Positions 1 through 64,000 of a stretch of DNA of 64,000 nt are shown here, one piece after another. A program made the translations under genes and the position numbers. The first letter of the stretch is position 1. The number at the start of each line of letters is the position of its first letter. The stretch comes from Terriglobia bacterium (GTDB lineage Bacteria > Acidobacteriota > Terriglobia > UBA7540): NCBI GenBank assembly GCA_020073545.1, contig JAIQEZ010000003.1:29579-93578 (forward strand), given 5' to 3'. Below the pieces are notes generated by a model, which saw only the letters and a list, made by a program, of their open reading frames with translations, did no database searches and was not told where the DNA came from.

Positions 1-291
1 TTCTTTTCTCCTCAGGCCCAACGACAAACCCAGGGTAGCATGAGGGTCGTGCCCCCCTTCAGAGGCCTCCCCGAAATGTTATCCGGAATTTGCATTGTGA
101 TTTCCTGCCCCCCTTAATATACAACAGACCGCCTCCGTGTGCAACGCTTCAACCCAGCTTCTCCACGCTGGGTGGCTCTAGCGGCCTCGGAGAAGGGGAG
201 TTGCGCCTCTCCCTGAGAATCAGAAAACCCGAAGCGGCGGTTTTTCCGATCGATTGCCCCGACACTCATCCTACCCGGAGAGTCCTGCCCG
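1..291. other. Gene-free left edge
   Basis: No convincing coding region is visible. The two short ORFs here do not resemble known proteins. The stretch lies downstream of the minus-strand efflux locus and contains a weak hairpin that could terminate it. Confidence 0.5.
224..246 (-). terminator. Possible weak terminator of the efflux operon
   Basis: On the minus strand a short inverted repeat (AAAACC ... GGTTTT, about nine loop bases) is followed by a T-rich run, about 45 bases after the aldolase stop codon. The stem is AT-rich and short, so this is only a tentative terminator. Confidence 0.3.
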
Positions 292-981
292 CTAGTCTTC
301 ATCGATGGCAGTTCTTCTTGCCGCGCGCGCGGCCAAATGGTCCCGGCCGGCCTTTACAAAGCCCAGGAACCGGCGGGCCAGTTCGCCAATCCGGTCCTGC
401 TGGCGACGGTGGATCGCGTCAGGAGGGATCAGTTCCCGGCCAACGCCGAGTGCTACTGCCCCCGCAAGGATAAAATTGGACGCATTCTGTTGATTCACGC
501 CCCCTGAGGCAATCAGGGGAATGTGAGGGAACATCCGATGGAGGGATCCTATGTAGTTTTCACCGCCAATCTGGGCGCACGGAACGACCTTGACGAAATC
601 CGCATTCGCCCCCCAGGCGGTGATAACCTCCGTGGGGGTTAGTGTCCCCGGAACCACGACGACACTCTGACTCACCGCGAACTCGATCACGGCAGGATGG
701 AGTCCGTCACAGGTCAAGAACTGTGCTCCGGCCTCAAGACAATGGAGTGCGCCTGCCGCGTGTGTCACACCGCCCGCCCCCACGACCATGCGGGGATGGT
801 TCTTCACCAGGTGCGAGATGACCTTGGTGGCTTGGGGCAGGGTCAGGGGGATTTCTATGACGACAATCCCTCCTTCCGCGACCGCCTGAGCGGCAAAAAG
901 GGCGTCCTCCTCCGAGGACACGCGAACCGCGGCAATAATGCCGGTTTCCTCGATCCAGCCCCTCACCGCGTGCTTCTTCAC
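292..981 (-). CDS. KDPG/KDPGal-type aldolase
   Basis: Class I aldolase of the Eda/DgoA family, which cleaves 2-keto-3-deoxy-6-phospho sugar acids to pyruvate and glyceraldehyde 3-phosphate in the cytoplasm. The Schiff-base lysine is in ADFVKVVP (about K131), the general-base glutamate in VIEIPLT (about E43), and PGTLTPTEV matches the phosphate-binding loop. The EIPL segment looks more like the phosphogalactonate aldolase DgoA than E. coli Eda, which has EVTLR there. I chose the GTG at 981 because it follows AGGAAATGACCAA and lies 17 bases after the TolC-type gene; the longer ORF would run into that gene. It is the last gene of a metal-efflux operon, an unusual place for a sugar-acid enzyme. 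The family call is firm; the substrate is inferred. Confidence 0.85.
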   Translation of the reverse strand: MKKHAVRGWIEETGIIAAVRVSSEEDALFAAQAVAEGGIVVIEIPLTLPQATKVISHLVKNHPRMVVGAGGVTHAAGALHCLEAGAQFLTCDGLHPAVIEFAVSQSVVVVPGTLTPTEVITAWGANADFVKVVPCAQIGGENYIGSLHRMFPHIPLIASGGVNQQNASNFILAGAVALGVGRELIPPDAIHRRQQDRIGELARRFLGFVKAGRDHLAARAARRTAIDED

Positions 982-998
982 TTGGTCATTTCCTTTCC

Positions 999-2291
999 TT
1001 ACGGAAGACTTCTGGTGCCCACCGCCTCGCGCAGTTGCTCCACCGCGAGAAGCCAAGCGGCAAGCGCCTGGCGATACGCAAGTTGTGTGGCGCGATAGCT
1101 GCGCTCGGCATCCAAAAAATCGAGCAGGCTGACGGCACCCCGCTGGTACGCGTATTCGCTGATGTCCCGGTCTTTCTTCGCCCGATCGAGATATCCCGAA
1201 CGGTAGAGCACCACGATCTTATCGCTGGTCTGAAGGTTTTCGTAGGCGTCTCGCACGTCGGTCATCACTTGATTGTTTGCCGACTTTTCCAATTCCTGGG
1301 ACTGCGTGACCGCATGGCGGGTCCGTGCAATTTCGCCCTGGTTGCGATCGAAAATGGGGAGCGGGACGCTCACATAAAAAGTAGTCGTGTTGATGCTGTT
1401 CACATGCGAGTAGTTGGCTTGCACCGTGACGTCCTGCTTCCCATTCGCCTTGGCCAGCAGGTATTGGCTGTTTGCCGCCGTGACCCCTTGCGTCGCCGCC
1501 TTAAGGTCCGGGCGTTGCTGGAGCGCCCTCAACTGGAGATCCTCGAGGTTGCCTTGCACCTTGTTGTATTCAAAGGTCCCCGCCACATCGTAGTTCGCCG
1601 GGACGGATTCGTACCCCAGCAAATTCCGTAGGTCCGAAAGTGCCTGAACCTTCGCGAGCTGAGCCTGCGAAACGTCGTTTTGGAACTGGAGCAGCTGCAG
1701 GTCAATTTTCAGATAGTCATCTTCGCTGATCGCACCTTTATTGTAACGTAGTTCGCTGATGTCGACGGTGCGCTGATAGCTTTGCAGGTCTTCTTGGGCC
1801 AGATCCAACGTCGATCCCGCGAGCTGTACGTTGACGAAGAGCGCGGCCACCTGAAAGGTCAAGGTGCGCTCGTTGTCTGCTACCAGTGACGTTGTGACGG
1901 CCGTCTGGTCCTTGGCAGCCTGAAGGCGGTGCTGACGTTTCTTGCCACGCTCGATCAGGTAGCTGAGGCCCAGGTCGGCCTCCGTTGAGTCGTGGAGGTA
2001 GGTGGAGTTAAAAGAGCCCGGTGCCAAAAATGGCAGGTATTCCCAGTCGGTGAAGAGCACGGGGTTCGGGCGTAGATTCGCTGTAATTTCCTGGTCCTGG
2101 CTCTGCTGGATCGTGGTGCGAGCGGCCAGCAAGCTATGGTTGTGCTGCAGCGCCAGTCGAATGGCGTCGTCAAGCGTGATCTTTATGGGGCCTTGAGCAA
2201 ATGCCGTGCCCGTCATCATGGCGAAGGCCATCCAACCGAGTACGCTGCGCCACCCCTTCCGTAAGGGGGAGTTCACAGATTTATGTCTCAT
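999..2291 (-). CDS. TolC-family outer-membrane efflux protein
   Basis: A 430-residue outer-membrane factor of the CzcC/CusC type that would form the exit duct of the tripartite pump encoded upstream. It has an N-terminal signal peptide ending near AFAQG, then two long alpha-helical hairpin repeats typical of the OEP fold, with LRNLLGYE and QRPDLKAA as recognisable family segments. The ATG overlaps the end of the RND pump gene by 11 bases, which implies translational coupling. No lipobox cysteine is visible in the signal peptide, unlike CusC itself. Length is normal for the family. Confidence 0.92.
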   Translation of the reverse strand: MRHKSVNSPLRKGWRSVLGWMAFAMMTGTAFAQGPIKITLDDAIRLALQHNHSLLAARTTIQQSQDQEITANLRPNPVLFTDWEYLPFLAPGSFNSTYLHDSTEADLGLSYLIERGKKRQHRLQAAKDQTAVTTSLVADNERTLTFQVAALFVNVQLAGSTLDLAQEDLQSYQRTVDISELRYNKGAISEDDYLKIDLQLLQFQNDVSQAQLAKVQALSDLRNLLGYESVPANYDVAGTFEYNKVQGNLEDLQLRALQQRPDLKAATQGVTAANSQYLLAKANGKQDVTVQANYSHVNSINTTTFYVSVPLPIFDRNQGEIARTRHAVTQSQELEKSANNQVMTDVRDAYENLQTSDKIVVLYRSGYLDRAKKDRDISEYAYQRGAVSLLDFLDAERSYRATQLAYRQALAAWLLAVEQLREAVGTRSLP

Positions 2292-5200
2292 GGGATTGCT
2301 CCGGGTCCGGGAGCTTGTCCGTGTCCCTCGCGACCCATACGTACAGCGTGGGCAAGATAAAGATGCTCATCGCAAGAGCGGCGATCAGCCCTCCCACGAT
2401 GACGATGGCGAATGGCCTCTGAGAATCGGATCCGATGGCGTGTGACATCGCCGCGGGTATCAGTCCAAAGGTTGCCACAAGCATGGTCATCATGATGGGA
2501 CGAAGTCTGAGGACTGCTCCCTCAATCGCGGACTCCACGATGGTGTAACCGCGAGCACGGAGCTGATTGATATACTCGAGCATGATGACGCCGGTCTGGA
2601 CGGAGACGCCAAAGAGCGCCAGGAACCCTACCCCTGAGGAGACACTGAAATGCGTGCCCGTCAGCAACAGGGCCAGTAAACCACCCAGGGGGGCCACAGT
2701 CACGACGCCAAGAATGAGAAAAGCCCACTTTGCCGAGCGGAACATCGTATAAAGAATAATGAAGATGGCGAGGATAGTTAACGGCACGATGACGGCCAGT
2801 CGCGCCTCGGCACGCTTTTCGCTCTCGTATTCTCCCGCCCACTCGAGGCGATAACCTGGTGGAAACTTCACCTTCTGATTGATCTGGTTGATGGCGTCTC
2901 CGACCGTGCTCCCCAGATCCCGTTCCCGGACGCTAAAGGTTACGGCCACGTAGCGGCTGTTTTGCTCACGGTAGATGTCATAGGCGCCATCCCGAACCTC
3001 CACCATGGTGAGCTGTGCCAGGGAGACTCGCTCTCCCGTCGGGGAAAGCAGGCGAATATTCGAGATTGCTTTCTGGTCCCTGCGATAGGGCTCCTGATAG
3101 CGCACGACCACATCGTATCGCTCCGGACCCTGAAGCACTTCACTCACAGCCTTCCCTCCCACGGCGGTCTCAATGGCGTCCTGGATGTCGGTGACGTTGA
3201 TCCCAAAGCGCGCTGCTGAGCGGCGGTCGACCGTGAAATTGAGATTCGGCTGGCCAACCAAACGATAGACCTTCAGATCCTTGATGCCGGGAATCTTCGA
3301 CATCACATCTGCCACCTCCTGGCCCTTCTCATCGAGAGTCCTCAGGTCGGTGCCGAGAAGCTTCGCTGCAAGGTGGCCCTTTGTGCCGCTCTCCGTTTCA
3401 CCCACGTTGTCTTCAATCGGCTGTGAGAAATTCCAGGTGGCTCCCGGGAGTTTTTCAAGCTCGCGATTCATTGCGGCGATCAACTCGTCTTTGTCTTGAC
3501 GAAACACCGGCCTCCATTGTTCCTTGGGCTTTAGGTCAACGAAATACTCCGTGTTCCCGAATCCTCCGGTGTCGGTTCCGTCGTCCGGCCGCCCTACCTC
3601 TGAAACGACTTTGATCACCTCCGGAAATGACGCCAGAATCAAACGAGTCTGGGTGGTAAAGCGCACGCCTTCCGTGAGGTTCGTGCTGGGCGCCAGGGTG
3701 CCACGCACCCAGATTGCGCCTTCGTCCAGATGCGGTAGGAACTCCGAACCAATGATTCCGCTGAAGCCCAAGAAGCCCGCTACCCCCAGGGCACCCAAAC
3801 CAACACCCACTGTGACCCAACGATGCTCAATGGCCCAGCGCAGTCGCCTTCGATAGAACTCAGTCAGAAAGGCCATGACTGGGTTGTGCGATTCCTTGAC
3901 CCCCTGGCGGAAAAACGCGCTTGCCAGAACAGGTGTAATGAGTATCGAAAACGTCATGGCACCGAGAAGAGCAAAGGCAACCGTCCAAGCCATGGGCCTG
4001 AATAACCTCCCCTCAACTCGCTGCAACGTGAAGATCGGCATATAGGCGGTAATAATGATCGCAATCGCATAGAAAACCGGGCGTTGAACCTCGTGAGCGG
4101 CCTCGCGGATGGTTTCTACGAGCGTTTTAGACCCAGTGCCGTTTTGGCGTCGGGTCATGTGCCGAACGATGTTCTCGACCATAACTACTGCGCCGTCCAC
4201 GACCATGCCGAAATCCAGTGCGCCCAGAGAGAGAAGATTGGCGGGAATTTTGCTCAGATCGAGCCAAATAGAGGCAAACAGCAAAGAGAATGGAATTGTG
4301 CACGCGACGATAAGCGCCGCGCGAACATTCAAAAGAAACAGGAAGAGGATGATCGTCACCAGGACCATCCCTTCGGTCAGGTTATGCAACACCGTGTGCA
4401 GGGTGAAATGAAGAAGATCGCTACGATCGATCATCGGCTCCATCTTCACACCGGGAGGAAGGATGTGGTCGTTGAGTTCTTTCACCTTCGCGTGAAGTGC
4501 CACAAGCGTTGGCGTTGCATCGGCGCCCTTGCGCATCATCACCTGGGCGAAGATGACGTCGTCGTTGTCGACGATTTTTCCGTCGGCACGAAGGATGGCC
4601 TTACCTTCGTGTCCCAATCGAACTTTTGGAGCCTGGGTTACCTCCGCGATGTCCTTCACCCGAAGAGCTGTCCCTGACTTGGTCGTTAGGACGGTCTGCT
4701 CGATGTCTTTCACATTAGTGAAGAGTCCGATCGTGCGGACATTCATCTGCTGTAAGCCGACCTCCACAAAGCTGCCGCCGGCGTTCACGTTGTTACTGGC
4801 CAACTGCTGCTCCACCTGGCCGATACTCAACCCGTAAGACACCAATTTGTTCGGATCGACGCGAACCTGATACTCCCGCGTAGTGCCACCGAAGGTGCTC
4901 ACGTCGACGATATCCGGGACGGATTTGAGTTCCTTTACGATGGTCCAGTCCTGGATGGACCTTAGATCCATGAGGTCGATCTTGGGATTGGTGCTTTTCA
5001 GCGAGTACCAGTAGATCTGGCCAACTGTGCTCCAGTCCGTACCCATGGAGGGCTGAATGCCTGGAGGCAGATCCGCTTGATTCAGCCTTTCCAGAACCTT
5101 TTGCCGGTTCCAGTCGTTGTCCGACTGGTCGTCGAAGATCATGATCACAAAGGAGAGGCCGAAAATGGACTCGGATCGGAGATGCGAGAGATGAGGAATC

Positions 5201-5424
5201 CCGTTCATCTGAATTTCAATGGGGATTGTTACCTGTTGCTCTACCTCCTCTGCCGCCCGACCCGGCCACTGGGTAATGACCGTCACATAGTTGTCCGCGA
5301 TGTCGGGATACGCTTCTACGGGCAGGTTGTGGAAGGAGATCGCACCCCAACCGAGCAATAAAAGTGCAAGCGATATCACCACGAATTTGTTGTTTAACGC
5401 AAAGTCTACAAGCGTGCGAATCAT
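2281..5424 (-). CDS. Heavy-metal RND efflux pump (CzcA/CusA family)
   Basis: A 1047-residue inner-membrane proton/metal antiporter, the usual length for HME-RND pumps. The N-terminus has the first transmembrane helix followed by LPVEAYPDI, a hallmark of the heavy-metal branch. The charged TM4 motif DFGMVVDGAVVMVENIVRH supplies the proton-relay aspartate and glutamate. Two large periplasmic loops separate the two six-helix halves, and the C-terminus ends after the GVIMLEYI and LRPIMMTM helices. It follows the membrane-fusion gene by 38 bases and overlaps the TolC-type gene. The metal specificity (Co/Zn/Cd versus Cu/Ag) cannot be decided by eye. Confidence 0.96.
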   Translation of the reverse strand: MIRTLVDFALNNKFVVISLALLLLGWGAISFHNLPVEAYPDIADNYVTVITQWPGRAAEEVEQQVTIPIEIQMNGIPHLSHLRSESIFGLSFVIMIFDDQSDNDWNRQKVLERLNQADLPPGIQPSMGTDWSTVGQIYWYSLKSTNPKIDLMDLRSIQDWTIVKELKSVPDIVDVSTFGGTTREYQVRVDPNKLVSYGLSIGQVEQQLASNNVNAGGSFVEVGLQQMNVRTIGLFTNVKDIEQTVLTTKSGTALRVKDIAEVTQAPKVRLGHEGKAILRADGKIVDNDDVIFAQVMMRKGADATPTLVALHAKVKELNDHILPPGVKMEPMIDRSDLLHFTLHTVLHNLTEGMVLVTIILFLFLLNVRAALIVACTIPFSLLFASIWLDLSKIPANLLSLGALDFGMVVDGAVVMVENIVRHMTRRQNGTGSKTLVETIREAAHEVQRPVFYAIAIIITAYMPIFTLQRVEGRLFRPMAWTVAFALLGAMTFSILITPVLASAFFRQGVKESHNPVMAFLTEFYRRRLRWAIEHRWVTVGVGLGALGVAGFLGFSGIIGSEFLPHLDEGAIWVRGTLAPSTNLTEGVRFTTQTRLILASFPEVIKVVSEVGRPDDGTDTGGFGNTEYFVDLKPKEQWRPVFRQDKDELIAAMNRELEKLPGATWNFSQPIEDNVGETESGTKGHLAAKLLGTDLRTLDEKGQEVADVMSKIPGIKDLKVYRLVGQPNLNFTVDRRSAARFGINVTDIQDAIETAVGGKAVSEVLQGPERYDVVVRYQEPYRRDQKAISNIRLLSPTGERVSLAQLTMVEVRDGAYDIYREQNSRYVAVTFSVRERDLGSTVGDAINQINQKVKFPPGYRLEWAGEYESEKRAEARLAVIVPLTILAIFIILYTMFRSAKWAFLILGVVTVAPLGGLLALLLTGTHFSVSSGVGFLALFGVSVQTGVIMLEYINQLRARGYTIVESAIEGAVLRLRPIMMTMLVATFGLIPAAMSHAIGSDSQRPFAIVIVGGLIAALAMSIFILPTLYVWVARDTDKLPDPEQSHET

Positions 5425-5462
5425 TTTCTATCCCCGGTCGAAACTTCCTGTTCCTAACACCC

Positions 5463-6602
5463 TCACTGAATATCGATGGTGTTCTGCAGTACGATTGCGT
5501 TTGAGACAACCTGCTGGCCCGGTTCCAGTCCGGACTTAACCTCTTGCATCTGGTTGGGCAATAGGTCGCCGCTAACGATTTCCACGCGGCGAAACCTTCT
5601 ATCCGGCGCGGGCACAAAAACCCAGTCTCGGTCATGCAGATGCATGATCGCGGTAGCCGGAACCTCCGTGTGCATCTCCTTCGTCCGGCCATGGAACTTG
5701 GCCGTCACGAACATGCCCATGCGCATCATTCCAGGATTCTGCACCTCTATGCGGACCTTTGCGGTTCGAATATTGGGATCGAGAATCGCTCCAATGTTGC
5801 TGACATGACCTGTAAACATCCTGTCCGGATAGGCGTTCAGAGTGATTTCGGCCGCGTCGTCAACGTGGACGTTCGGAAGATCGTTTTCGTAAACGTCGCA
5901 GACCACCCAAACGTATGACAGGTCAGAAATTGTAAAAGGGCTGGTGCCTAAAGCCTGCACCCCCGCCGCATTCGTGACTTGTTGGTCGGTGATCACTCCC
6001 GAGACCGGCGCGTTGATGTCCACAACGTTGTTCAGCCGATTGGGGTCGTCGCCGAGCAAGCGGAGATGCTCAGCCGTGGTTTCGAGGTCGACCTTGGCCT
6101 TGTCTTCGGCGTCCTGGACGACCTCAAGATCGCTCTTCGAAATGGCGCCGTGCGCGCACAGATCGTTAGCGCGTTCCAGTTGCGCGCGCGCCAGGACCTC
6201 GTCGGCCACAGCCTTCCGGTAGTCAGAATAGCCGCTGGAGACATCGTCGCTTCGAACGCGCAGCAACAACTGGCCCTTTTGCACCGTATCGCCGAGCCGC
6301 GCGTAAATCCCCACCACGCGGCCGGAAGCCAGCGAGATGACAGGAACGTTCCTAGCGATATCGGGGTTTACCGTGCCCGTGACCACTAACTCCGAGGATG
6401 TAGCCCGCGCGATTGCGGCGGCGAGCGGATACTGCTCAGGATGGTCTACGGTTAAGAAGCTGACGTCCACGCCGGGAACGACTTGGGCGGGAGGTGGCGC
6501 CTCCGCCGCCTGATCTCCGTGCGCTCGGCTGCAGCCGCCAAGAGTCAGGAGGGAAGGGATAGAGATGAGGAGAAGACTAATTTTCAGGCCTTGGCTTTTC
6601 AT
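5463..6602 (-). CDS. RND periplasmic adaptor (membrane-fusion) lipoprotein
   Basis: Membrane-fusion subunit of the CzcB/CusB type, linking the RND pump to the TolC-type duct. A lipoprotein signal ends in LTLGGC, so the cysteine (about residue 24) is probably lipidated. It is followed by a biotinyl-lipoyl-like half (VISLASGRVVGIYARLGDTVQKGQLL), a helical hairpin, the second lipoyl half (INAPVSGVITDQQV) and beta-barrel segments (NIRTAKVRIEVQNPGMMRMGMFV). The ORF track starts at a TTG at 6614; I prefer the ATG at 6602, which still gives a complete lipoprotein signal, although a GGAGG sits close to the TTG. It is co-directional with the pump. Confidence 0.93.
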   Translation of the reverse strand: MKSQGLKISLLLISIPSLLTLGGCSRAHGDQAAEAPPPAQVVPGVDVSFLTVDHPEQYPLAAAIARATSSELVVTGTVNPDIARNVPVISLASGRVVGIYARLGDTVQKGQLLLRVRSDDVSSGYSDYRKAVADEVLARAQLERANDLCAHGAISKSDLEVVQDAEDKAKVDLETTAEHLRLLGDDPNRLNNVVDINAPVSGVITDQQVTNAAGVQALGTSPFTISDLSYVWVVCDVYENDLPNVHVDDAAEITLNAYPDRMFTGHVSNIGAILDPNIRTAKVRIEVQNPGMMRMGMFVTAKFHGRTKEMHTEVPATAIMHLHDRDWVFVPAPDRRFRRVEIVSGDLLPNQMQEVKSGLEPGQQVVSNAIVLQNTIDIQ

Positions 6603-6780
6603 AAGGAAGTCCAATCCGCCTCCGAAATCACTCGAACGCTCCCGGCAATCCAGGCGGTAGTGTTCCTCCGAGGCGCAGGGCGATACGCCCAGTTCATAGG
6701 TGAGGGGATTACCGTTGCGGCTGCCCCAAAGCCCGGACCTTGCGTTCGAAGATAGGCACGCGAACTCATCTAATCAGCCC

Positions 6781-8880
6781 CTAGAACTTGACCATTATGG
6801 CAAGTCTGAGGCTTGCTTCGTTCTTCCGAAGATCCGGGAACCAGACACTGCCCAGCCCACCGCCGCAAGCCGCTTCCGCAGCCCCGAGGTCCGATGTCCC
6901 CGACGCGGCACCGCTACTGCAGGCATAAAACTGGGGAGAACCGTTATTGCCGCCAGGAGGCGTAATCCCACCTCGGCCCGACCAATACGGCACATCCGAG
7001 TGGCGATAACCATATTCCGCGCGGAAAGTAATGTACTGTTTGGGCATGTAATCGAAAGTTACCGTGCCGTCCCAGGCATGGAAGCTGGAGCCGGGATTCG
7101 CTGGAAAGTAGGGCGATCCGGAGATAGCATCCGCTCCATTAATGGGCGGGAGCAGTGTAAGATAGCGCCCCGGATTGCTCATCTGGCCGCCGCCGAGCGT
7201 TATGCCGTACAGGTCCTTTTTGAACCAGAAGCGGTTGTACGCCATCCAACCCAGAAAGGCCTGCTTGGGGCCACCTTTCCCGCCGTGGCAACTCACCCCT
7301 CCACCGTATTCACATCCCAGGTCGCCCGTAAAGGAGAACGCCATCTTGTCGAGGGTTTTCTTCGGTCTGTCATAATATTTGACCTCGATGCTGTCGTCGG
7401 TGTGCAGGCGCGAGCGGCCGATCAGACCCAGCGTGTCTTCGCCCATGCCGTAATTGTTGAAGACCGTCGAAAGCCACGGCTTCGGACGCCACAAAATCTG
7501 CCCTCCCAGGCCCGGTGTGGTGCCGAACCTGGCATAGGATTGCCATCCGTTGATGAACCATGGCTCAATTTTCAGCTTGTCGGTGGGGAACCACTGCACC
7601 CGCACGCCATTGAAAAACCATGGGGTGTTCGAGGAAACATACGAGGGTTGGTAAGCCCAGTTATCGAAGTTGTAATAGCTGAAAAGGCCGATGTACGACA
7701 CGAAGATTCCGGCGTCGAGGTTCAGCCCATGGTTTACGTTGAAGTGGTACCCGCCATAGGCCTCCGATACGTATTTGTAGGCGCCGCGGAGGTCCCATTG
7801 GCCTCGTCCGGGGCTGGCGTCGTTCCGTGGCGTCGTGACGGCAAACATGCCAAACATGGTCAGGACCCTGCCGCGAACGTTTTGCCAGTGGAAATCGCCG
7901 CCGAAGCTGATCTGCTCCACCTGGACTTCGTTGGACCGGAAGATCTCGCTCGACCCGCCAATCGTGTCATCTTTCGGATGATTGAAACTACTCACAAAGT
8001 GAGTGTCGAATCTGATTTCCGGAGTGAAGAATTTCGAATCGAACACGACGTCTTTGTTGCGGGCGGTGCCGTTTAGCCAAGTCCAGTCCGCGTACGCAAA
8101 AGGCTCAGCCTTGGCTGGCTTCTCGGGTTTGGTCTCTGCACCTGCCGTTTGCACAGCGACAGCGGCGAGGGAAGCCCCGGCTGGCTTGGCGGCCGCTGTC
8201 CCCGGCATGGGGGTGATTGAAAGCACATTGGGGTTCTCTGTCGGCGGCAAGGCTGCAGGTCCATCCAGTGAAGCTACGAGTACGGGCATTGCCGGGGCAG
8301 CAGCCTGGGTGGCCCCTTTGTCTGGTCGAACCATAGGCGTGGGCTGAGTCGGGATTGAAGCCTGAGTGACCTCCTTAGCCTCTTTGGCTTCCATAGCCGC
8401 CAGCCGTTGCTCCAATCGGTCGATGCGATCGAGCAGTTGTTTTTCCCGCTCGGTCAGCGATGTCCTGTCCGAGTTCCCGGTCACTGCGGGCGAGGACGGC
8501 TCACTCGACGCCTTGGAACCGTTTGTTGATGCGAGGGTAATATCATTGTGAAGACTCTGCCCAGCCGCGAGTGCTACCGTCGTCGCTGGCGAGCTCCCGA
8601 CTCCTTCTTTCTTCGCTGTCAATTGGTAATGTCCTGGTGTAAGGTTTTCGGCGATAAAGGCTCCGTCGCTTCCACTGACCACCGTGCGATCCGTGGTTTC
8701 TTCCACGCTGTGCAGAACAACCTGCACTTCTGGCAGTGGCAGCCCACTACGGTTTCTAGTGACCCCACGAATATCGCCGAACGTCGATTGGCCGAAGGCG
8801 GCGGCACCGGACAACTGCACGGCAACCTGGAACGCGATGCAGGCCGGCAAAAGCACGGTAAGTAGCAGTTTGCGATTCAT
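6781..8880 (-). CDS. Porin-like barrel with N-terminal carboxypeptidase-regulatory-like domain
   Basis: About 699 residues. The ATG at 8880 follows AAGGGAGA at good spacing and begins a clean signal peptide (MNRKLLLTVLLPACIAF); the upstream extension in the ORF track lacks these. After the signal comes a carboxypeptidase-D regulatory-like beta sandwich (GDIRGVTRNRSGLPLPEVQVVLHS). A short coiled coil (EREKQLLDRIDRLEQRLAAMEAKEAKEV) and an Ala/Pro-rich linker follow, and then a long region rich in aromatic and amphipathic strands that looks like an outer-membrane porin barrel. It lies upstream of the efflux genes on the same strand, with a gap of about 180 bases, and may supply an outer-membrane route for the same stress response. 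Substrate unknown. Confidence 0.75.
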   Translation of the reverse strand: MNRKLLLTVLLPACIAFQVAVQLSGAAAFGQSTFGDIRGVTRNRSGLPLPEVQVVLHSVEETTDRTVVSGSDGAFIAENLTPGHYQLTAKKEGVGSSPATTVALAAGQSLHNDITLASTNGSKASSEPSSPAVTGNSDRTSLTEREKQLLDRIDRLEQRLAAMEAKEAKEVTQASIPTQPTPMVRPDKGATQAAAPAMPVLVASLDGPAALPPTENPNVLSITPMPGTAAAKPAGASLAAVAVQTAGAETKPEKPAKAEPFAYADWTWLNGTARNKDVVFDSKFFTPEIRFDTHFVSSFNHPKDDTIGGSSEIFRSNEVQVEQISFGGDFHWQNVRGRVLTMFGMFAVTTPRNDASPGRGQWDLRGAYKYVSEAYGGYHFNVNHGLNLDAGIFVSYIGLFSYYNFDNWAYQPSYVSSNTPWFFNGVRVQWFPTDKLKIEPWFINGWQSYARFGTTPGLGGQILWRPKPWLSTVFNNYGMGEDTLGLIGRSRLHTDDSIEVKYYDRPKKTLDKMAFSFTGDLGCEYGGGVSCHGGKGGPKQAFLGWMAYNRFWFKKDLYGITLGGGQMSNPGRYLTLLPPINGADAISGSPYFPANPGSSFHAWDGTVTFDYMPKQYITFRAEYGYRHSDVPYWSGRGGITPPGGNNGSPQFYACSSGAASGTSDLGAAEAACGGGLGSVWFPDLRKNEASLRLAIMVKF

Positions 8881-9005
8881 AGAGTGGTCTCCCTTTTGGA
8901 TTTCCAGTGGATGCGAGCCAGACCTAACCCTGGCGTGATCGGACTCGCCGGGTTTGTGCTGCAAAGCCCGACTTCGACGGTTGTCTCGAGATGTAACGCT
9001 CTCCT

Positions 9006-9395
9006 TCACTTCTGGGTGCTCCTTTCAGCTTCCTTGGCTTGTTCCAAGTGCTTTGCAGCTTTTGCCAAGGCTTGGTCTGATGCCCATTGGTAATAATCCG
9101 CGAGTTGGTTGGCGTTCTGGTAAGGGGTGGGATACTTCTTCGGATAGTTATTCGCATGTTCCAAGTAGTAGTTGGCCAGGTCTTGTTCTTGCTTTGCTTT
9201 TTCCCGGAGATTTTTTGCCTCTTCCTGAAAGTAGGCGGCGATGCGCTGATGATCTTCTGGAGTTCTAGCGGTCTTGAGAGCAGACCTCAGCTCTTTTTTG
9301 TTTGCAATCGCCTGGGGTGCGGGAAGACTCCAAGCGATTCCGGCATAAACCAACATCACAGTCACAAACATTCGGAAGGTCAAATTGATAAACAT
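9006..9395 (-). CDS. Small secreted helical protein at head of efflux locus
   Basis: A 129-residue protein I do not recognise. The first roughly 30 residues form a signal peptide (MFVTVMLVYAGIAWSLPAPQA). The rest is strongly helical and charged with many Ala, Glu, Lys, Asn and Gln residues (EDHQRIAAYFQEEAKNLREKAKQEQ) and several Tyr, and would suit a periplasmic helical bundle. It is the first gene of the minus-strand run leading into the porin and RND genes, so a role in metal stress is plausible but inferred. It has no obvious His/Met metal-binding clusters. Confidence 0.65.
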   Translation of the reverse strand: MFINLTFRMFVTVMLVYAGIAWSLPAPQAIANKKELRSALKTARTPEDHQRIAAYFQEEAKNLREKAKQEQDLANYYLEHANNYPKKYPTPYQNANQLADYYQWASDQALAKAAKHLEQAKEAERSTQK

Positions 9396-9722
9396 CTCCG
9401 TGGTCCTTTCCTCGGGCCCTCTCCGCGGACATCACTCCAGTCCCTCGCCCGGACGTGCCTCGCGTGACATCGAACGAACGGCAAATATCAAGGAGCCTCT
9501 GGCAGAGCCTTTTTCCGTCACTGCCTCCGCGAGTTTGCTGCGAGCCCTCATAGGTGAAGAGTAGGAGGTTTCTCATAAAGAAGGCATAGAGAAGAAATAA
9601 GGATTCTGCAAAGAGAACATAAATTGTTTGTAGGGTGGGGGACTCTTTTGACGTGACCGGGGAGGGTGTCCCAGGGGCCACTGGAGGTAAATGGCGAGTC
9701 GAGAATCCAAACACTCAGAAGC
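9396..9722. other. Upstream region of efflux locus, no gene seen
   Basis: The 330 bases between the small secreted protein and tRNA-Asp contain no convincing gene; ORFs here lack family features. The promoter of the efflux locus should lie here, but I see no clear -35/-10 pair or metal-regulator operator. Confidence 0.45.
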
Positions 9723-9799
9723 TGGCGGGGACGACGGGATTCGAACCCGCGACCTCATGCGTGACAGGCATGCGTTCTAACCAACTGAACTACGTCCCC
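9723..9799 (-). tRNA. tRNA-Asp (GTC)
   Basis: A full cloverleaf can be drawn on the minus strand: acceptor GGGGACG/CGTCCCC, D-arm with GTTCAGTTGGTTAGAAC, anticodon stem CATGC/GCATG around the loop CTGTCAC, and a T-arm with TTCGAAT. Discriminator G is followed by an encoded CCA. Confidence 0.97.
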
Positions 9800-9809
9800 G
9801 CTGACAACT

Positions 9810-9910
9810 AGTAGGCAGTACGCAGGAAGCAGTAGGCAGACGCCACCCTCTCTGAGCCTACTGAAAGCGACCCTCACCCACTGCCGGCTGCCTTCCGCTT
9901 ACTGCCCACT
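9810..9910. repeat. Heptamer-built inverted repeat between two tRNA genes
   Basis: The left arm (9810-9839) reads as four variants of the heptamer AGTAGGC. The right arm (9881-9910), read on the minus strand, gives AGTGGGC, AGTAAGC, GGAAGGC, AGCCGGC. The two 30-base arms match each other imperfectly and could form a hairpin in the spacer between tRNA-Asp and tRNA-Val. Confidence 0.7.
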
Positions 9911-9916
9911 TGGGTC

Positions 9917-9993
9917 TGGTGGGCGGTATCCGGCTCGAACGGATGACCTTCTGCTTGTAAGGTAGACGCTCTGACCAACTGAGCTAACCGCCC
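9917..9993 (-). tRNA. tRNA-Val (TAC)
   Basis: Minus-strand cloverleaf with acceptor GGGCGGT/ACCGCCC, discriminator A and encoded CCA. The anticodon loop is CTTACAA, giving anticodon TAC. The anticodon stem is TCTAC/GCAGA, which leaves one A-C mismatch where the usual tRNA-Val stem has a pair. Confidence 0.94.
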
Positions 9994-10048
9994 GGCGCCG
10001 ATTCGAAGGGAGGCTGAACTCCTCTGCCAAGCCCTCAGCACGCGAATC

Positions 10049-10076
10049 TTGACAGTTCCAATCTATGGAATATACA
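10049..10076 (+). promoter_or_regulatory. Sigma70-type promoter for the DUF507 pair
   Basis: A perfect TTGACA at 10049-10054 and TATACA at 10071-10076 are separated by 16 bases, about 40 bases before the first DUF507 start codon. Confidence 0.7.
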
Positions 10077-10117
10077 CTAGCCTGCTTTGAGCGTCAAGGA
10101 AGAGCGCTTACCGTCCT

Positions 10118-10396
10118 ATGCAGTTCCCGCGTGAATACGTGGCCTACATGGCCAAACAGGTTCTCAAACGCCTCACTAAGGCCGACCTGATCCAATATGA
10201 CCAACCCGACTACGTCACAGAGGTAATGGCCCAGGTGATGCTGGATGAGTTGAGCGTCGAGGACCGCATTAATGACGAGGTGCGGAAAATTCTGGAACAG
10301 TATGGCGACGAGATGAAGCAGATGGGTGCGACCTACGAAGAGGCCTTCAAAATCGTCAAGAAACAGCTCGTGCGGGATCGAAAAGTCATTCTCTGA
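10118..10396 (+). CDS. DUF507 family protein (first of pair)
   Basis: A 92-residue cytoplasmic protein of the DUF507 family, whose function is unknown. Visible features are the PREYVAYMAKQVLKRL start and the charged helical stretch DRINDEVRKILEQYGDEM, typical of the family, ending with the VKKQLVRDRKVIL segment. It is followed 22 bases later by a second gene of the same type and sits behind a good promoter. In some lineages DUF507 is a single protein of roughly twice this length, so the two ORFs could correspond to its two halves. Confidence 0.85.
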   Translation: MQFPREYVAYMAKQVLKRLTKADLIQYDQPDYVTEVMAQVMLDELSVEDRINDEVRKILEQYGDEMKQMGATYEEAFKIVKKQLVRDRKVIL

Positions 10397-10418
10397 CCCG
10401 GATAGGTGCACCGCCGCG

Positions 10419-10718
10419 ATGAAATTAAGCCATGAAAAACTAATCCAGATATCGCACCGCATCGTGGGTGCGATCGAAGCTCTGGACGAAGTGGAAATCT
10501 TCGATGAGCCCAACGCCATTCGCCAAGAAACCGTCAAGATCCTGACCGACCTGATGCATGAGGAAGAAAAAATCGACGAAGCCGCCAAGGCCCGTATCAC
10601 TTCTCAGAAGCGCACTATCCCCGAGGGCGGCGGGGAGTGGGATATCCTCTACCGGAAATATTACTCCGACGAGCTGCGCAAGCTTGGCATCGCTTTCAAT
10701 GCTCCCCCGCGTTCTTGA
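10419..10718 (+). CDS. DUF507 family protein (second of pair)
   Basis: A 99-residue protein similar in layout to the preceding gene: N-terminal MKLSHEKLIQISHRIVGAI, then EIFDEPNAIRQETVKILTDLMHEEEKIDEAAKARI and a C-terminal EWDILYRKYYSDELRKLG. The ATG at 10419 was chosen because the protein then begins at the conserved family start; the ORF track extends it back into the first gene in another frame. It is co-transcribed with the first DUF507 gene. No enzymatic motif is visible. Together the pair probably acts as one functional unit, but this is inferred from proximity only. Confidence 0.85.
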   Translation: MKLSHEKLIQISHRIVGAIEALDEVEIFDEPNAIRQETVKILTDLMHEEEKIDEAAKARITSQKRTIPEGGGEWDILYRKYYSDELRKLGIAFNAPPRS

Positions 10719-10862
10719 TTCCCTCAGCCTCTTGTGATCTTCCTGATACCCTGCCGACGCGCGCCGGATTCCGCTCGGGCCGGCGCCTCGCTGTCGCGCA
10801 GAAAACAGGAAAGGCGTCCGATGGAACTGGACGCCTGGAATTGGTCTGGAGCTGTATCGCGC

Positions 10863-11858
10863 TTAGTCGCGACGCTTCAGCACCGGTGGCTGGTCATCGC
10901 CTTGATCGGTTTTCTGCTGGCCGGGCTGTGTCTGCGAAGTCGTCTTATCCGTGGACTCGCGCTTGCGGAGGGTGGGCCCGGAATCGCCCCTCTGTTTCTT
11001 GTGCTGGCTGATCACGGTTTGCAGGCGGGCCTTGATGTCATCAAATTCCGAAGTCGAGACTAGATACTGGTCGCGCTTGGGGAGAATCTGTTGGATTTCC
11101 TGCTCCGACTTGATGATGCGGTCGCCGGTGGGGGGATGGCTGGCGAAGACCGTCGACATACTTCCCGGGCTTCGGCGCTCTTCATCCATCACTTTGCCGA
11201 AAAAGCCGACGTAGGAATTCGGGTCGTAGCCCGCCTTGAACATGTATTGAAGGCCCAGGAAGTCGGCTTCCTCCTCATCCTTGCGGCTGAACTTAAGGAA
11301 AGCCAACGGCACGCCATTCAAATAAGCTTCCAGAACGCCATAGTAGACGGCTGCGGACATGGGGATGATCATCATGGGGATCATCGCGTATTGCAGGATG
11401 GTGGCCTTGGTCATCTGGCTGGCCCAATGGCGCGCCGCCGCGTGACCAATCTCATGCGCGATCACGCCGGCAATCTGGTCTTCCTCGTCTGCAGCCAGCA
11501 GGACGCCGGTGTTGACGTAGATGAACCCGCCCGGCAGGGTGAAGGCGTTGATCGATGGGTCGTCGATCACCTTGACGGTCAGCGGGATGTTGAGGTCGGA
11601 GTTGCGCGCCAGGTTTTGGGACACGCGGTTCACGTATTCGTTGATGACCGGATCAGTAAGAATCTTGGCGGAGCGTTCGATCTCCGTCGAGTATTGCTTA
11701 CCGATGGCGATTTCTTTTTCCTGGGAGATAATGCTGCGATGCGCCACCTTGCGATTCCCGATCTCGTCGACGTCCTTCTTATCGTCGCCGCGAACGGGAA
11801 GCGAGGCCCAGCCCAGCATAACGACAAGCAATAGCGCTGTGAAGCGCGGCTTCCTCAT
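10863..11858 (-). CDS. M48-family zinc metalloprotease
   Basis: A 331-residue secreted peptidase. A signal peptide (MRKPRFTALLLVVMLGWASLPVRG) precedes a peptidase M48 domain. The zinc motif HEIGH is at about residues 135-139 in GVIAHEIGHAAARHW, and the third ligand is probably in RKDEEEADFLGLQYM. Substrate-region signatures INAFTLPGGFIYVNTGVL are typical of the BepA/YfgC and LoiP-like group. The C-terminal tail is charged and low in complexity, without the TPR domain of BepA. The ATG follows AAGGAG at good spacing. The likely role is periplasmic or outer-membrane protein quality control. Confidence 0.92.
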   Translation of the reverse strand: MRKPRFTALLLVVMLGWASLPVRGDDKKDVDEIGNRKVAHRSIISQEKEIAIGKQYSTEIERSAKILTDPVINEYVNRVSQNLARNSDLNIPLTVKVIDDPSINAFTLPGGFIYVNTGVLLAADEEDQIAGVIAHEIGHAAARHWASQMTKATILQYAMIPMMIIPMSAAVYYGVLEAYLNGVPLAFLKFSRKDEEEADFLGLQYMFKAGYDPNSYVGFFGKVMDEERRSPGSMSTVFASHPPTGDRIIKSEQEIQQILPKRDQYLVSTSEFDDIKARLQTVISQHKKQRGDSGPTLRKRESTDKTTSQTQPGQQKTDQGDDQPPVLKRRD

Positions 11859-12494
11859 GGCAATGCTCCTTACTGGCTATTATACCATTGCGGGTGGGCC
11901 GGACCACTCCTCCCTCCACGGCGCCTTGGAACCTGGCATCACTCTCGTATGGGTGACCCCCAGCCTGCTTTCGGCAGACCTGGACCACCTCCCGGACCCA
12001 TTCTGAATCCACCTGTTTCTTTGATTGCCCGGAAGGCAAGGGGGTTGCATGCCTCACCGCCCAAGGCGGCAGAATCCAGCGTCCAGAAAGGCGCCCCATG
12101 TGGAAACTGGCCCAGCGCCCGTGAAGGGGCCGCTGAGGCGGGAGAAGAGGACAACTCGCGAGACCGTAACAAACTGCTGCCCGGGCGGGGGGCCTTCTAG
12201 GGCTAACTTATTGGATATCAGGGTGTTGTGGACGTTGACCTCCCCCTCAAGCTGGAAAAGGGATGGGCCCGCAAGGCAGGAAGCGCGCCACCCCCTGCGC
12301 AAGCCCGGCTCAGCGATTCGCAAACCGAGTACGCACTCGCTGGAGGAAGGCTGTGACTTGGGGGAGGGCAAGCGGGTTCGGCTATTGACTCCGCATGTGA
12401 GGACAGCTAGATTAGCTGAATCGGTCTTCAGCCGAGGCCTTTGAGTTAGTTTCCCGTGACGGCTCGCCATCCCCCGTCCGAGGAGTTTGAGCCT
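11859..12494. other. Long intergenic stretch, no supported gene
   Basis: About 630 bases between the divergent M48 peptidase and a small plus-strand ORF. Several overlapping ORFs exist on both strands but none has recognisable features, a good start site or a credible composition. I see no RNA gene or clear repeat here. Confidence 0.45.
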
Positions 12495-12716
12495 GTGATC
12501 GTTTCCACAGTTCAGTCGGGACAACTCTGGCAGTGGGAGGAGACCGGCGAAAGATGGCTGGTCACCAAGGTCTACTCGGAGGTCTTCGCCTCTCATGCAA
12601 TCCTGAGGAAAGTGGGAGGGACGGATGCGGATCTTCTCCGGGTGAAGATCGAGAATTCGGGGGAAGGCGTTTCGCTCCCCGGTTTTGTCTTTACTCAGGA
12701 AGTGGAGGATTTCTAG
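12495..12716 (+). CDS. Small hypothetical protein
   Basis: About 73 residues, unknown. The GTG at 12495 is preceded by AGGAG nine bases upstream, which favours it over the earlier GTG at 12456 in the ORF track. The sequence (SGQLWQWEETGERWLVTKVYSEVFASHAILRKV) is rich in alternating hydrophobic and polar residues and could be a small beta-barrel. No membrane segment. Its stop codon is the first three bases of the TAGTGCCGT element that follows. Confidence 0.55.
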   Translation: MIVSTVQSGQLWQWEETGERWLVTKVYSEVFASHAILRKVGGTDADLLRVKIENSGEGVSLPGFVFTQEVEDF

Positions 12717-12819
12717 TGCCGTGTCAATTCAATCTCCAGTGTTGCAGTGCCCGCACCGTGCGCGGCCACACGAAAGACCGCTTTGGAAGGGTTACACAAG
12801 ATAAGCCGGGACGGCACTA
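12714..12819. mobile_element. Miniature inverted-repeat element, copy A
   Basis: A 106-base segment bounded by TAGTGCCGT and ACGGCACTA. It shares ends and nearly the same length with the element at 19899-20005, but the interiors differ. The terminal TA dinucleotides could be a TA target duplication as left by IS630/Tc1-type transposition. Confidence 0.55.
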
Positions 12820-12822
12820 GCA

Positions 12823-12843
12823 GCGTCCCACCTCGCGGGACGC
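12823..12843. repeat. Perfect 7-bp hairpin upstream of dedA-type gene
   Basis: GCGTCCC and GGGACGC flank a seven-base loop. There is no T-run after it, so a terminator is doubtful. Confidence 0.35.
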
Positions 12844-12900
12844 CCAGCGCGGTTTCTTCGTGCGCGCGCACACTTTCGGATCTCCTCAAACAGTCTTCCT

Positions 12901-13524
12901 ATGGTTTCCTTCATCCTTGAATCCCTCGCGGCCTTCATCATCTGGGTGATCTCTCAGGGCGGTTACCTCGGGATCATCCTGCTGATGGGAATCGAATCCG
13001 CCTGCATTCCGCTGCCCTCGGAAGTTATCATGCCCTTTTCGGGGTATCTGGTTTTCACGGGCCGTTTCCGGCTGGGCTGGGTCGCGCTGGCGGGCGCGCT
13101 GGGATGCAATCTGGGCTCACTGGTGGCCTATTACGTAGGGTCGCTGGGGGGGCGGCCGCTGGTGGAAAAATATGGGCGCTGGGTGCTGGTCACTCACCAC
13201 GACCTGGAGACGGCCGACCGCTTCTTTGCGCGCTATGGCGATTGGGCCGTGTTCATCGCGCGCCTCTTTCCCGTGATCCGCACGTTCATCGCTTTCCCGG
13301 CGGGCGTCTCGCGCATGAACGTGCCCCGCTTCCACCTTTACACCTTCCTCGGATCTCTGCCTTGGTGCCTGGCGCTTGCCTATGCGGGACTGAAATTGGG
13401 CGAGCGCTGGACGACCCTGCGTGAGTATTTCCACCGCTTCGATGCCGTTCTGGGCGTCTTGATCGTCCTAGGTGCGGTCTGGTTCATCCACAACCGCTGG
13501 AAGAATCGCTTGCGCGCGGCATGA
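12901..13524 (+). CDS. DedA-family inner-membrane protein
   Basis: A 207-residue polytopic membrane protein of the DedA (SNARE-associated/VTT) family, several members of which recycle undecaprenyl phosphate or move other lipids across the membrane. Diagnostic segments are ESACIPLPSEVIMPFSGYL (re-entrant loop with acidic residue), VAYYVGSLGGRPLVEKYGRW, and the arginine motif ARLFPVIRTFIAFPAGVSRM. The C-terminus has a further helix and a basic tail. It is convergent with bshB1. The family is certain; the exact lipid substrate is not. Confidence 0.93.
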   Translation: MVSFILESLAAFIIWVISQGGYLGIILLMGIESACIPLPSEVIMPFSGYLVFTGRFRLGWVALAGALGCNLGSLVAYYVGSLGGRPLVEKYGRWVLVTHHDLETADRFFARYGDWAVFIARLFPVIRTFIAFPAGVSRMNVPRFHLYTFLGSLPWCLALAYAGLKLGERWTTLREYFHRFDAVLGVLIVLGAVWFIHNRWKNRLRAA

Positions 13525-13544
13525 GCCGGGCGCGGCCCCAGCGC

Positions 13545-14258
13545 TTACACGGATTTCACCGGCATCTTCACAATATCGTCAACCGCTGCAGTTTCGCGGG
13601 TTACGAAGGGCTCGCCGTAGCGCACGCCGATCATGTGCCCGAAATGGCGAGCTTCCGACCCCATGCGCGCGTGGATGTCGGCTCGGGAAGGGAAGAGGTT
13701 TTGCATCTCCTTGGGCGGGGAAAATTGTGAGGCAAAACAGAAGATGGCTTTGAGTTTCCTGTCGAACTGCTCGGTAATATCCACGACGAAGGTAGGCCGA
13801 ACCGTGGGCACGTACTGCGAGGCGTAGATGATTTTAAAGGGGCGGTGCGGCTTGCCCTTGAGCGGCAGCTTAGCGAGGCCCGCCAGGAAGCAGGCTTCGT
13901 ACCCGATCCGCCCGGTCGTGTAGTGGTCCGGATGGCGGCCTTGCCAGTACGGCAGGATCACCGTGCGCGGGCGCAGATTGCGAATCTTCTGGGCAATCTT
14001 CAACTTATTCGCGCGCGTATTCTCCACGCCTGCATCGGGAATATGGAGATTCTCCCTGTAGACGACCCCCAGCGTCTGCGCGGCGCGGCGCGCTTCCTTC
14101 TTGCGCAGAGCCGCACTGCCGCGCGTGCCCGTTTCACCCGCGGTGAGGTCCAGAATGCCCACGCGGTACCCTGCTTCCACCATCTTGATAACGGTGCCCC
14201 CGCAGGTGATTTCGACGTCGTCCGGGTGCGCGGCGATCGCCAGAATATCAACTTCCAT
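13545..14258 (-). CDS. bshB1: Bacillithiol biosynthesis deacetylase BshB1
   Basis: A 237-residue zinc-dependent LmbE/PIG-L deacetylase. It matches the BshB1 subfamily, which removes the acetyl group from N-acetylglucosaminyl-malate on the way to bacillithiol, the low-molecular-weight thiol used by Acidobacteria and Firmicutes. The metal-binding AAHPDDVEITCGG motif is at the N-terminus; the TAGETGTRGS loop, the PDAGVENT segment and the YWQGRHPDHYTTGRI motif are characteristic of the subfamily. Its ATG overlaps the stop of an upstream glutaredoxin-like gene, so the two were translationally coupled. bshA and bshC are not in this window. Confidence 0.93.
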   Translation of the reverse strand: MEVDILAIAAHPDDVEITCGGTVIKMVEAGYRVGILDLTAGETGTRGSAALRKKEARRAAQTLGVVYRENLHIPDAGVENTRANKLKIAQKIRNLRPRTVILPYWQGRHPDHYTTGRIGYEACFLAGLAKLPLKGKPHRPFKIIYASQYVPTVRPTFVVDITEQFDRKLKAIFCFASQFSPPKEMQNLFPSRADIHARMGSEARHFGHMIGVRYGEPFVTRETAAVDDIVKMPVKSV

Positions 14259-14552
14259 TTTCCGGTCTGTCTCCTTGTTCCCGCAGCGGCTTCAGCCGCC
14301 GGAGGAATTCTCGCTCGTCGAGGTGGTATTTGAACGCCTTACGGCCGTTGATAAAAACCACGGGTATCTCTTCTTTAAACTTCGCGTACGCGTCGCCGTC
14401 TTCCAGGATGTTGATGAAAAACATGGTAGCGCCGACCTTTAGGTCGGCAGGTGCTGAGCTAAAGCTCAGCGCTACAACACACCATCAACCTGGTATTTCA
14501 CCCGGTCGCACAGGCCACAGCCGGGTTTAGTATAGAGCACAACCTCAATCAT
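14248..14552 (-). pseudogene. Glutaredoxin-like (DUF836-type) gene broken by a 50-bp palindromic insertion
   Basis: Too broken for the ORF track. From the ATG at 14552 the minus strand encodes MIEVVLYTKPGCGLCDRVKYQVDGVL and then hits TAG inside an inserted palindrome. Beyond the insertion the frame continues as FFINILEDGDAYAKFKEEI and PVVFINGRKAFKYHLDERE, ending at a TGA that overlaps the bshB1 start. Removing exactly 14426-14475 joins the two parts in frame. The CGLC redox motif, the cis-proline segment EEIPVVFING and the C-terminal helix match small glutaredoxin-like proteins. The joined protein is slightly short between the halves, so some original sequence may be lost. In a bacillithiol operon it could have been a redox partner. 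A restart at the ATG just after the element cannot restore the CxxC. Confidence 0.8.
14426..14475. mobile_element. 50-bp double-hairpin palindromic element
   Basis: Outer ends GTAGCGC and GCGCTAC are inverted. Inside are two perfect hairpins, GCCGACC-TTTA-GGTCGGC and GCTGAGC-TAAA-GCTCAGC. This architecture resembles REP/BIME-type non-autonomous elements. Its insertion into the glutaredoxin-like reading frame shows it has been mobile. Confidence 0.75.
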
Positions 14553-14810
14553 CAGGGCAATTCTGGATTCTAAGGGGAAGGGTGGAGAAGCGTCAACCCC
14601 GATCCCGAATTCGGATAGCCTCCATTGTGACTATCCCTCTTTCCATCAGTAGGTCGGACTGTGGAAACCGAACCCCGATGCGATCAGATTCAAGGCACGG
14701 CAACGGCACAGCGACCGGCACGCGTCGCGGCGATGGAGTAGAATCACGTTGCGACGCATCGCCAACGCGTACAAGACGGACCGCCAAGATGTCAGTTCAA
14801 GGAGCCCCTT

Positions 14811-16159
14811 ATGCCCATCCGCACGATTATCGAACCTTTCAAAATCAAGAGCGTGGAGCCCATTCGCTGGACTACACGAGCAGAGCGCCAGGCGTTGCTG
14901 CGCTCCGCTCACTACAACCTGTTTTTGCTGTCGGCCGAGGATGTGCTGATTGATCTCCTGACGGATTCGGGGACCGGCGCCATGTCGACGCGCCAGAGGG
15001 CGGCCATGATGGAAGGCGATGAAAGCTACGCGGGGAGCAAGAGCTTCGACCGCTTCCGCTGCTCCGTGCAAGATATCTTCGCGTACAAGCACGTGATTCC
15101 AACACACCAGGGGCGGGCCGCGGAGCGCATCTTGTTCAGCGTGATGTGCAAGAAAGGTGACGTGGTCCCGAACAACACGCACTTCGACACCACGCGCGCG
15201 AACGTGGATTTTGTGGGTGCCGAGGCCGTGGACTTGCCGATTGCCGAAGGCAGCCGTCGGTCGTGCATCCGTTCAAGGGCAGCGTGCACGTGCCCGCGCT
15301 CGAGCAACTGATCGCGCGCGTCGGGCGCGAGCGGGTGCCGCTGGTGATGCTGACGATCACCAACAACTCCGGGGGCGGCCAACCCGTCTCGATCGAGAAC
15401 ATGCGGGCGGCGAGTGCGGTCTGCCGCAAGCACGGTATTCCGCTCTACTTTGACGCTTGCCGTTTTGCCGAGAACGCCTACTTCAGACTACGCGAGGAGG
15501 GGTACGAATCCAAAACGCCGAAGCAGATCGCGCAAGAAATCTTCCGCCTCGGCGACGGCTGCACGATGTCCGCCAAGAAAGACGGTTTGGCGAACATCGG
15601 CGGATTCCTCTGCACCAACGACGACGCGATTGCGCAACAGGAAAAGAACCTGCTGATTCTGACCGAGGGTTATCCGACTTATGGCGGGCTGGCCGGACGT
15701 GATCTGGAAGCGATTGCCGTGGGGGTGGAAGAAGTGCTGGAAGAGGATTACCTCTGCTACCGGATCGTTTCGACGGCGTATCTCGGGAAGCACATTTCCG
15801 ACGAGGGCGTGCCCATCGTGCAGCCGCCCGGCGGGCACGCCGTCTATCTCGACGCGCGTGCGTTCCTTCCGCACATTCCCGCAGAGCAGTTTCCGGGCGT
15901 GGCGCTGGCCGCGGAACTCTACCTGGAAGGCGGAATTCGCTCCGTCGAGATCGGCTCGCTCATGTTCGGCGCGGCAGCAAAGATGGACTTGGTGCGCTTG
16001 GCCATTCCGCGCCGCGTTTACACCCAGAGCCATATCGATTACGTTATCGAGGTGATCCTGAATGTCTGGAAGCGTCGGGAGCAGATTCGCGGGCTACGGT
16101 TAACTTACGAAGCTCCGTTCTTGCGGCATTTCACGGCTAGACTGGAACTTATGCCGTAG
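14811..16159 (+). pseudogene. Tryptophanase/tyrosine phenol-lyase with one-base frameshift
   Basis: PLP-dependent beta-eliminating lyase family, which splits tryptophan or tyrosine to indole or phenol plus pyruvate and ammonia. The first frame starts at ATG 14811 behind AAGGAG and carries [31 protein letters not shown] and [10 protein letters not shown]. The second frame, from about 15263, carries HPFKGSV, GGQPVSIENMRA, the PLP aspartate region FDACRFAENAY, the PLP lysine motif MSAKKDGLANIGG, and the C-terminal FLRHFTARLELMP. The frames would join if one C were added at AGCCGTCGG near 15253, where a CCC run is expected. So this is a recent pseudogene or a sequencing error. All catalytic landmarks are otherwise present, and the total length (about 450 residues) is normal. 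Tryptophan versus tyrosine preference is undecided. Confidence 0.88.
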
Positions 16160-16201
16160 CGCGGGCGGTTTAGGGAAACACGCGCGCGGCGCGCGAGGCT
16201 G

Positions 16202-16672
16202 TCAGGAGGGATAACTCCCCGCCACCTTCATGAAGAAGCGATGCACTCGGTGAAAAAACGCCGCCTTCGGAAGGAACATGAACGGGCAGTAACCTTCGAT
16301 CACGCTGCAGCCGCGCTTGCGGCAGGACTCCACCGCGCGCTCATGAACCTCTCCGTCTCGCCCGGTCTGGTATATCCAAATTCGCCTGACGGCAGCTTCG
16401 TTGCATTCGCGCAAGGCCTGATCGGTTGTGGCTGCTGGCGTCATCAGCAGCGCGGCTTCCACGGGCGGGGTGATGTCGGCGACGCAGGCGAAACACGTAC
16501 GGCCCTCGATTTCCTTGGCTTGCGGATTCACTGGGACAGCGTCGTACCCCTGGGCCAGAAATTCGCGAAACAGTGCTCGCGAGAAGTGCTTCGGGTCACG
16601 AGAGACTCCCACGATGGCGAGTCTCTTGGTGGCGAGAAAATGCCCGATGTCGTCCAGCGATCCATCCTGCAT
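16202..16672 (-). CDS. CoA-binding domain protein (YccU-like)
   Basis: A 156-residue cytoplasmic protein with a Rossmann-type CoA-binding fold: KRLAIVGVSRDPKHFSRAL (nucleotide-binding loop), GYDAVPVNPQAKEIEGRTCF and AVRRIWIYQTG, all typical of the YccU/CoA_binding_2 family. The ATG at 16672 was chosen because the family core begins shortly after it and a GAGG lies upstream; the ORF track adds 16 residues. It is convergent with the lyase pseudogene and divergent from the SDR gene. Function in the family is poorly defined. Confidence 0.85.
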   Translation of the reverse strand: MQDGSLDDIGHFLATKRLAIVGVSRDPKHFSRALFREFLAQGYDAVPVNPQAKEIEGRTCFACVADITPPVEAALLMTPAATTDQALRECNEAAVRRIWIYQTGRDGEVHERAVESCRKRGCSVIEGYCPFMFLPKAAFFHRVHRFFMKVAGSYPS

Positions 16673-16779
16673 GGTGGGTGCCTCGTACGAGACTCTATGC
16701 CAATTGGCGCCTGGCCGCAAGAAACCACGTGTGCACTCCCCTTGACAATGGCGATGGGCGTGTTATCAATCGAGAGACT

Positions 16780-17523
16780 ATGAGCGAACAACTTCTTCGG
16801 GACCAGGTGGCGTTGGTGACCGGCGGTGGGAAACGGATCGGGCGTGCCATAGCCTTGGCATTGGCGCGGGCCGGGGCGGACGTGGTCGTGAACTACCACG
16901 AGTCGCGTGAGGGAGCGCTGGCCGCGGTGCGCGAGATGGCCGCGCTCGGGGTCCGCGCGCTGGCCCTCCGCGCGGACGTCTCACGGCCGAGGCAAATCGC
17001 GGCGATGTTCCGCGCGGTCGAAAAGCGTTTTGGCCGCCTGGACCTTCTCGTGAACAACGCCGGCACGTTCTTTGCCGGGAGCTGGGACCAGCTCACGGAA
17101 AGAGATTGGGATCGTATTCTGGGAATCAATCTGAAAGGCCCCTTCTTCTGCGCGCAGGCTGCCGCGCGCCTGATGGTGCGCCAGGGCCGGGGAAATATCA
17201 TCAACATCTCCTCGCTCGGCGGGCTGCAGGCTTGGCCGAACTACATGCACTATTGCGCGTCGAAGGCGGCGCTGATCTCCCTGACGCGCTCGCTGGCGAA
17301 GGCGCTGGCCCCGCGCATCCGTGTGAACAGCATCGCGCCCGGGACCATTCTCTTCCCGGATGAAAAACGCGACGCCACTCTCAAGAAGATCATCCGCGCG
17401 ACGCCGCTTCGGAAAGCCGGCGCCGCCCAGGACATCGCGGAAATGGTGCTGTATCTTGCCACGCGTAGCGATTTCATCACGGGGCAGGTCTTCGTGGTGG
17501 ATGGCGGGAAGTCGATTCCGTAA
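16780..17523 (+). CDS. Short-chain dehydrogenase/reductase
   Basis: A 247-residue NAD(P)-dependent oxidoreductase of the SDR family. The cofactor loop is TGGGKRIGRAIA, followed by NNAG (LVNNAGTFF), the active-site serine in NISSLGG and the catalytic YCASK. The arginine after the glycine loop (GKRIG) and VVNYHES suggest NADPH use and resemble FabG or pteridine-reductase-like SDRs. The ATG at 16780 is used; the upstream ORF extension overlaps the divergent gene and has no SDR features. The substrate cannot be read from the sequence. Confidence 0.9.
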   Translation: MSEQLLRDQVALVTGGGKRIGRAIALALARAGADVVVNYHESREGALAAVREMAALGVRALALRADVSRPRQIAAMFRAVEKRFGRLDLLVNNAGTFFAGSWDQLTERDWDRILGINLKGPFFCAQAAARLMVRQGRGNIINISSLGGLQAWPNYMHYCASKAALISLTRSLAKALAPRIRVNSIAPGTILFPDEKRDATLKKIIRATPLRKAGAAQDIAEMVLYLATRSDFITGQVFVVDGGKSIP

Positions 17524-17532
17524 GAGAAGCTT

Positions 17533-17560
17533 TCAGCAATCAGCGCTCAGCGCTTGGCTC
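17533..17560. repeat. Short heptamer tandem repeat
   Basis: TCAGCAA TCAGCGC TCAGCGC TTGGCTC forms a run with seven-base period just after the SDR stop codon. It belongs with other seven- or eight-base arrays in this window. Confidence 0.5.
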
Positions 17561-17664
17561 TCGGTAGGGCCGAACGGCGTTCGCCCTGCTGGGGGCGAGC
17601 GCCACGCGCCCCCACAATTCCAGGCGAGGCAGCGCCTGCCCGACGCCTACCGCGAAACCGGTTC

Positions 17665-19866
17665 CTACCCCCTTGTGATCTCTTCGATAATCCGACGCAG
17701 GCGGGCGAGCGGGACGGACGCTTGGCCGAAGCGCAGCACGTTATAGAGTTGTGTGAATTGCCCTACGCCGGGCCACAGGCGCGTGCCCAGAAAAGAGAAC
17801 GCGAACTCCCGAGGTGTTTGGGAGGGCCTTTTCCGATACCCTTTCTTTCGCAGCGCGTTGAGCAGGCGCTGATAGGTGAGCGTGGCTTCACGCCGGCCTA
17901 AGGCCGTGTCGCGCCGCGCAAATCTCCAGGCCAGAAGAAAGCGGACTTCCGCCAGCCACCCGCTCTTGTCGGAAACAATCAAGCCTGCCAGGATTGCCAG
18001 CATGATCACGAGCACCAGGAGCTTGTGCGACATCAGCCAACCCTCGACGCGATAGGCGGCTCGAATTCCCTGGCGCTTAAACCTTTCGGCCCGAGAGCGA
18101 AAAGCCTGCTGGAAGTCGTGGGATTCCTGCTCGACCTCTCGCGCCAACTGCATCTGGTGGCTGAAGTCGTAGTTAATGATCCACTCATTCCAGAAAAGAG
18201 CCGCGGCGTCGACGTAGTCGTCCCATCCGCTTGGCAGGACGGGATGGGGATCGGCCGGGGTGGGATCGAAGGGGATCCAGCCATACCCGGGGAAGTAGAC
18301 CTCCACCCAGCTATGCGCGTCGCGAGCGCGCACCACAAAATCCTTGCCGAGGCGATTGTAGAAGCCCGTCTGGAACCCGTTGACGAGCCGTGCGGGGACG
18401 CCGAGCGTCCGCAACATCACCGCCATGGCGGCGGCAAAATATTCGCAGTAGCCCGACTTGGATTTGAACAGGAAACTCCCGATAGGATCGCTGGGCTCGA
18501 TGGCCGGCGGGTCAAGCGTGTACTGGAAATTGCTGCGCAGATAGGACTGGATGGCGGCCGCGCGGTCATAGTTATTGGTTGCGGAAGCGGTAAGGGTGCG
18601 AGCTAGCTCGCCGACGCGCGGGTCCATGGGGGGCAGGCGCAGATAAACCAAGCGCATTCCGCCTGAATACTCGGCGGGGGCCTGACGCAGCTCGCCCGCT
18701 GGCGGCAGGCCGGTTTCGGAGACCACGGTGTAGACGAAAGGGACGTTGGTGCTCGGCGGGCTGTGCAGCGAGCTGGTCTGGTCCAGGCTCAGGAGGCGCA
18801 TTTGGCCGCTGAGTTCACGTGGTTCAGCGGCTGCGAAGAGCACGTCGGTGGAGAGGGCCGCGCGCAGGATGCGGTAGCGCAGCGGATGCTTTGGGCGGTG
18901 CTCCCAGCCCTTGGGGGGCGGGATCATGAAGCGTTGATAGGACGCGGGCTGCAGGGGAAATTGCTCGGTGTTGTCGTTGAACCAGTGCTTGCCGTCAAAA
19001 CTGTTCAGGCTGACGCCCCGCCACTTGACCCCCACGAACTGGCGGGGATCCCCCTCCGGCATCACCCGCATCACCACCAGGGGTGAGCGCAGGATCTTGC
19101 GGATGTCTCCCAGATTGACGGATTCGGAAAAGCCCGTAATGTTCTGGGCCTGCATGGAAAGGCCGGTCAGGTACCCCGTCCGATAGCGGGGAATAACGAA
19201 AAAAAGCCCGGCAGCCAGAAGGATGATCCCCCCGGCCAAGCCGACCGCCGCGGTCATCAGAGCCTTTTCCATGGCCCGGCGATTCTGCTCGGCGGCACGG
19301 AAAGGTCCCTCGGGAGCGCGCCAAGCCGCTTCCACGGCGCGCTTGATTTCGTAGCTGATGAACGTCGAAATGGCGAAGAGAACATAGAGCGTGAAGAAAA
19401 CCAGGAAGGTGGTCCCCACGGTCAGGACGGCGCTCGCCAGCATCATCAGGAACGAAAGCGTGGCCAGATAGCCGTAGTCGCGGTAAGTCCGAGCTGAAAA
19501 GATCTTCATGACCGCCGTGAAGAGCACCAGATGGACCGTGGCGGAGAGCATGCGGTCAAGCGGGCTGGGGCCGGAAGAGAAAATCAGAAAATCCAGACCA
19601 TAGAAGAAGATGTAGAAAATGGAAATTCGCGTGACCGTTTTGGGGGAAAGGGAATAATCGGTTTCGCGGACGTAGCTCCACAGTTTGATGGCCAGCGCGC
19701 CGAACATCCCGACCATAGAAACCAGGTCCAGCTTGCCCGTCGTGGCCACGGTGAGGAAGCCCGTGGCCAGCATCAGCAGAAGGGAAATCTCAAAGTAACG
19801 CTGCACGCTGACGTGCGCCTGCTTTTGGCTCAGGTCAGTGACGACAACTTGTGGGCCTTTGCTCAT
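17665..19866 (-). CDS. TgpA-like membrane transglutaminase (DUF3488/transglutaminase/DUF4129)
   Basis: A 733-residue inner-membrane protein. The first about 250 residues hold several transmembrane helices (DUF3488 region). A periplasmic transglutaminase-like domain follows, with catalytic Cys in KSGYCEYFAAAMAVMLR, His in ARDAHSWVEVYFP and Asp in GWIPFDPTP. One more transmembrane helix (LVLVIMLAILAGLIV) precedes a cytoplasmic C-terminal domain of DUF4129 type (TYQRLLNALRKKGYRKRPSQTPREF). The layout matches Pseudomonas TgpA. The usual partners (MoxR ATPase, DUF58 protein) are not adjacent here. The natural substrate is unknown, probably an envelope protein. Confidence 0.92.
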   Translation of the reverse strand: MSKGPQVVVTDLSQKQAHVSVQRYFEISLLLMLATGFLTVATTGKLDLVSMVGMFGALAIKLWSYVRETDYSLSPKTVTRISIFYIFFYGLDFLIFSSGPSPLDRMLSATVHLVLFTAVMKIFSARTYRDYGYLATLSFLMMLASAVLTVGTTFLVFFTLYVLFAISTFISYEIKRAVEAAWRAPEGPFRAAEQNRRAMEKALMTAAVGLAGGIILLAAGLFFVIPRYRTGYLTGLSMQAQNITGFSESVNLGDIRKILRSPLVVMRVMPEGDPRQFVGVKWRGVSLNSFDGKHWFNDNTEQFPLQPASYQRFMIPPPKGWEHRPKHPLRYRILRAALSTDVLFAAAEPRELSGQMRLLSLDQTSSLHSPPSTNVPFVYTVVSETGLPPAGELRQAPAEYSGGMRLVYLRLPPMDPRVGELARTLTASATNNYDRAAAIQSYLRSNFQYTLDPPAIEPSDPIGSFLFKSKSGYCEYFAAAMAVMLRTLGVPARLVNGFQTGFYNRLGKDFVVRARDAHSWVEVYFPGYGWIPFDPTPADPHPVLPSGWDDYVDAAALFWNEWIINYDFSHQMQLAREVEQESHDFQQAFRSRAERFKRQGIRAAYRVEGWLMSHKLLVLVIMLAILAGLIVSDKSGWLAEVRFLLAWRFARRDTALGRREATLTYQRLLNALRKKGYRKRPSQTPREFAFSFLGTRLWPGVGQFTQLYNVLRFGQASVPLARLRRIIEEITRG

Positions 19867-19898
19867 CGGTTCGGATACCCCACTTCAGGGTCCTATTT

Positions 19899-20005
19899 TA
19901 GTGCCGTTCCAACTCTCCGGAGCAGAATTCCAGAGCGACGACCCCAAGGAGGCCTGCCGCCGCCTTCAACCGGCCTTTTTGGTCCATTAAGTTGGAACGG
20001 CACTA
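19899..20005. mobile_element. Miniature inverted-repeat element, copy B
   Basis: A 107-base segment with perfect 16-base inverted ends, TAGTGCCGTTCCAACT and AGTTGGAACGGCACTA. It is the better preserved of two such elements in the window (see 12714-12819). It has no coding capacity and sits between the transglutaminase gene and mutY. Confidence 0.65.
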
Positions 20006-20086
20006 TTGCAGAAAACCCCCGCACGCGACGTGAATGGCTGTGCGCCGGCAGGGAATGCTGAATAGCGAATGGCTCTCCTGGGTAAT

Positions 20087-20126
20087 CCGATGAACCGATG
20101 ATCCGATTACCCGATCACCCGATGGA
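20087..20126. repeat. Five-copy octamer array overlapping the mutY stop codon
   Basis: Five consecutive 8-base units begin with CCGAT: CCGATGAA, CCGATGAT, CCGATTAC, CCGATCAC, CCGATGGA. The mutY stop codon (20107-20109) and its last few codons lie inside the array. Confidence 0.75.
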
Positions 20127-21210
20127 CAATCTTGCGGGCCAGTTGGGAGATGGCGGCCTGCGGCAGGCGTGCGAGTTCGAACCAGCGCCAGGAGCCGCGC
20201 GGCATTCCGGGGAAGCTTTCGACGGGATAGACCCGTCCCTGGATGGCTCGAAAAGTGATGCCGTGGCGGAATTCCGCCACCGGCTCGCCGAAGGAGAACG
20301 AGGCGCGAGTGAGACGATGAAGTTTTTCGCGCAGGCGTTCCAGCGCTTCCGCTGGCGAGCGGCCGAAAGCCGCGGGGAAATTCCAAACGTCATCGAGTAA
20401 TCCCTCATCGAGTCCGCGCACCAGAGCCACACGCGTTCCGCGCCGGAGGAGGGCCGCGGCGAGATAATGGGATTCGGTGGCGCGGCGAGGACGGGGAAGC
20501 GGGAAGGCTTCCGGATCGCCGCAGCGAAATCCGCAACACCATTTCTTGAGTGGGCAGGCCGAGCAGCGCGGGCCGCGCGGCAGGCAAACGGTTTGGCCAA
20601 GCTCCATCAGCGCTTGGTTGAAATCCCCGGCCCGCAGGCGTGAGAAGATCTCCGCGAGTTCAGTCCCGACGGTCCGCCGGAACTGGGGCTGATGCAAATT
20701 CCCGCGCAGAGCGAACAGGCGGGCGACCACACGCGCCACATTTCCATCCAGCACGGCGTAGGGTTGATGGAACGCGATGCTCAGCACGGCCTTGGCTGTG
20801 TAATCGCCGATGCCGGGAAGAGTGCGAAGGCTCGCGTAGTTTTCGGGAAACCGCCCGGCAAATTCCGCCGTGAGGAGACGTGCAGCCTGATGCAGGTGAC
20901 GGGCGCGGCGGTAGTAGCCGAGACCTGACCACAATTCCAGCACGCGCTCGAGCGGCGCCTTCGCCAAGTCTGAGACGGTTGGGAAGACTTCGAGAAAGCG
21001 CCGATAATAAGGGATTACCGTCGCGATCTGCGTCTGCTGGAGCATGACCTCCGCAACCCAGATTGCGTAGGGGTCGCGCGTTTCTCGCCAGGGGAGGGCG
21101 CGTGCGTGGGAGCGGAACCACGCGAGTAGCGCGCGGCGAATCGCGACAGGAGAAGAGGCCGGAGGGTCTTGCCTCCGGTCGCGGGGTTTCAGGGGGATCT
21201 TCCGTGGCAC
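20107..21210 (-). CDS. mutY: A/G-specific adenine DNA glycosylase MutY
   Basis: A 367-residue base-excision repair enzyme that removes adenine mispaired with 8-oxoguanine. Catalytic Glu is in VAEVMLQQTQIATVIPYYRRF, the helix-hairpin-helix in LRTLPGIGDYTAKAVLSIAF, and catalytic Asp in VLDGNVARVVARL. The iron-sulphur cluster motif C-x6-C-x2-C-x5-C is seen in CLPRGPRCSACPLKKWC. The C-terminal third is the NUDIX-like recognition domain. A GTG start at 21210 lies five bases after the stop of the VWFA gene, so the two are probably co-transcribed. The extreme C-terminus has been shaped by an octamer repeat. Confidence 0.95.
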   Translation of the reverse strand: MPRKIPLKPRDRRQDPPASSPVAIRRALLAWFRSHARALPWRETRDPYAIWVAEVMLQQTQIATVIPYYRRFLEVFPTVSDLAKAPLERVLELWSGLGYYRRARHLHQAARLLTAEFAGRFPENYASLRTLPGIGDYTAKAVLSIAFHQPYAVLDGNVARVVARLFALRGNLHQPQFRRTVGTELAEIFSRLRAGDFNQALMELGQTVCLPRGPRCSACPLKKWCCGFRCGDPEAFPLPRPRRATESHYLAAALLRRGTRVALVRGLDEGLLDDVWNFPAAFGRSPAEALERLREKLHRLTRASFSFGEPVAEFRHGITFRAIQGRVYPVESFPGMPRGSWRWFELARLPQAAISQLARKIVHRVIG

Positions 21211-21215
21211 GCCGA

Positions 21216-23627
21216 TTACTCGACGGAGAAATCGGCGCTGCGCACGGGTGAAACGTGGCCGTCCGAGTCGCGTCCGTGGACTTCCAGCCGGTAGTCGCCC
21301 GCCTGGAGTTGGTCAATGGGCAGTTTGAGGCCCAGAGGGACCAGTGGACTACCCTGCTGCACCAATTCGTTTATCAGGATGGTGTTGGAGGAGTAGACCG
21401 GCTGGCTGGTTTTCCGGTCCACAATCTTGTAAAGGATTCCCACCCGTGGAACAACCGGGTTTCGCAACCCGGGATCATAGACTTCCACGTAGAAAACAGG
21501 GTGGGCGCTTTTCCCAAACCGGTTATTGGGTGAGGGAACGACCTGCATACCCTTAAAAACGAGGGGCGGGCGTTCTTCCAGCAAAGCCTCGTCCATGTTC
21601 GCGGTAAGCTCGGATACCGGAACGAGCTTGTCGCTGAGAGCCGGGCCGCCCAGGGTGAACTCGTTGCCGGAGAACGGGTCCACCACCAGAGGCGTTTCGT
21701 ACTTTCCGAATTTCTCGCCGCCCGCGCTCAGGACGAGCTTGAGCGTGTATTTTCCCGGAGCAATGTTGAAGGTAGTCTGGTAATCGAAAGAGCCTTTGGA
21801 GAACTCCTTGATATCCTTTTTCTCAAAGTCCAGCTTCACCGTGTCACTGAAGCGTGCACTCACGGAGCCGTCCTCGCGGTAGGCGATTCCCAGCACGTTC
21901 ACCTTTGAAAGGAACTTTCCCTTTTGCTTCTCGAAATCGACGGAGGAGCCAGGGATTGAAAGGGCCAAGTTCACGCGCGCCACCCCGGGGGCGACGAAGA
22001 AGTAGGGCGCCCGGAGCGAGACCGGGATATCGCCAGGCTGCGGGGTTGCGGCGCGCTCCTCCAATACCTTGCCCTCGGGCTTTCCCGCCAGAAGGTCAGG
22101 ACTTTTCACATCAAAGTAGCCGTTACGGGAACGAACGTTTACGCCCCCGCGGTCCACTTTCACCCGGATCTTGTGATAACTGCCGTCGTGGGTCTGGTTG
22201 GGCGGGACATAACCGAGAATGTAGTATTCGTTCATCTCTTTTGCGACTTTCTCCAGGCCCTTGAGGAAATCGTTGGTGTTGAAAATCGTGAGGCCGCCGG
22301 TGCCTGCGGCCAGCGCATAAAGGACCTGCTGGTTCGTGGCTACCGAGTCCGGCATGGTGGGGATGATCTGGCGACCCGCGCAGAGGGGGTTCTGGAAAGC
22401 ATCGGTGCCACTGCACGACGCGGGGTTAAGGTTGGGGTTGTAAGTGTTGGGTGGGGGATTACCAGTTCCGCGTCCACCGCTGGGGTTAGTCCCGCCGCCC
22501 GCCCCAGGCTTGCCACCACCACCAGCCACAGGCTTGCCACCACCGCCAGCTCCGGGATTCCCACCGCCGCCACCCCCGGGTCTGCCACCACCAGCGCCGC
22601 CACCAGCGCCGCCCCCAGCGCCGCCACCACCCCCCCCGGGTACGCCGCCCCCGCCACTCCCTCCGCCTGGCCGCTGCGGATCGGGATCAGGAGGCATCAT
22701 CAACGCAGCCAGAAGACCTGGCTCGTGAAGGAAGGGAGAATCCGTGTCGTGCAGAAATGAACTGGGTGGGAATCCCGAGCGGCCCGAGGGATTAGATATG
22801 TCCATCCCGGGGTTTGCAGTCGGTGTCAGACCGCGCACGTCCACGGGATACACCGCGATGTTTGCCTTGTTCAGCGCATCGATCGTCGCCGTGAGCTCGG
22901 CCTGGCGTTCTGGGGTCAGTGCAAATCCGCTCGAAAACAAGACGAGCGTCTTGCGACCCGGGACCGCGCGTAGCGTCTTGGCGAGTTCGCGAATGCTGAG
23001 CAGAACGCTACGGGCGGCGAAGTCGGATTGGCGCAGGCTCAGAGACGGCGCACCCAGGGAGGCAACTTGCATGCTCTGGCCCGACGCGCCGGGCTGAACC
23101 AATGCAAACTTGACGCCGCCGATGGCGCGCTTCAACTGATCCCCGTCTGAGGTGAAGTTCTGAGCCACGCGCAAAACTCCACCAAAGTCCACCACCGCCA
23201 TCTGACGATTCGGGGAAGCCGTGCTCTCCACGAACTTCGTTGCCGCCTCGCGCACCCGGCCCTGGTCGCTAGGCGCCATGGTGGAGTTGTCGAAGAACAG
23301 GACCATGTAGCGCTGCTGCTCGGGGGCGTTCGGCTGGATGTCCGCCGCGCGCGAGAAACTGGAGATTTTCTGCTCCGTGTCGTCTTCAAAGACATGGAAA
23401 TCCTTCTGTTCCAAATCCTTGAGGTAGTTCCCCTTCTTATCGGTCGCGATCACATCGACCAGAACCAGGTTGGCTTCCGTCTTGATCACCACCGGCGTGC
23501 TCGCGACGGCCTGGGGGGAAGGATTCTGCGCGCCGGCCGGGGCGGCGGGATCCGTGGCACTCTCGAGACCCAGCCAGCCCAGGGCGGTAAAAAGGCCCAG
23601 AGTCAGAATCAGTTGATGTCGAGACAT
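21216..23627 (-). CDS. VWFA-related Acidobacterial domain protein with Gly-rich insertion
   Basis: An 803-residue secreted protein. After the signal peptide comes the domain typical of this acidobacterial family: VVIKTEANLVLVDVIATDKKGNYLKDLEQKDFHVFEDD, then a von Willebrand A-like region (RYMVLFFDNSTMAPSD). MIDAS is only partly kept, as DNSTM rather than DxSxS. A roughly 75-residue Gly/Pro-rich stretch interrupts the VWA region after VDVRGLTP, before it resumes with YYILGYVPPNQTHDGSYHKIRVKV. The C-terminal third is beta-rich and ends in ADFSVE. The ATG follows AGGAGA, 11 bases after the paralogous gene. Probably an envelope adhesion or assembly factor; the role is not established. Confidence 0.88.
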   Translation of the reverse strand: MSRHQLILTLGLFTALGWLGLESATDPAAPAGAQNPSPQAVASTPVVIKTEANLVLVDVIATDKKGNYLKDLEQKDFHVFEDDTEQKISSFSRAADIQPNAPEQQRYMVLFFDNSTMAPSDQGRVREAATKFVESTASPNRQMAVVDFGGVLRVAQNFTSDGDQLKRAIGGVKFALVQPGASGQSMQVASLGAPSLSLRQSDFAARSVLLSIRELAKTLRAVPGRKTLVLFSSGFALTPERQAELTATIDALNKANIAVYPVDVRGLTPTANPGMDISNPSGRSGFPPSSFLHDTDSPFLHEPGLLAALMMPPDPDPQRPGGGSGGGGVPGGGGGGAGGGAGGGAGGGRPGGGGGGNPGAGGGGKPVAGGGGKPGAGGGTNPSGGRGTGNPPPNTYNPNLNPASCSGTDAFQNPLCAGRQIIPTMPDSVATNQQVLYALAAGTGGLTIFNTNDFLKGLEKVAKEMNEYYILGYVPPNQTHDGSYHKIRVKVDRGGVNVRSRNGYFDVKSPDLLAGKPEGKVLEERAATPQPGDIPVSLRAPYFFVAPGVARVNLALSIPGSSVDFEKQKGKFLSKVNVLGIAYREDGSVSARFSDTVKLDFEKKDIKEFSKGSFDYQTTFNIAPGKYTLKLVLSAGGEKFGKYETPLVVDPFSGNEFTLGGPALSDKLVPVSELTANMDEALLEERPPLVFKGMQVVPSPNNRFGKSAHPVFYVEVYDPGLRNPVVPRVGILYKIVDRKTSQPVYSSNTILINELVQQGSPLVPLGLKLPIDQLQAGDYRLEVHGRDSDGHVSPVRSADFSVE

Positions 23628-23638
23628 GGGTCGATCTC

Positions 23639-25417
23639 CTAGTAAGGAATTTCGACGGTGCGATTCAGGCCGGAGATTTGGCCGCTCTCGGAATCCCGGA
23701 CCACGGCGCGCACCAGGTAAGTCCCCGGTTTGACGTCGAAGTGGGTTTTGAGCGTGATGCCGGTTTGCATGTATCTCGCCAGATTCGCGTCTCGCAAGCG
23801 CAACTGGAGAAGCTTCTCCTGACCCGTCACCAAGTGGCCATCGCGGTCAAACAGGGCCGTCACGAAAGTCAGGTTGTCGAGGTTGCGATCCTCTTGCTTG
23901 CGGAAATGTACCTGGCGTAAATCCAGGCGCGTCAAGACGGCGAGTTGCGCGTCGGACTGGCTCTTCATAAAGAACTGAGTGTGGACTTCGATGGGCAGTT
24001 CATGCGTCTCGTCCTGGGAAAAGACCGCCTCCTCAATCTCTTGCTTTTCCCGCACGGTGGGATCATCCGCTTTCCTGGGAGCGTAGTAGCCCCGGCGCGC
24101 CTGCAGTGTGAGGCCCAGTCGTGAAACCAGCTTGACCTTGATCGGGTGGAAGACGCCGTCGAGTTTCAGGTTTTGCGGTGAGAAAGCCAGAACGTAATAC
24201 ACATCTGGAAGCGCCGCAGCCCGACGGAAACCCGCCTCGAGGTCATTACTGTTTTGGAAGGAAATGCCGCCCGTATCGAGGGCGAGGGCCTCCATGCCAG
24301 CGCTCTCCAGCTTGGCACTAAAACTCAACATTTGGGTCTTTCGTCCTATCACTTCGGGCCGGTTCGTGTTGGCGACCCTAGCCTGCGAGGCGTCCGGCAC
24401 CCCGGGGTCGGGGTACAGGCCGCGGGCATCCAGGGAGTTGAGGACGACGTTTGCGCGCAGGGCGCGATCGATGATTTCGCCGAGTTCGATGTGAAGGGCT
24501 TCGGTCAGGAATCCACTGGAGACGATCACCACGCTGCGCTGGCCGGGAAGGGAACTCATGTGGCGTACGAGGGATTCGATCCCCCGCAACGCCGCACGCG
24601 ACTCCGTTTCGGCCATGGAGTTGGCACCGGTGGCGTAAGCCTGCGCCGCGCTTTGAGCCTGTTGGAGGGAGCGTGGGTCACCGCCGAATTCGCAATCCCA
24701 GATTTCCTTCGTCGCAACATCCAGTGCATCGGGGTCGTGCTGTTCGACGATCAGGTACGCCTCATAGGGCAGAATAGCCGCGCAGGAGAGATCCTTTCCG
24801 GTGATCGGACGGGGACGAAGCTGGAAGAGCGCCTGATGCAGCTTGGCGAGGTCATCAGTGAAGTCCACTTGGTTCTGGCCGGAGGCCGTGAATAGTCCCA
24901 CGCGATCTCCGGTTTGGAGTGAAGCCGTCAGATAGTGGTCCGCAGCGTCCCTGGCGCGCACCAAGTTCTCGAAGGTCGTATGCACGTCGTCGACGTACAG
25001 ACCCAGGAAGCGGCGGGCAGCGGAGGGCGAGATCTCGGTCTCCTCGGCGGCTTCCAATTCGGCTGGGGGTTTCTTCTCTGCCGGTTTCTCGGCGGGCTTG
25101 GGAGCCGGCTTCTCCACCGAGAAGTGCGAGATGGTTTGGGGTTTGCCGCGGTCGAAAAGCTGAAAATCCTCCTTGCGGAGGTTGTCAAGCGCCGCGCCCT
25201 TCGCATCCCGCACGACCACGCGGACCAACACCAGGTTGCGCTCGACCTGGAGCTTGAAGGTGGGCTCCACGTCGCGCGTGGAAATCTCCTCGGCGCTCTC
25301 CTTTTGGGCCTTCAGTGTCCAGGGTGCCTGGAACGCGCAGGCGGCTAGAAGGACGGCCAACAGTCTCAAAGGCGATGCAGGTCCCGCCCGACGCGCGAGG
25401 CTAAACGAAGACAACAT
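23639..25417 (-). CDS. VWFA-related Acidobacterial domain protein
   Basis: About 592 residues, paralogous to the following gene. The ATG at 25417 is chosen because it follows CCAGGATTT and starts a signal peptide (LRLLAVLLAACAFQAPWTLKAQ). The core reads FKLQVERNLVLVRVVVRDAKGAALDNLRKEDFQLFDRGKPQ, the hallmark N-terminal beta domain, then a Pro/Glu/Lys-rich linker, then the VWA-like part (RFLGLYVDDVHTTFENL) whose MIDAS residues are lost (DDVHT). It ends with DVYYVLAFSPQNLKLDGVFHPIKVKL and a beta-sandwich tail. It begins a three-gene run with its paralogue and mutY. Confidence 0.87.
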   Translation of the reverse strand: MLSSFSLARRAGPASPLRLLAVLLAACAFQAPWTLKAQKESAEEISTRDVEPTFKLQVERNLVLVRVVVRDAKGAALDNLRKEDFQLFDRGKPQTISHFSVEKPAPKPAEKPAEKKPPAELEAAEETEISPSAARRFLGLYVDDVHTTFENLVRARDAADHYLTASLQTGDRVGLFTASGQNQVDFTDDLAKLHQALFQLRPRPITGKDLSCAAILPYEAYLIVEQHDPDALDVATKEIWDCEFGGDPRSLQQAQSAAQAYATGANSMAETESRAALRGIESLVRHMSSLPGQRSVVIVSSGFLTEALHIELGEIIDRALRANVVLNSLDARGLYPDPGVPDASQARVANTNRPEVIGRKTQMLSFSAKLESAGMEALALDTGGISFQNSNDLEAGFRRAAALPDVYYVLAFSPQNLKLDGVFHPIKVKLVSRLGLTLQARRGYYAPRKADDPTVREKQEIEEAVFSQDETHELPIEVHTQFFMKSQSDAQLAVLTRLDLRQVHFRKQEDRNLDNLTFVTALFDRDGHLVTGQEKLLQLRLRDANLARYMQTGITLKTHFDVKPGTYLVRAVVRDSESGQISGLNRTVEIPY

Positions 25418-25798
25418 AAATCCTGGCCCGGTGTAATCGAACGTAGGGACCCTTCCCTTCGCCGCACGCAGAGAGCCAGCGCATGCAGGTCGATGCCTAC
25501 CGGGTCGTGATCTTAGTTTCCGGCTCAGGGAGTTCAATGTCAAGCACAAGGAAGCTGGAGGGTGGAGCAGCCTGTGGCCGTCTGCCCCTCGCGAGGCCCG
25601 GTATCGGGACAAACGCCAGTCAGATGGTTCCGGCCGCTGCGCAGGGAATCGCAGTGGGCTGCTCTGGCGGATGCGACAAAGCTTGATTTGAGGCGCCCAA
25701 TCTGCAATGCTTCAACGCAGTTGTAAGTCGCCCGTCGCGCCGGGGATTTGCGCCTGTTCTGGGTCTCGGTGCTGAGCAGATTGGGATTCGGAAGCAAC

Positions 25799-25843
25799 GG
25801 ACCACGGACGATGGACAACGGACAACGGACACCGGACAACGGG
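25799..25843. repeat. Heptamer array GGACAAC
   Basis: Six consecutive seven-base units: GGACCAC, GGACGAT, GGACAAC, GGACAAC, GGACACC, GGACAAC, then GGG. It lies about 50 bases upstream of the UbiD-family start codon. Confidence 0.75.
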
Positions 25844-25892
25844 AGAGCCGATATCTGATCGCTCTCCAAAGCTTTTTTCCCGAGGTCTCACC

Positions 25893-27374
25893 GTGGCCTA
25901 CCAAGACTTGCGCGACTTCCTTGCCCGGCTGGAGCGGGCGGGCGAGCTCAAGCGCGTATCCGCCGAAGTCGACGTCGATCTCGAAATCACCGAAATCACT
26001 GACCGCGTCTCGAAAGCCGGCGGGCCGGCGCTGCTGTTTGAAAGGCCTCGCTCCGCGAGCGACGGGGTGAGCTACGCGCTGCCGCTGCTCATCAACCTGC
26101 TGGGGACGCGACGGCGCGTGGAACTCGCGCTCGAAGTCGGCTCGCTCGAAGACGTGGCGCGGCGCATCGAGGATTTGCTGGACATGCAGCCACCCGAAGG
26201 CTTCTTCGACAAAGTCAAGCTGCTTCCCAGACTTTCCGAACTCGGGTCGTTCTTCCCCAAGAACGTGCGGAGCGGCCCGGTGAAGGAAGTGATCGAGCGG
26301 GAGAACTTCTCGCTGGCACGCCTGCCGGTAATGAAATGCTGGCCGCAGGATGGCGGCCGGTTTATTACCTTCCCTCTGGTGATCACGCGCAGCCCCAAGA
26401 ACGGCCGTCGCAATGTGGGTTGTTATCGCATGCAGGTGTATGACGAGCGCACCACCGGAATGCACTGGCAGGTTCACAAAGGCGGGGCGGAACACTTCCG
26501 TTGGCTGGCGCGGGAAGGGAAGAGTCGCCGCATGGACGTGGCCGTGGCGTTGGGCGCGGACCCCGTCACGATGCTCTCCGGCGTGCTGCCACTGCCCCAA
26601 GACCTGGATGAATTTCTCTTCGCGGGCTTCCTGCGCCAGGACCCGGTGGAGCTGGTGAAATGCGAGACCGTAGACTTGGAAGTCCCCGCCCACGCCGAAA
26701 TCGTGCTGGAAGGTTACGTGGATCTTGACGACATCCGCCCGGAAGGGCCGTTCGGTGACCACACGGGATACTACTCACTCCAAGACAAGTTTCCGGCGTT
26801 TCACCTCACCTGCATTTCGCGGCGACGCGACCCGATCTATGTTTCCACCGTCGTCGGGCGCCCGCCCATGGAAGACTATTGGATGGGCTACGCGGTGGAA
26901 CGATTGTTCCTACCCCTGATGCGTAAACAGATGCCGGAAGTTGTGGACGTGCATATGCCCGCCGAAGGTGTGTTTCATAATTTGCTGATTGTGTCAATTC
27001 GCAAGAGCTATCCGGGTCATGCGCGAAAAGTGATGCACGCCATCTGGGGTATGCCGGGAGCCATGTTCACGAAATGCCTCGTGGTCGTGGATCACGACGT
27101 CAACGTTCACGACTCCGGCGAAGTCGCCTGGAAGGCCCTGAACCACATCGACCCCGAACGCGATATCCAATTCACGCTGGGGCCCGTGGACCAGCTTGAA
27201 CACGCTTCGCGCCTGCCGAACTTCGGCTCCAAGATGGGCGTGGACGCCACGCGCAAGTGGCCTTCCGAAGGCTTCACGCGGCCCTGGCCGGATGAAATTG
27301 TCATGGACCCGGAAGTAAGAAAGAAAGTGGATGCCCTCTGGCCGGGCCTGGGTCTGAAACTTTCAGCGGACTGA
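25893..27374 (+). CDS. UbiD-family decarboxylase
   Basis: A 493-residue prenylated-FMN-dependent (de)carboxylase of the UbiD family. It is close in length to E. coli UbiD and to the menaquinone/futalosine-pathway and aromatic-acid members. Family landmarks are DLRDFLARLERAGELKRV at the N-terminus, PVMKCWPQDGGRFITFPLVIT, and the acidic active-site motif RPEGPFGDHTGYYS. The GTG start follows GAGG at about seven bases. No UbiX-type prenyltransferase is adjacent. A role in quinone biosynthesis is the likeliest, but other aromatic acids are possible. Confidence 0.92.
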   Translation: MAYQDLRDFLARLERAGELKRVSAEVDVDLEITEITDRVSKAGGPALLFERPRSASDGVSYALPLLINLLGTRRRVELALEVGSLEDVARRIEDLLDMQPPEGFFDKVKLLPRLSELGSFFPKNVRSGPVKEVIERENFSLARLPVMKCWPQDGGRFITFPLVITRSPKNGRRNVGCYRMQVYDERTTGMHWQVHKGGAEHFRWLAREGKSRRMDVAVALGADPVTMLSGVLPLPQDLDEFLFAGFLRQDPVELVKCETVDLEVPAHAEIVLEGYVDLDDIRPEGPFGDHTGYYSLQDKFPAFHLTCISRRRDPIYVSTVVGRPPMEDYWMGYAVERLFLPLMRKQMPEVVDVHMPAEGVFHNLLIVSIRKSYPGHARKVMHAIWGMPGAMFTKCLVVVDHDVNVHDSGEVAWKALNHIDPERDIQFTLGPVDQLEHASRLPNFGSKMGVDATRKWPSEGFTRPWPDEIVMDPEVRKKVDALWPGLGLKLSAD

Positions 27375-27575
27375 TACGAAAGCATTAAGAGATGTTACGC
27401 CTGCGCACCGGCAATCGTGACCCCCTCACCCGCCCTCGTCCCTCGGGCACCCTCTGTCGCCGCGGCGACCGAGGGCTGTGAACGTAGTTTGGGGCAAGCT
27501 GATGTTGCTGCGTTCATATTAGTTCGGCCCGCACCGGAGCATGTTCTGGCCCGATCGCAGGACGAGGGGCGGGCA

Positions 27576-28292
27576 TCACGCGCTGGGTTTGTAGATGGAA
27601 TTCAAAAGTCCGAGCAGCACGAAGGCGTTGGGGACGTGGTGCAGCCCCCACCCGGTCGTGCGTTTTTCCCCGGTGCGCCAGATATAAAAGTTACCCTGCT
27701 GGATGGCGTAGCTGGAAACCTGGTCCCAGGGAATTCCCTTGTAGCCGAAAAGCTTCTTGACCTCGATACCGCCAGCCCGGCTCACACGGATGGCGCCAAA
27801 ATCCAGATCCTCTCCATTATTGTACCAGTCTGCGATCTTCCGGTAGAGCGCCGGATAGGTCAGTTCGATGAGCTTCTGTCCGAGTTGGGCCGGGTGTTCG
27901 ATGCGGTTCCCGACGCGGATCTTCTTCCCCTCGGCGTCAACCAGCCTGTAGAGGTAGTACGTCCCGACGGGAATGAAATTGATGCTCCGCTTGATAGCTT
28001 CGTAGTAGAAGCGCTCCACCGCCTCCCAACGCATTTCCTTCTCGCTGATCAGCGACCGATATGAGATGCCGTCGTTGTGAAGAGAGACCCGGAGGGACCT
28101 GAGCGAGAGGAAAAAGAAAACCATCAGGGCGAGGAGCGCCAGGGTGAAGATCTTGACGGCAATGTCTGGGATAGCTTTTTCCAGGGAGGTGAAGGCGGCA
28201 TAGACGAGCGCGGCTGCTCCTAGCCCCAGGATTGCCACCAAGGCCATGACAATCTTGTTGCCTCTGAATGTCTCCAGTTCAGGTCCCAGCAT
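27576..28292 (-). CDS. Membrane-anchored PH-like hypothetical protein
   Basis: A 238-residue protein of unknown function. Two transmembrane helices lie near the N-terminus (KIVMALVAILGLGAAALVYAAF and VKIFTLALLALMVFFFLSL). A soluble beta-rich region follows, whose pattern (GISYRSLISEKEMRWEAVERFYYEA ... GIEVKKLFGYKGIPWDQVSSYAI) suggests two PH-like folds, as in bacterial PH/DUF6585-type proteins. The ATG follows GGAG at seven bases. It is convergent with the UbiD-family gene and shows no catalytic motif. Confidence 0.72.
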   Translation of the reverse strand: MLGPELETFRGNKIVMALVAILGLGAAALVYAAFTSLEKAIPDIAVKIFTLALLALMVFFFLSLRSLRVSLHNDGISYRSLISEKEMRWEAVERFYYEAIKRSINFIPVGTYYLYRLVDAEGKKIRVGNRIEHPAQLGQKLIELTYPALYRKIADWYNNGEDLDFGAIRVSRAGGIEVKKLFGYKGIPWDQVSSYAIQQGNFYIWRTGEKRTTGWGLHHVPNAFVLLGLLNSIYKPSA

Positions 28293-28737
28293 GGAAGGTC
28301 TCCCCCTGTCGAAGGCTCAATCCACTCGACGTGCCACCTCTCCTTGAAACTCGCGTGAGCCTAGCACCGCGCGCGGAGAGGGTCAAGAGGCGCAGGCGGC
28401 TGAAAAGCACTTCGTCATCGCGAAGGCGTTCTCTGCGCGTGAGGCGGCCCGGCTCTCAGTTCACCTTGCCGGAACCTGGAAGCGTGCGTCAGAAATAGTA
28501 GGCGGCAATTGACTAGGGGAGCAGATGATCGCGCCGAGGAAGCCAAAAGGTAAAATGCCTGATCGTCCTCGCTGGCTGGAGGCCTCGGATGGTCCGCTCT
28601 TCGCCTCACTATCGACGGATCGGGGTTATACTGCTCGACGTGACTGCGCACCGCGCGCGGACTGCGCGGACCGTTGAACTGGCAGTTTTTGCTGCTTTCC
28701 TGCCACCTGCGGTGTCTGAGTTTGAGGAGGAAGCGCC
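28293..28737. other. Divergent intergenic region, no gene
   Basis: About 445 bases separate two divergent genes. No coding region is supported. A TATACT box occurs near 28625 without a matching -35. GAGGAGGAA just before 28738 is the ribosome-binding site of the next gene. Confidence 0.45.
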
Positions 28738-30051
28738 ATGCTCACTCGCGAGCGCCGGTCGGATTACAGCTCGAAACTCTACGAGCAGGCTTGTCGCGTC
28801 ATTCCCGGCGGCGTGAACAGCGCCGTCCGTAACCTCATGCCGCCCCTCGTCATCAAGCGCGCGGAGGGCGCAACGCTGTGGGACGCCGACGGCAATGAGT
28901 ATCTGGACTTTCATGGTGCGTTCGGTCCGCCGCTGCTCGGCCACAATCATCCCGGGGTCAGGCGCCGGGTGATCGAAGCTCTGCAGGACGGCTGGCTGCC
29001 TGGAGTCGGCGTCACGGAACTGGAAATTCAAGTAGCCCGCAAGATCACCCAACATGTCCCCTCGGCGGAGAAGGTGCTGCTCTGCAATACCGGGTCAGAG
29101 GCAACCTTGCACGCTCTGCGTGTGGCTCGCGCGGTCACGGGCCGCAAGAAGATCATCAAGTTTCAGGGTTGCTATCACGGGGTTCATGATTACGTTCTAC
29201 GGAATGTGGCGAGCCCCGCGGATCGTGTGGGGAAGCTCGATCCGGGCTCGGCGGGAATGCTCCCGGAAGCTCTCGAAAATACGCTGGTCTGCGAGTTCAA
29301 CCACTTCGAGCAAGTGGAGACGACACTCCACGAGCAGCGCGGGCAGGTAGCCGCGATCATCATCGAGCCCCTTGCCCACAACGTGGGGTGCATCCTTCCG
29401 CGCCCCGGCTTTCTCGAAGGCTTGCGGCAGCTTTGCACTGCTCACGGGGCGATCCTGATCTTCGACGAGGTCATCACCGGTTTTCGTCATCACCTGGGCG
29501 GCTACCAGAAAATCTGCGGAGTGATGCCGGACTTGACGACGCTCGCCAAAGCTATGGCCAATGGTTTCCCGCTGGCCGCAGTGTGCGGGAAGGCAGAGAT
29601 CATGGACCACTTCAATACCCGGCCAGGTGGCGACACCTTCTTCGGCGGAACCTTCAACGGCAACGCCGTGGGGTGTGCCGCGGCGCTTGCCACGCTGGAG
29701 ACGCTGGAGCGCGAACCCGTTCACGAATACTTGTTCCAACTGGGGGAGCGGGTGCGCAAAGGATTGACCGAAATCCACAAGCGACTGGGCATCCCGGCCA
29801 CCGTGGCAGGTTTTGGGTCCATATTTACGACTTACTTTATGGAAGGTCCTATTGAGAGTTACAGCGATTTGTTGAGGAATGACGCCGGGCTCTTCGTCGA
29901 TTATCGACGACGCCTGTTGGATCGCGGCATTTTCGAGATGCCGGCTAACCTCAAGCGCTGCCATTTGAGCTTCGCGCACACGGAGGAGCATATCGACCGC
30001 CTGCTCGAGGCTTCAGAGGAAGTGCTCAAAGAGATCGTCCGGCGCCCGTAG
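28738..30051 (+). CDS. Class III aminotransferase, glutamate-1-semialdehyde aminomutase-like
   Basis: A 437-residue PLP enzyme of the HemL-like branch of class III aminotransferases. It shares IPGGVNSAVRN, LLGHNHPGV, NTGSEATLHALRVARA, IKFQGCYHG, the PLP aspartate segment LIFDEVITGFRHHLGGYQ, the PLP lysine in LTTLAKAMANGFPLAAVCGK, and GGTFNGNAVGCAAAL. Several substrate-site segments differ from textbook HemL (FHGAFGPPLL in place of the usual YVGSWGPMIL). It may therefore be a paralogue with another amino substrate rather than the tetrapyrrole enzyme. GAGGAGGAA gives a strong ribosome-binding site. No other tetrapyrrole genes are nearby. Confidence 0.88.
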   Translation: MLTRERRSDYSSKLYEQACRVIPGGVNSAVRNLMPPLVIKRAEGATLWDADGNEYLDFHGAFGPPLLGHNHPGVRRRVIEALQDGWLPGVGVTELEIQVARKITQHVPSAEKVLLCNTGSEATLHALRVARAVTGRKKIIKFQGCYHGVHDYVLRNVASPADRVGKLDPGSAGMLPEALENTLVCEFNHFEQVETTLHEQRGQVAAIIIEPLAHNVGCILPRPGFLEGLRQLCTAHGAILIFDEVITGFRHHLGGYQKICGVMPDLTTLAKAMANGFPLAAVCGKAEIMDHFNTRPGGDTFFGGTFNGNAVGCAAALATLETLEREPVHEYLFQLGERVRKGLTEIHKRLGIPATVAGFGSIFTTYFMEGPIESYSDLLRNDAGLFVDYRRRLLDRGIFEMPANLKRCHLSFAHTEEHIDRLLEASEEVLKEIVRRP

Positions 30052-30197
30052 GGCGTTGGAACAAGGCGGGTCCACAGGAATACTGGTTCGCCCGCATTCG
30101 CTGAGTTGATCAATCTGCTGGCAGTATCTGGAAAAACGTGGATTTCGCGAGCGCTCCCAAGCGCACGCCGCTTCGGCAGGGCGGACCTAATCGGGGA

Positions 30198-30449
30198 TTA
30201 CAGAATCCTTGCGGCAAGCCAGAACGTGGCGACAACCAATATTGCCGAAAGGACGAGAATAACGATGTCTTCCTTCTCGAGTTGCCCCACCCGCTTGTAC
30301 CCCGGGTCGGAAATGCCGCCCACCGCGGTCAAGGGGGCCTGTGCGTCGGGGTCGTGCTGGTGCTGGCCAGTTCCAGAATAGTCAGGCATCACCGCATGCT
30401 CGCTTCCTTCCTGGATAGACGTATTCCGTGTGATTTGAATTACAGGCAT
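30198..30449 (-). CDS. Small tail-anchored hypothetical protein
   Basis: An 83-residue protein with a hydrophilic N-terminal half (HQHDPDAQAPLTAVGGISDPGYKRVGQLEKED) and a single C-terminal membrane helix (IVILVLSAILVVATFWLAARIL). GGAAG lies about nine bases before the ATG; a second ATG at 30389 is possible. No family is recognised. It is short but its composition looks coding. Confidence 0.5.
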   Translation of the reverse strand: MPVIQITRNTSIQEGSEHAVMPDYSGTGQHQHDPDAQAPLTAVGGISDPGYKRVGQLEKEDIVILVLSAILVVATFWLAARIL

Positions 30450-30662
30450 GAAGACGGGCTTCCAGGGTGCTTCTGGGACTCACGGGCGTGCCGGGTGATT
30501 CCCACAGGGTGTCCGACTTTCTGGAAGCGCGCCCCTCTGGCCCCAACCAGACAATAAGTTGCAGGGAGAAAAATCGTTCTAAGCGAGGCCACTGGAACAG
30601 TAGTCGCTGGGAAGGCGTCGGGGGCTAAGTCAGGTTTTCAGCTATACGGACTTTTCTGAGGT
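30450..30662. other. Gene-free spacer before the tRNA-Pro relic
   Basis: No coding or RNA feature is supported in this spacer. Short ORFs here are shadows. The neighbouring 30663-30740 segment is a decayed tRNA. Confidence 0.45.
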
Positions 30663-30740
30663 TGGTCGGGGCGCGGGGATTTGGACCGCGGAACCTTCCT
30701 GATCCAGGATCGGGACGCGCTGGCATGCTGGGCACAGCAA
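30663..30740 (-). pseudogene. Degenerate tRNA-Pro-like sequence
   Basis: The 3' part closely matches the tRNA-Pro gene about 98 bases away: GCGCCCCGACCA end, T-arm region and part of the D-arm (CCAGCATGCCAGCGC). The T-loop is altered (GGTCCAAAT instead of GGTTCGAAT), the anticodon arm no longer pairs properly, and the 5' acceptor strand is missing. It looks like a decayed duplicate or an attachment-site-like remnant. Confidence 0.6.
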
Positions 30741-30760
30741 GCCGGCTGTTATGGAGAGAA

Positions 30761-30837
30761 TGGTCGGGGCGCGCGGATTCGAACCGCGGACCTCTTGCGC
30801 CCAAGGCAAGCGCGCTACCAGGCTGCGCCACGCCCCG
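30761..30837 (-). tRNA. tRNA-Pro (TGG)
   Basis: Intact minus-strand cloverleaf: acceptor CGGGGCG/CGCCCCG, D-arm GGCGCAGCCTGGTAGCGC, anticodon stem CTTGC/GCAAG with loop CTTGGGC, T-arm with TTCGAAT, discriminator A and encoded CCA. Confidence 0.97.
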
Positions 30838-30899
30838 CATGGGTCTCAGGGATCATTCTGCCAAGCTTGGCGGATTGTGTCCAGCCTGTTTCGGAGCTG

Positions 30900-32534
30900 T
30901 CACGGGTTGTCGGCGCGATCAGTCGTTGGGGGCTTCAGTCCGCGCTCACGCCGCAACTGATGGTCGCGGCCTGCCAGTGCGACCTTGTACTGCTCGAGCA
31001 AGTCGAACTCCTCAGCGGAAGTCAGTACTTCCATCTGCAGTTTTTCCCACTCGCGCGGCAGACTTTTCATCACCGGCATCTGGTTCCGCTTCCGGTAGAA
31101 GCAGTAGTAACCCAGGCAAAGCAGCACCCAGGAGGGTCCGGCAATGCGGCCGATGGCGTGCGTCGCGATGACCGTGAAGAAGATGGTGCTTACGCCCAGC
31201 AGTCCCAGGAAACCGAGCAGCGGTATTTCGACGACGCGTTCGCCTTTCCTCCAGGGCAGATTGAGCGGCACCTTGTAAGGCCGGGGTGTATACGGGTCGA
31301 GGAAGCGCAAGCGAATGAGCGAGATGAATACCAGAATGTAACCGAGCGTCGCGCCGAAGGCGTACATGTTGCCGAGCGTGCCGAGGAGCTGCGGAGTCAA
31401 TCCGGAAAGCATCACTGCCAGCGCGCCCGCGGCCGAAAAGAATATGATCGTGCGCACCGGGGTGTGGTACCGATGGTGAACGGCTTTGAACCAGGGACTG
31501 ATCAGGCCGAGTTGGGACATGGAGAACGTCAGTCGCGAGGCGCTCATGATCCCCGAGTTCGCTGAAATCGCCAGGATCGTCATGCCCAGAAACGCCGCGA
31601 AGGGGCCGGCGATAAATCCCAAGATGGGGATGTTATGCGCCAGCAAGGCCACGGGATCGTCCATGTGAATCTCGAACTCTTTCCAGGGCAAAACACCCAG
31701 CGCCAGGTTCGAGAAGGCTACGGCAAAGATGAAGACCGTGAAGATCAGCGTGAGGCTCGTGCGCGGAATGATAGTCGCCGGCCGCCGCGTTTCCTGCGCC
31801 GCCTGCGAGATCGACTCGAGCCCCACGAACGAAATAATAGCCAGCGAAAAGCCGTAAGCAAATTGCTTCAGCGAAACGGTGTGCATGGCCGCGCGCCACT
31901 GGCTGGCCAGCAGTTCCGGTTTCCACGCCGCGCAGAAGCCGAAGATGATAATGCCGCTTTCCGTAATGATATCGATGGCGCCCAGGATTTCGTTGAACAA
32001 TGACGATTCGCGGATGCCGCGAATATTCAGCCACACCAGGAAGCCAATGAGTAGGATGGCCTCGACGACATTGTAGGGTTTGTAGAGTGAAAACAATCCC
32101 AGATTCCAAACCGGGCTCGGAAACTCGTGGTGAAAGATGAAAGGGTAGAAGAAATTCAGGTACCCCACCGAGGCGACTGCAAAAAGCGCGATGTCGATGG
32201 TATAGTCCAGCAGCAGCGCCACGCCTGCGACATATCCCCAGAAATCGCCAAGACCACGCAGCGCATAGTACTGCCCGCCGCCCGCCACGGGATAGGCCGA
32301 TGCCAGCTCCGTGTAGGCCAGGCCGATCATGATGTACACCAGGCCCGCGGCAGCAAACGCCATGCTGGCGGCGCCCTGCGCGGCGGCAATCACCAAGCCC
32401 AGCGCCGTGTAAATATCCGCGCCGACGTCCGCATAACCCCACATGAACGAACCCCACACCGTCACATCGCGGCGCAGTTCGACTTCATGGGAAGGCTTGA
32501 CGGAAGAATCCGCAGGAATGGAAGCACTGGCCAT
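30900..32534 (-). CDS. APC-family amino acid permease
   Basis: A 544-residue polytopic transporter of the amino acid-polyamine-organocation superfamily. About twelve hydrophobic helices are visible. The first helix region (GSFMWGYADVGADIYTALGL) contains the unwound glycine-type segment, and SFVGLESISQAAQETRRPATIIPRT is a characteristic TM6-loop motif. The C-terminal cytoplasmic tail (about 90 residues, EWEKLQMEVLTSAEEFDLLEQYK) is longer than in minimal family members. No neighbouring metabolic gene hints at the substrate. Confidence 0.9.
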   Translation of the reverse strand: MASASIPADSSVKPSHEVELRRDVTVWGSFMWGYADVGADIYTALGLVIAAAQGAASMAFAAAGLVYIMIGLAYTELASAYPVAGGGQYYALRGLGDFWGYVAGVALLLDYTIDIALFAVASVGYLNFFYPFIFHHEFPSPVWNLGLFSLYKPYNVVEAILLIGFLVWLNIRGIRESSLFNEILGAIDIITESGIIIFGFCAAWKPELLASQWRAAMHTVSLKQFAYGFSLAIISFVGLESISQAAQETRRPATIIPRTSLTLIFTVFIFAVAFSNLALGVLPWKEFEIHMDDPVALLAHNIPILGFIAGPFAAFLGMTILAISANSGIMSASRLTFSMSQLGLISPWFKAVHHRYHTPVRTIIFFSAAGALAVMLSGLTPQLLGTLGNMYAFGATLGYILVFISLIRLRFLDPYTPRPYKVPLNLPWRKGERVVEIPLLGFLGLLGVSTIFFTVIATHAIGRIAGPSWVLLCLGYYCFYRKRNQMPVMKSLPREWEKLQMEVLTSAEEFDLLEQYKVALAGRDHQLRRERGLKPPTTDRADNP

Positions 32535-32819
32535 AATTCGTGAACGAAGGCGATCTTAGCCCGGCTATACCGCTTCGCAGGTGGAACTTAAAGCCCTCAT
32601 GATGCGCTGCGTCCCCCAGCCTGTCAAGCCTTCGCCGCTGCTGGTGCGAAGAGCGCTGCCGATGGGTGAACATCGTCGCAGCCGGCGGTGAGGCGCCCCT
32701 CTTTTGCGGCTTCGAGGTTCCTCCTGGCCGGGCCCGCAGGTTGCTGTGCGAGAAAGGGTCTGGGTTTGCTATCCCGAGTGTCGTGATATACACTGGGCGC
32801 ATTACGCCGGATTCCAGCC

Positions 32820-34712
32820 ATGAAACGGTGCCTTTCGTGTCAAACGCCGTACCCGGATGAATTTGCTTTCTGCCCCCTCGACGGCGCGGAATTGGAAGAC
32901 CCCTCCGTGTACGCGGTGGGCACCACGATTCGTAACAAGTACCGCATCCTGGCGAAGGTCGGCAAGGGCGGCATGGGTCACGTCTACAAGGCGCTGCACC
33001 TTTTGTTCAACGAGGTGCGCGCGCTGAAAGTAATGTATCCCTCGCTCATGGCGCGGGAGGAATTCGTGCAGCGTTTTCTGCGCGAGGCCTTCGTGGCCCG
33101 CCGTCTGCGGCATCCGAACGCCGTCCATGTGGAGGACGTGGACGAGACCGAGGACGGCCGCCCCTGCATCGTGATGGAGTTCATTGACGGGCGAGTCCTC
33201 CGGGACGTCATCCAGCGCGATGCGCCGCTGGCCGTCGGGCGCGCCTGTGCGATCGTCAAGCAGGTGGCTTCGGCCCTCGCCGCTGCGCACGAGCTGGGCA
33301 TCATTCACCGCGACATCAAACCCGAAAACATCGCGTTGGTGGGAGGTGAGGCGGGCGAGTGGGTCAGGGTACTGGATTTCGGTATCACCAAGCTCCGCGA
33401 AGGCCGGCTCAAGGATGAGGTCGGCGCCATGGCCCTGGCGGGCCCCGGGACCTTCTTTGCCATCGGCACCCCCGAATACATGTCGCCGGAGCAGGTGCAG
33501 CAATGGGAACCGGACGGCCGCTCGGACCTCTATTCACTGGGAGTCGTATTTTACGAGATGCTCACGGGCCAGCTGCCGCTGCACGCGGAGTCGCAAGCCG
33601 AGTGGTTCTTGGCGCACGTCGGGCAGACGCCGCGCCGGCTGCACGAATCCGCCGCCGACCTACAAATCCCCGAGCGCATTGCCGACCTCGTGATGGCGAT
33701 GCTCGAGAAGGATCGCGACTCTCGTCCGCCCAACGCCACTGCGGTGATTGAGTGGATTGAAGCCTGCGAAGAGGAGATCCAGTCTCTCAATTTCCCGCCG
33801 ATGACGATCTCCCGGCCACAGGTGGAGCGAGCCTCTCCCGAGGCCACCACCGCTCCGGCATTTTTCGAAGGTTGGAAGCGAGGGAGTCTGATCGCGGAGA
33901 GGTATAAAATCCTCGAGAAGATTGCGGAAGTCCGGCTGGGCCCCGTCTACACCGCACTGGATTCCGCTACGGGCGGCGTGTGCGTCCTCAAGCTCGTCAC
34001 CCCCTGGAATCCGCCCGGGCCGGAACTCATCAACCGGCTTATGGAGTACTGCCGGCGAATGCAGCGATTCGAGCATCCGCACGTGGTTCGGACCTACGAC
34101 CTCGGCCGGGCCGAAGACGGAGTGCTGTTCATCGCCACGGAATATGTGAGTGGACAGAATTTGCGGCAGGTGATCGAGCAGGAGGCTCCGCTGGAACTTT
34201 CACGCGCCTGCCGTATCGTCTGGGAAATCGCCAGCGCGCTCGACGCCGGCCAGAATTTGGGGATGGTACATGGTGACATCAAGCCGGAACACATCCTGCT
34301 CGCACGGCTGCGCAAGACCGAGCTGGCCAAGATTCTGGATTTCAGTCTCGACAGTGTGAAGGAGGCCATGCCCGAACTCTCAGACCCGGACCTCCCTTCG
34401 GAGTGGCTCGCGCCGCTGCATTACATGTCGCCGGAGAGGGTTTCCGGGCAGCCCTACCTGCCGCAGTCCGATATTTATTCGTTGGGAATCGTGTTCTATG
34501 AAATGCTGACCGGACGCCGGCCCTTCGAAGGAAACGGTATTGAAATCGCCATGAAGCAGGTGCGGGAAATGCCGGCCCCGGTCGATCGCGTTCGCCCCGA
34601 ACTAAATATCCCACCTAGCGTCGCCAGCCTGGTGATGAGGATGATCCAGAAAGACCCCGACAACCGGCCGGCCCATCCCCGCATGCTTATGGAAGAGCTT
34701 TCCGCCGTGTAG
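32820..34712 (+). CDS. Tandem Ser/Thr kinase-pseudokinase with N-terminal zinc ribbon
   Basis: A 630-residue soluble protein. Residues 1-25 form a zinc-ribbon-like start (CLSC ... FCPLDG) in which the fourth cysteine is Asp. Kinase domain 1 (about 41-315) is complete: glycine loop GKGGMG, Lys70 in ALKVM, HRDIKPEN (Asp165), DFG (186-188) and the GTPEYMSPEQ activation segment. Domain 2 (about 361-628) keeps Lys391, HGDIKPEH and APLHYMSPER but has HGD for HRD, DFS for DFG and a degraded glycine loop (AEVRLGP), so it is probably a pseudokinase or a weak kinase. There is no transmembrane segment, unlike many bacterial PknB-type kinases. It is flanked downstream by a paired hairpin element. Targets are unknown. 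Confidence 0.92.
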   Translation: MKRCLSCQTPYPDEFAFCPLDGAELEDPSVYAVGTTIRNKYRILAKVGKGGMGHVYKALHLLFNEVRALKVMYPSLMAREEFVQRFLREAFVARRLRHPNAVHVEDVDETEDGRPCIVMEFIDGRVLRDVIQRDAPLAVGRACAIVKQVASALAAAHELGIIHRDIKPENIALVGGEAGEWVRVLDFGITKLREGRLKDEVGAMALAGPGTFFAIGTPEYMSPEQVQQWEPDGRSDLYSLGVVFYEMLTGQLPLHAESQAEWFLAHVGQTPRRLHESAADLQIPERIADLVMAMLEKDRDSRPPNATAVIEWIEACEEEIQSLNFPPMTISRPQVERASPEATTAPAFFEGWKRGSLIAERYKILEKIAEVRLGPVYTALDSATGGVCVLKLVTPWNPPGPELINRLMEYCRRMQRFEHPHVVRTYDLGRAEDGVLFIATEYVSGQNLRQVIEQEAPLELSRACRIVWEIASALDAGQNLGMVHGDIKPEHILLARLRKTELAKILDFSLDSVKEAMPELSDPDLPSEWLAPLHYMSPERVSGQPYLPQSDIYSLGIVFYEMLTGRRPFEGNGIEIAMKQVREMPAPVDRVRPELNIPPSVASLVMRMIQKDPDNRPAHPRMLMEELSAV

Positions 34713-34812
34713 GGGGACGGCTTGCCGTCCCCGTCTCGGCTTGCAGGGGTAGGGCCCACCCCACGCTGGCTGGTCGCGACGATTAATTCGGGGACGGCGA
34801 GCCGTCCTCCTA
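34710..34812. repeat. Paired-hairpin REP-like element
   Basis: Hairpins GGGGACGG-CTTG-CCGTCCCC (34713-34732) and GGACGGC-GA-GCCGTCC (34792-34807) face each other. Together they form outer inverted ends TAGGGGGACGGC and GCCGTCCTCCTA. They fill the gap between convergent kinase and alaS genes and could serve as a bidirectional terminator. Confidence 0.65.
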
Positions 34813-34842
34813 TGCGCCCGTGGAGTTCCGGGATATTGCGGG

Positions 34843-37692
34843 CTAGAGCATCTGTTCAATGATGCCCGGCACAGCCCGTAAGGACTCGTCGAGCTTGGCG
34901 GGATTTTTGCCGCCGGCTTCCGCCAGGTCCTTGCGCCCGCCGCCCGAGCCTTCCACGTAGGTCGCCGCCTGCTTCACGATCTTGCCCGCGTCAAGCTTGT
35001 CCGTCAGGTCCTTGGTGACCGCAGCAATGAGCGAGACTTTGCCGTCCGCGACGCTGCCGAGTACGATCACGCCCGATTGCAGCTTCACGCGCAGGTCGTC
35101 CATCATCTGGCGCATGGCGGAGCGGTCTGTCACTTCAACGCGCGCGGCGACCACCCGCACGCCCTTTACCTCGCGCGCTTGCTCGACCAAGTCGCTCGCT
35201 TCGGAAGCCGCGCGCTTCATCTGTTGCGCTTCCAGTTGCTTGCGCAACCGCTTCTCACTCTCGGTGAGCTTTTCGATGGCCTCAAGCAGTTCGTCAGGTT
35301 TTGAGCGTACTGCCTCGGAAAGCATTGCCAGCGTCTCGCTGGACTTTCTCATCTGCTCGAGGACACCGGTGCCGGTCAACGCTTCGATGCGGCGCGTGCC
35401 CGCCGCCACGCTCGATTCGGAAACGATCTTGAACAGCCCGATGTCGCCTGTGCGCTGCACGTGCGTGCCGCCGCAGAGCTCTTTCGAGAAGTCATCGATC
35501 GAAAGCACGCGCACCTTATCCGCGTATTTCTCACCGAAAAGCGCCATAGCGCCGCTAGCGACGGCCGAGTCCAGGTCTTTCTCTTCCGTCGCAACAACTT
35601 CGTTCTTCAGGATGTGCTCGTTCACCAAGTCCTCGATGTCGAGCAAGTCCTGCTCGTCAAGCGCGGCGTAATGCGTGAAGTCAAATCGCAGCCGTTTATC
35701 CTCCACGAGCGAGCCAGCTTGCTTCACGTGCGTCCCCAGCGTCTTTCGCAGCGCCGCGTGTAGCAAATGCGTGGCCGTGTGGTTGCGGCGAATGGCATCC
35801 CGCCGCGCCGCGTCCACAACTGCTCTAATCTTGTCTCCAATGCGCAGGGGGGCCGGGTCAGTTCTAGTCACTCGGTGGGCAATCACGCCCGTAACTGGCC
35901 AGTAAGCCTCCTTGACGCGTGCGAATATCGCATTCCTGATATAGAACCAGCCTGTGTCTCCAACTTGGCCGCCTGATTCGCCGTAGAATGGAGTCCTGTC
36001 TAACACGATCTCCCACTCGACGGGGCCGGCCATCCCTGCGGTTATTTGCTCGACCGTCCTATCCTCGCCTCTAGGAGAGATTTGAACCACAGTGCAATCC
36101 GCCGCCTCTGTGGCCGAGTACCCTAAGAACTCACTCTTGTGCCGCTTGGCCAATTCGACGTAGACCGGAAGCGCGAGGGATTTCTCGATAGCTCTCCAAC
36201 TGGCCCGTGCCCGATTGCGCTGGATCTGCATTTCGTCTTCGTAGCTTTTGCGGTCGATCTTAATCCTGTAGTTCTTGACGATATCTTCTATGAAGTCAGG
36301 ACGTAGCCCGAAGGTATCGTGTAGCTTGAAAACTACATCGCCAGGGATAGTCCCTGTTTGTCCCCCGAACGCGCTGTGGGGCTGACGTGAGTATTCGCGC
36401 TTCCAGTTGCGGACAGTGTGGGGCATCCCATCCGCGTCTTGCACCGTCATCTCGTCTAGCCTTTCCAATCCGATCTTTGTTGTATGCGCATACCGCTCTT
36501 CTTCAATCTTGATGGCTTTGGCGATGTGGTGCTCAGTCTCGATGAGTTCAGGGTACGCGTCCTTCATCATTTGGACGACGTGGCCGGCCATCTTGTAGAG
36601 GAACGGTTCATTCAGGCCGAGCGTCTGGCCGTGGTAGAGCGCGCGGCGCATGATGAGGCGCAGGACGTAGCCACGGCCTTCGTTGGAAGGCAGGACGCCA
36701 TCAGAAATCAAAAACGTTGCGGCGCGAGCATGGTCGGCGATGATGCGCAGGGAAACGTCGGCATCGTGATTTGCGCCGTACTCCGCGTTGGCGAGGCCTG
36801 CTGCTTCGTCGATTAGGGGACGGAACAAGTCGGTATCGTAATTCGATTTCTTCCCCTGCAGGACCGCGGCGATGCGTTCAAGGCCCATGCCGGTGTCCAC
36901 GCAGGGCTTGGGGAGCAGATCAAGTGCCAGACAGGCGTACCTGTCATCCGAATGCTTGTGGTCGGCTCTAGCCTTCTCATCCCAGTGCGCGGGATAGCCG
37001 TCGCGTTCGTAGCGGCAATACCGGCTGTACTGCATGAACACTAAGTTCCAAATTTCGACAAAGCGCCCGCAATCGCAGGGGAATTTGCAGTTCGTGTGGC
37101 CGAGGTCGCTCGCCCCAGGCCCCAGGTCGTAATGAATCTCTGAGCACGGGCCGCACGGCCCCGTGTCGCCCATCTGCCAAAAGTTATCTTTCAAGCCAAG
37201 CTCCAAGATGCGATCATTGCCCACCCCCTGAGCGACCCAAAGGTCGTGTGCCTCGTCATCGTGGGGAACTAGGTCATGGTCCTCAGGACCAGACCCAGAA
37301 CCGAGAAAAATCGTCACGTAGAGCTTATCGCGGGGGATGGCGAAATCCTTGGTGATGAGTTCCCACGCCCAGGGAATAGCCTCCTTCTTGAAGTAGTCGC
37401 CAAAGGAAAAGTTCCCGAGCATTTCGAAGAAAGTGTGATGACGCGTGGTGCGGCCCACCTGTTCCAGGTCGTTGTGTTTGCCGCCCGCGCGTACGCATTT
37501 CTGCGACGAGCAAGCGCGCGTGTAGTCGCGGCGCTCGCGCCCCAGGAAGACCTCCTTGAACTGATTCATGCCCGCATTCGAGAAGAGCAGCGTAGGATCG
37601 TTCGCCGGCACGAGCGACGAGGAAGGCACCACGCGGTGACCACGGCTCGCAAAAAAGTCCAGGAATCGGGTCCTGATTTCGTTTGCAGTCAT
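34843..37692 (-). CDS. alaS: Alanyl-tRNA synthetase
   Basis: About 949 residues, longer than the E. coli enzyme. The class II catalytic core begins with TANEIRTRFLDFFASRGHRVVPSSSLVP and includes TLLFSNAGMNQFK and RTTRHHTFFEMLGNFSFGDYFK. The editing domain has zinc-site motifs HTATHLLHAAL and CGGTH (ELCGGTHVQRTGDIG). The C-terminal C-Ala region holds the GSGGGRKDLAEAGG-type motif. The ORF-track start is a TTG; the ATG at 37692 matches the conserved N-terminus. It is convergent with the kinase gene. Confidence 0.97.
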   Translation of the reverse strand: MTANEIRTRFLDFFASRGHRVVPSSSLVPANDPTLLFSNAGMNQFKEVFLGRERRDYTRACSSQKCVRAGGKHNDLEQVGRTTRHHTFFEMLGNFSFGDYFKKEAIPWAWELITKDFAIPRDKLYVTIFLGSGSGPEDHDLVPHDDEAHDLWVAQGVGNDRILELGLKDNFWQMGDTGPCGPCSEIHYDLGPGASDLGHTNCKFPCDCGRFVEIWNLVFMQYSRYCRYERDGYPAHWDEKARADHKHSDDRYACLALDLLPKPCVDTGMGLERIAAVLQGKKSNYDTDLFRPLIDEAAGLANAEYGANHDADVSLRIIADHARAATFLISDGVLPSNEGRGYVLRLIMRRALYHGQTLGLNEPFLYKMAGHVVQMMKDAYPELIETEHHIAKAIKIEEERYAHTTKIGLERLDEMTVQDADGMPHTVRNWKREYSRQPHSAFGGQTGTIPGDVVFKLHDTFGLRPDFIEDIVKNYRIKIDRKSYEDEMQIQRNRARASWRAIEKSLALPVYVELAKRHKSEFLGYSATEAADCTVVQISPRGEDRTVEQITAGMAGPVEWEIVLDRTPFYGESGGQVGDTGWFYIRNAIFARVKEAYWPVTGVIAHRVTRTDPAPLRIGDKIRAVVDAARRDAIRRNHTATHLLHAALRKTLGTHVKQAGSLVEDKRLRFDFTHYAALDEQDLLDIEDLVNEHILKNEVVATEEKDLDSAVASGAMALFGEKYADKVRVLSIDDFSKELCGGTHVQRTGDIGLFKIVSESSVAAGTRRIEALTGTGVLEQMRKSSETLAMLSEAVRSKPDELLEAIEKLTESEKRLRKQLEAQQMKRAASEASDLVEQAREVKGVRVVAARVEVTDRSAMRQMMDDLRVKLQSGVIVLGSVADGKVSLIAAVTKDLTDKLDAGKIVKQAATYVEGSGGGRKDLAEAGGKNPAKLDESLRAVPGIIEQML

Positions 37693-37701
37693 AAAGGACA
37701 A

Positions 37702-37863
37702 TTTAACACGGAGAGCACAGAATCTTTGCGTCCTCTGTAGTAAGAACTTTTGATCTTTCCGTTGGTGAACTGCCGAGACGAAGAAAGATTTAACACAGAG
37801 AACACGGAGTCTTTGTGTCCTCCCTGGTGAAAGCTTCTAGACCTTTCCGTTGATGAGCCGCCG
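37702..37863. repeat. Imperfect direct repeat derived from a GxxExxY gene 3' end
   Basis: Two roughly 75-base copies start TTTAACACGGAG (37702) and TTTAACACAGAG (37789). The second copy includes the last codons of the GxxExxY gene; the first still encodes a related NGKI end on the minus strand, so it looks like a relic of a duplicated gene end. Confidence 0.55.
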
Positions 37864-38229
37864 TATTCCGTCTTTCAACACAGTCACGTTGAAATTAATC
37901 AGCAGCGCCAGCTTGCATCCCGAAAGCCTCAAATAGGACAGCGTCTGCGCCTCATGAATCGGCGCCAAAGCCTCAACGGACTTGACCTCTACAACCACAG
38001 ATTGTTCCACCAACAAATCCATTCGATAACCGCATTCAAGCTTCACCTCTTCATAAACGAGTGGCACGGGTTTCTGTTGTTCTACAGCAAGTCCTCGTTT
38101 CCCCAGCTCGTGTGCCAAACATGCCACGTAAGCCGACTCGAGCAGCCCGGGACCCAGTGCCCGATGAACTTGGATCGCTGCTCCAATAATCGTCTCCGTG
38201 ATCTTGTTCAACCGCTCCTGCTCGGTCAT
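37837..38229 (-). CDS. GxxExxY protein (PD-(D/E)XK nuclease-like fold)
   Basis: About 130 residues. The signature GLLESAY fits GxxExxY, and YRMDLLVEQSVVVEVKSVEAL gives a D-x(n)-ExK motif as in PD-(D/E)XK nuclease-fold proteins. The ATG at 38229 (MTEQERLNKITETIIGAAIQVHRALGPG) matches the usual family start; the longer ORF would run into a hairpin. The gene is flanked upstream by a perfect inverted repeat and downstream by direct repeats that include its own 3' end, and it separates alaS from recX. This suggests acquisition as a small mobile unit. Its function is unknown. Confidence 0.88.
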   Translation of the reverse strand: MTEQERLNKITETIIGAAIQVHRALGPGLLESAYVACLAHELGKRGLAVEQQKPVPLVYEEVKLECGYRMDLLVEQSVVVEVKSVEALAPIHEAQTLSYLRLSGCKLALLINFNVTVLKDGIRRLINGKV

Positions 38230-38242
38230 TTGTGAAAAGACC

Positions 38243-38299
38243 TTAACACAGAGTCCACTGAGGAATGTCGGCACGTGTCCTCTGCGGACTCTGTGTTAA
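38243..38299. repeat. 14-bp perfect inverted repeat beside GxxExxY gene
   Basis: TTAACACAGAGTCC and GGACTCTGTGTTAA are separated by 29 bases, with additional partial pairing inside (CTGAGGA/TCCTCTG). The arms resemble the TTTAACACAGAG starts of the direct repeats on the other side of the gene. Confidence 0.7.
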
Positions 38300-38313
38300 A
38301 TGTTCTTGGGTCG

Positions 38314-38853
38314 CTACGGATTTGGCTCCTCGCCCGACGCTTCCAGATCCAATGGCTCAATGTCATCCGCGACGGGCCGCAACTCAGTTCGAGAGCGTAC
38401 AGCCCTTATAATATCATCCGCGTTGAATCCCAGGCGCAACAGACTTCGACAGAGCGAGTGGAACCGGGCGCGCGTAAGGGGTAGGCGAAGAGTGCGGAGC
38501 TTCTTGGCGAGGGCCTGTTCCAGCAACTCGCGAGCCGGGGTTTCCTGAAAGGCCTGACCGACCGCCGGCTGGATGTACTTGTAGTTGACGAGCTTGGCTT
38601 TCAGTTCGCGCCGGACGCGATGCGGTCCAAAGGCGCGGTTTTGGGCGAGGGAATAAGCGTACTGCTCCGCGAATTTGCGGTCGTCGAGGTAGCCGAGCTG
38701 GCGCAGCCGGGTGAGGGCCTCACGCACCGGCCCGGCTTGCGGGAACTTCCTTTCCAGCGCGCGTCGCAGCTCGGCCACGGAGTAGGGGCGGCGCGCCAAC
38801 ATCCGCAGTGCCGCGGCGAGGGGGTCGGAGGGGACCTGCTTACTTTTTCGCAA
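38314..38853 (-). CDS. recX: Regulatory protein RecX
   Basis: A 179-residue all-helical protein of the RecX family, which inhibits RecA filament growth. Three-helix repeats are visible, with the family segments ALRMLARRPYSVAELRRALERK, LRQLGYLDDRKFAEQYAYSLAQNRAFGPHRVRREL and RARFHSLCRSLLRLGFNADDIIRAVR. The only start that keeps the usual N-terminus is a TTG at 38853, which overlaps the pilT end by 14 bases. The C-terminus carries an acidic tail. recA is not in the window. Confidence 0.9.
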   Translation of the reverse strand: MRKSKQVPSDPLAAALRMLARRPYSVAELRRALERKFPQAGPVREALTRLRQLGYLDDRKFAEQYAYSLAQNRAFGPHRVRRELKAKLVNYKYIQPAVGQAFQETPARELLEQALAKKLRTLRLPLTRARFHSLCRSLLRLGFNADDIIRAVRSRTELRPVADDIEPLDLEASGEEPNP

Positions 38854-39997
38854 TCCGGTCCACCTGGCTGCTTCGCTCCATTTCCTCGCGGGCGGCGTCG
38901 GTCGTGGTGCGGATGCCGGCGATGCGCAGCTTGAACTCGTCGGGGTTGGAGGAATTGATCAGGGCTTCCTCCAGCGTGATCAGCCCCTGGGAGTACAGGT
39001 CGTAGAGCGACTGGTCGAAGGTCTGCATCGCGTACTGGGAGACACCGGCGGCAATGGCGTCGTGAATCAGCCGGGTCTTGTCGGGATTGACGATGCAATC
39101 GCGAATGTATTCGGTGGTCACCAGCACTTCCACCGCCGGAACGCGTCCGATACCGTCCGCTTTCCGGACCAAGCGTTGCGAGATGACCGCCTTCAGCGTG
39201 CTCGCCATCTGCATGCGAATCTGCTTCTGCTCCGGCGGCGGGAAGACTGCGATGATGCGTTGGACGGTTTCCGTGGCGTCCGTGGTGTGCAAGGTGGAGA
39301 ACACCAAGTGGCCGGTTTCAGCGGCCAGCAGCGCCGTCTGGATGGTTTCAAGGTCGCGCATTTCGCCCACCAGGATCACGTCGGGGTCCTGGCGGAGGGC
39401 GGCGCGCAGGGCGATGGCGAAACTCGGCGTATCCACTTCCACTTCGCGCTGGTTTACAAAGCCCTTCTTGTCGCGGTGCAGAAACTCGATGGGGTCTTCG
39501 ATGGTCACGATGTGGTCGGTGCGGGTGGAATTGATGCGGTCCACCATGGCGGCCAGGGTCGTGGACTTGCCGCTTCCCGTGGTCCCGGTCACCAGCACCA
39601 GGCCGCGTGCTTCCCCGCAGACCTTGTCCATCACGCGCGGCAGGTAAAGTTCCTCGAACGTGCGGATCTTGGTGGGGATGACGCGCAGCACCATGCCCAC
39701 GTTGCCCCGCTGCTGGAAGACGTTCACGCGGAAACGGCCCAATCCCGCCACGCCGTACGCCATGTCGAGTTCGGTGTTTTCCTTGAACTTCTGCTTCTGC
39801 CGGTTCGTCATGATGCTGAACGCCATGTTCAGCATGTCCTCACTCGAGATGCGCGAGTACTGGGTCAGGGCGCGCAGTTCGCCATCCACGCGAACGTAGG
39901 GATAGTTCCCAACCTTCAAATGCAAGTCGGAGGCTTTATTTTCGCAGGCGGTCCGAAGCAGTGTGTCAATGTTCAGATTATCGGCGCCATTACTCAT
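38840..39997 (-). CDS. pilT: Type IV pilus retraction ATPase PilT
   Basis: A 385-residue hexameric ATPase that powers pilus retraction at the inner membrane. N-terminal PAS-like region: NKASDLHLKVGNYPYVRVDGEL. Walker A is GTTGSGKST, followed by the Asp box, Walker B (ALRQDPDVILVGEMRDLET) and the His box (HLVFSTLHTTDATETV). The AIRNLIREGK-like C-terminal motif is replaced by a divergent tail (QTFDQSLYDLYSQGLITLEEAL) that is still typical of PilT. GAGG precedes the ATG. The gene is followed by an overlapping recX; no other pilus genes are visible. Confidence 0.95.
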   Translation of the reverse strand: MSNGADNLNIDTLLRTACENKASDLHLKVGNYPYVRVDGELRALTQYSRISSEDMLNMAFSIMTNRQKQKFKENTELDMAYGVAGLGRFRVNVFQQRGNVGMVLRVIPTKIRTFEELYLPRVMDKVCGEARGLVLVTGTTGSGKSTTLAAMVDRINSTRTDHIVTIEDPIEFLHRDKKGFVNQREVEVDTPSFAIALRAALRQDPDVILVGEMRDLETIQTALLAAETGHLVFSTLHTTDATETVQRIIAVFPPPEQKQIRMQMASTLKAVISQRLVRKADGIGRVPAVEVLVTTEYIRDCIVNPDKTRLIHDAIAAGVSQYAMQTFDQSLYDLYSQGLITLEEALINSSNPDEFKLRIAGIRTTTDAAREEMERSSQVDRIAKK

Positions 39998-40155
39998 TTG
40001 GAAACCTCACTGAGACGTTTCCGGGATTTGCGCTCAAGTTAACACACGCCTTGGGAGGTGTCAAAGGGCTAGGCGCACGTCTTCGCGCTAATCGTCTCGG
40101 AGGGGCTCAGAGTGCGGACGAACGGCCGGCGGCATCCACACAGGTGCCGCGTGCC

Positions 40156-41100
40156 TCAGCGGCTCGCTGCCACCGGCTGGTTGCAGAAGGTCAGCCAGCC
40201 GTACTTGTCCTCCGCCTGGCCTTGCACAATCGAAAGGAAGCGTTCCTGCAAGGCGCGCGTAACGGGGCCGGGCTGGCCCTTGCCGACCACGATGCGGTCG
40301 ACGGACCGGATGGGAGTGATCTCCGCCGCAGTCCCGGTGAAGAAGACCTCGTCCGCGATGTACAGCATTTCGCGCGAAATACTCTGTTCGCTCACCGCGC
40401 AGCCCATTTCGAGCGCCAGCGTCATGACGGAGTCGCGCGTAATGCCCGGCAGCACGGAAGCCGAAAGGGGCGGCGTGAAGATCTTGCCTTCGCGGATGAC
40501 GAAGATATTCTCACCGCTGCCTTCACTCACCTGGCCGTGGGTGTCGAGTGAAATGCCCTCGGTGTAGCCGTTGGTGAGCGCTTCCATCTTGATGAGCTGG
40601 GCGTTCATGTAGTTCGCCGCGGACTTCGCCATGGCGGGCAGGGTGTTGGGCGCGATCCGCTGCCAGGAGGAAACGCACACGTCTACGCCCTGGCGCAGCG
40701 CCTCGTCACCCAGGTATTTGCCCCAGGCCCACGCCAGCACGTAAATCTCGATGGGGTTCTTCATGGGGTTGACGCCGAGCTCGCCCACGCCGCGAAACAC
40801 TACGGGGCGAATGTAGCAGTGCTGGGCGTTGTTGACGCGCACCAGCTCGATCGTCGCCTGCGCCAGTTGCCCGCATGTGTAGGGCAGTTCCATGCGATAA
40901 ATCTTGGCGGAGTTCACCAGGCGGTCGGTATGCTCCTTCAGGCGAAAGATGGCGGGTCCGTGTGGTGTCTCGTAGCAGCGAATGCCCTCGAACAGGCTGG
41001 AGGCGTAATGGACCACGTGCGCTGCCACGTGAATTGTGGCCTCCGACCAGGGAATGAATTTTCCGTTGTGCCAGACTTTTTCGTAATTATCGATCGGCAT
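40156..41100 (-). CDS. ilvE: Branched-chain amino acid aminotransferase
   Basis: A 314-residue fold-type IV PLP aminotransferase for leucine, isoleucine and valine. Landmarks: [34 protein letters not shown] at the N-terminus, [15 protein letters not shown], the PLP-lysine region [50 protein letters not shown], and [20 protein letters not shown]. The ATG at 41100 is preceded by GGAG at eight bases and starts at the conserved [10 protein letters not shown]; the ORF track adds 23 residues. It is a single gene with its own promoter region upstream. Confidence 0.95.
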
Positions 41101-41392
41101 GAGTTCTTCTCCAGCTTGCCCCCGGAGGTTTAGGATTTCGCGCGGTTCACTGCTTGACGCGAGCCGCAACCCTCAAGCAGCAAGATTATAGCACGGGGGT
41201 TAATTCCCCCCCGACGAATTTGCCTGGCCGGGGCAAGTTGGCGCGACGCTTTGCGCGGGAATTGGCCGGTCACCTTTCTTGCCAAGATACCAGCGCAGAC
41301 GACCGATGGTTGAGTGCCCACCTTGGGGCATATACGCAACACGTATTGCGCGGGTCTGCGGATTCCAGAGTCCATGGTTCCCGAGCTAGAAT
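41101..41392. other. Divergent intergenic region ilvE/arsR
   Basis: No gene is supported. It contains a GCTTGA ... TCAAGC inverted repeat near the ilvE side (around 41151-41185) that could be a leader hairpin. The arsR-type promoter occupies the right end. Confidence 0.4.
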
Positions 41393-41427
41393 TTAAGTCT
41401 TGACGTATTTAAGTAAAGACTTAATAA
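41393..41427 (+). promoter_or_regulatory. Promoter with perfect inverted-repeat operator for the ArsR-type gene
   Basis: TTAAGTCTT and AAGACTTAA form a perfect 9-base inverted repeat with a 14-base spacer (41393-41424). It overlaps a -35 TTGACG (41400-41405) and a -10 TAATAA (41422-41427). A dimeric ArsR-type repressor bound here would block its own promoter. The start codon lies only seven bases after the -10, which implies a leaderless message. Confidence 0.7.
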
Positions 41428-41434
41428 TGGCCGC

Positions 41435-41755
41435 ATGTTTTCACTTGCCGCACTGGCCGACCCGACGCGGCGACGCATCGTGGAGATGCTGGCCGCCGGG
41501 GAACGCAGCGCGGGTGACATCGCCGCCGGCTTCGAGGTCAGCCCGCCCGCCATCTCGCAACATCTGAAAGTGTTGCGTCAGGCGCGGCTGGTGCGCGTTC
41601 GCCGGCAGGCGCAGCGCCGGATTTACGCGCTCGATCCCGCAGGCTTCCTTGAGCTCGACCGCTGGCTGGCGCGCGTCGGACGGTTCTGGCGCCGGCGGCT
41701 CGACCTGCTGGAGCGGCAGCTTCGTACAGCCCCAGGAGGGAAAAAACATGAGTGA
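41435..41755 (+). CDS. ArsR-family transcriptional regulator
   Basis: A 106-residue winged-helix repressor: FSLAALADPTRRRIVEMLAAGERSAGDIAAGFEVSPPAISQHLKVLRQARLVRVRRQAQRRIYAL covers the helix-turn-helix and wing. The metal-binding ELCVCDL motif is absent, so it belongs to the non-metal group that pairs with SRPBCC proteins. It overlaps the next gene by eight bases. No Shine-Dalgarno precedes the ATG, consistent with leaderless translation. Confidence 0.93.
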   Translation: MFSLAALADPTRRRIVEMLAAGERSAGDIAAGFEVSPPAISQHLKVLRQARLVRVRRQAQRRIYALDPAGFLELDRWLARVGRFWRRRLDLLERQLRTAPGGKKHE

Positions 41756-42299
41756 CTTCGGCACGATGCTGGGCTCGCACAGTATCCGTTTTGAACGGCT
41801 GCTGCCCGGCCCTCTCGAGCGTGTGTGGAATTTCCTCACCAAGCCTGAAAACCTCGCCACTTGGCTCGCCCAGGCGGAGGTGGAACTCCGTGTGGGCGGG
41901 CGCGTCGAGCTGCACTTTGATGTCGACGAGGTGCCGGGACGCAAGAAAGTCGGCAGCCTTATTCGGGGTGTCGTGACCCGTTGCGAGCCGCCGCGCCTGC
42001 TGGAGTACACCTGGGTTGTTCCCGCGCCCGCTGAGTCCCCGTCGGCCGAGGGGCCTGTGCCCGATACGATCGTCACTTTCGAGTTGCACCCGCGCGGCCA
42101 GGACGTGCTGCTCGTGCTCACCCACCGCCGCTTGCCGTCCGCCCTGATACCGCGATTCGGCGCCGGCTGGCACACGCACCTCGAGGTACTCAAGGCAAGG
42201 ATGAGCGGCGAGGCCCCGGAGGCATTCCTCGCGGTCTTTGACCGCGTGCTGCCCGGCTACGAGCAGCAAGCCGCCAAGCGCGCAACCCGGGGGGAGTGA
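41748..42299 (+). CDS. SRPBCC (AHSA1-type) domain protein
   Basis: A 183-residue START-like ligand-binding protein of the AHSA1 type: RFERLLPGPLERVWNFLTKPENLATWLAQAEVELRVGGRVELHFD is the usual beginning, and LEYTWVV and HTHLEVLKARM follow. AGGAGGG before the ATG at 41748 and the eight-base overlap with the regulator gene show a two-gene operon. Such ArsR-SRPBCC pairs are common in actinobacteria and acidobacteria, and the SRPBCC member is thought to bind a hydrophobic ligand. The ligand is not predictable here. Confidence 0.92.
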   Translation: MSDFGTMLGSHSIRFERLLPGPLERVWNFLTKPENLATWLAQAEVELRVGGRVELHFDVDEVPGRKKVGSLIRGVVTRCEPPRLLEYTWVVPAPAESPSAEGPVPDTIVTFELHPRGQDVLLVLTHRRLPSALIPRFGAGWHTHLEVLKARMSGEAPEAFLAVFDRVLPGYEQQAAKRATRGE

Positions 42300-42395
42300 G
42301 GCTTTGGTCACAGACAGATCCCGGTAGAAGGCTCGGGGGGGAAAACAGCTGTAGCCGCAGGGGAGAAGACGCCAGGGGCCTTCTCCGCTGCAATC

Positions 42396-44375
42396 TCATT
42401 TCGAGTGCGTCTCGTCCAGGAATTCCAGCAGGGCATGGTTAAATTCCCCTGGCGTTTCCAGGTTGGGGAAGTGCCCGGCCCCCTGGATTACGACCTTCTT
42501 GGCGGCCGGTATTAGCGCCAGCAGCTCCTCCGATGACCGGCGGGCGCTTTCGGTGTCGTCCTGGCCGACCACGATCATAACGGGGACATTTACCCGAGCG
42601 GCGGAAAGCCGGTCGGCAGCCTTTCTGCCCAGCAGGGAACGGATTTCCAGGTGCAGAGGTTGCCACGCGGACCAGTCCTCAATCATGGTCCATAGCTCCG
42701 CGCGAATCGCATTCCGGCGGGGGCCGCACGAGCGCAGAGCCGCTTCCAGCCATCGTTGCTTGTAGGCTTCGATGCCTTGCTTGCGAAGCGCGTCGATTCT
42801 CCGGATTCTCTGCTCGCGTTCCTGGTCGGTCGGAGGAGTGTCCGGACCGGGGGAGTTCTGGATGCCGCCGCAAGCGATCGTGGCGGAAAGCACCGCCTCA
42901 GGATAGAGGGCAAGAAAATCCCCAACCACAAAGGCACCGAGCGAAAGTCCCGCGAAATGTGCTCTGGGAATGCCCAGTTCCTGAAGCAGGCGGTGAAGAT
43001 CTCCGACATGCAGGAAGGGCCGCCGTTCCTCCGGCATATCCGACAAGCCGTAACCGCGAAGGTCGTATCGGATGACGCGGTAGTGCCTAGCCAGTTCGGC
43101 GAACTGTGGGTCCCACATGCGGCGATCCACCGAATGCGCGTGCACCAGAACGAGCGGTTCACCCTGGCCGGCAGCTTCGTAGTACAGGTCGGCCGCGGAC
43201 GAAGGGACAATGCTGGCCGCGAAGTGCGGCAGGGTCACGGTTCCTTGCGCGACCACCTCGCGCGCCATCATCGCGAGTACGGGGCTGGTGAAGAAACCCG
43301 AAAAATGTGCCCGCTGTGCCTGATCGACATTCACGTGCGCGAGGATAACGCCATAAATGTCCGCTGCCTTGTCGATCCAGGGATAGGCTCCAGCCCAACT
43401 GGGGCTGCTGATCAAGAGGGCGTTCCCGCGGTCGTCCACCCGTTCGCGCCATTCTCCCAACCCGTAGATTCCGTTGTGCGTGCCGCCGCGCACCCGCTCG
43501 ACGAAGTTGTCCCTCGGCACTACGGCTCCTCGGACCTGGCCGGCCTGCATTTCCGCGATGGCTTTCGCGGAGAGCACGCGCCTCCCCTCGAACAGGCCGC
43601 CCGCGGCAATCATGGAAAGGAAGTTCGCGTAGTCGTGGAGAGTGCTGCGTGCCCCCCCGCCGAGCATCGGGTTGTGCCCTCCGGCGGAGTCCACCGGGGT
43701 GAAGTGGGTGTTCGTCATGTGAAGAGGACGCGCGATTCTTGCCTGAAATAGTGCCTCCCACTCCTTGCCTGTGGCGATCTCGGCCATCCGCCCAGCCACC
43801 TGCATTGCTAGCCCACCGTAGTCGAAGCGCTCGCCCGGCGATGAAACCGCGGGGAGCGGAACGATGTGTGCCACGGATTCTTCGAGTGTCTGATAGGCGT
43901 CCTGGGGCTGGTCCTCTGGTTGATAAGGCCGATAGCCGGAAGTGTGCGAGAGCAATTGTCGAAGCGTGGCGCGGCCCTTCGCACCCTTGAGTTGCGGAAG
44001 CCACTTCGCAACAGGGTCATCCAGAGAGAGCTTGCCTTCATCTACGACCGACATGACGGCGGCAGCAGCTAACCATTTTCCCGCCGAGGCGATGTAGACG
44101 CTCGTCTCTGGATTGTACGTGCCGAAACACCGCTCATAGATCACCCGCTGGTGGCGGGCGATCAGCACTGCGGCGCCGGGATAGGACCTGCGGTCAACCC
44201 AGCCCTGTACCCGTTGCGTGACTGCCGAGAAGTCGTAAAGACGTCCGGGCTCGGTCTGTCCGGAGGCAGCGTGAACCGGCAAGACGAGCAGAAGCAGAGC
44301 CGCCCCACAGCGAGCAGAGCTCGCGCCCCTCCACTCCCGGTGCCGCTTGGTTCGACTCAGCCAGTTCGCAAGCAT
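42396..44375 (-). CDS. Secreted fusion of serine beta-lactamase-like hydrolase and alpha/beta hydrolase
   Basis: About 659 residues. The ATG at 44375 is chosen because it starts a signal peptide (CGAALLLLVLPVHAASGQ); the ORF track runs back into the histidine kinase gene. Domain 1 (about 40-380) is a class-C-like serine hydrolase with the SxxK motif in ASAGKWLA and a FDYGGLAMQVAGRM segment in the position of YxN. Domain 2 (about 400-655) is an alpha/beta hydrolase: oxyanion region VLVHAHSVDRRMWDPQ, nucleophile GLSLGAF, acid VVGQDDTES and His in GAGHFPNLETP. Both active sites appear intact. It lies 155 bases after the sensor kinase gene on the same strand, so it is a possible output of that system. 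The substrate is unknown. Confidence 0.85.
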   Translation of the reverse strand: MLANWLSRTKRHREWRGASSARCGAALLLLVLPVHAASGQTEPGRLYDFSAVTQRVQGWVDRRSYPGAAVLIARHQRVIYERCFGTYNPETSVYIASAGKWLAAAAVMSVVDEGKLSLDDPVAKWLPQLKGAKGRATLRQLLSHTSGYRPYQPEDQPQDAYQTLEESVAHIVPLPAVSSPGERFDYGGLAMQVAGRMAEIATGKEWEALFQARIARPLHMTNTHFTPVDSAGGHNPMLGGGARSTLHDYANFLSMIAAGGLFEGRRVLSAKAIAEMQAGQVRGAVVPRDNFVERVRGGTHNGIYGLGEWRERVDDRGNALLISSPSWAGAYPWIDKAADIYGVILAHVNVDQAQRAHFSGFFTSPVLAMMAREVVAQGTVTLPHFAASIVPSSAADLYYEAAGQGEPLVLVHAHSVDRRMWDPQFAELARHYRVIRYDLRGYGLSDMPEERRPFLHVGDLHRLLQELGIPRAHFAGLSLGAFVVGDFLALYPEAVLSATIACGGIQNSPGPDTPPTDQEREQRIRRIDALRKQGIEAYKQRWLEAALRSCGPRRNAIRAELWTMIEDWSAWQPLHLEIRSLLGRKAADRLSAARVNVPVMIVVGQDDTESARRSSEELLALIPAAKKVVIQGAGHFPNLETPGEFNHALLEFLDETHSK

Positions 44376-44529
44376 GAGCGCGGATGTCCTCGTGGCAGAT
44401 CGTATCTTAGAGCCGGCAGAAAACATAGTCCGGCTCTTCCTCCACCTGGCGATCCGATTCTTCCGGGGCCTTCGGATTGCCTCTGGCCCAGGGGAGGCTT
44501 TCGAATCCCACATTATCCGTATAGGGGCA

Positions 44530-45984
44530 TCAAGTTTTCGCGGCGGGCAAGCGAATTTCGACTTCCAGACCTTTGGGCGAACGATTGCGGCATTGGACCG
44601 TGCCGCCGCAGGCTTCAATGCAGGTTCTCACGATGGCCAAGCCGAGACCCACGCCGCCCGTCTCTCCCTGGCGGGCCAACTCGGGACGATAAAAGGGCTT
44701 GAAAACTCCTTCGAGTTCCGCTTCCGGGATGCCGGGTCCCGTGTCGGCGACCGTGATCGAAACCATGCCCTCCTTTTCGTGTGCGGAGATCACAATGGGG
44801 CCGAACTCTCCCGCATAACGAACGGCATTGCGCACAACATTGGCCAGCGAGCGGAAGAGATATTCCGGGTGGGCCATGACCTCGGTCCGCTCCTCAAGGT
44901 GGGTCTCGATGATGGCTTTCTCGGAGGTTTCCCTCTCGAGGACGCGCCGGACCGTGTCAGCGAGTTTCACCCGGGTGAGCGGGGTGGCGGAGGCGCTGAT
45001 CTGCGCCCGGGAGAAGAGCAGCAACTCGTTCACGAGGCCTGACATGTGTTCCACTTCTTCCTGCACACCTTCAACGTACTTCTTCTGGTTGTCCAGCGCG
45101 CGCTGATCCAGAATCCCGAGTGAGACTTGAATGCGGGCAAGGGGAGAGCAGAGTTCGTGGGCAACGTCACTCAGAAAGCGCCGTTGGCCATGCACGAAAC
45201 CGGACAGGCGTTCCGCCATGCGGTTGATCGCTTCACTCAACTGGCCGAGTTCGTCTCGGCGGTGGAGCGACAGCCGAGTCTCGAGCCGCCCCTCGGCGAT
45301 CGCTCCGGTGGCCGCGGTGAGTTGAGAGATCGAGTGCGTCAAGCCTCGGATGAGGGGCAACCAACAGATGACGGAGACGAGAATCACCGCAACGGCCACG
45401 GCCAACCAAGGCTTGTACTCGAAGAAAAAGGGGTTCGTCCATAGAGACGAGGACATCCAGACCAGCGTGCCGTGACCAGGCCTGGCGGCAGTCTCGTTGC
45501 GAATCGGAACGCGAACGCCCACCCAATAGCGCGTCGGCGCACTGGACATGATCAGGAACAGCGGAGGGGGTGGCGGGGGTGGAGGAGAAAGGCGCTGCGG
45601 CTGGCCGGATCTCGCAGCGTGTGAGTCGTGGTTTTCAAACGGCGGCTCCGGGTCGCGGCGAATCATTTCCAGTACGGCTGGGGGCAAATTCACCGGGGGC
45701 CCCGCGAGTTGGGTCCCCTGGTTCGTGAATAGGCAAGCCGAAGCGTGTGACACCGTATATTGCGCGAGCAACTGGTTCCATTGGGCACGATCCGTATCCG
45801 GCAACTGCAGGGCAATGAGCCGCGAGGTGGCGAGAATACGGTCCCGTCCCGGAGAAAGCAGCAGCGAGCCGAGATCGAAGCGGTACTGAGTGCGGACGAA
45901 CAGGGCAAAAACCAGCCCGAGCAGCAGGACATTCAGGGATGCCAGCAACAGTATCTTGACGGAAAGGGATACGTGCGTCTTCAT
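44530..45984 (-). CDS. Sensor histidine kinase (CpxA-like)
   Basis: A 484-residue membrane histidine kinase. The first transmembrane helix (ILLLASLNVLLLGLVFALF), a periplasmic sensor of about 150 residues with a run of prolines (PPPPPPPP), the second helix (WLAVAVAVILVSVICWLPLI), a HAMP domain, then HisKA with FLSDVAHELCSPLARIQ and HATPase_c with NVVRNAVRYA, DTGPGIPEAEL and GVGLGLAIV. Architecture and gene order resemble the Cpx envelope-stress system. Its start overlaps the response regulator stop by four bases (ATGA). Confidence 0.93.
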   Translation of the reverse strand: MKTHVSLSVKILLLASLNVLLLGLVFALFVRTQYRFDLGSLLLSPGRDRILATSRLIALQLPDTDRAQWNQLLAQYTVSHASACLFTNQGTQLAGPPVNLPPAVLEMIRRDPEPPFENHDSHAARSGQPQRLSPPPPPPPPLFLIMSSAPTRYWVGVRVPIRNETAARPGHGTLVWMSSSLWTNPFFFEYKPWLAVAVAVILVSVICWLPLIRGLTHSISQLTAATGAIAEGRLETRLSLHRRDELGQLSEAINRMAERLSGFVHGQRRFLSDVAHELCSPLARIQVSLGILDQRALDNQKKYVEGVQEEVEHMSGLVNELLLFSRAQISASATPLTRVKLADTVRRVLERETSEKAIIETHLEERTEVMAHPEYLFRSLANVVRNAVRYAGEFGPIVISAHEKEGMVSITVADTGPGIPEAELEGVFKPFYRPELARQGETGGVGLGLAIVRTCIEACGGTVQCRNRSPKGLEVEIRLPAAKT

Positions 45985-46730
45985 GGAAGTCCTTCTGATC
46001 CTGGCTTACGCATCATGTAACCGGCGCTGCGAACGGTGACGATAAAGCGAGGCAATTTGGGGTCATCCCCGAGTTTTCTGCGCAGCGACGAGATGTGCAC
46101 GTCAATGGAGCGGTCGAAGGCGTCGAAATTCCGGTCCACCACGTCATTGAGCAGTTGTTCGCGCGTTTTCACTCGCCCGGTTGCTTTGGCCAGCGCCAGC
46201 AGCAAATCGAATTCGATGGCGGTCAAGGGGAGCGGCTGATCACCCAGTGCCGCCACGCGCGCCTCCGGGTCGAGGTGCAGATCGCCTACGACCACTTGCG
46301 GGGCGCGCGGCTCCTCGGGAGCGCGCACCAGGGTGGAACGGCGAATCACCGCGCGAAGTCGCGCTAGCAATTCGCGGGTCGAAAACGTCTTCGGGAGGTA
46401 ATCGTCAGCGCCCAGTTCCAGCCCTACGATCCGATCCGGCTCCTCGCCACGCCCGGTCAGCATCAACACCGGCACGGCAGACTTGGCGCGCAGTTCTCGC
46501 AATACATCGAAGCCGTTCATGCCCGGCAGCATGACGTCGAGAATGACCGCTGAAAAGGACTCCTGGAGCGCAATCTCCAGGCCTTCAGGCCCGTTGTACG
46601 CAGCCGTCACCTCATACCCCAGCGGCTCCAAGTAGTCATGGATTAGGCGACACAGCTTTCTGTCATCATCCACGACCAGGACCCGAAGCCGGGAATCCGC
46701 GGCGTTTTCCGAACGAGCCGGCATGGTCAT
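45981..46730 (-). CDS. OmpR/CpxR-type response regulator
   Basis: A 249-residue two-component regulator: receiver domain with VLVVDDDRKL, phospho-acceptor Asp65 (AVILDVMLPGMNGFDVL), conserved Thr/Lys region (LMLTGRGEEPDRIVGLELGADDYLPKTF) and C-terminal OmpR winged helix (DRSIDVHISSLRRKLGDDPKLPRFIVTVRSAGYMM). The phospho-site lysine is kept. It begins the operon with the sensor kinase. A TTTAC-N6-TTTAC element lies 45 bases upstream of its start, so autoregulation is likely. Confidence 0.95.
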   Translation of the reverse strand: MTMPARSENAADSRLRVLVVDDDRKLCRLIHDYLEPLGYEVTAAYNGPEGLEIALQESFSAVILDVMLPGMNGFDVLRELRAKSAVPVLMLTGRGEEPDRIVGLELGADDYLPKTFSTRELLARLRAVIRRSTLVRAPEEPRAPQVVVGDLHLDPEARVAALGDQPLPLTAIEFDLLLALAKATGRVKTREQLLNDVVDRNFDAFDRSIDVHISSLRRKLGDDPKLPRFIVTVRSAGYMMRKPGSEGLP

Positions 46731-46753
46731 TCTTGGAGCATTTTAGCATCCCT

Positions 46754-46961
46754 CCGCGCTCGCCCCAGCGGACTTTTACCAAAGCTTTACAATGTTCCCC
46801 CTTCCACCACACACCCTCTCTACTGGCCGGTGTTGAACTTGGTTTGCGGCGAGAGGCTCGCGGCGCCGCGCTCAAAGTGAGCACGGCCGTCGCAGCGGAG
46901 GAAACAGAGAGAACGACACCGAGTCACGGCCGGGTGAAGAGGTGTACATTAAGACGAATGG
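46754..46961. repeat. Duplicated upstream region, copy 1
   Basis: About 208 bases nearly identical at the left end to 50122-50337: CCGCGCTCGCCCCAGC, a TTTAC box, CCTTCCACCACACACCCTCT and TACTGGCCGGTGTTGAACTT, then drifting and matching again at the GAGGTG-ACATT-AGAC end. Confidence 0.85.
46775..46790 (-). promoter_or_regulatory. CpxR-like box upstream of the response regulator
   Basis: TTTACCAAAGCTTTAC on the plus strand reads GTAAA-N6-GTAAA on the minus strand, resembling the GTAAA-N(about 5)-GTAAA direct repeat bound by CpxR. It is 45 bases from the response-regulator start and also upstream of the divergent barrel gene. Confidence 0.6.
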
Positions 46962-47229
46962 GATTTAGCGTTCCATGGTAGATTAGTGTGTACCGTTCCG
47001 ACGTAAGGGAGTCGCTCTCGTGGATTCCCAAGCAAGCTCCTTGCGACGCAGATTCTTATCAACCAGTTTGGCTTTGCCCGTGGCCGGGCTCACGCCCGGC
47101 ATCGACCGCTGACGACCTTTGCGAGCACCCGGACGGGGACGCCGAAGGCTACCTAATCCGTGGCTTCACGAGCCTCTAGAATGTGGCCGGCAAGTCTAGC
47201 GAAGACAACCTGTTGTTAGCATTTCCGAC

Positions 47230-49986
47230 ATGAACCCCAACACCCTAGGATGCCGGGCTGACCGTCGCGCGGCGAGGCTGTGCACGTGCTTGGCGTTAGC
47301 CTGCTTGCTGCTGGCCATATGGGCTCGGGGGGCAGAGAGTTCGCCGGCGGCCGAACCGCGCTGTGTTCCGCAGGGCGCCGCGAGCGCCTCTTCTCAAGAG
47401 CGCGTCCCCGCCGAGACTGTTCAGTCGGCAGCGGAGGAAATGGGTCAGAAGGCCACTGAACCTACGGGCAGCCCGGCGATCCAACAACGCACCTCCCTGA
47501 ACCTGCTCGGCCAAACGGACTCCGAAAAGGGCGAAAGCCACCGCAACGAGAACGTCCAGTTCAATCTGATTGACAACAATGCCCTCGAGGATTTGAACAT
47601 ACGGCTGGGGGCAACGGCGACGATTGTCGAGGAGTTTCGGGTGGATAGCGGATATTTCGGAAGCGAATTTGGAAACCCTCCGATGCCGCCGCCGCATGCC
47701 CAGGCGAGGGCCGGAAGCGTGATTCACGGGGGTGTTTTTGAAACGCACCAGAACAGCATCTTGAGCGCCCGCTCTTTCTTTCAAGCCGGGGACGTCAAGC
47801 CAGCGCACGAAAACAACTACGGTGTCAACTTAGGCCTGCCACTGTGGAGACGTGCCTTCCTGTCGCTGGATGGTTTGCAGGACAAGATTCGCGGCAGCGT
47901 CAACGGCAACGTCCTGGTCCCTCTACCTCAGGAAAGAACGCCCCTGACCGACGATCCAAAACTCCGCCCCATTGTGGAGCGATTCCTGCGTGCTTACCCT
48001 GAGGAGCCCCCAAATCGAACCGATATATCTGCCCGCGCCTTAAACACGAATTCCCCTCAACGCATCGATACCGATGTGGCGAACGGTCAGCTCGACCAGA
48101 ACCTCGGCAGTCACGATCGCCTGACGTTGCGATACGGCCTGACGTTGCAGAGTGTCCACGCCTTCCAGTTCGTGGTTGGCCAGAATCCCGACACGCTCAT
48201 CCGGTCGCACAGCGCGCGCATCACCTGGAACCGCGTGTGGTCGCCCGCGACCGTTGCGGACTTTTCGCTGGGTTTTGATCGGCTCGGGGCACTCCTGGTG
48301 CCGACGCAGGATGCTGTGGGCCCCGTCATGATGAGCTTCGCACTCACCGATTTGGGTCCAAGCCCCAACATCCCAATTGACCGCGTCGAAAACCGGTTTC
48401 GCTACTCGGCTGGGTTGAGACGCACTCGGGGGAGCCAACTGGTAACCGCCGGCTTCGCGCTGAACCGCCTCCAATACAACGGGCAAGAGACTGACGGGCA
48501 TCGCGGCATTCTTACGTTCGCAGATGACTTCGGACGGGACGCGATTACCAACTTGCGGAGGGGAACTCCCAGTGGCTTGACCCAGGCGCTCGGTACTACC
48601 TACCGCGCCTTCCGGAACTGGGACATGCAGTTCTATGTCGGCGACCGGTGGCAGGTCAGGCCGAATCTTACCTTGAACTGGGGGCTTCGCTATCAACCGG
48701 GGACTCGCCCGATTGATGTCAGCGGTCGCAGTAACCTGCGGTTCGGCTCAGACTTGAACAACTGGGCTCCCAGCTTCGGTTTCGCACACCGGCTGCCGGC
48801 ACGGTGGGGAACCCTTCGGGGCGCCTACGGCTTGCAGTACGGGCAGATCTTTCCGGTCACTTACGGTCAAGACCGTTTGAATGCCCCTTACAGCCTGAGG
48901 ATCGACGTACCCGCACCCGACCTCGCTGACCCACTGCACGGGCTTCGCTTCGAAGATTTGGACCCGTACGGGCGCTCGACCTTTATCGAGGTCTCCCCGC
49001 GATTGCGGACGCCCTACTCCCATCAGTACGACTTCAGCTGGGAGTTTGAGCCAGTCTCGCGGTGGAGGGTACAACTGGGCTATGTCGGCAGCCGCTCCCC
49101 TAAGTTGATCCAGACTTGGTTTCTCAACCGGGCACAACCGATGGAAGGCGTCCCGCTGACCACCGCGACCATCAGCGGGCGGCGCCCCGATCAGGCTGTT
49201 TTCGAACACTTGCTGATTCAGAATGCATCTATGGGATATTACGATGCGGGCCGCGTCGGATTCGTCCTGCCTTCCTGGCGGGGGCTAACGCTCGATGCCT
49301 CCTACACATTCAGCAAGGCGATCGACTTGGGCAGCGACTATGCCAACACCGCCTCGGGTCCGGACGCGCGGGTGGCCATCGCCCAGACGGAATTCAACTC
49401 ACACGGCGAACTGAAGGGGCTGAGCAACTTCGATCAGCGCCACGCGTTCCTGCTCCGGGGTTCTTACCAGACGCCCCGCCTAAGTGTTGGGCGGAGCTGG
49501 GAGCAACGGGTCTTGGGATCGTGGAACGTTTCAACCGTGTGGCTGGCAAAACAGGGCACTCCCTTCATGGTCGATGCGGGTTCTGACGCGCCGGGCTTTG
49601 GAAACGTGGACGGCGAGGGCGGCGATCGGCCGAATATCTTAGACCCGGCCATCCTCGGTCGGACGATTGGTGACCCTGACACCTCCCAGCAGCTTTTGGC
49701 CCGATCCGCCTTTGCCTTCATCAATGCACCAACGCAAATGGCTGGCAGGCTGGGCCGCAACACCTTCCGCAAGGGGCCTATCGCGAACCTCAACGCAGCC
49801 CTGTGGAAATCATGGACGATTCGCCAGGAAATGCGGATCACCTTTCGCACCGAGTCTGTTAATCTCCTTAATACTCCCCAATTTGACGCGCCTATCAAGT
49901 CGTTGACCTCCCCGAGCTTTGGACAAATCAACAACACCCTGAACGAGGGACGAACGTTTCGCTTCATGCTGCGCCTCGAATTCTAG
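47230..49986 (+). CDS. Oar/TonB-dependent-receptor-like outer-membrane barrel
   Basis: A 918-residue outer-membrane protein. A signal-like N-terminus (LCTCLALACLLLAIWARG) is followed by a plug-like section (LNIRLGATATIVEEFRVDSGYFGSEFG). Many barrel strands follow, with typical TonB-receptor segments such as WQVRPNLTLNWGLRYQPG, SFGFAHRLPARWGTLRGAYG and FRFMLRLEF at the end, terminating in Phe. The usual N-terminal carboxypeptidase-regulatory-like domain of acidobacterial Oar proteins is missing. No Shine-Dalgarno site is seen before the ATG. It is divergent from the response regulator and shares its regulatory region. Confidence 0.85.
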   Translation: MNPNTLGCRADRRAARLCTCLALACLLLAIWARGAESSPAAEPRCVPQGAASASSQERVPAETVQSAAEEMGQKATEPTGSPAIQQRTSLNLLGQTDSEKGESHRNENVQFNLIDNNALEDLNIRLGATATIVEEFRVDSGYFGSEFGNPPMPPPHAQARAGSVIHGGVFETHQNSILSARSFFQAGDVKPAHENNYGVNLGLPLWRRAFLSLDGLQDKIRGSVNGNVLVPLPQERTPLTDDPKLRPIVERFLRAYPEEPPNRTDISARALNTNSPQRIDTDVANGQLDQNLGSHDRLTLRYGLTLQSVHAFQFVVGQNPDTLIRSHSARITWNRVWSPATVADFSLGFDRLGALLVPTQDAVGPVMMSFALTDLGPSPNIPIDRVENRFRYSAGLRRTRGSQLVTAGFALNRLQYNGQETDGHRGILTFADDFGRDAITNLRRGTPSGLTQALGTTYRAFRNWDMQFYVGDRWQVRPNLTLNWGLRYQPGTRPIDVSGRSNLRFGSDLNNWAPSFGFAHRLPARWGTLRGAYGLQYGQIFPVTYGQDRLNAPYSLRIDVPAPDLADPLHGLRFEDLDPYGRSTFIEVSPRLRTPYSHQYDFSWEFEPVSRWRVQLGYVGSRSPKLIQTWFLNRAQPMEGVPLTTATISGRRPDQAVFEHLLIQNASMGYYDAGRVGFVLPSWRGLTLDASYTFSKAIDLGSDYANTASGPDARVAIAQTEFNSHGELKGLSNFDQRHAFLLRGSYQTPRLSVGRSWEQRVLGSWNVSTVWLAKQGTPFMVDAGSDAPGFGNVDGEGGDRPNILDPAILGRTIGDPDTSQQLLARSAFAFINAPTQMAGRLGRNTFRKGPIANLNAALWKSWTIRQEMRITFRTESVNLLNTPQFDAPIKSLTSPSFGQINNTLNEGRTFRFMLRLEF

Positions 49987-50121
49987 CCAAGCCCGTCTCA
50001 GACCCGCAGACGGATTGGGTCGCCGGGGCGGCCACGCCTTCACGTCGGAGGGAATGCTACTTTTCTTCCTGATTAGTCACCTGAACGAGCCGGGTAATCC
50101 TTTGTGTATTCCAACCTCGGG

Positions 50122-50337
50122 CCGCGCTCGCCCCAGCCGACTTTTACCAGAGCTTTACAATTTTCTCCCTTCCACCACACACCCTCTTTACTGGCCGGTG
50201 TTGAACTTGGTTTGCGGCGAGAGGCTCGCGCCGCCGCGCTCTGAACCGAACGCGGGTGTTGCGGCAAACCGAACGGACCAGCACAACAACCCCGAGCCGC
50301 TCCCGCGTGACGAGGTGCACATTGAGACACAACGGAA
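50122..50337. repeat. Duplicated upstream region, copy 2
   Basis: About 216 bases related to 46754-46961, directly upstream of the second barrel gene. The left 110 bases are nearly identical; the right part has diverged but ends with the same GAGGTGCACATTGAGACA-type segment. Confidence 0.85.
50143..50158 (+). promoter_or_regulatory. CpxR-like box upstream of the second barrel gene
   Basis: TTTACCAGAGCTTTAC repeats the arrangement at 46775-46790 with one base change in the spacer. Conservation of both TTTAC half-sites in the two copies supports a shared regulator. Confidence 0.6.
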
Positions 50338-50366
50338 TGGCCATTTTCGGGGACTTAAGAAGCTCT

Positions 50367-53309
50367 ATGTTGCGGAGACATTGGCGAGGCGCCTTCCTGG
50401 GGATAATCGGCCTACTCCTGATGAGTACTCAAATTTTTGGACAGTCGGGTACAGGAAGCGTACGGGGTCAGGTAGCCGACCCATCGGGAGCGGTAGTCCC
50501 GGGAATCACGGTGACGGTGGTCGGTGCGAATGGCGCCCCGCAGCAGGCCCAAACCAACGAAGAGGGGCGCTACGATTTCCCGAAGCTGGCTCCCGCGACT
50601 TACAGCCTCCGGATCCAATTGAAAGGCTTTGCGGATTTTGAGAGGGCGGGCGTTGTCGTCGCGGCCGGTCAGGTCCAGATTGTCGATGCGCAACTCGTCG
50701 TAGCGCTGGAAAAGCAGCAAGTCACAGTCGCGGACAGCATCACGAGTCTTAGCCTCAGTTCTGAGAACAATGCGAGCGCCCTCGTGTTGAAGGGAAAAGA
50801 CCTGGAGGCGCTGTCGGATGACCCGGACGAGTTGCAGTCCCAACTCCAGGCCCTGGCAGGTCCCGCGGCTGGGCCGAACGGCGGCGAGATTTATGTTGAC
50901 GGGTTCACCGGCGGTCAGCTTCCGCCGAAATCCGCCATCCGCGAGATTCGCGTGAACCAGAATCCGTTCTCGGCTCAGTACGACAAGCTCGGATACGGGC
51001 GCATTGAGATTCTTACCCGACCGGGTCAGGGCCAGTGGCATGGGCAGGGATTCGGCATCTTCAACTCCTCCGCGCTCAACTCGCGAAACCCCTTTGTGAG
51101 CCAGGAGCCGAGCTACCATCACGAGCTCTTTGACGGAAGCATCGGCGGGCCGCTCAGCCGCAAGGCTTCTTTCTTCTTCGATGGCGGGCACCGGAAGATG
51201 GACACCAATTCCATTGTCAGTGCCTTGGTCCTCAACTCGGATCTTCAGCAGGCGGCGTTCAGCCAAGCCGTGCCCAGCCCCCGCACGAACACGAATCTTA
51301 CTTCTCGTGTGGACCACCAGTTATCCTCGAACAACACGCTGACCGCCCGCTATCAGTTCTGGCACGACAATGCCCAGAACAGTGGAATCGGCCAGTTTTC
51401 ACTGGCCTCGCAGGGTTATGACACCCACCAGACCGAGCACACTCTTCAGATCAGCGACTCGCAAGTTTTCAGCGCGCGGGTCGTCAACGATTTGCGACTG
51501 GAATTTGCACAGCGGAGTAACAGCCAGGCTCCCGTGATCTGGGACCCCACTCTGCAGGTTCTGGGGGCGTTCACAGGAGGAGGTAATCCCCAAGGCAAGG
51601 TCCTGGACGACCAGGATCACTACGAGGTGCATGACCTCACATCCATGTCGTTAGGCAAGCACTATCTGACCTTCGGCGGGAGGTTGCGAGAGGTGAGAGT
51701 GTGGGACAGTTCCAGCGGGAATTATAACGGATCCTTTACATTCCCGTCTATGGATGCCTTCCAAGCCGCAGAGGTACAACTCCTGGCCTGTCAGGCGGCA
51801 GGCGAGACCAACTGCCAAGTGAGCGGGGCGAGCCAGTTTACCATCACGAGTGGAAATCCCGCCGCGAACGTCAATTGGATAGATTTGGGGCTGTACGCCG
51901 AGGATCAATGGCGCCTTCGTCCCAACATGTCGCTCAACCTGGGACTCCGCTACGAGACGCAAAACTCCATTCACGATCACGCGGATTTTGCTCCCCGCCT
52001 GGGATTCGCTTGGGGGCTGGGCCGTGGCGGCAGCGCCAAGACCGTCCTGCGCGCTGGTTCTGGTGTCTTCTACGACCGGTTCGACGTGAGTCCGGTGCTG
52101 CAAGCCGAGCGGTTGAACGGCGTCAACCAGACGCAACATGTAGTTACAGACCCTGACTTTTTCCCACTGGTTCCATCCCTCAGCCAGTTACAGCAGATAG
52201 CCGTGAGTCAGTCGGTAAGCACTGCTTACCAGATCGATCCCAAGCTGCGCGCTCCTTACACAATCCAAACCGCGGTGGGCGTGGAGCGGCAACTCTCCAA
52301 GAACGCCACGGTCTCCGTCACCTACGTCGATTCACACGGCGTTCACCAGCTCATGACGAGGAATATCAACGCGCCGCTTCCGGGAACCTACGTTTCCTGC
52401 TCCAGCGGGGATTCCTCCTGCACGCCATCGGCCGGTGTGCGGCCCTGCGGAGACGTCGGCAATATCTATCAGTACGAGTCCGACGGCCTCTTTAATCAGA
52501 ACCAGGTGATTACGAATTTCAGTCTCCGCAAGGGCACCAAACTCTCCCTCTTCGGGTTCTATTCCCTCAGCTTTGCCGATAGCAACACGGCCGGGGTTGG
52601 CACTTTCCCGTCCGACCCCTATGACATCGCGCTGGATTACGGACGCGCCGCATTCGACGTGCGGCATCGCCTTTTCTTAGGGGGTTCCTTTTCGCTGCCC
52701 AAGGGATTCCGCTTGAGCCAGTTTATGATGACGAGTTCCGGGGCTCCGTTCAACATCACCGTCGGCCAGGACCTGAACGGCGATTCCATCTTCAACGATC
52801 GTCCCGCCTTCGCTCCTGCCGGGGCAACAGGAGCGAACATCTTCGTGACAAAGTGGGGCACTTTTGACACGAACCCGAAAGCAGGTGAGAAAATCATTCC
52901 GATCAACTACGGAACAGGCCCTGGCCAGTTCGAAATGAACCTACGCCTGAGTAAGACGTTTACATTTGGGAGGAAGGCGGAGAGCACAACCGCCGGAAGT
53001 GGTATGCAAGGACCTCCTCCTGGCGGAGGGCGTGGTGGACCTCCGCCGGGTGGCGGCGGGCTTGGCCCACGAGGGCTGAGTGGCGGTGGGGGCGGCCCAG
53101 GCGGTCCTTTCGGGTCGTTGTCTTCGAATACTCGCTACAGCCTGACGTTCAGCGTGGGGGCACGCAACGTCTTCAATGTGGTGAATCTTGGGACGCCCAT
53201 CGGCCAACTCAGTTCGTCCCTGTTCGGCACGTCCAATTCGCTCGGGGGAGGCTTCGGTGCTCCCGGCGGGAACCGTCATATCGACTTCCAGGTGGCGTTT
53301 AGTTTTTAG
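50367..53309 (+). CDS. Oar-like TonB-dependent receptor with carboxypeptidase-regulatory-like domain
   Basis: About 980 residues. The ATG at 50367 gives a textbook signal peptide (MLRRHWRGAFLGIIGLLLMSTQIFGQ); an ATG at 50337 is also possible. Then comes a carboxypeptidase-D regulatory-like beta sandwich (GSVRGQVADPSGAVVPGITVTVVG), a plug domain (EIYVDGFTGGQLPPKSAIREIRVNQNPFSAQYDKLGYGRIEILTRPG) and a 22-strand-type barrel ending in HIDFQVAFSF. A Gly/Pro-rich stretch (GMQGPPPGGGRGGPPPGGGG) sits between late barrel strands and probably forms an extracellular or periplasmic loop. It likely imports or exports a large substrate with TonB, or anchors at the outer membrane. It is the second gene preceded by the duplicated region. 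Confidence 0.92.
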   Translation: MLRRHWRGAFLGIIGLLLMSTQIFGQSGTGSVRGQVADPSGAVVPGITVTVVGANGAPQQAQTNEEGRYDFPKLAPATYSLRIQLKGFADFERAGVVVAAGQVQIVDAQLVVALEKQQVTVADSITSLSLSSENNASALVLKGKDLEALSDDPDELQSQLQALAGPAAGPNGGEIYVDGFTGGQLPPKSAIREIRVNQNPFSAQYDKLGYGRIEILTRPGQGQWHGQGFGIFNSSALNSRNPFVSQEPSYHHELFDGSIGGPLSRKASFFFDGGHRKMDTNSIVSALVLNSDLQQAAFSQAVPSPRTNTNLTSRVDHQLSSNNTLTARYQFWHDNAQNSGIGQFSLASQGYDTHQTEHTLQISDSQVFSARVVNDLRLEFAQRSNSQAPVIWDPTLQVLGAFTGGGNPQGKVLDDQDHYEVHDLTSMSLGKHYLTFGGRLREVRVWDSSSGNYNGSFTFPSMDAFQAAEVQLLACQAAGETNCQVSGASQFTITSGNPAANVNWIDLGLYAEDQWRLRPNMSLNLGLRYETQNSIHDHADFAPRLGFAWGLGRGGSAKTVLRAGSGVFYDRFDVSPVLQAERLNGVNQTQHVVTDPDFFPLVPSLSQLQQIAVSQSVSTAYQIDPKLRAPYTIQTAVGVERQLSKNATVSVTYVDSHGVHQLMTRNINAPLPGTYVSCSSGDSSCTPSAGVRPCGDVGNIYQYESDGLFNQNQVITNFSLRKGTKLSLFGFYSLSFADSNTAGVGTFPSDPYDIALDYGRAAFDVRHRLFLGGSFSLPKGFRLSQFMMTSSGAPFNITVGQDLNGDSIFNDRPAFAPAGATGANIFVTKWGTFDTNPKAGEKIIPINYGTGPGQFEMNLRLSKTFTFGRKAESTTAGSGMQGPPPGGGRGGPPPGGGGLGPRGLSGGGGGPGGPFGSLSSNTRYSLTFSVGARNVFNVVNLGTPIGQLSSSLFGTSNSLGGGFGAPGGNRHIDFQVAFSF

Positions 53310-53485
53310 CAATATGCTGGAAAACGTCCCAGGGCGGTCATCCGGAGTCCTTCGTGGGGAGTACTTATTGTAAGCTCTGCAGTGGAGGGTCCCGCCCTGT
53401 TGGTTTCTGGGTCATTCTGAGAATCCGACAGTCCCCCAGCTACTCTGTCGCGGCAGGGTTATCTCAATCTATCGACGCGTAGGCT

Positions 53486-53561
53486 TGGTGGACCTGGAGG
53501 GGTTCGAACCCTCGACCTCATGACTGCCAGTCATGCGCGCTCCCAACTGCGCCACAGGCCC
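53486..53561 (-). tRNA. tRNA-Ala (GGC)
   Basis: Minus-strand cloverleaf with acceptor GGGCCTG/CAGGTCC including the G3-U70 pair that identifies alanine tRNA, anticodon stem CATGA/TCATG with loop CTGGCAG, T-arm with TTCGAAC, discriminator A and encoded CCA. Confidence 0.97.
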
Positions 53562-53951
53562 ACATAGAAGAAGCCAGCTAATCTGTTTGTAACATGTGGC
53601 CCAGCGACTGTCAATGAAGTGATACAGAGTGCGCGGGCTGACTGCCGCGCGATCGCCGGAGTTCACCGTCGTGCGCTGCTGCCTCTTGTCGACGGGAATA
53701 CAGAAGATCACCGCATCCTGCCGGAGACCTACTCTCCCAGCCTGCCCGCTCTGGGTAACGACTAGGCCTTCCCAGTCATGACAAAATGCCCGTCAAAGAT
53801 GGTGTACAACCCGCCCGCAGGAGGTGCATTATTTCCCGGGCCCAGGCTTTTTGGAACAAACCTTTATTTTTCGGTGTCAATCTAAATGGAAAGAGGGGTA
53901 AGCAAGCGCGGTATTGCAGTTCGACGACGGAACTGTTATCTTGAGGGCGTC
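53562..53951. other. Spacer between tRNA-Ala and the sigma factor gene
   Basis: No gene is supported in these 390 bases. The left end holds the tRNA-Ala promoter. I see no clear ECF-type promoter for the sigma factor. Confidence 0.4.
53586..53614 (-). promoter_or_regulatory. Promoter of tRNA-Ala
   Basis: On the minus strand TTGACA (53614-53609) and TACAAA (53591-53586) are spaced 17 bases apart, with the -10 about 25 bases before the mature tRNA. Confidence 0.6.
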
Positions 53952-54587
53952 ATGGGCACCGCGCGATCTGCTGAGATAACGTTCGAGCGTACGCTGCCAC
54001 CAGTCAGCGAAGAAGCGGTCTTTGTCGGCGAGTTGCGGGCGGGCTCTCAAGAGGCATTTGCTTACCTGTTGGCGGTTTATCAGAACCCGGTTTTCAACCT
54101 GGTCTCGCACATCATTGAGAACGAAGCTGACGCGTCCGACGTTCTCCAGGATGTGTTCGTGAAGGTTTTCAAGGGGATTAGGAGCTTTAACGGCGAGAGC
54201 AGTCTGAAAACCTGGATCTACCGCATTGCCGTTCACGAGGCGTCGAATCATCGCCGGAGCTGGATTCGCCGCCACTGGCGCGAGCCGTTTTCTGTGGACG
54301 ACACTGATGCTCGCTCGGCCACAGCGTCGGAAGCTATTTCGGGTGACCGCAACCCCCATGAGGTTCTCGAGCAGGCCGAGCGAGAGGAAGTGGTCAAGCG
54401 GGCTCTGGCCAGCTTGGCACGGCCGTATCGCACGGTTGTAGTGTTACGCGAAATCGAGGGACTGCCTTACGAGGAAATCGCGCAGGTGCTGGGTTTGGCT
54501 CAGGGAACTGTGAAATCCCGTCTCTTACGAGGACGGGAACTGCTGCGCCGAAAGCTGGCGAGCTATGTGGGCAAGCAACATGTTTGA
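53952..54587 (+). CDS. ECF-type RNA polymerase sigma factor
   Basis: About 211 residues of the sigma-24/RpoE type. Region 2: FAYLLAVYQNPVFNLVSHIIENEADASDVLQDVFVKVFKGIRSFNGESSLKTWIYRIAVHEASNHRR. Region 4: ALASLARPYRTVVVLREIEGLPYEEIAQVLGLAQGTVKSRLLRGRELLRRKL. The ATG at 53952 after GAGGG is preferred to the ORF-track ATG at 53886, which lacks a ribosome-binding site and a conserved extension. The stop overlaps the anti-sigma gene by eight bases, so the two are a coupled pair. Confidence 0.95.
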   Translation: MGTARSAEITFERTLPPVSEEAVFVGELRAGSQEAFAYLLAVYQNPVFNLVSHIIENEADASDVLQDVFVKVFKGIRSFNGESSLKTWIYRIAVHEASNHRRSWIRRHWREPFSVDDTDARSATASEAISGDRNPHEVLEQAEREEVVKRALASLARPYRTVVVLREIEGLPYEEIAQVLGLAQGTVKSRLLRGRELLRRKLASYVGKQHV

Positions 54588-55230
54588 GAGCTGCGTCGAA
54601 ATTCGGAGCCATTTCTCGGACTACCTCGATGACCGTTGCACGCGGGAGGTGCTGAGAGCCATCCGCTTTCACCTGGCCTACTGCGAAGCCTGCGGGCAAG
54701 AACTCGAGCAATGGCAGTCGTTGCAGGCCGACCTGCGGGCTCTTGCGCGCCGGCGAGTTCCGCCCGACCTTGCCCTCCGCTTGCGGGTTCGGATGTCCCA
54801 ACACCTCCACCGAAACCCCTTCACCCGGCTCTGGGTGCGGCTGGAGAACATCTTCAAACCGTTGTTGATTCCCGCCACCGGTGGCGTGCTGACCGCGATG
54901 ATTTGTTTCTGCCTGTTTATGGGGGCGCGAGTGGCTCCGGTCACGAACATCCCGGACGTCCCGTTGCAGATTGTCACGCCGCCTCGCGTCCGCGAGCTCG
55001 CCCCCATGGATTTCAACACCGGCGACAACCCCCTGGTGCTGGTCACCCAGATTGACGCCGGGGGCCGCGTGAAGGGATATCGGGTTCTGTCAGGTCAGAA
55101 TTCACCCGAGCTCATGCAGCACCTGGACCGGTTGATCTACTTCAGCGTCTTCCAGCCTGCCACGACATTCGGAAAGCCCACGGATGGGGAGGTGGTTCTG
55201 TCCCTGCGGCGAATCACAGTCCGAGGGTAA
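54580..55230 (+). CDS. Anti-sigma factor with zinc finger, TM helix and TonB C-terminal-like domain
   Basis: About 216 residues. Residues 1-50 carry an anti-sigma zinc finger with H31-x3-C35-x2-C38 (HLAYCEAC), typical of ZAS-type sigma inhibitors. A single transmembrane helix lies at about 96-117 (LLIPATGGVLTAMICFCLFMG). The periplasmic part (about 150-213) reads PLVLVTQIDAGGRVKGYRVLSG, PELMQHLDRLIYFSVFQPATTFGKPTDGEVVLSL, which fits the TonB C-terminal fold with its IDxxGRV, final helix, FxPA and beta-strand pattern. So cytoplasmic sigma binding and an outer-membrane-reaching domain are joined in one protein. The start overlaps the sigma gene by eight bases. The TonB-C call is by motif only. 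Confidence 0.8.
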   Translation: MFESCVEIRSHFSDYLDDRCTREVLRAIRFHLAYCEACGQELEQWQSLQADLRALARRRVPPDLALRLRVRMSQHLHRNPFTRLWVRLENIFKPLLIPATGGVLTAMICFCLFMGARVAPVTNIPDVPLQIVTPPRVRELAPMDFNTGDNPLVLVTQIDAGGRVKGYRVLSGQNSPELMQHLDRLIYFSVFQPATTFGKPTDGEVVLSLRRITVRG

Positions 55231-55235
55231 TCCGT

Positions 55236-56840
55236 TTGCTCTTGACTTCAATCCTGTCCTTGCATCTCCGGCCTCACACGGAACGCAGTCCTGTCTGTCC
55301 GGCCTCGCCCTGCCGGCGCGTGACTCGCTGGGTGTCTTCCGGTGGGGGGTTTCTCGGCGCTTGGTTTCTGATTCTGCTGGCTGCACCCCCCCCGGCTTGG
55401 TCCCAGACGCCGGGCAACGTCCTGCTGGAACCCAGCGAACAGCTTTTCTGTGTGCTGGCCGCGTTGAACGCCGCGGGGTACGACGCGGGTCTGGGGGCAA
55501 ACCCGGGAGACAACACGCGGCAGATGGTGCGCGCGTTTCTAGAGACGCGAAAGGCTGCTGTTGTCCCTGAACTCCAGAAGTTTTACAGTCAGCATCGTGT
55601 GCAAGGCGACCCGGGGGCGGACCTGGGGCAATACATTTCTCTCGCCATGCTGCTGGGCTCGCCGCCGGATTTCAAGTTCACCGTCCCCCCGGGCGAGCTG
55701 CCTCCGGATGCGCGCGACTTGATGGGGTTTGTTCCGCTCCTCAAGACTTTTTACAGTCAAGGCACGCTGCTCGTCCTCTGGGCGCAAGTCCAGCCGCGTT
55801 ACGACGTTGCCGTGGCACGTTACACGGAGGCGGTGCGCAACAGCTTCGTGCTGACTGACGCCTATTTTCGATTCCCGGCCGGGGGCTACCTGGGTCGGAC
55901 GTACACGATCTACATCGACTTGCTGGGTGTGCCTGAGCAGGTCCAGGCGCGGATCTACGGTCTGAACTACTACCTGGTGGTGACGCCTTCCAAAGAGCCG
56001 AAGATCGACGAGATCCGTCATCAGTACTTGCACTTTCTCCTCGATCCGTTGGCCGCCAAGTATGCGACGGAGATCAACCAGAAGGGTTCCCTTCGCGCCA
56101 TTGCTATCGAGGCCCCCTTGCTGTCGCCGGACTTCAAGGGGGACTTTCCACTGCTGGTCACGGAGTGCCTGATTCGCGCCGCGGAGCTGCGCATGGACAA
56201 GAAGCCCCAGGCGGAGGCGGAGAAGAGTCTGACGGAGATGACTGCGGGCGGCCTGATCCTGGTTCGATACTTCTATGGCGCCCTGGGAGACTTCGCACGG
56301 CAGGAATCTTCCATGACGCTCTACTACAAGCAGATCATCCTGGACATTGACCCGAAGATGGAAGAGAAGCAATTGTTCGGTGTCAAGTTTACTTCCCGTC
56401 CGCCGGCCCCACCCGAGAAGGCCTCGCCGGCTCTTTCGGAAGAAGACCGGCTTCTCGACCAGGGGGACGCCCTTTTTTTTCAGGGGAAATACAACGAAGC
56501 CAAGCCGGTGTATCAGGCAGTGCTGGAGAAGATCGACCCCAAGAACGCGCGAGCCCTGTACGGTCTGGCGGTCGTCTACGCTAACACCCGAAAGCCGGAT
56601 CTGGCCGATGAATACTTCCAAAAGACGCTCAGCACGGCCCGCGATTTGCGCATCGTCACTTGGTCGCATATCTATCTGGGACGGCTCTATGATTTGCGGG
56701 GCAAGCGCGACGACGCCTTGGCGCAATACCGCGCTGCCGCCCTGACCGCCGCTGCTTACCCGCTGGCGCTGCGCGCGGTGCAAAGCGGGATGGCTGGGGC
56801 CTTCGGTTCGAAGGAGGAAGGGAAGAAGGGAACACCCTAG
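55236..56840 (+). CDS. Secreted TPR-containing hypothetical protein
   Basis: Up to 534 residues. The track start is a TTG at 55236; a GTG at 55320 would also begin a signal peptide (GFLGAWFLILLAAPPPAWSQT). The middle is an unrecognised helical domain (QLFCVLAALNAAGYDAGLGANPGDNTRQMVRAFLE). From about 410 the protein has tetratricopeptide-like repeats (QGDALFFQGKYNEAKPVYQAVLEKIDPKNARALYGLAVVYANTRKPDLADEYFQKTL). It starts a few bases after the anti-sigma gene, so it is probably in the same operon and could be a target or effector of the sigma pathway. Confidence 0.8.
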   Translation: MLLTSILSLHLRPHTERSPVCPASPCRRVTRWVSSGGGFLGAWFLILLAAPPPAWSQTPGNVLLEPSEQLFCVLAALNAAGYDAGLGANPGDNTRQMVRAFLETRKAAVVPELQKFYSQHRVQGDPGADLGQYISLAMLLGSPPDFKFTVPPGELPPDARDLMGFVPLLKTFYSQGTLLVLWAQVQPRYDVAVARYTEAVRNSFVLTDAYFRFPAGGYLGRTYTIYIDLLGVPEQVQARIYGLNYYLVVTPSKEPKIDEIRHQYLHFLLDPLAAKYATEINQKGSLRAIAIEAPLLSPDFKGDFPLLVTECLIRAAELRMDKKPQAEAEKSLTEMTAGGLILVRYFYGALGDFARQESSMTLYYKQIILDIDPKMEEKQLFGVKFTSRPPAPPEKASPALSEEDRLLDQGDALFFQGKYNEAKPVYQAVLEKIDPKNARALYGLAVVYANTRKPDLADEYFQKTLSTARDLRIVTWSHIYLGRLYDLRGKRDDALAQYRAAALTAAAYPLALRAVQSGMAGAFGSKEEGKKGTP

Positions 56841-57111
56841 GGCCGTGCCAGCTCGATCTTCCAATCTGTGGCGCTTTCATTTTGCGCGGCCCGAACGATG
56901 TCCCCTGGCAAGAGAGTTAGGTAAGACAAGTTGAAACGGCCCTCGGGCGGCGAACCGTGCGCGGGTCCATTCTGGAGGACTTGCTGGGGGCTTGCAGTTG
57001 CTGCGGCGAGAGCCATGGACCGGCGGCGTTGATTGACAGTAAGAATCCTTTCCTGTACGCTCAACGCTGCGGACGCGAAAGAGCGCTTGGCCGTAATGCT
57101 ATGCTTAGGAG

Positions 57112-58155
57112 ATGAGAAAGAATATGAGAATCCGACATGCACTATTAATTGGCGTGGTCCTGGCCCTCGCGAGCACCGTTCGCGCTCAGGGTCCAAGCGC
57201 TTCTGCACCCATGACGGAGAAGGACGTTGTCAAGGAACTCAAGAGCGCGGGGCCTGACCAGCTTATTAAGGCGGTCAGCCTGCGTGGTGCCGATTTCGAT
57301 ATGACCCCGGAGATCGAGAAGCGGCTGCGCAAGGCCAAGGCGACGGACCAAGTGATCCAGGCGGTTACCAGTGCTGGTCCGAAAGCCCGCGCTGCCGCCA
57401 AAGCCGCGGCGCTGGGAATGACCGGGCCCCCGCTCTCGCCGGCGGAGAGCAAGGATTTCGCCGCGGTTCGGGACGAACTCGACCCGGACAAGGCCGTAGC
57501 CTTGGCTGAGGATTTCGCGAAGAAGTATCCGAACAGCTCCGCCCTCACTTACGCGTACGCGTTTGAGGCGGGAGCCTACCAGCAGAAAGGGGACGTGGAA
57601 AAGGTCGTTGACCTTTGTGAGAAGAGCTTGGGTCTGAATAAAGACAACTTGATGAGTTTGATTTTGGTCAGCGGGATGATCCCTCAACCTCAGTACCTGA
57701 ACCAGCGCGTGGATAAGGAGAAACAGTTGACGGCGGCGGAGAGCTATGCGCAGGATGCCCTCAAGCTACTCGACAAGGTTCCCAAACTACCCAACGAGTC
57801 GGATGCGGACCTTGCCAAGCGCAAAGCCGAATACGCGGCGGGTGTTCACAGCGCGCTGGGGATGGTGCACCTGGACCGCGCCCAACTCGGCCTGACCGGG
57901 GTGGATAAGGATGAGCTGGCCAAGGCAGAACAGGAGTACCAGGTGGCCGTCACCACCACGGAGCACCCCGACAGTCGCGACTACTATCGCCTGGGCGAAA
58001 CTACTGCCATGGAAGGCAAGCTGGATGATGCCATCGCGGCCTTCACCAAGGCCGGCGAGCTCGGCCAGGGCACGATGATCAAGCAAATCGCTGACGAGCA
58101 AATTGAAAACTTGAAGAAGCGGAAGGCGCAATCCACGCCCCCCGCGAAACCTTAG
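57112..58155 (+). CDS. Secreted TPR-like protein
   Basis: A 347-residue protein with a signal peptide (MRIRHALLIGVVLALASTVRAQG). A short region repeats the theme KELKSAGPDQLIKAVSLRGADFDMTPEIEKRLRKAKATDQVIQAVTSAGP, and TPR-type helices follow (AYAFEAGAYQQKGDVEKVVDLCEKSLGLNKDN, ... DYYRLGETTAMEGKLDDAIAAFTKAGEL). An ATG at 57124 with a GGAG further upstream is an alternative start. Function unknown; possibly another envelope factor of the preceding sigma operon, although 270 bases separate them. Confidence 0.78.
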   Translation: MRKNMRIRHALLIGVVLALASTVRAQGPSASAPMTEKDVVKELKSAGPDQLIKAVSLRGADFDMTPEIEKRLRKAKATDQVIQAVTSAGPKARAAAKAAALGMTGPPLSPAESKDFAAVRDELDPDKAVALAEDFAKKYPNSSALTYAYAFEAGAYQQKGDVEKVVDLCEKSLGLNKDNLMSLILVSGMIPQPQYLNQRVDKEKQLTAAESYAQDALKLLDKVPKLPNESDADLAKRKAEYAAGVHSALGMVHLDRAQLGLTGVDKDELAKAEQEYQVAVTTTEHPDSRDYYRLGETTAMEGKLDDAIAAFTKAGELGQGTMIKQIADEQIENLKKRKAQSTPPAKP

Positions 58156-58267
58156 CGCCCAGCCGAAGACACGAGCCGGATTTCCCGGATGGGCGCCGCC
58201 GTTTTTCGGGCTGCGTGGGGCGGCGCCATTCGTTGTCCTCGAGCGGAAGAGGCGGCGCCCGGACAGC

Positions 58268-58981
58268 ATGGCGGAAAACTCCCGCGACCAATTTCAGGCT
58301 TCCGTCGGCTATCGCTTTCGGAATCCTCATTTCCTGTTGGAAGCTCTCACGCACGCTTCGTTTGCACAAGAGTCGGCTGAGCGGCCCCGCGACAACGAGC
58401 AGTTGGAGTTTCTGGGCGACGCGGTGCTGACCTTTGTGGTCAGCGTGATCCTGGCCGAGGCCTTTCCCGATTGGGAGGAGGGCAAACTGACGCGGGCACG
58501 CTCCCGCCTGGTGGCGGCGCCCCACCTGTACGCTGTAGCCAGCCGCCTGAGCGTGGGCGAGCATTTGCGGCTGGGGCGTGGTGAAGAGAAGACCGGTGGG
58601 CGGAACAAACCGGCGCTGCTCGTCAACGCCCTGGAAGCCGTCGTGGCCGCACTCTACCGCGACGGGGGCATCCAGGCAGCCCGCCAGTTCATTGAGCGCT
58701 TCATTGTGCCCGATGACCTCGAGGCCTGCGCCGATGACCTCTTCTCGATCGACTACAAGTCAGCGCTGCAGGAGCACTTGCAGGCGGGGCGAATGCCGCC
58801 GGCGGAATACCGCGTCGTCGAGGAGTCCGGCCCCGAGCACCAAAAAACCTTTACCGTGGAGGTCGTGACAGGAGACAATCGCCTAGCCCGGGGGCGTGGC
58901 GGCAGCAAGAAGGCCGCGGAGCAGGAAGCGGCCAGGACCATTCTCGAAGAGCTGGGCAGGAAGACCGAAACAGATGGCTGA
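58268..58981 (+). CDS. rnc: Ribonuclease III
   Basis: A 237-residue double-stranded-RNA endonuclease. The catalytic signature is RDNEQLEFLGDAVLTFVVS; a second acidic cluster appears in KPALLVNALEAVVAALYRDGG. The C-terminal dsRNA-binding domain reads DYKSALQEHLQAGRMPPAEYRVVEESGPEHQKTFTVEV, RGGSKKAAEQEAARTILEEL. It opens a tightly packed four-gene operon, and lepB starts eight bases before its stop codon. Confidence 0.97.
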   Translation: MAENSRDQFQASVGYRFRNPHFLLEALTHASFAQESAERPRDNEQLEFLGDAVLTFVVSVILAEAFPDWEEGKLTRARSRLVAAPHLYAVASRLSVGEHLRLGRGEEKTGGRNKPALLVNALEAVVAALYRDGGIQAARQFIERFIVPDDLEACADDLFSIDYKSALQEHLQAGRMPPAEYRVVEESGPEHQKTFTVEVVTGDNRLARGRGGSKKAAEQEAARTILEELGRKTETDG

Positions 58982-59735
58982 GCCTTACAAGAAATCCTCG
59001 ACGCGCGACACCTTTGAGTCGCTGGTGGTCACCGTGATCCTGGCCGTTTTCGGGACGACCTTCGTGCTGCAGGCGTTCAAGATCCCCACGGGTTCGATGG
59101 AGACCACCCTGCTGATCGGCGACCACCTGCTGGTGAACAAATTCATCTTCGCCCCACAGGGAGGATTCCTGGCCCGACTCCTTCCTTACCGTGAATTGCG
59201 CCGGGGCGACATCGTGGTGTTCAAGTTCCCGCCCTCCGACGATCAGTCGGAACCAGGCGAGCATTACGTGAAACGCGTGATCGGGCTACCCGGTGACCAC
59301 ATTCGAGTCTTTCATCGTCAGGTTTTCGTGAATGGGCAGGCGCTTTACGAACCGTATGTTCACCACACTTTTCTCGATGAGCTTCGCCCCGGTGACGACT
59401 TCCCGCCTCCGGACGCCGAGTACCTGCGCGGCGCCACCACCGCCTGGAGCGCCGAAATGGCCAGCTCCGTTCGTAACGGCGAAATCGTGGTGCCGCCCGG
59501 AAAGTATTTCGTGATGGGGGACAACCGCGAACAGAGCTGGGACAGCCGCTTCTGGGGTTTTGTTCCGCTCAGCGTGGTCAGTGGCCGGCCGCTTCTGATC
59601 TACTGGTCGTTTGAGACTCCGCGTGACGAGTACATGCACAACTCCCTGGGCGACCGCATCTCCCAGCTCGTGGGGTTGATAGTTCACTTTCCGACCAAGA
59701 CCCGCTGGCGGCGTACCTTCATGTTTGTACGCTGA
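58974..59735 (+). CDS. lepB: Signal peptidase I
   Basis: A 253-residue membrane peptidase that removes signal peptides from exported proteins. One N-terminal transmembrane helix (LVVTVILAVFGTTFVLQAF), catalytic Ser41 in IPTGSMETTLL, catalytic Lys100 in GEHYVKRVIGLPGD, and the boxes GDNREQSWDSRFWGFVP. The ATG at 58974 is preferred because the longer ORF overlaps rnc in another frame. The stop TGA shares a base with the next ATG. Confidence 0.97.
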   Translation: MAEPYKKSSTRDTFESLVVTVILAVFGTTFVLQAFKIPTGSMETTLLIGDHLLVNKFIFAPQGGFLARLLPYRELRRGDIVVFKFPPSDDQSEPGEHYVKRVIGLPGDHIRVFHRQVFVNGQALYEPYVHHTFLDELRPGDDFPPPDAEYLRGATTAWSAEMASSVRNGEIVVPPGKYFVMGDNREQSWDSRFWGFVPLSVVSGRPLLIYWSFETPRDEYMHNSLGDRISQLVGLIVHFPTKTRWRRTFMFVR

Positions 59736-62335
59736 TGGACCCCCGCAACCGCCGACGCGCTCGCAATCTTTCGGTCGCCCTGCTCCTTTTGGGACTGGCG
59801 GCGTGGATCGTCCCCTCCTACTTCAGCGCGGAGCGTTATCGCCGCCGCCTGGAGGCGGGGCTCGAGCGGGCGTTGCATCGGCCCGTCAAGTTTGGGGGGT
59901 TGTCCCTCCGACTGCTGCCGCGCCCGGGGTTTTCCATTGAAAATGCCGAGGTCGAGGAGGATCCCGATTTCGGTTCCGAGCCTTTTGCGCGTGTGGACCG
60001 CATTGAATGTGACCTCCGCTGGCAAAGCCTCTGGCGCTCGCGCATGGAATTTGCGAGCCTCCGCCTGAACCGTCCCAGCTTCAACCTGGTTTTGAACCCT
60101 CAAGGGGAATGGAATGTGGAGAAGCTGCTGATGCAAAGCGGCCTCGCGGCGCCAGCCGGCACGGCCACCGGCGTTAAAAACCCCGCCGCAGGAGAGCGAC
60201 TAGCCTTGGAGGTCGAGAACGCGCGCATTAATTTCAAGGTCGGCGCCAACAAGAAGCCTTTTGCGCTGACGGACGTCCGGGCGCGGCTGGAGGTCGATCC
60301 CGCCGAACGCCGGGTGCAGTTCCGGGTCGCTGCCAGTCCGGTTCGCTTGGACCTCCCGGTTCCGACGCCCGGTCCCGTGGAGGCAGAGGGCTCGTGGGCG
60401 CCCGGCCGGGATCTGAGCGGGCCGATCGAGGCCACACTGCGCACGCGGGGAGCCTTGCTCTACGATTGGATCCCCATTATCACCGGACGCAATCCCGAGT
60501 TGTACGGTGTGCTGGATTCCGATGTCCGGCTCAGCGGTTCCTTGCCCAACCTGACCGTGGAGGGAGCATTTCGCCTCACGCAGCTCCACCGCTGGGAGGG
60601 ACTCCCGCCGTCTGAGCCGATGCCCTGGACCATCCGGTTTCGCGGCCAATTCCTGCGCCAGCGCGAGCGTGAGCGCGTGGTTGTGGAAAGCCTGGAAGCC
60701 TCCTTTGCCGATTCGCACCTGCACCTTTCCGGCTCGGTCGACAATCTCCGCGCCGCACCGCAGCTAGACCTGGTCGTGGCGCTGGAACGTTCGCGCCTGG
60801 AGGACGTACTGGCCGTAGTCCGGCGCGTGTGGCCGAACGCCGGGGCGTGGAGCCTGAGGGGCAGGGTCGATGGGATGCTCACCATCCAGGGTCCCTGGGC
60901 GCGGAGAAAATACGGCGGTTTTGTGGGAGCGCGAGGGGTCAGCCTGGCCACGGCCTCCGGTTCGTTTCCTCTTTCGGAGCTCGCCGTCCACATCAACAAC
61001 CGCGGCGCGCGCCTCGCACCGGTTCAAGTGACGCTGGCTCCGCGCGTGGCGCTGGTGGCCGAAGGGGTCCTTGAGCGCTCCAACCCCGCGCCTCGCTTTG
61101 ACCTACAACTCTCTGCGAAAGGTGTGCCCCTGCACGACGCGCTGGCCTTTGGGCGCGGCCTGGGGATGCGCGCTTTTCAAGGCCTTGACGCCACCGGCTC
61201 CGCAACGGCCACCATGCATTTTGCCGGTTCAGCCTGGCCTCCGGCGCGCCCGGTTTTGACCGCTCGCGCGGAGTTACGGGCCGTCCGGCTGCTGATTCCC
61301 GGCCTGACCGAGCCACTCAATCTGCCCCGCGCCAGCTTGCACATCCAGGGAGACGAAATCAGGGCAGATCCGGTGGTCGCCGTCCTGGGGACAAGTGTGT
61401 TCAACGCGAAATTGGTGCATCGCGGTGTCTGGCGCAATCCTTGGCAGTTTGAGCTTCGCGCGAATGCCTTGAGCCTGGAGCAAGGGGCTCTCTGGTTCGA
61501 CGCGCTGGGTCGCCGCCGGCCTCTGCCGCTCCTGGAACGCCTGCCCGGCCTGGCCTCCTTCACGGCGCGACGCAGCGCAGCCTCCCAATTATTCGGAAGC
61601 CTGAACGCCGAGGGACGATTCACGACTCCCAGCGTAAGCTACCGGGGTGTTACCCTGAAGGATTTTCAGGGTACCTTCGAAGTCGCCGGCCGCACGATCC
61701 GCATGAAGACCGCCAGATTCCGCGCGGTCGGCGGTCACGGCGAGGCTGGCGGAGTGGTCGATTTCTCCAGCGCGCCGGCACTCCTTTCCGCGAACCTCTC
61801 GTTGACGGGCTTTCCCGTTCAGGCTCTGACTCCCCGCTTGCCCGTCGCCCTCCACGGCGCGCGCGGTTCGGTGAATGCGACCGGGCACTTCGAGACGCGC
61901 GGCTTGGGTCGCGAGGAGTTGGCTGAAAACCTGGCGGGAGAAGTGACCCTGCGCTTCAAGGATCTTTCCTTCGGTGATTTCGATCCCCTGGAAGTATTGG
62001 CGCGGCAGGCGCGCTGGGGGACACTCGAGTCCGTGCACAGCCCGGTGGCGGTCCGTTCGGCGGCGATGTCCTTGGAGATCCGCAATCGCCGCGTGACACT
62101 GAAAAGCGCCCCACTGGATTTAAGCGGTGCTGCGCTCCAGTTGAACGGCACGTACGCTCTGGGCGGAACCCTCAGCTTGGCTGTGCGCGCCGACCTGCAG
62201 CACCTCCGGCGCCGCTGGCTGGCAAGCGAGAATGAATTCAAACCCAGCGCTCGCTACGCGGACGTGCATTTGGCAGGGCCGCTTGATAAGCTAGTGGTGA
62301 TTCCTCAGGTGGAAGTTACGCGCGCCCGCGAATAG
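59735..62335 (+). CDS. AsmA-family envelope protein
   Basis: An 866-residue protein with an N-terminal membrane helix (NLSVALLLLGLAAWIVPSYF) and a long region of repeating beta strands typical of AsmA/TamB-type lipid-transfer or outer-membrane biogenesis proteins. Segments such as LERALHRPVKFGGLSLRLLPRPGFSIENAEVEEDPDFGSEPFARVDRIECDLRWQSLW and the C-terminal GTYALGGTLSLAVRADLQHLRRR are characteristic. It overlaps lepB by one base. It probably helps phospholipid or outer-membrane protein homeostasis; the exact substrate is not readable. Confidence 0.88.
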   Translation: MDPRNRRRARNLSVALLLLGLAAWIVPSYFSAERYRRRLEAGLERALHRPVKFGGLSLRLLPRPGFSIENAEVEEDPDFGSEPFARVDRIECDLRWQSLWRSRMEFASLRLNRPSFNLVLNPQGEWNVEKLLMQSGLAAPAGTATGVKNPAAGERLALEVENARINFKVGANKKPFALTDVRARLEVDPAERRVQFRVAASPVRLDLPVPTPGPVEAEGSWAPGRDLSGPIEATLRTRGALLYDWIPIITGRNPELYGVLDSDVRLSGSLPNLTVEGAFRLTQLHRWEGLPPSEPMPWTIRFRGQFLRQRERERVVVESLEASFADSHLHLSGSVDNLRAAPQLDLVVALERSRLEDVLAVVRRVWPNAGAWSLRGRVDGMLTIQGPWARRKYGGFVGARGVSLATASGSFPLSELAVHINNRGARLAPVQVTLAPRVALVAEGVLERSNPAPRFDLQLSAKGVPLHDALAFGRGLGMRAFQGLDATGSATATMHFAGSAWPPARPVLTARAELRAVRLLIPGLTEPLNLPRASLHIQGDEIRADPVVAVLGTSVFNAKLVHRGVWRNPWQFELRANALSLEQGALWFDALGRRRPLPLLERLPGLASFTARRSAASQLFGSLNAEGRFTTPSVSYRGVTLKDFQGTFEVAGRTIRMKTARFRAVGGHGEAGGVVDFSSAPALLSANLSLTGFPVQALTPRLPVALHGARGSVNATGHFETRGLGREELAENLAGEVTLRFKDLSFGDFDPLEVLARQARWGTLESVHSPVAVRSAAMSLEIRNRRVTLKSAPLDLSGAALQLNGTYALGGTLSLAVRADLQHLRRRWLASENEFKPSARYADVHLAGPLDKLVVIPQVEVTRARE

Positions 62336-62375
62336 TCGGGCAAGGACGCACGCCCTGCGCCCACGAGGGACGAAT

Positions 62376-63074
62376 TTGAGAAAAAAGAAGATCGTGACGG
62401 TTTCAGTGGAAAGGGGCCGTCGCCAGGCGAAGGTCCTGACGCCTGCCGCTCGGGCCCTCACGGCGGCCTCTCTGGCGTCGTTCCTATTCGTGCTCGGTGG
62501 GTCTCTCGAAGGCAGAAGCGCTGCGGGGTCGGATGCAACGCAAGCCGCCGCGCAGGCGCTGGAAGCGAAGCTGCGAACCCTGCAAACAGTGGACGCGCGG
62601 CCTGCCAAGTCCTACCCGCCGATTGTGATCACTGAGAACGAGGCGAACTCCTATCTGACCGTTCACGGCGGGGAATTCCTACCGGCCGGCGTGCACGGTC
62701 CCGGAGTGCGCATCCAGCCGGAGCACGTGAGGGGCTTCGCCGACGTGGATTTCAGCGAATTCAGCCGCATTTACAGCAATCCCCAGGACTGGGGTCCGAA
62801 GGTCCTGGCGGCGATGTTCAAAGGAACGCAGCGGGTGACCGCCACGGGCAAACTTCAATCCGAAAATGGGCAAGCCAAGGTCCAGATCGAGAGCGTGACG
62901 GTGGGATCAATGGCCGTGCCGAGTTGGCTGGTGGATTTCGTGCTCGAAAATTACTTGCAGCCCCGCTACAAGTTCGATCTGAGCAAACCCATTCCGCTCC
63001 CTGACCACGTCACGCAGATTGTCTTGGGCTCCGGCCAGGCTTTCTTTTTGCGCAGCCCCCATAAGACCCAGTGA
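62376..63074 (+). CDS. Secreted hypothetical protein downstream of AsmA-like gene
   Basis: About 232 residues. A TTG start at 62376 follows GAGGG. A signal-type N-terminus (TPAARALTAASLASFLFVLGG) precedes a soluble domain: VITENEANSYLTVHGGEFLPAGVHGPGVRIQPEHVRGFADVDF and VASVTVGSMAVPSWLVDFVLENYLQPRYKFDL-like segments look like a small lipid-binding beta fold (LmeA- or AsmA-associated). I do not recognise a named family. It is the last gene of the rnc-lepB-AsmA operon, 40 bases after the AsmA-like gene. Confidence 0.72.
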   Translation: MRKKKIVTVSVERGRRQAKVLTPAARALTAASLASFLFVLGGSLEGRSAAGSDATQAAAQALEAKLRTLQTVDARPAKSYPPIVITENEANSYLTVHGGEFLPAGVHGPGVRIQPEHVRGFADVDFSEFSRIYSNPQDWGPKVLAAMFKGTQRVTATGKLQSENGQAKVQIESVTVGSMAVPSWLVDFVLENYLQPRYKFDLSKPIPLPDHVTQIVLGSGQAFFLRSPHKTQ

Positions 63075-63272
63075 AGCGGCTTTCGCGCCGGTGAGACAAC
63101 TGGCTGACCGGCGTGCCCCCCGCAGTGTCGGCGCTCTTGCCGCATTCCAATCCCTCAGTGCCGCGACCGATTTCCCTGGAGCACCCTCACAGTGTTTTGC
63201 TAGTCTTAACTTGCACGGGCTTTACGGTTTTTTCCTGCAATGATTGGAGGTGAGTAAGAGGGACTGCGCGCG
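63075..63272. other. Intergenic region before antiporter gene
   Basis: No gene or clear promoter is seen. A GGAGG occurs at 63246, too far from the antiporter start to serve it directly. Confidence 0.35.
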
Positions 63273-64000
63273 ATGCAGCATTCAGGGCAACTTCTTCTGG
63301 AACTGTTCGTGATGTTCGCCGCCGGCAAACTGCTCGCGGAGGTCTTCGAACGGCTGCGCCAGCCCGGGGTGGCGGGCGAGTTGCTCGCCGGTGTACTACT
63401 CGGTCCTTCCCTACTGGCGATCATACATCCGAGCGACTTAACTCGCGGCCTGGCGGAGATCGGCGCCATCTTTCTGCTCTTCACGGTTGGCTTGGAGATG
63501 AAACCGCGTGATCTCCTGACGGTCGGCTGGACTGCGGTGTTGGTCGCGATACTCGGAGTAATGCTTCCGTTTCTTGCGGGATTTGCTTACATGCGTGGCA
63601 CGAGCAACTCCATGGTGGAATCCATTTTTGTGGGCGCGGCGATGGTAGCCACCAGCGTGGGCATCACGGCGCGGGTCTTGGCGGACGCGGGCTTCCTCTC
63701 GACGCGCATGGCGCGCGTGATCCTCGGAGCGGCGGTGCTGGACGATATTCTGGGAATGATCGTGCTCGCGGTTGTGAGCAGCATTTCCACCGGCAAGATT
63801 AACTATGTGTCGCTGGGCGTGGTGACGGTCGAAGCCATCGGCTTTTCGCTTCTGGTGATTTTCTTTGGCTCGCGCCTGGTGGGCCGCATGCGGCCCGCTG
63901 TGGCGCGGCTGCGGGCCCAGAACTCCGCTTTCATCCTTTCGGTGATCCTGTGTCTCGGCCTCTCGCTCGCTTCGGCTTACATCGGCATGGCGGCGATTAT
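63273..64000 (+). CDS. CPA2-type cation:proton antiporter (3' end outside window)
   Basis: The reading frame is open to the window edge, so it is missing from the ORF track; 242 codons are present. It starts MQHSGQLLLELFVMFAAGKLLAEVFERLRQPGVAGELLAGVLLGPSLLAII, a typical Kef/NapA-type beginning. It then has AEIGAIFLLFTVGLEMKPRDLL and the VLDDILGMIVLAVVSSI helix with the conserved acidic pair of CPA2 antiporters. It probably exchanges Na+ or K+ for protons at the inner membrane. The C-terminal part, including any RCK domain, lies beyond the window. Confidence 0.93.
   Translation, partial: MQHSGQLLLELFVMFAAGKLLAEVFERLRQPGVAGELLAGVLLGPSLLAIIHPSDLTRGLAEIGAIFLLFTVGLEMKPRDLLTVGWTAVLVAILGVMLPFLAGFAYMRGTSNSMVESIFVGAAMVATSVGITARVLADAGFLSTRMARVILGAAVLDDILGMIVLAVVSSISTGKINYVSLGVVTVEAIGFSLLVIFFGSRLVGRMRPAVARLRAQNSAFILSVILCLGLSLASAYIGMAAI

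Follow-up and report, generated by a model that had tools for sequence, protein, structure and literature searches.

Families of GTAG-tagged repeats have been described, including their head-to-head dimers, the stop codons supplied by their tags and their occasional location inside genes (PMC3733652). In Anabaena variabilis, dimers of one such family, GTAG-15, are nested in longer palindromes (PMC3733652), and other short, non-coding elements, the bacterial MITEs, are represented by RUP, NEMIS and ERIC. The DUF836-like proteins that contain a CxLC motif, such as DR_0057 of Deinococcus, have been described as poorly understood (PMC8945050).

Here we analyze a locus at which these themes converge, within a 64,000-nucleotide stretch of DNA (hereafter, the window) that belongs to a draft genome assembly, in 261 contigs, of a soil acidobacterium. 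The repeat found in this locus resembles the GTAG REP families (PMC3733652) in possessing a GTAG tag, a short stem, a 4-base loop, two different head-to-head partners and multiple copies; in contrast to those families, its stem was not matched to a listed family, and no transposase gene flanked by the window hairpins was found in its own genome. As in Anabaena variabilis, the GTAG dimer sits inside a longer palindromic frame, whereas the outer frame of the window element shows 4-bp CTRR duplications, and elements with related ends but different contents are found in the same genomes. The similarity to bacterial MITEs extends to the size (86-120 bp), the inverted ends of about 15 bp, the lack of coding capacity and the dispersal of near-identical copies; the differences are that the parental transposase was not found and that the window copy has no left target duplication. 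Finally, the product of the affected gene is, like DR_0057 and other DUF836/PF05768 proteins, a small thioredoxin-fold protein with a GCxLC motif (PMC8945050), but its gene, unlike that of DR_0057, heads an operon with bshB1 and is broken in the window genome.

The explanation that we consider very probable is that an 86-bp form of a 120-bp terminal-inverted-repeat element, non-autonomous and carrying a GTAG REP pair, inserted into the redoxin (grx) gene of a two-gene grx-bshB1 operon, with the loss of about 54 bp of coding sequence, such that the redoxin gene is dead and bshB1 is intact. The disruption is real and recent and was caused by an element of a known kind, and the insertion itself is routine; the most useful outcome of the analysis is the conserved overlap of the redoxin gene with bshB1.

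A redoxin gene in two pieces

The DUF836 glutaredoxin-like gene (14248-14552, minus strand) is present in two pieces on either side of a double palindrome at 14426-14475. The 5′ fragment (14493..14552, minus strand) corresponds to native codons 1-20 (MIEVVLYTKPGCGLCDRVKY) and includes the CGLC motif, whereas the 3′ fragment (14248..14406, minus strand) corresponds to native codons 39-90 and the stop codon (LEDGDAY...ENGS). With the element in place, translation ends after 26 residues (MIEVVLYTKPGCGLCDRVKYQVDGVL) at the TAG of a hairpin GTAG tag, namely that of hairpin 2 (14474-14472). An open reading frame of 58 amino acids that starts at an ATG inside the element runs into the native 3′ frame and lacks the CxxC motif (14248..14424, minus strand). 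When the two flanks are joined after removal of the 50 bp of the palindrome, the product scores 47.6 bits against the PF05768 (Glrx-like/DUF836) profile, above the cut-off of 26, whereas the 3′ reading frame scores only 21.9 bits, and each of the window fragments, taken singly, falls below the cut-off. A profile search of the window's own genome detected no second PF05768 gene.

The downstream gene (13545..14258, minus strand), which the first-pass annotation had named bshB1, is intact and encodes a bacillithiol deacetylase of 237 amino acids. This assignment is confirmed: the protein scores 238.6 bits against TIGR04001, an equivalog profile with a cut-off of 182.5 bits, and also matches PF02585. 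The stop codon of the redoxin gene overlaps the start region of bshB1 by 11 nt.

Conservation of the redoxin-bshB1 overlap

Uninterrupted redoxin genes of 90 codons are located at the bshB1 start in four genomes of the same genus (G001, G002, G007 and G008), without the hairpins; the PF05768 scores of those of G001 (65.7 bits) and G002 (72.7 bits) exceed the cut-off of 26. As in the window, the intact form overlaps bshB1 by 11 nt in congeners. The overlap of the redoxin stop and the bshB1 start reads ATGGAAGTTGA in G001 and G002, and is the same or nearly the same in G007 and G008. In another congener, G006, the 3′ part of the redoxin gene lies at a contig end, and the contig stops inside the gene, short of the insertion site. 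The presence in close relatives of an intact CxxC gene that overlaps bshB1 bears out the earlier suggestion that the insertion postdates the formation of the operon.

Among the 30 bshB1 loci examined, an intact CxxC gene directly precedes bshB1 in 12, with G006 contributing a partial copy and the window genome a broken one. The pairing reaches beyond the genus, the carriers including two genomes of another family of the same class, and all 13 best matches to the redoxin gene in the named collection, each from an Acidobacteria/Terriglobia assembly, have bshB1 right after them. The association is not universal: G010, G013 and other genomes of the same family encode bshB1 without the redoxin.

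A sigma-70-like promoter, TTGACG-18-TAGAAT (14567..14596, minus strand), precedes the redoxin start codon, which lies about 14 nt past the -10 element, and is kept across the congeners. Given this conserved placement, the redoxin gene and bshB1 probably share one nearly leaderless transcript. The conserved gene order is what suggests that the redoxin could be a thiol-redox partner of the bacillithiol pathway; our partial collection of papers contained none that links DUF836 to bshB1. A stronger version, under which the DUF836 redoxin would serve this acidobacterial group as a dedicated, bacillithiol-linked reductase, produced together with BshB1 from a near-leaderless transcript, with the window genome as a natural knockout, is put forward tentatively, and we consider it rather less probable than its negation. 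If it were true, the knockout genome could reveal what the loss of the redoxin costs. In any case, the conserved overlap offers a concrete, testable candidate function for a poorly characterized redoxin family.

The conserved context also bears on the possibility that the broken gene is an assembly artefact, that is, a chimeric join through the repeat. The assembly is a draft in 261 contigs and the element is a multi-copy repeat, both of which favor such an error. A repeat-mediated join, however, would link unrelated loci, whereas here the element separates two halves of a single gene that are correctly ordered and in frame, preceded by the expected promoter and followed by bshB1, on a contig 93.6 kb long. 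We therefore regard an artefact as highly improbable.

The GTAG hairpin pair

The 50-bp unit at 14426-14475 consists of two different, perfect GTAG-tagged hairpins placed head to head: hairpin 1 (GTAGCGCCGACCTTTAGGTCGGC; 14426..14448, plus strand), which is repeated in its own genome, and hairpin 2 (GTAGCGCTGAGCTTTAGCTCAGC; 14453..14475, minus strand), separated from it by the 4-bp spacer AGGT. Within the window, each of the two is present a single time, and 100 shuffles yielded no matches. In the complete genome, hairpin 1 has 30 matches within 3 mismatches, compared to none for the reversed control pattern, and head-to-head pairs with exact GTAG...CTAC ends are also found there.

A cognate Y1 transposase is a frequent, although not an obligatory, companion of GTAG REP dimers. 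The window's own genome contains nine Y1 transposase matches, none of which is flanked by the window hairpins; all nine genes have nearby hairpins with other stems, and a REP-associated Y1 transposase of this genome was accordingly rejected as the mover. Several Y1 transposase genes (L093-L097, on G000 contigs C110, C178, C1, C118 and C58) are accompanied, on one side or on both, by inverted hairpins whose stems are specific to the gene, the arrangement expected for REP-associated transposases.

As RNA, the element folds strongly (z = -5.9). An intrinsic terminator was considered and rejected: no run of T follows the hairpins, and a terminator scan predicted none at the element.

A longer, MITE-like element

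Alignment of sister copies shows that the hairpins are the core of a longer, MITE-like element, in an 86-bp short form, that occupies 14407..14492 (minus strand; CAGGTTGATGG...CATCAACATC) in the glutaredoxin-like gene. Copies that resemble the window over 85-95 bp are found in its own genome, G000 (C101, C102 and C250), and in G006 (C485, C672, C359, C771 and others). Full-length copies, with inverted ends of the form AGGTTGATGAAAAA, are present in both genomes and measure 120 bp (118 bp in C250), whereas the copy on C102, bounded by a perfect CTAG duplication, is an 86-bp form from which the 34 bp separating two internal CAGGTTGATG repeats are absent. Over its whole length, the window copy can be aligned with this short copy, differing at 5 of 86 positions. 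Both forms have the ends AGGTTGATGAAAAA / AGGTTGATG, which make up terminal inverted repeats of about 15 bp, and neither has coding capacity, while their lengths fall in the 70-300 bp range of MITEs; the ends can also be written SAGGTTGATGAAAAA and SAGGTTGCTGAAAAA, accompanied by CTRR duplications.

Perfect 4-bp duplications (CTAA, CTAG or CTGG) flank 7 of 18 related elements (p = 0.005 for flank agreement against permuted pairs), a set that also counts elements in which the end, AGGTTGCTGAAAAA, is related but the contents differ. Read from the sequence, inverted ends together with 4-bp duplications are the marks of a MITE, and such an element would probably be moved by a transposase acting in trans. 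Among the loci with related ends that were searched, no full transposon or transposase with matching ends was found. One candidate for the parental insertion sequence, in L167, was rejected: although one related end (AGGTTGCTGAAAAA) is located some 500 bp away from a broken transposase-like reading frame, no matching left end was found; this reading frame (L167:3355-3795; MGEKQNQPFQLSFNASLRIDFQGSRVTSDGGLILVRELDER...) might be a relic of such a parent.

Elements of 114-188 bp with AGGTTGCTGAAAAA or AGGTTGATGAAAAA ends and CTRR-like duplications were observed at L163-L178 (G000 C21, C50 and C67, and several in G006). Their contents differ and include the palindrome TGTCATTCTGAG, which is repeated, and a pair of GTAGCGGCGATTTTA hairpins. 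That a GTAG pair is carried here by an element with target duplications and with ends like those of a transposon offers one way in which such pairs could spread.

Of the copies in its own genome, that in the window is the only one seen to break a recognizable gene: no long frame crosses the empty site in C101 or C102, and C250 lies just before a gene start.

Coding sequence missing at the insertion site

The first-pass annotation had taken the element to be the 50-bp pair of hairpins, the removal of which would restore one open frame. The two perfect hairpins and the split they cause stand, but the element is 86 bp long, with sister copies that extend beyond the hairpins on both sides. Likewise, deletion of the 50 bp does produce a frame, of 84 codons, that ends inside the bshB1 start region with the 11-nt overlap; this frame is not the ancestral gene, however, as the relatives have 90 codons, 16-18 native codons are missing, and 36 bp of the 'restored' frame, among them those for the residues VDGVFMFF, derive from the element. 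The frame is preserved only by luck, both 36 and 54 being divisible by three.

The clean insertion of a bare 50-bp REP pair, the removal of which would return an ancestral 84-codon gene, thus draws on the restored frame and on the fact that bare 50-bp pairs with unrelated flanks are common in related genomes (G012, G003, G001, G005, G023 and G024). It is contradicted by the 17-19 bp on either side of the hairpins, which recur in sister copies located at unrelated sites, and by the four congeners with 90 codons, in which the positions taken up by element sequence in the window encode conserved residues. On the combined evidence of sister copies and congeners this explanation was rejected, and we assign very little probability to it.

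The native remnants in the window are codons 1-20 and 39-90, so that 54 bp (18 codons) are missing if the ends of the 86-bp element are taken as the boundaries. The loss may be only about 48 bp (16 codons) by a conservative count, because short stretches common to gene and element, CAG at the left junction and ATCAACATC (compared to CATCAACCTC) at the right, could belong to either. The element is followed on the right by CTGG (14403..14406, minus strand), a presumed copy of the target site by analogy with the CTAA, CTAG and CTGG of sister copies, and is preceded on the left by ATAC. With no matching target duplication, transposition into exactly this site is presumptive. The presence of CTGG on the right and its absence on the left form the pattern that a deletion extending leftwards from the element would leave. 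In the favored scenario, the element would have inserted near codons 39-40, at a CTGG target or immediately beside it, and about 54 bp of coding sequence on its left would have disappeared, either together with the insertion or afterwards; a template-switch replacement at the two short stretches common to gene and element would be indistinguishable from insertion plus deletion.

Age and consequences of the disruption

The 74 comparable codons of the remnants contain no stop and no frameshift, their amino acid identity to G001 (0.70) is close to that between the intact genes of G001 and G002 (0.69), and their nonsynonymous divergence is not raised (0.173 compared to 0.197). The lack of additional lesions and of accelerated protein change points to a break that is recent relative to the genus.

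On the basis of its fold family, the redoxin is expected to have lost its function, given that the half that contains CxxC and the half that contains IPVV, with its cis-proline, are no longer joined. The genome retains BshA (C259, 535.6 bits), BshC (C70, 431.9 bits) and a BrxA/B-type bacilliredoxin (C199, PF06491, 198.6 bits). Together with the intact BshB1, these proteins indicate that bacillithiol synthesis is preserved and that a further candidate disulfide reductase is still available, a possible reason for the tolerated loss of the redoxin.

As for bshB1, its expression probably continues, driven by the same promoter upstream of the redoxin gene, through a hairpin-bearing leader and with the aid of its own Shine-Dalgarno-like AGGAGA; an effect of the element on its expression is possible. 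One could go further and propose that the element was kept as a regulator, its hairpin leader and in-frame ATG tuning or preserving the coupled translation of bshB1. The 58-amino-acid frame that starts in the element and ends overlapping bshB1, the strong fold and the promoter upstream of the broken gene are all compatible with such a role. Nevertheless, the fold follows from the palindromes, an ATG has a one-in-three chance of being in frame, bshB1 has its own ribosome-binding-like site, and the arrangement was seen in one genome only, with no sign of selection; a regulatory role is thus very improbable.

Elsewhere in the window, a tryptophanase/tyrosine phenol-lyase-like gene (14811-16159, plus strand; PF01212, PRK13238) is split into two overlapping reading frames, 14811-15311 and 15263-16159, in different frames, a frameshift that reflects either a pseudogene or a sequence error.

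Follow-up and report, generated by a model that had tools for sequence, protein, structure and literature searches.

In a 64,000-nucleotide stretch of Terriglobia DNA, referred to here as the window, an ECF sigma factor gene is directly followed by the gene of a putative anti-sigma factor whose periplasmic domain appears to be derived from the tip of TonB, the protein that energizes outer-membrane import. We put at roughly 0.5 the probability that this autoregulated sigma/anti-sigma pair controls tonB and senses the TonB system through the TonB-derived domain. The architecture is real, conserved and undescribed within the literature searched: the regulator is of a familiar type, but its sensor domain is new; a partial search of the open literature yielded no report of an anti-sigma/TonB_C fusion. 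Also new is the recurrence of a predicted sigma promoter element before the secF-tonB gene pair or before tonB alone. A cell that has many TonB-dependent receptors needs to keep its supply of TonB in step with demand, and we know of no dedicated sensor of this balance. In this system, both the sensor domain and the recurrent target point to TonB, in a class of bacteria that is common in soils, and the existence of cultured relatives in the Terriglobia, together with the promoter link to tonB, makes the idea directly testable.

Organization and distribution of the sigma/anti-sigma locus

The sigma factor gene (53952..54587, + strand) encodes a protein matching Sigma70_r2 (8e-14), Sigma70_r4_2 (1e-16) and TIGR02937 (8.6e-32), with the best scores obtained for models of the RpoE and SigW type. 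Its open reading frame (ORF) is open from position 53886, and comparison with relatives indicates the ATG at 53952, located 74 bases downstream of the promoter element described below, as the likely start. The end of the sigma ORF overlaps by 8 bases (54580-54587) the ORF of the 216-aa anti-sigma factor (54580..55230, +), to which a TonB_C-fold periplasmic domain was assigned based on profile scans of orthologues, profile-profile comparison and fold. The next gene (55236..56840, +), a conserved partner, encodes an exported-looking protein in which TPR repeats, seen as TPR matches, are combined with the degenerate HxxxH motif RHxYLH; the motif is conserved as RH[QTIS]YLH and is followed by TEC. 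This motif resembles a zinc metallopeptidase site in which the catalytic Glu has been replaced, so that the protein is perhaps a pseudo-protease. A fold search with the partner returned TPR proteins only, and a metallopeptidase-like N-terminal half is a candidate reading.

The sigma/anti-sigma pair is retained in all 25 relatives' loci that we compared, and the sigma factor, the anti-sigma factor and the TPR protein occur together in 19 of the 20 Terriglobia loci, followed in 11 by rnc and lepB. The preliminary description had linked the anti-sigma factor to two Oar-like receptors encoded just upstream in the window. This link was not supported: neither receptor has a homologue in the 25 loci, and a tRNA-Ala gene (53486-53561, minus strand) lies between the receptor genes and the sigma gene, and the receptors were accordingly dropped as members of the unit.

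A protein search across 396 genomes of the phylum detected homologues of the anti-sigma factor in 157, many of the matches covering only the N-terminal part. Within the family of the source organism, 35 of 39 genomes encode a homologue, including all 18 near-complete ones (completeness of 90% or more, contamination of 5% or less). The genome itself contains 8 zf-HC2 loci, among which only the 216-aa protein matches the whole query. Homologues with a recognizable C-terminal domain are present in other acidobacterial classes (loci L082-L086, L119, L125-L128), and in one large acidobacterial group the C-terminal domain has strongly diverged from TonB_C (L117, L118, L122-L124). The same domain order behind ECF sigma genes, which the preliminary description had proposed to look for in other acidobacteria, is thus found across the Terriglobia and in further classes, and judging from these sequences the architecture is old, extending from the family to the class Terriglobia and to other classes of the phylum.

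A predicted zinc anti-sigma factor with a TonB_C-fold periplasmic domain

The N-terminal zinc finger claimed for the ORF behind the sigma gene was confirmed by a zf-HC2 match at residues 5-38 (E 1.7e-6), which is over the curated Pfam cut-off. The zinc anti-sigma domain (residues 1-76; 54580..54807, +) displays the ligand pattern C...HxxxCxxC (C5, H31, C35, C38), and C5, D17, H31, C35 and C38 are invariant across 44 aligned orthologues. When the family profile was compared with the PDB, RsiW was matched via the N-terminal part (chain 5wuq, E 1.6e-6). Homology and gene order hence suggest an anti-sigma function for this domain, which would be cytoplasmic. In a few more distant relatives (L130, L132, L133), the zinc ligands are lost and the TonB_C-fold domain is kept. 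The hydropathy profile agrees with the earlier claim of one transmembrane helix, showing a single hydrophobic segment at residues ~95-113 (54862..54918, +), which lacks histidine; no residue of the membrane helix or the linker is invariant among the 44 orthologues. In its zinc domain, its single membrane helix and the position of its gene, which follows the sigma gene directly and overlaps it, the protein is similar to the RsiW-type (class I) zinc anti-sigma factors, from which it differs in that its periplasmic part has the TonB_C fold. To our knowledge, no RsiW-type member with such a periplasmic part has been described.

The assignment of the C-terminal domain (residues 150-216; 55027..55227, +) depends on the orthologues. 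The protein from the window, scanned alone, has no Pfam match to TonB_C, even at E<=10, and nothing credible at the C-terminus, whereas PF03544 (TonB_C) is matched by 21 of the 44 orthologues scanned singly (best 6.7e-5) and TIGR01352 by 14. The C-terminal part of the family profile retrieved TonB chains from the PDB at E-values of 0.05-0.16. Profile-profile alignment with hhalign of the C-terminal columns to 36 Terriglobia TonB_C domains gave a probability of 93% and a score of 38.9, compared with a top score of 18.3 among 200 column shuffles and 15.9 for the reversed alignment. An AlphaFold2 model built from the alignment has a mean pLDDT of 77, with values mostly of 84-91 in the C-terminal domain, and a Foldseek search of the PDB with this model placed TonB CTDs at ranks 1-14, with probabilities up to 1.00, and RsiW at rank 15; none of the E-values is below 0.001, though the top 14 matches all agree. 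Given the orthologue scans, the shuffle-controlled profile comparison and the fold matches, the likeness to TonB_C exceeds chance, and we take the domain to be TonB-derived, with a predicted TonB_C fold. The domain shares with the TonB CTD (PF03544, TIGR01352) the fold and the GxV, SG, FxPA and GxP positions, and the motifs IDAGGRV, RVLSG and FQPA (FxPA) named in the preliminary description are all present. G162, S171, P193, A194, G198 and P200 are invariant among the 44 orthologues, and the final strand of the domain is conserved. The free C-terminus, V-[RK]-G (55219-55227, +), is near-invariant across the Terriglobia and may be a feature that a protease or a partner recognizes.

Another small alpha/beta periplasmic fold, the STN-like domain in which FoxR and PupR terminate (PMC11637429), would be another candidate for the end of an anti-sigma factor. 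Nevertheless, FecR/STN is absent from the 25 Pfam families listed for the 44 members, 21 of which match TonB_C, and PupR does not appear among the top 50 fold matches, the first 14 of which are TonB CTDs. A domain of the FecR kind is therefore disfavoured by both approaches and we regard it as very improbable. Functionally, FecR, FoxR and PupR are comparable in being anti-sigma factors with a small periplasmic interaction domain, although theirs, of STN-like type, has the signalling domain of a receptor as its partner, whereas no receptor gene is conserved next to the gene studied here. In FoxR-type anti-sigma factors, pairing of the terminal STN-like domain with the receptor domain protects from proteolysis, providing a precedent for control through periplasmic pairing (PMC11637429).

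The periplasmic domain lacks the features of an energy transducer

The claim that a single protein encoded behind an ECF sigma gene joins an anti-sigma domain to a TonB_C-fold domain is supported by profiles and fold, the kinds of check that the preliminary description had suggested. The domain is not a complete TonB C-terminal domain. In the TonB_C domains of the Terriglobia, a PxYPxxA helix is conserved, accompanied by a Trp within the motif WRYxP; in the anti-sigma factor, the TonB_C match begins after the YP helix, leaving the domain incomplete, and the position of the Trp is occupied by Ser in 34 of the 44 orthologues. In none of the 44 sequences does the best hydrophobic segment contain the histidine used with ExbB/ExbD, and the linker is short (~37 residues) and devoid of a proline-rich spacer. 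The fold would suit a true TonB paralogue that energizes receptors and carries an anti-sigma domain by chance, but unlike TonB, the protein has no YP helix, Trp, ExbB/ExbD-type membrane helix or long proline-rich spacer, and this possibility, the least probable of those considered, can be set aside. Taken from sequence and model, the C-terminus of the anti-sigma factor is best described as a TonB_C-fold domain reused for another purpose.

The same features bear on the suggestion that the Oar-like outer-membrane receptors present TonB-box strands to the TonB_C-like domain and thereby signal to the sigma factor. Strand addition is the established way in which TonB CTDs bind TonB boxes, the final strand is retained in the anti-sigma domain and Oar-like receptor genes do lie upstream in the window. 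Against this, the receptors are not conserved neighbours and are separated from the sigma gene by the tRNA gene, no receptor recurs among the putative targets behind promoter motif hits (see below), and with no YP helix, no Trp and a linker of this length, capture of an outer-membrane TonB box by the domain appears doubtful. Overall, we find signalling by these receptors unlikely.

A promoter element common to the sigma operon and tonB

Of 70 loci that include upstream sequence, 67, five of them from other classes, have GGAAC-N15/16-GGTGTC or a near variant ahead of the sigma gene, with some places represented twice in this count; for the loose pattern GGAAC-N15/16-G.GTC, the background expectation is 0.11 per 350 bases. 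In the window, the element is GGAACAAACCTTTATTTTTCGGTGTC (53853..53878, +), an ECF-type promoter element of the sigma operon. A conserved site of this kind usually indicates autoregulation, which we suggest for this sigma factor.

The same element was found at tonB. In the source genome, it precedes secF, which is followed by tonB (G000:C33), as well as a second tonB gene (G000:C62). Among 30 tonB loci, 18 have the element before secF or tonB, compared with 0 of 30 for both the reversed motif and the opposite strand. Within the family of the source organism, the element is present in all 9 tonB loci; in four further genomes it is located 24-54 bases upstream of tonB, and in two more a GGAGTC variant occupies the corresponding position before secF. 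When the ORFs behind motif hits retrieved from nine genomes were grouped, the families recurring between genomes were secF, tonB and sigma; a histidine-kinase group came from the source genome only. Thus, the functional link suggested by the sequences is to tonB itself, through a promoter element common to the sigma gene and tonB.

The secF-tonB pair (G000:C33:5500-7866; L138, L187-L194) is conserved in the Terriglobia, with the element lying ~30 bases ahead of secF; in certain families it has shifted to the gap between secF and tonB or stands before tonB alone. The second tonB (G000:C62:23684-24828; L142, L186) encodes extra N-terminal membrane helices and has its own copy of the element.

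In favour of the link, no credible motif was found at tonB in four genomes without a full-length anti-sigma factor. Against it, six genomes from two families encode the anti-sigma factor and have no such motif before tonB, and a relaxed motif search at the tonB loci without the element revealed nothing convincing. We looked for covariation of the -10 variant at sigma promoters with that at tonB promoters; it was generally absent, and the two do not always agree. Genome-wide, motif counts are barely above control, which is what a small number of true sites on a chance background would be expected to give. Given that GGAAC is a common -35 element of ECF sigma factors, the tonB sites could also be used by a second sigma factor.

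A possible circuit and its main alternative

In the circuit that we propose, the zinc domain would sequester the sigma factor in the cytoplasm, and the TonB_C-like domain would be either shielded or exposed when it pairs with another periplasmic component, which may be free TonB, the strand of a TonB box or the TPR protein encoded next door. When TonB becomes limiting, the anti-sigma factor would be cut outside and then inside the membrane, probably by regulated proteolysis, and the released sigma factor would yield more sigma, anti-sigma and TonB. A TonB-related signal to the sensor domain is the most likely one, given that tonB appears to be under the control of this very system. A stricter version, which we put forward tentatively, is a dedicated TonB homeostat, in which the sensor of the anti-sigma factor is a retired copy of the TonB tip, free TonB or unmet demand is measured by domain mimicry and supply is set by feedback.

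The main alternative is a system that, like those of RseA and RsiW, responds to envelope stress in general: the TonB_C-fold domain would serve as a compact interaction module sensing envelope damage, perhaps with the TPR partner, and tonB and secF would be just two envelope genes of the regulon. The affinity of the sigma factor to the RpoE and SigW type models fits this alternative, as do the identity of the conserved adjoining partner, which is a TPR protein and no TonB gene, the far divergence of the domain from TonB_C in one large acidobacterial group and the inclusion of secF in the putative regulon. It leaves unexplained, however, why the sensor is of TonB_C ancestry and why tonB is the recurring target. 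We consider general envelope stress a serious possibility, if short of probable, and favour the TonB-sensing circuit.

Signal peptidase and the downstream genes

Proteolytic control has parallels in RsiV and RsiP of Bacillus, which are cut by signal peptidase (PMC8844934). In the largest family of relatives (f2), a signal-peptidase-like sequence, APEPVMA-NDEP, follows the membrane helix and lepB is often nearby, as in a system of the RsiV/RsiP kind; unlike in RsiV and RsiP, the outer domain is of a different type and no such site is evident in the window protein. The signal-peptidase site was rejected as a general feature and retained for f2 only, with no clear site in the family of the source organism. 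In the window, the frequent neighbours are the genes for RNase III (rnc; 58268..58981, +) and signal peptidase I (lepB; 58896..59735, +), the latter being, by its neighbourhood, a possible site-1 protease. In E. coli, lepB and rnc are located downstream of rpoE-rseABC, in the order rpoE-rseABC-lepAB-rnc. The position of rnc and lepB (58268-59735, +) after the sigma/anti-sigma pair recalls this order and offers a lead.
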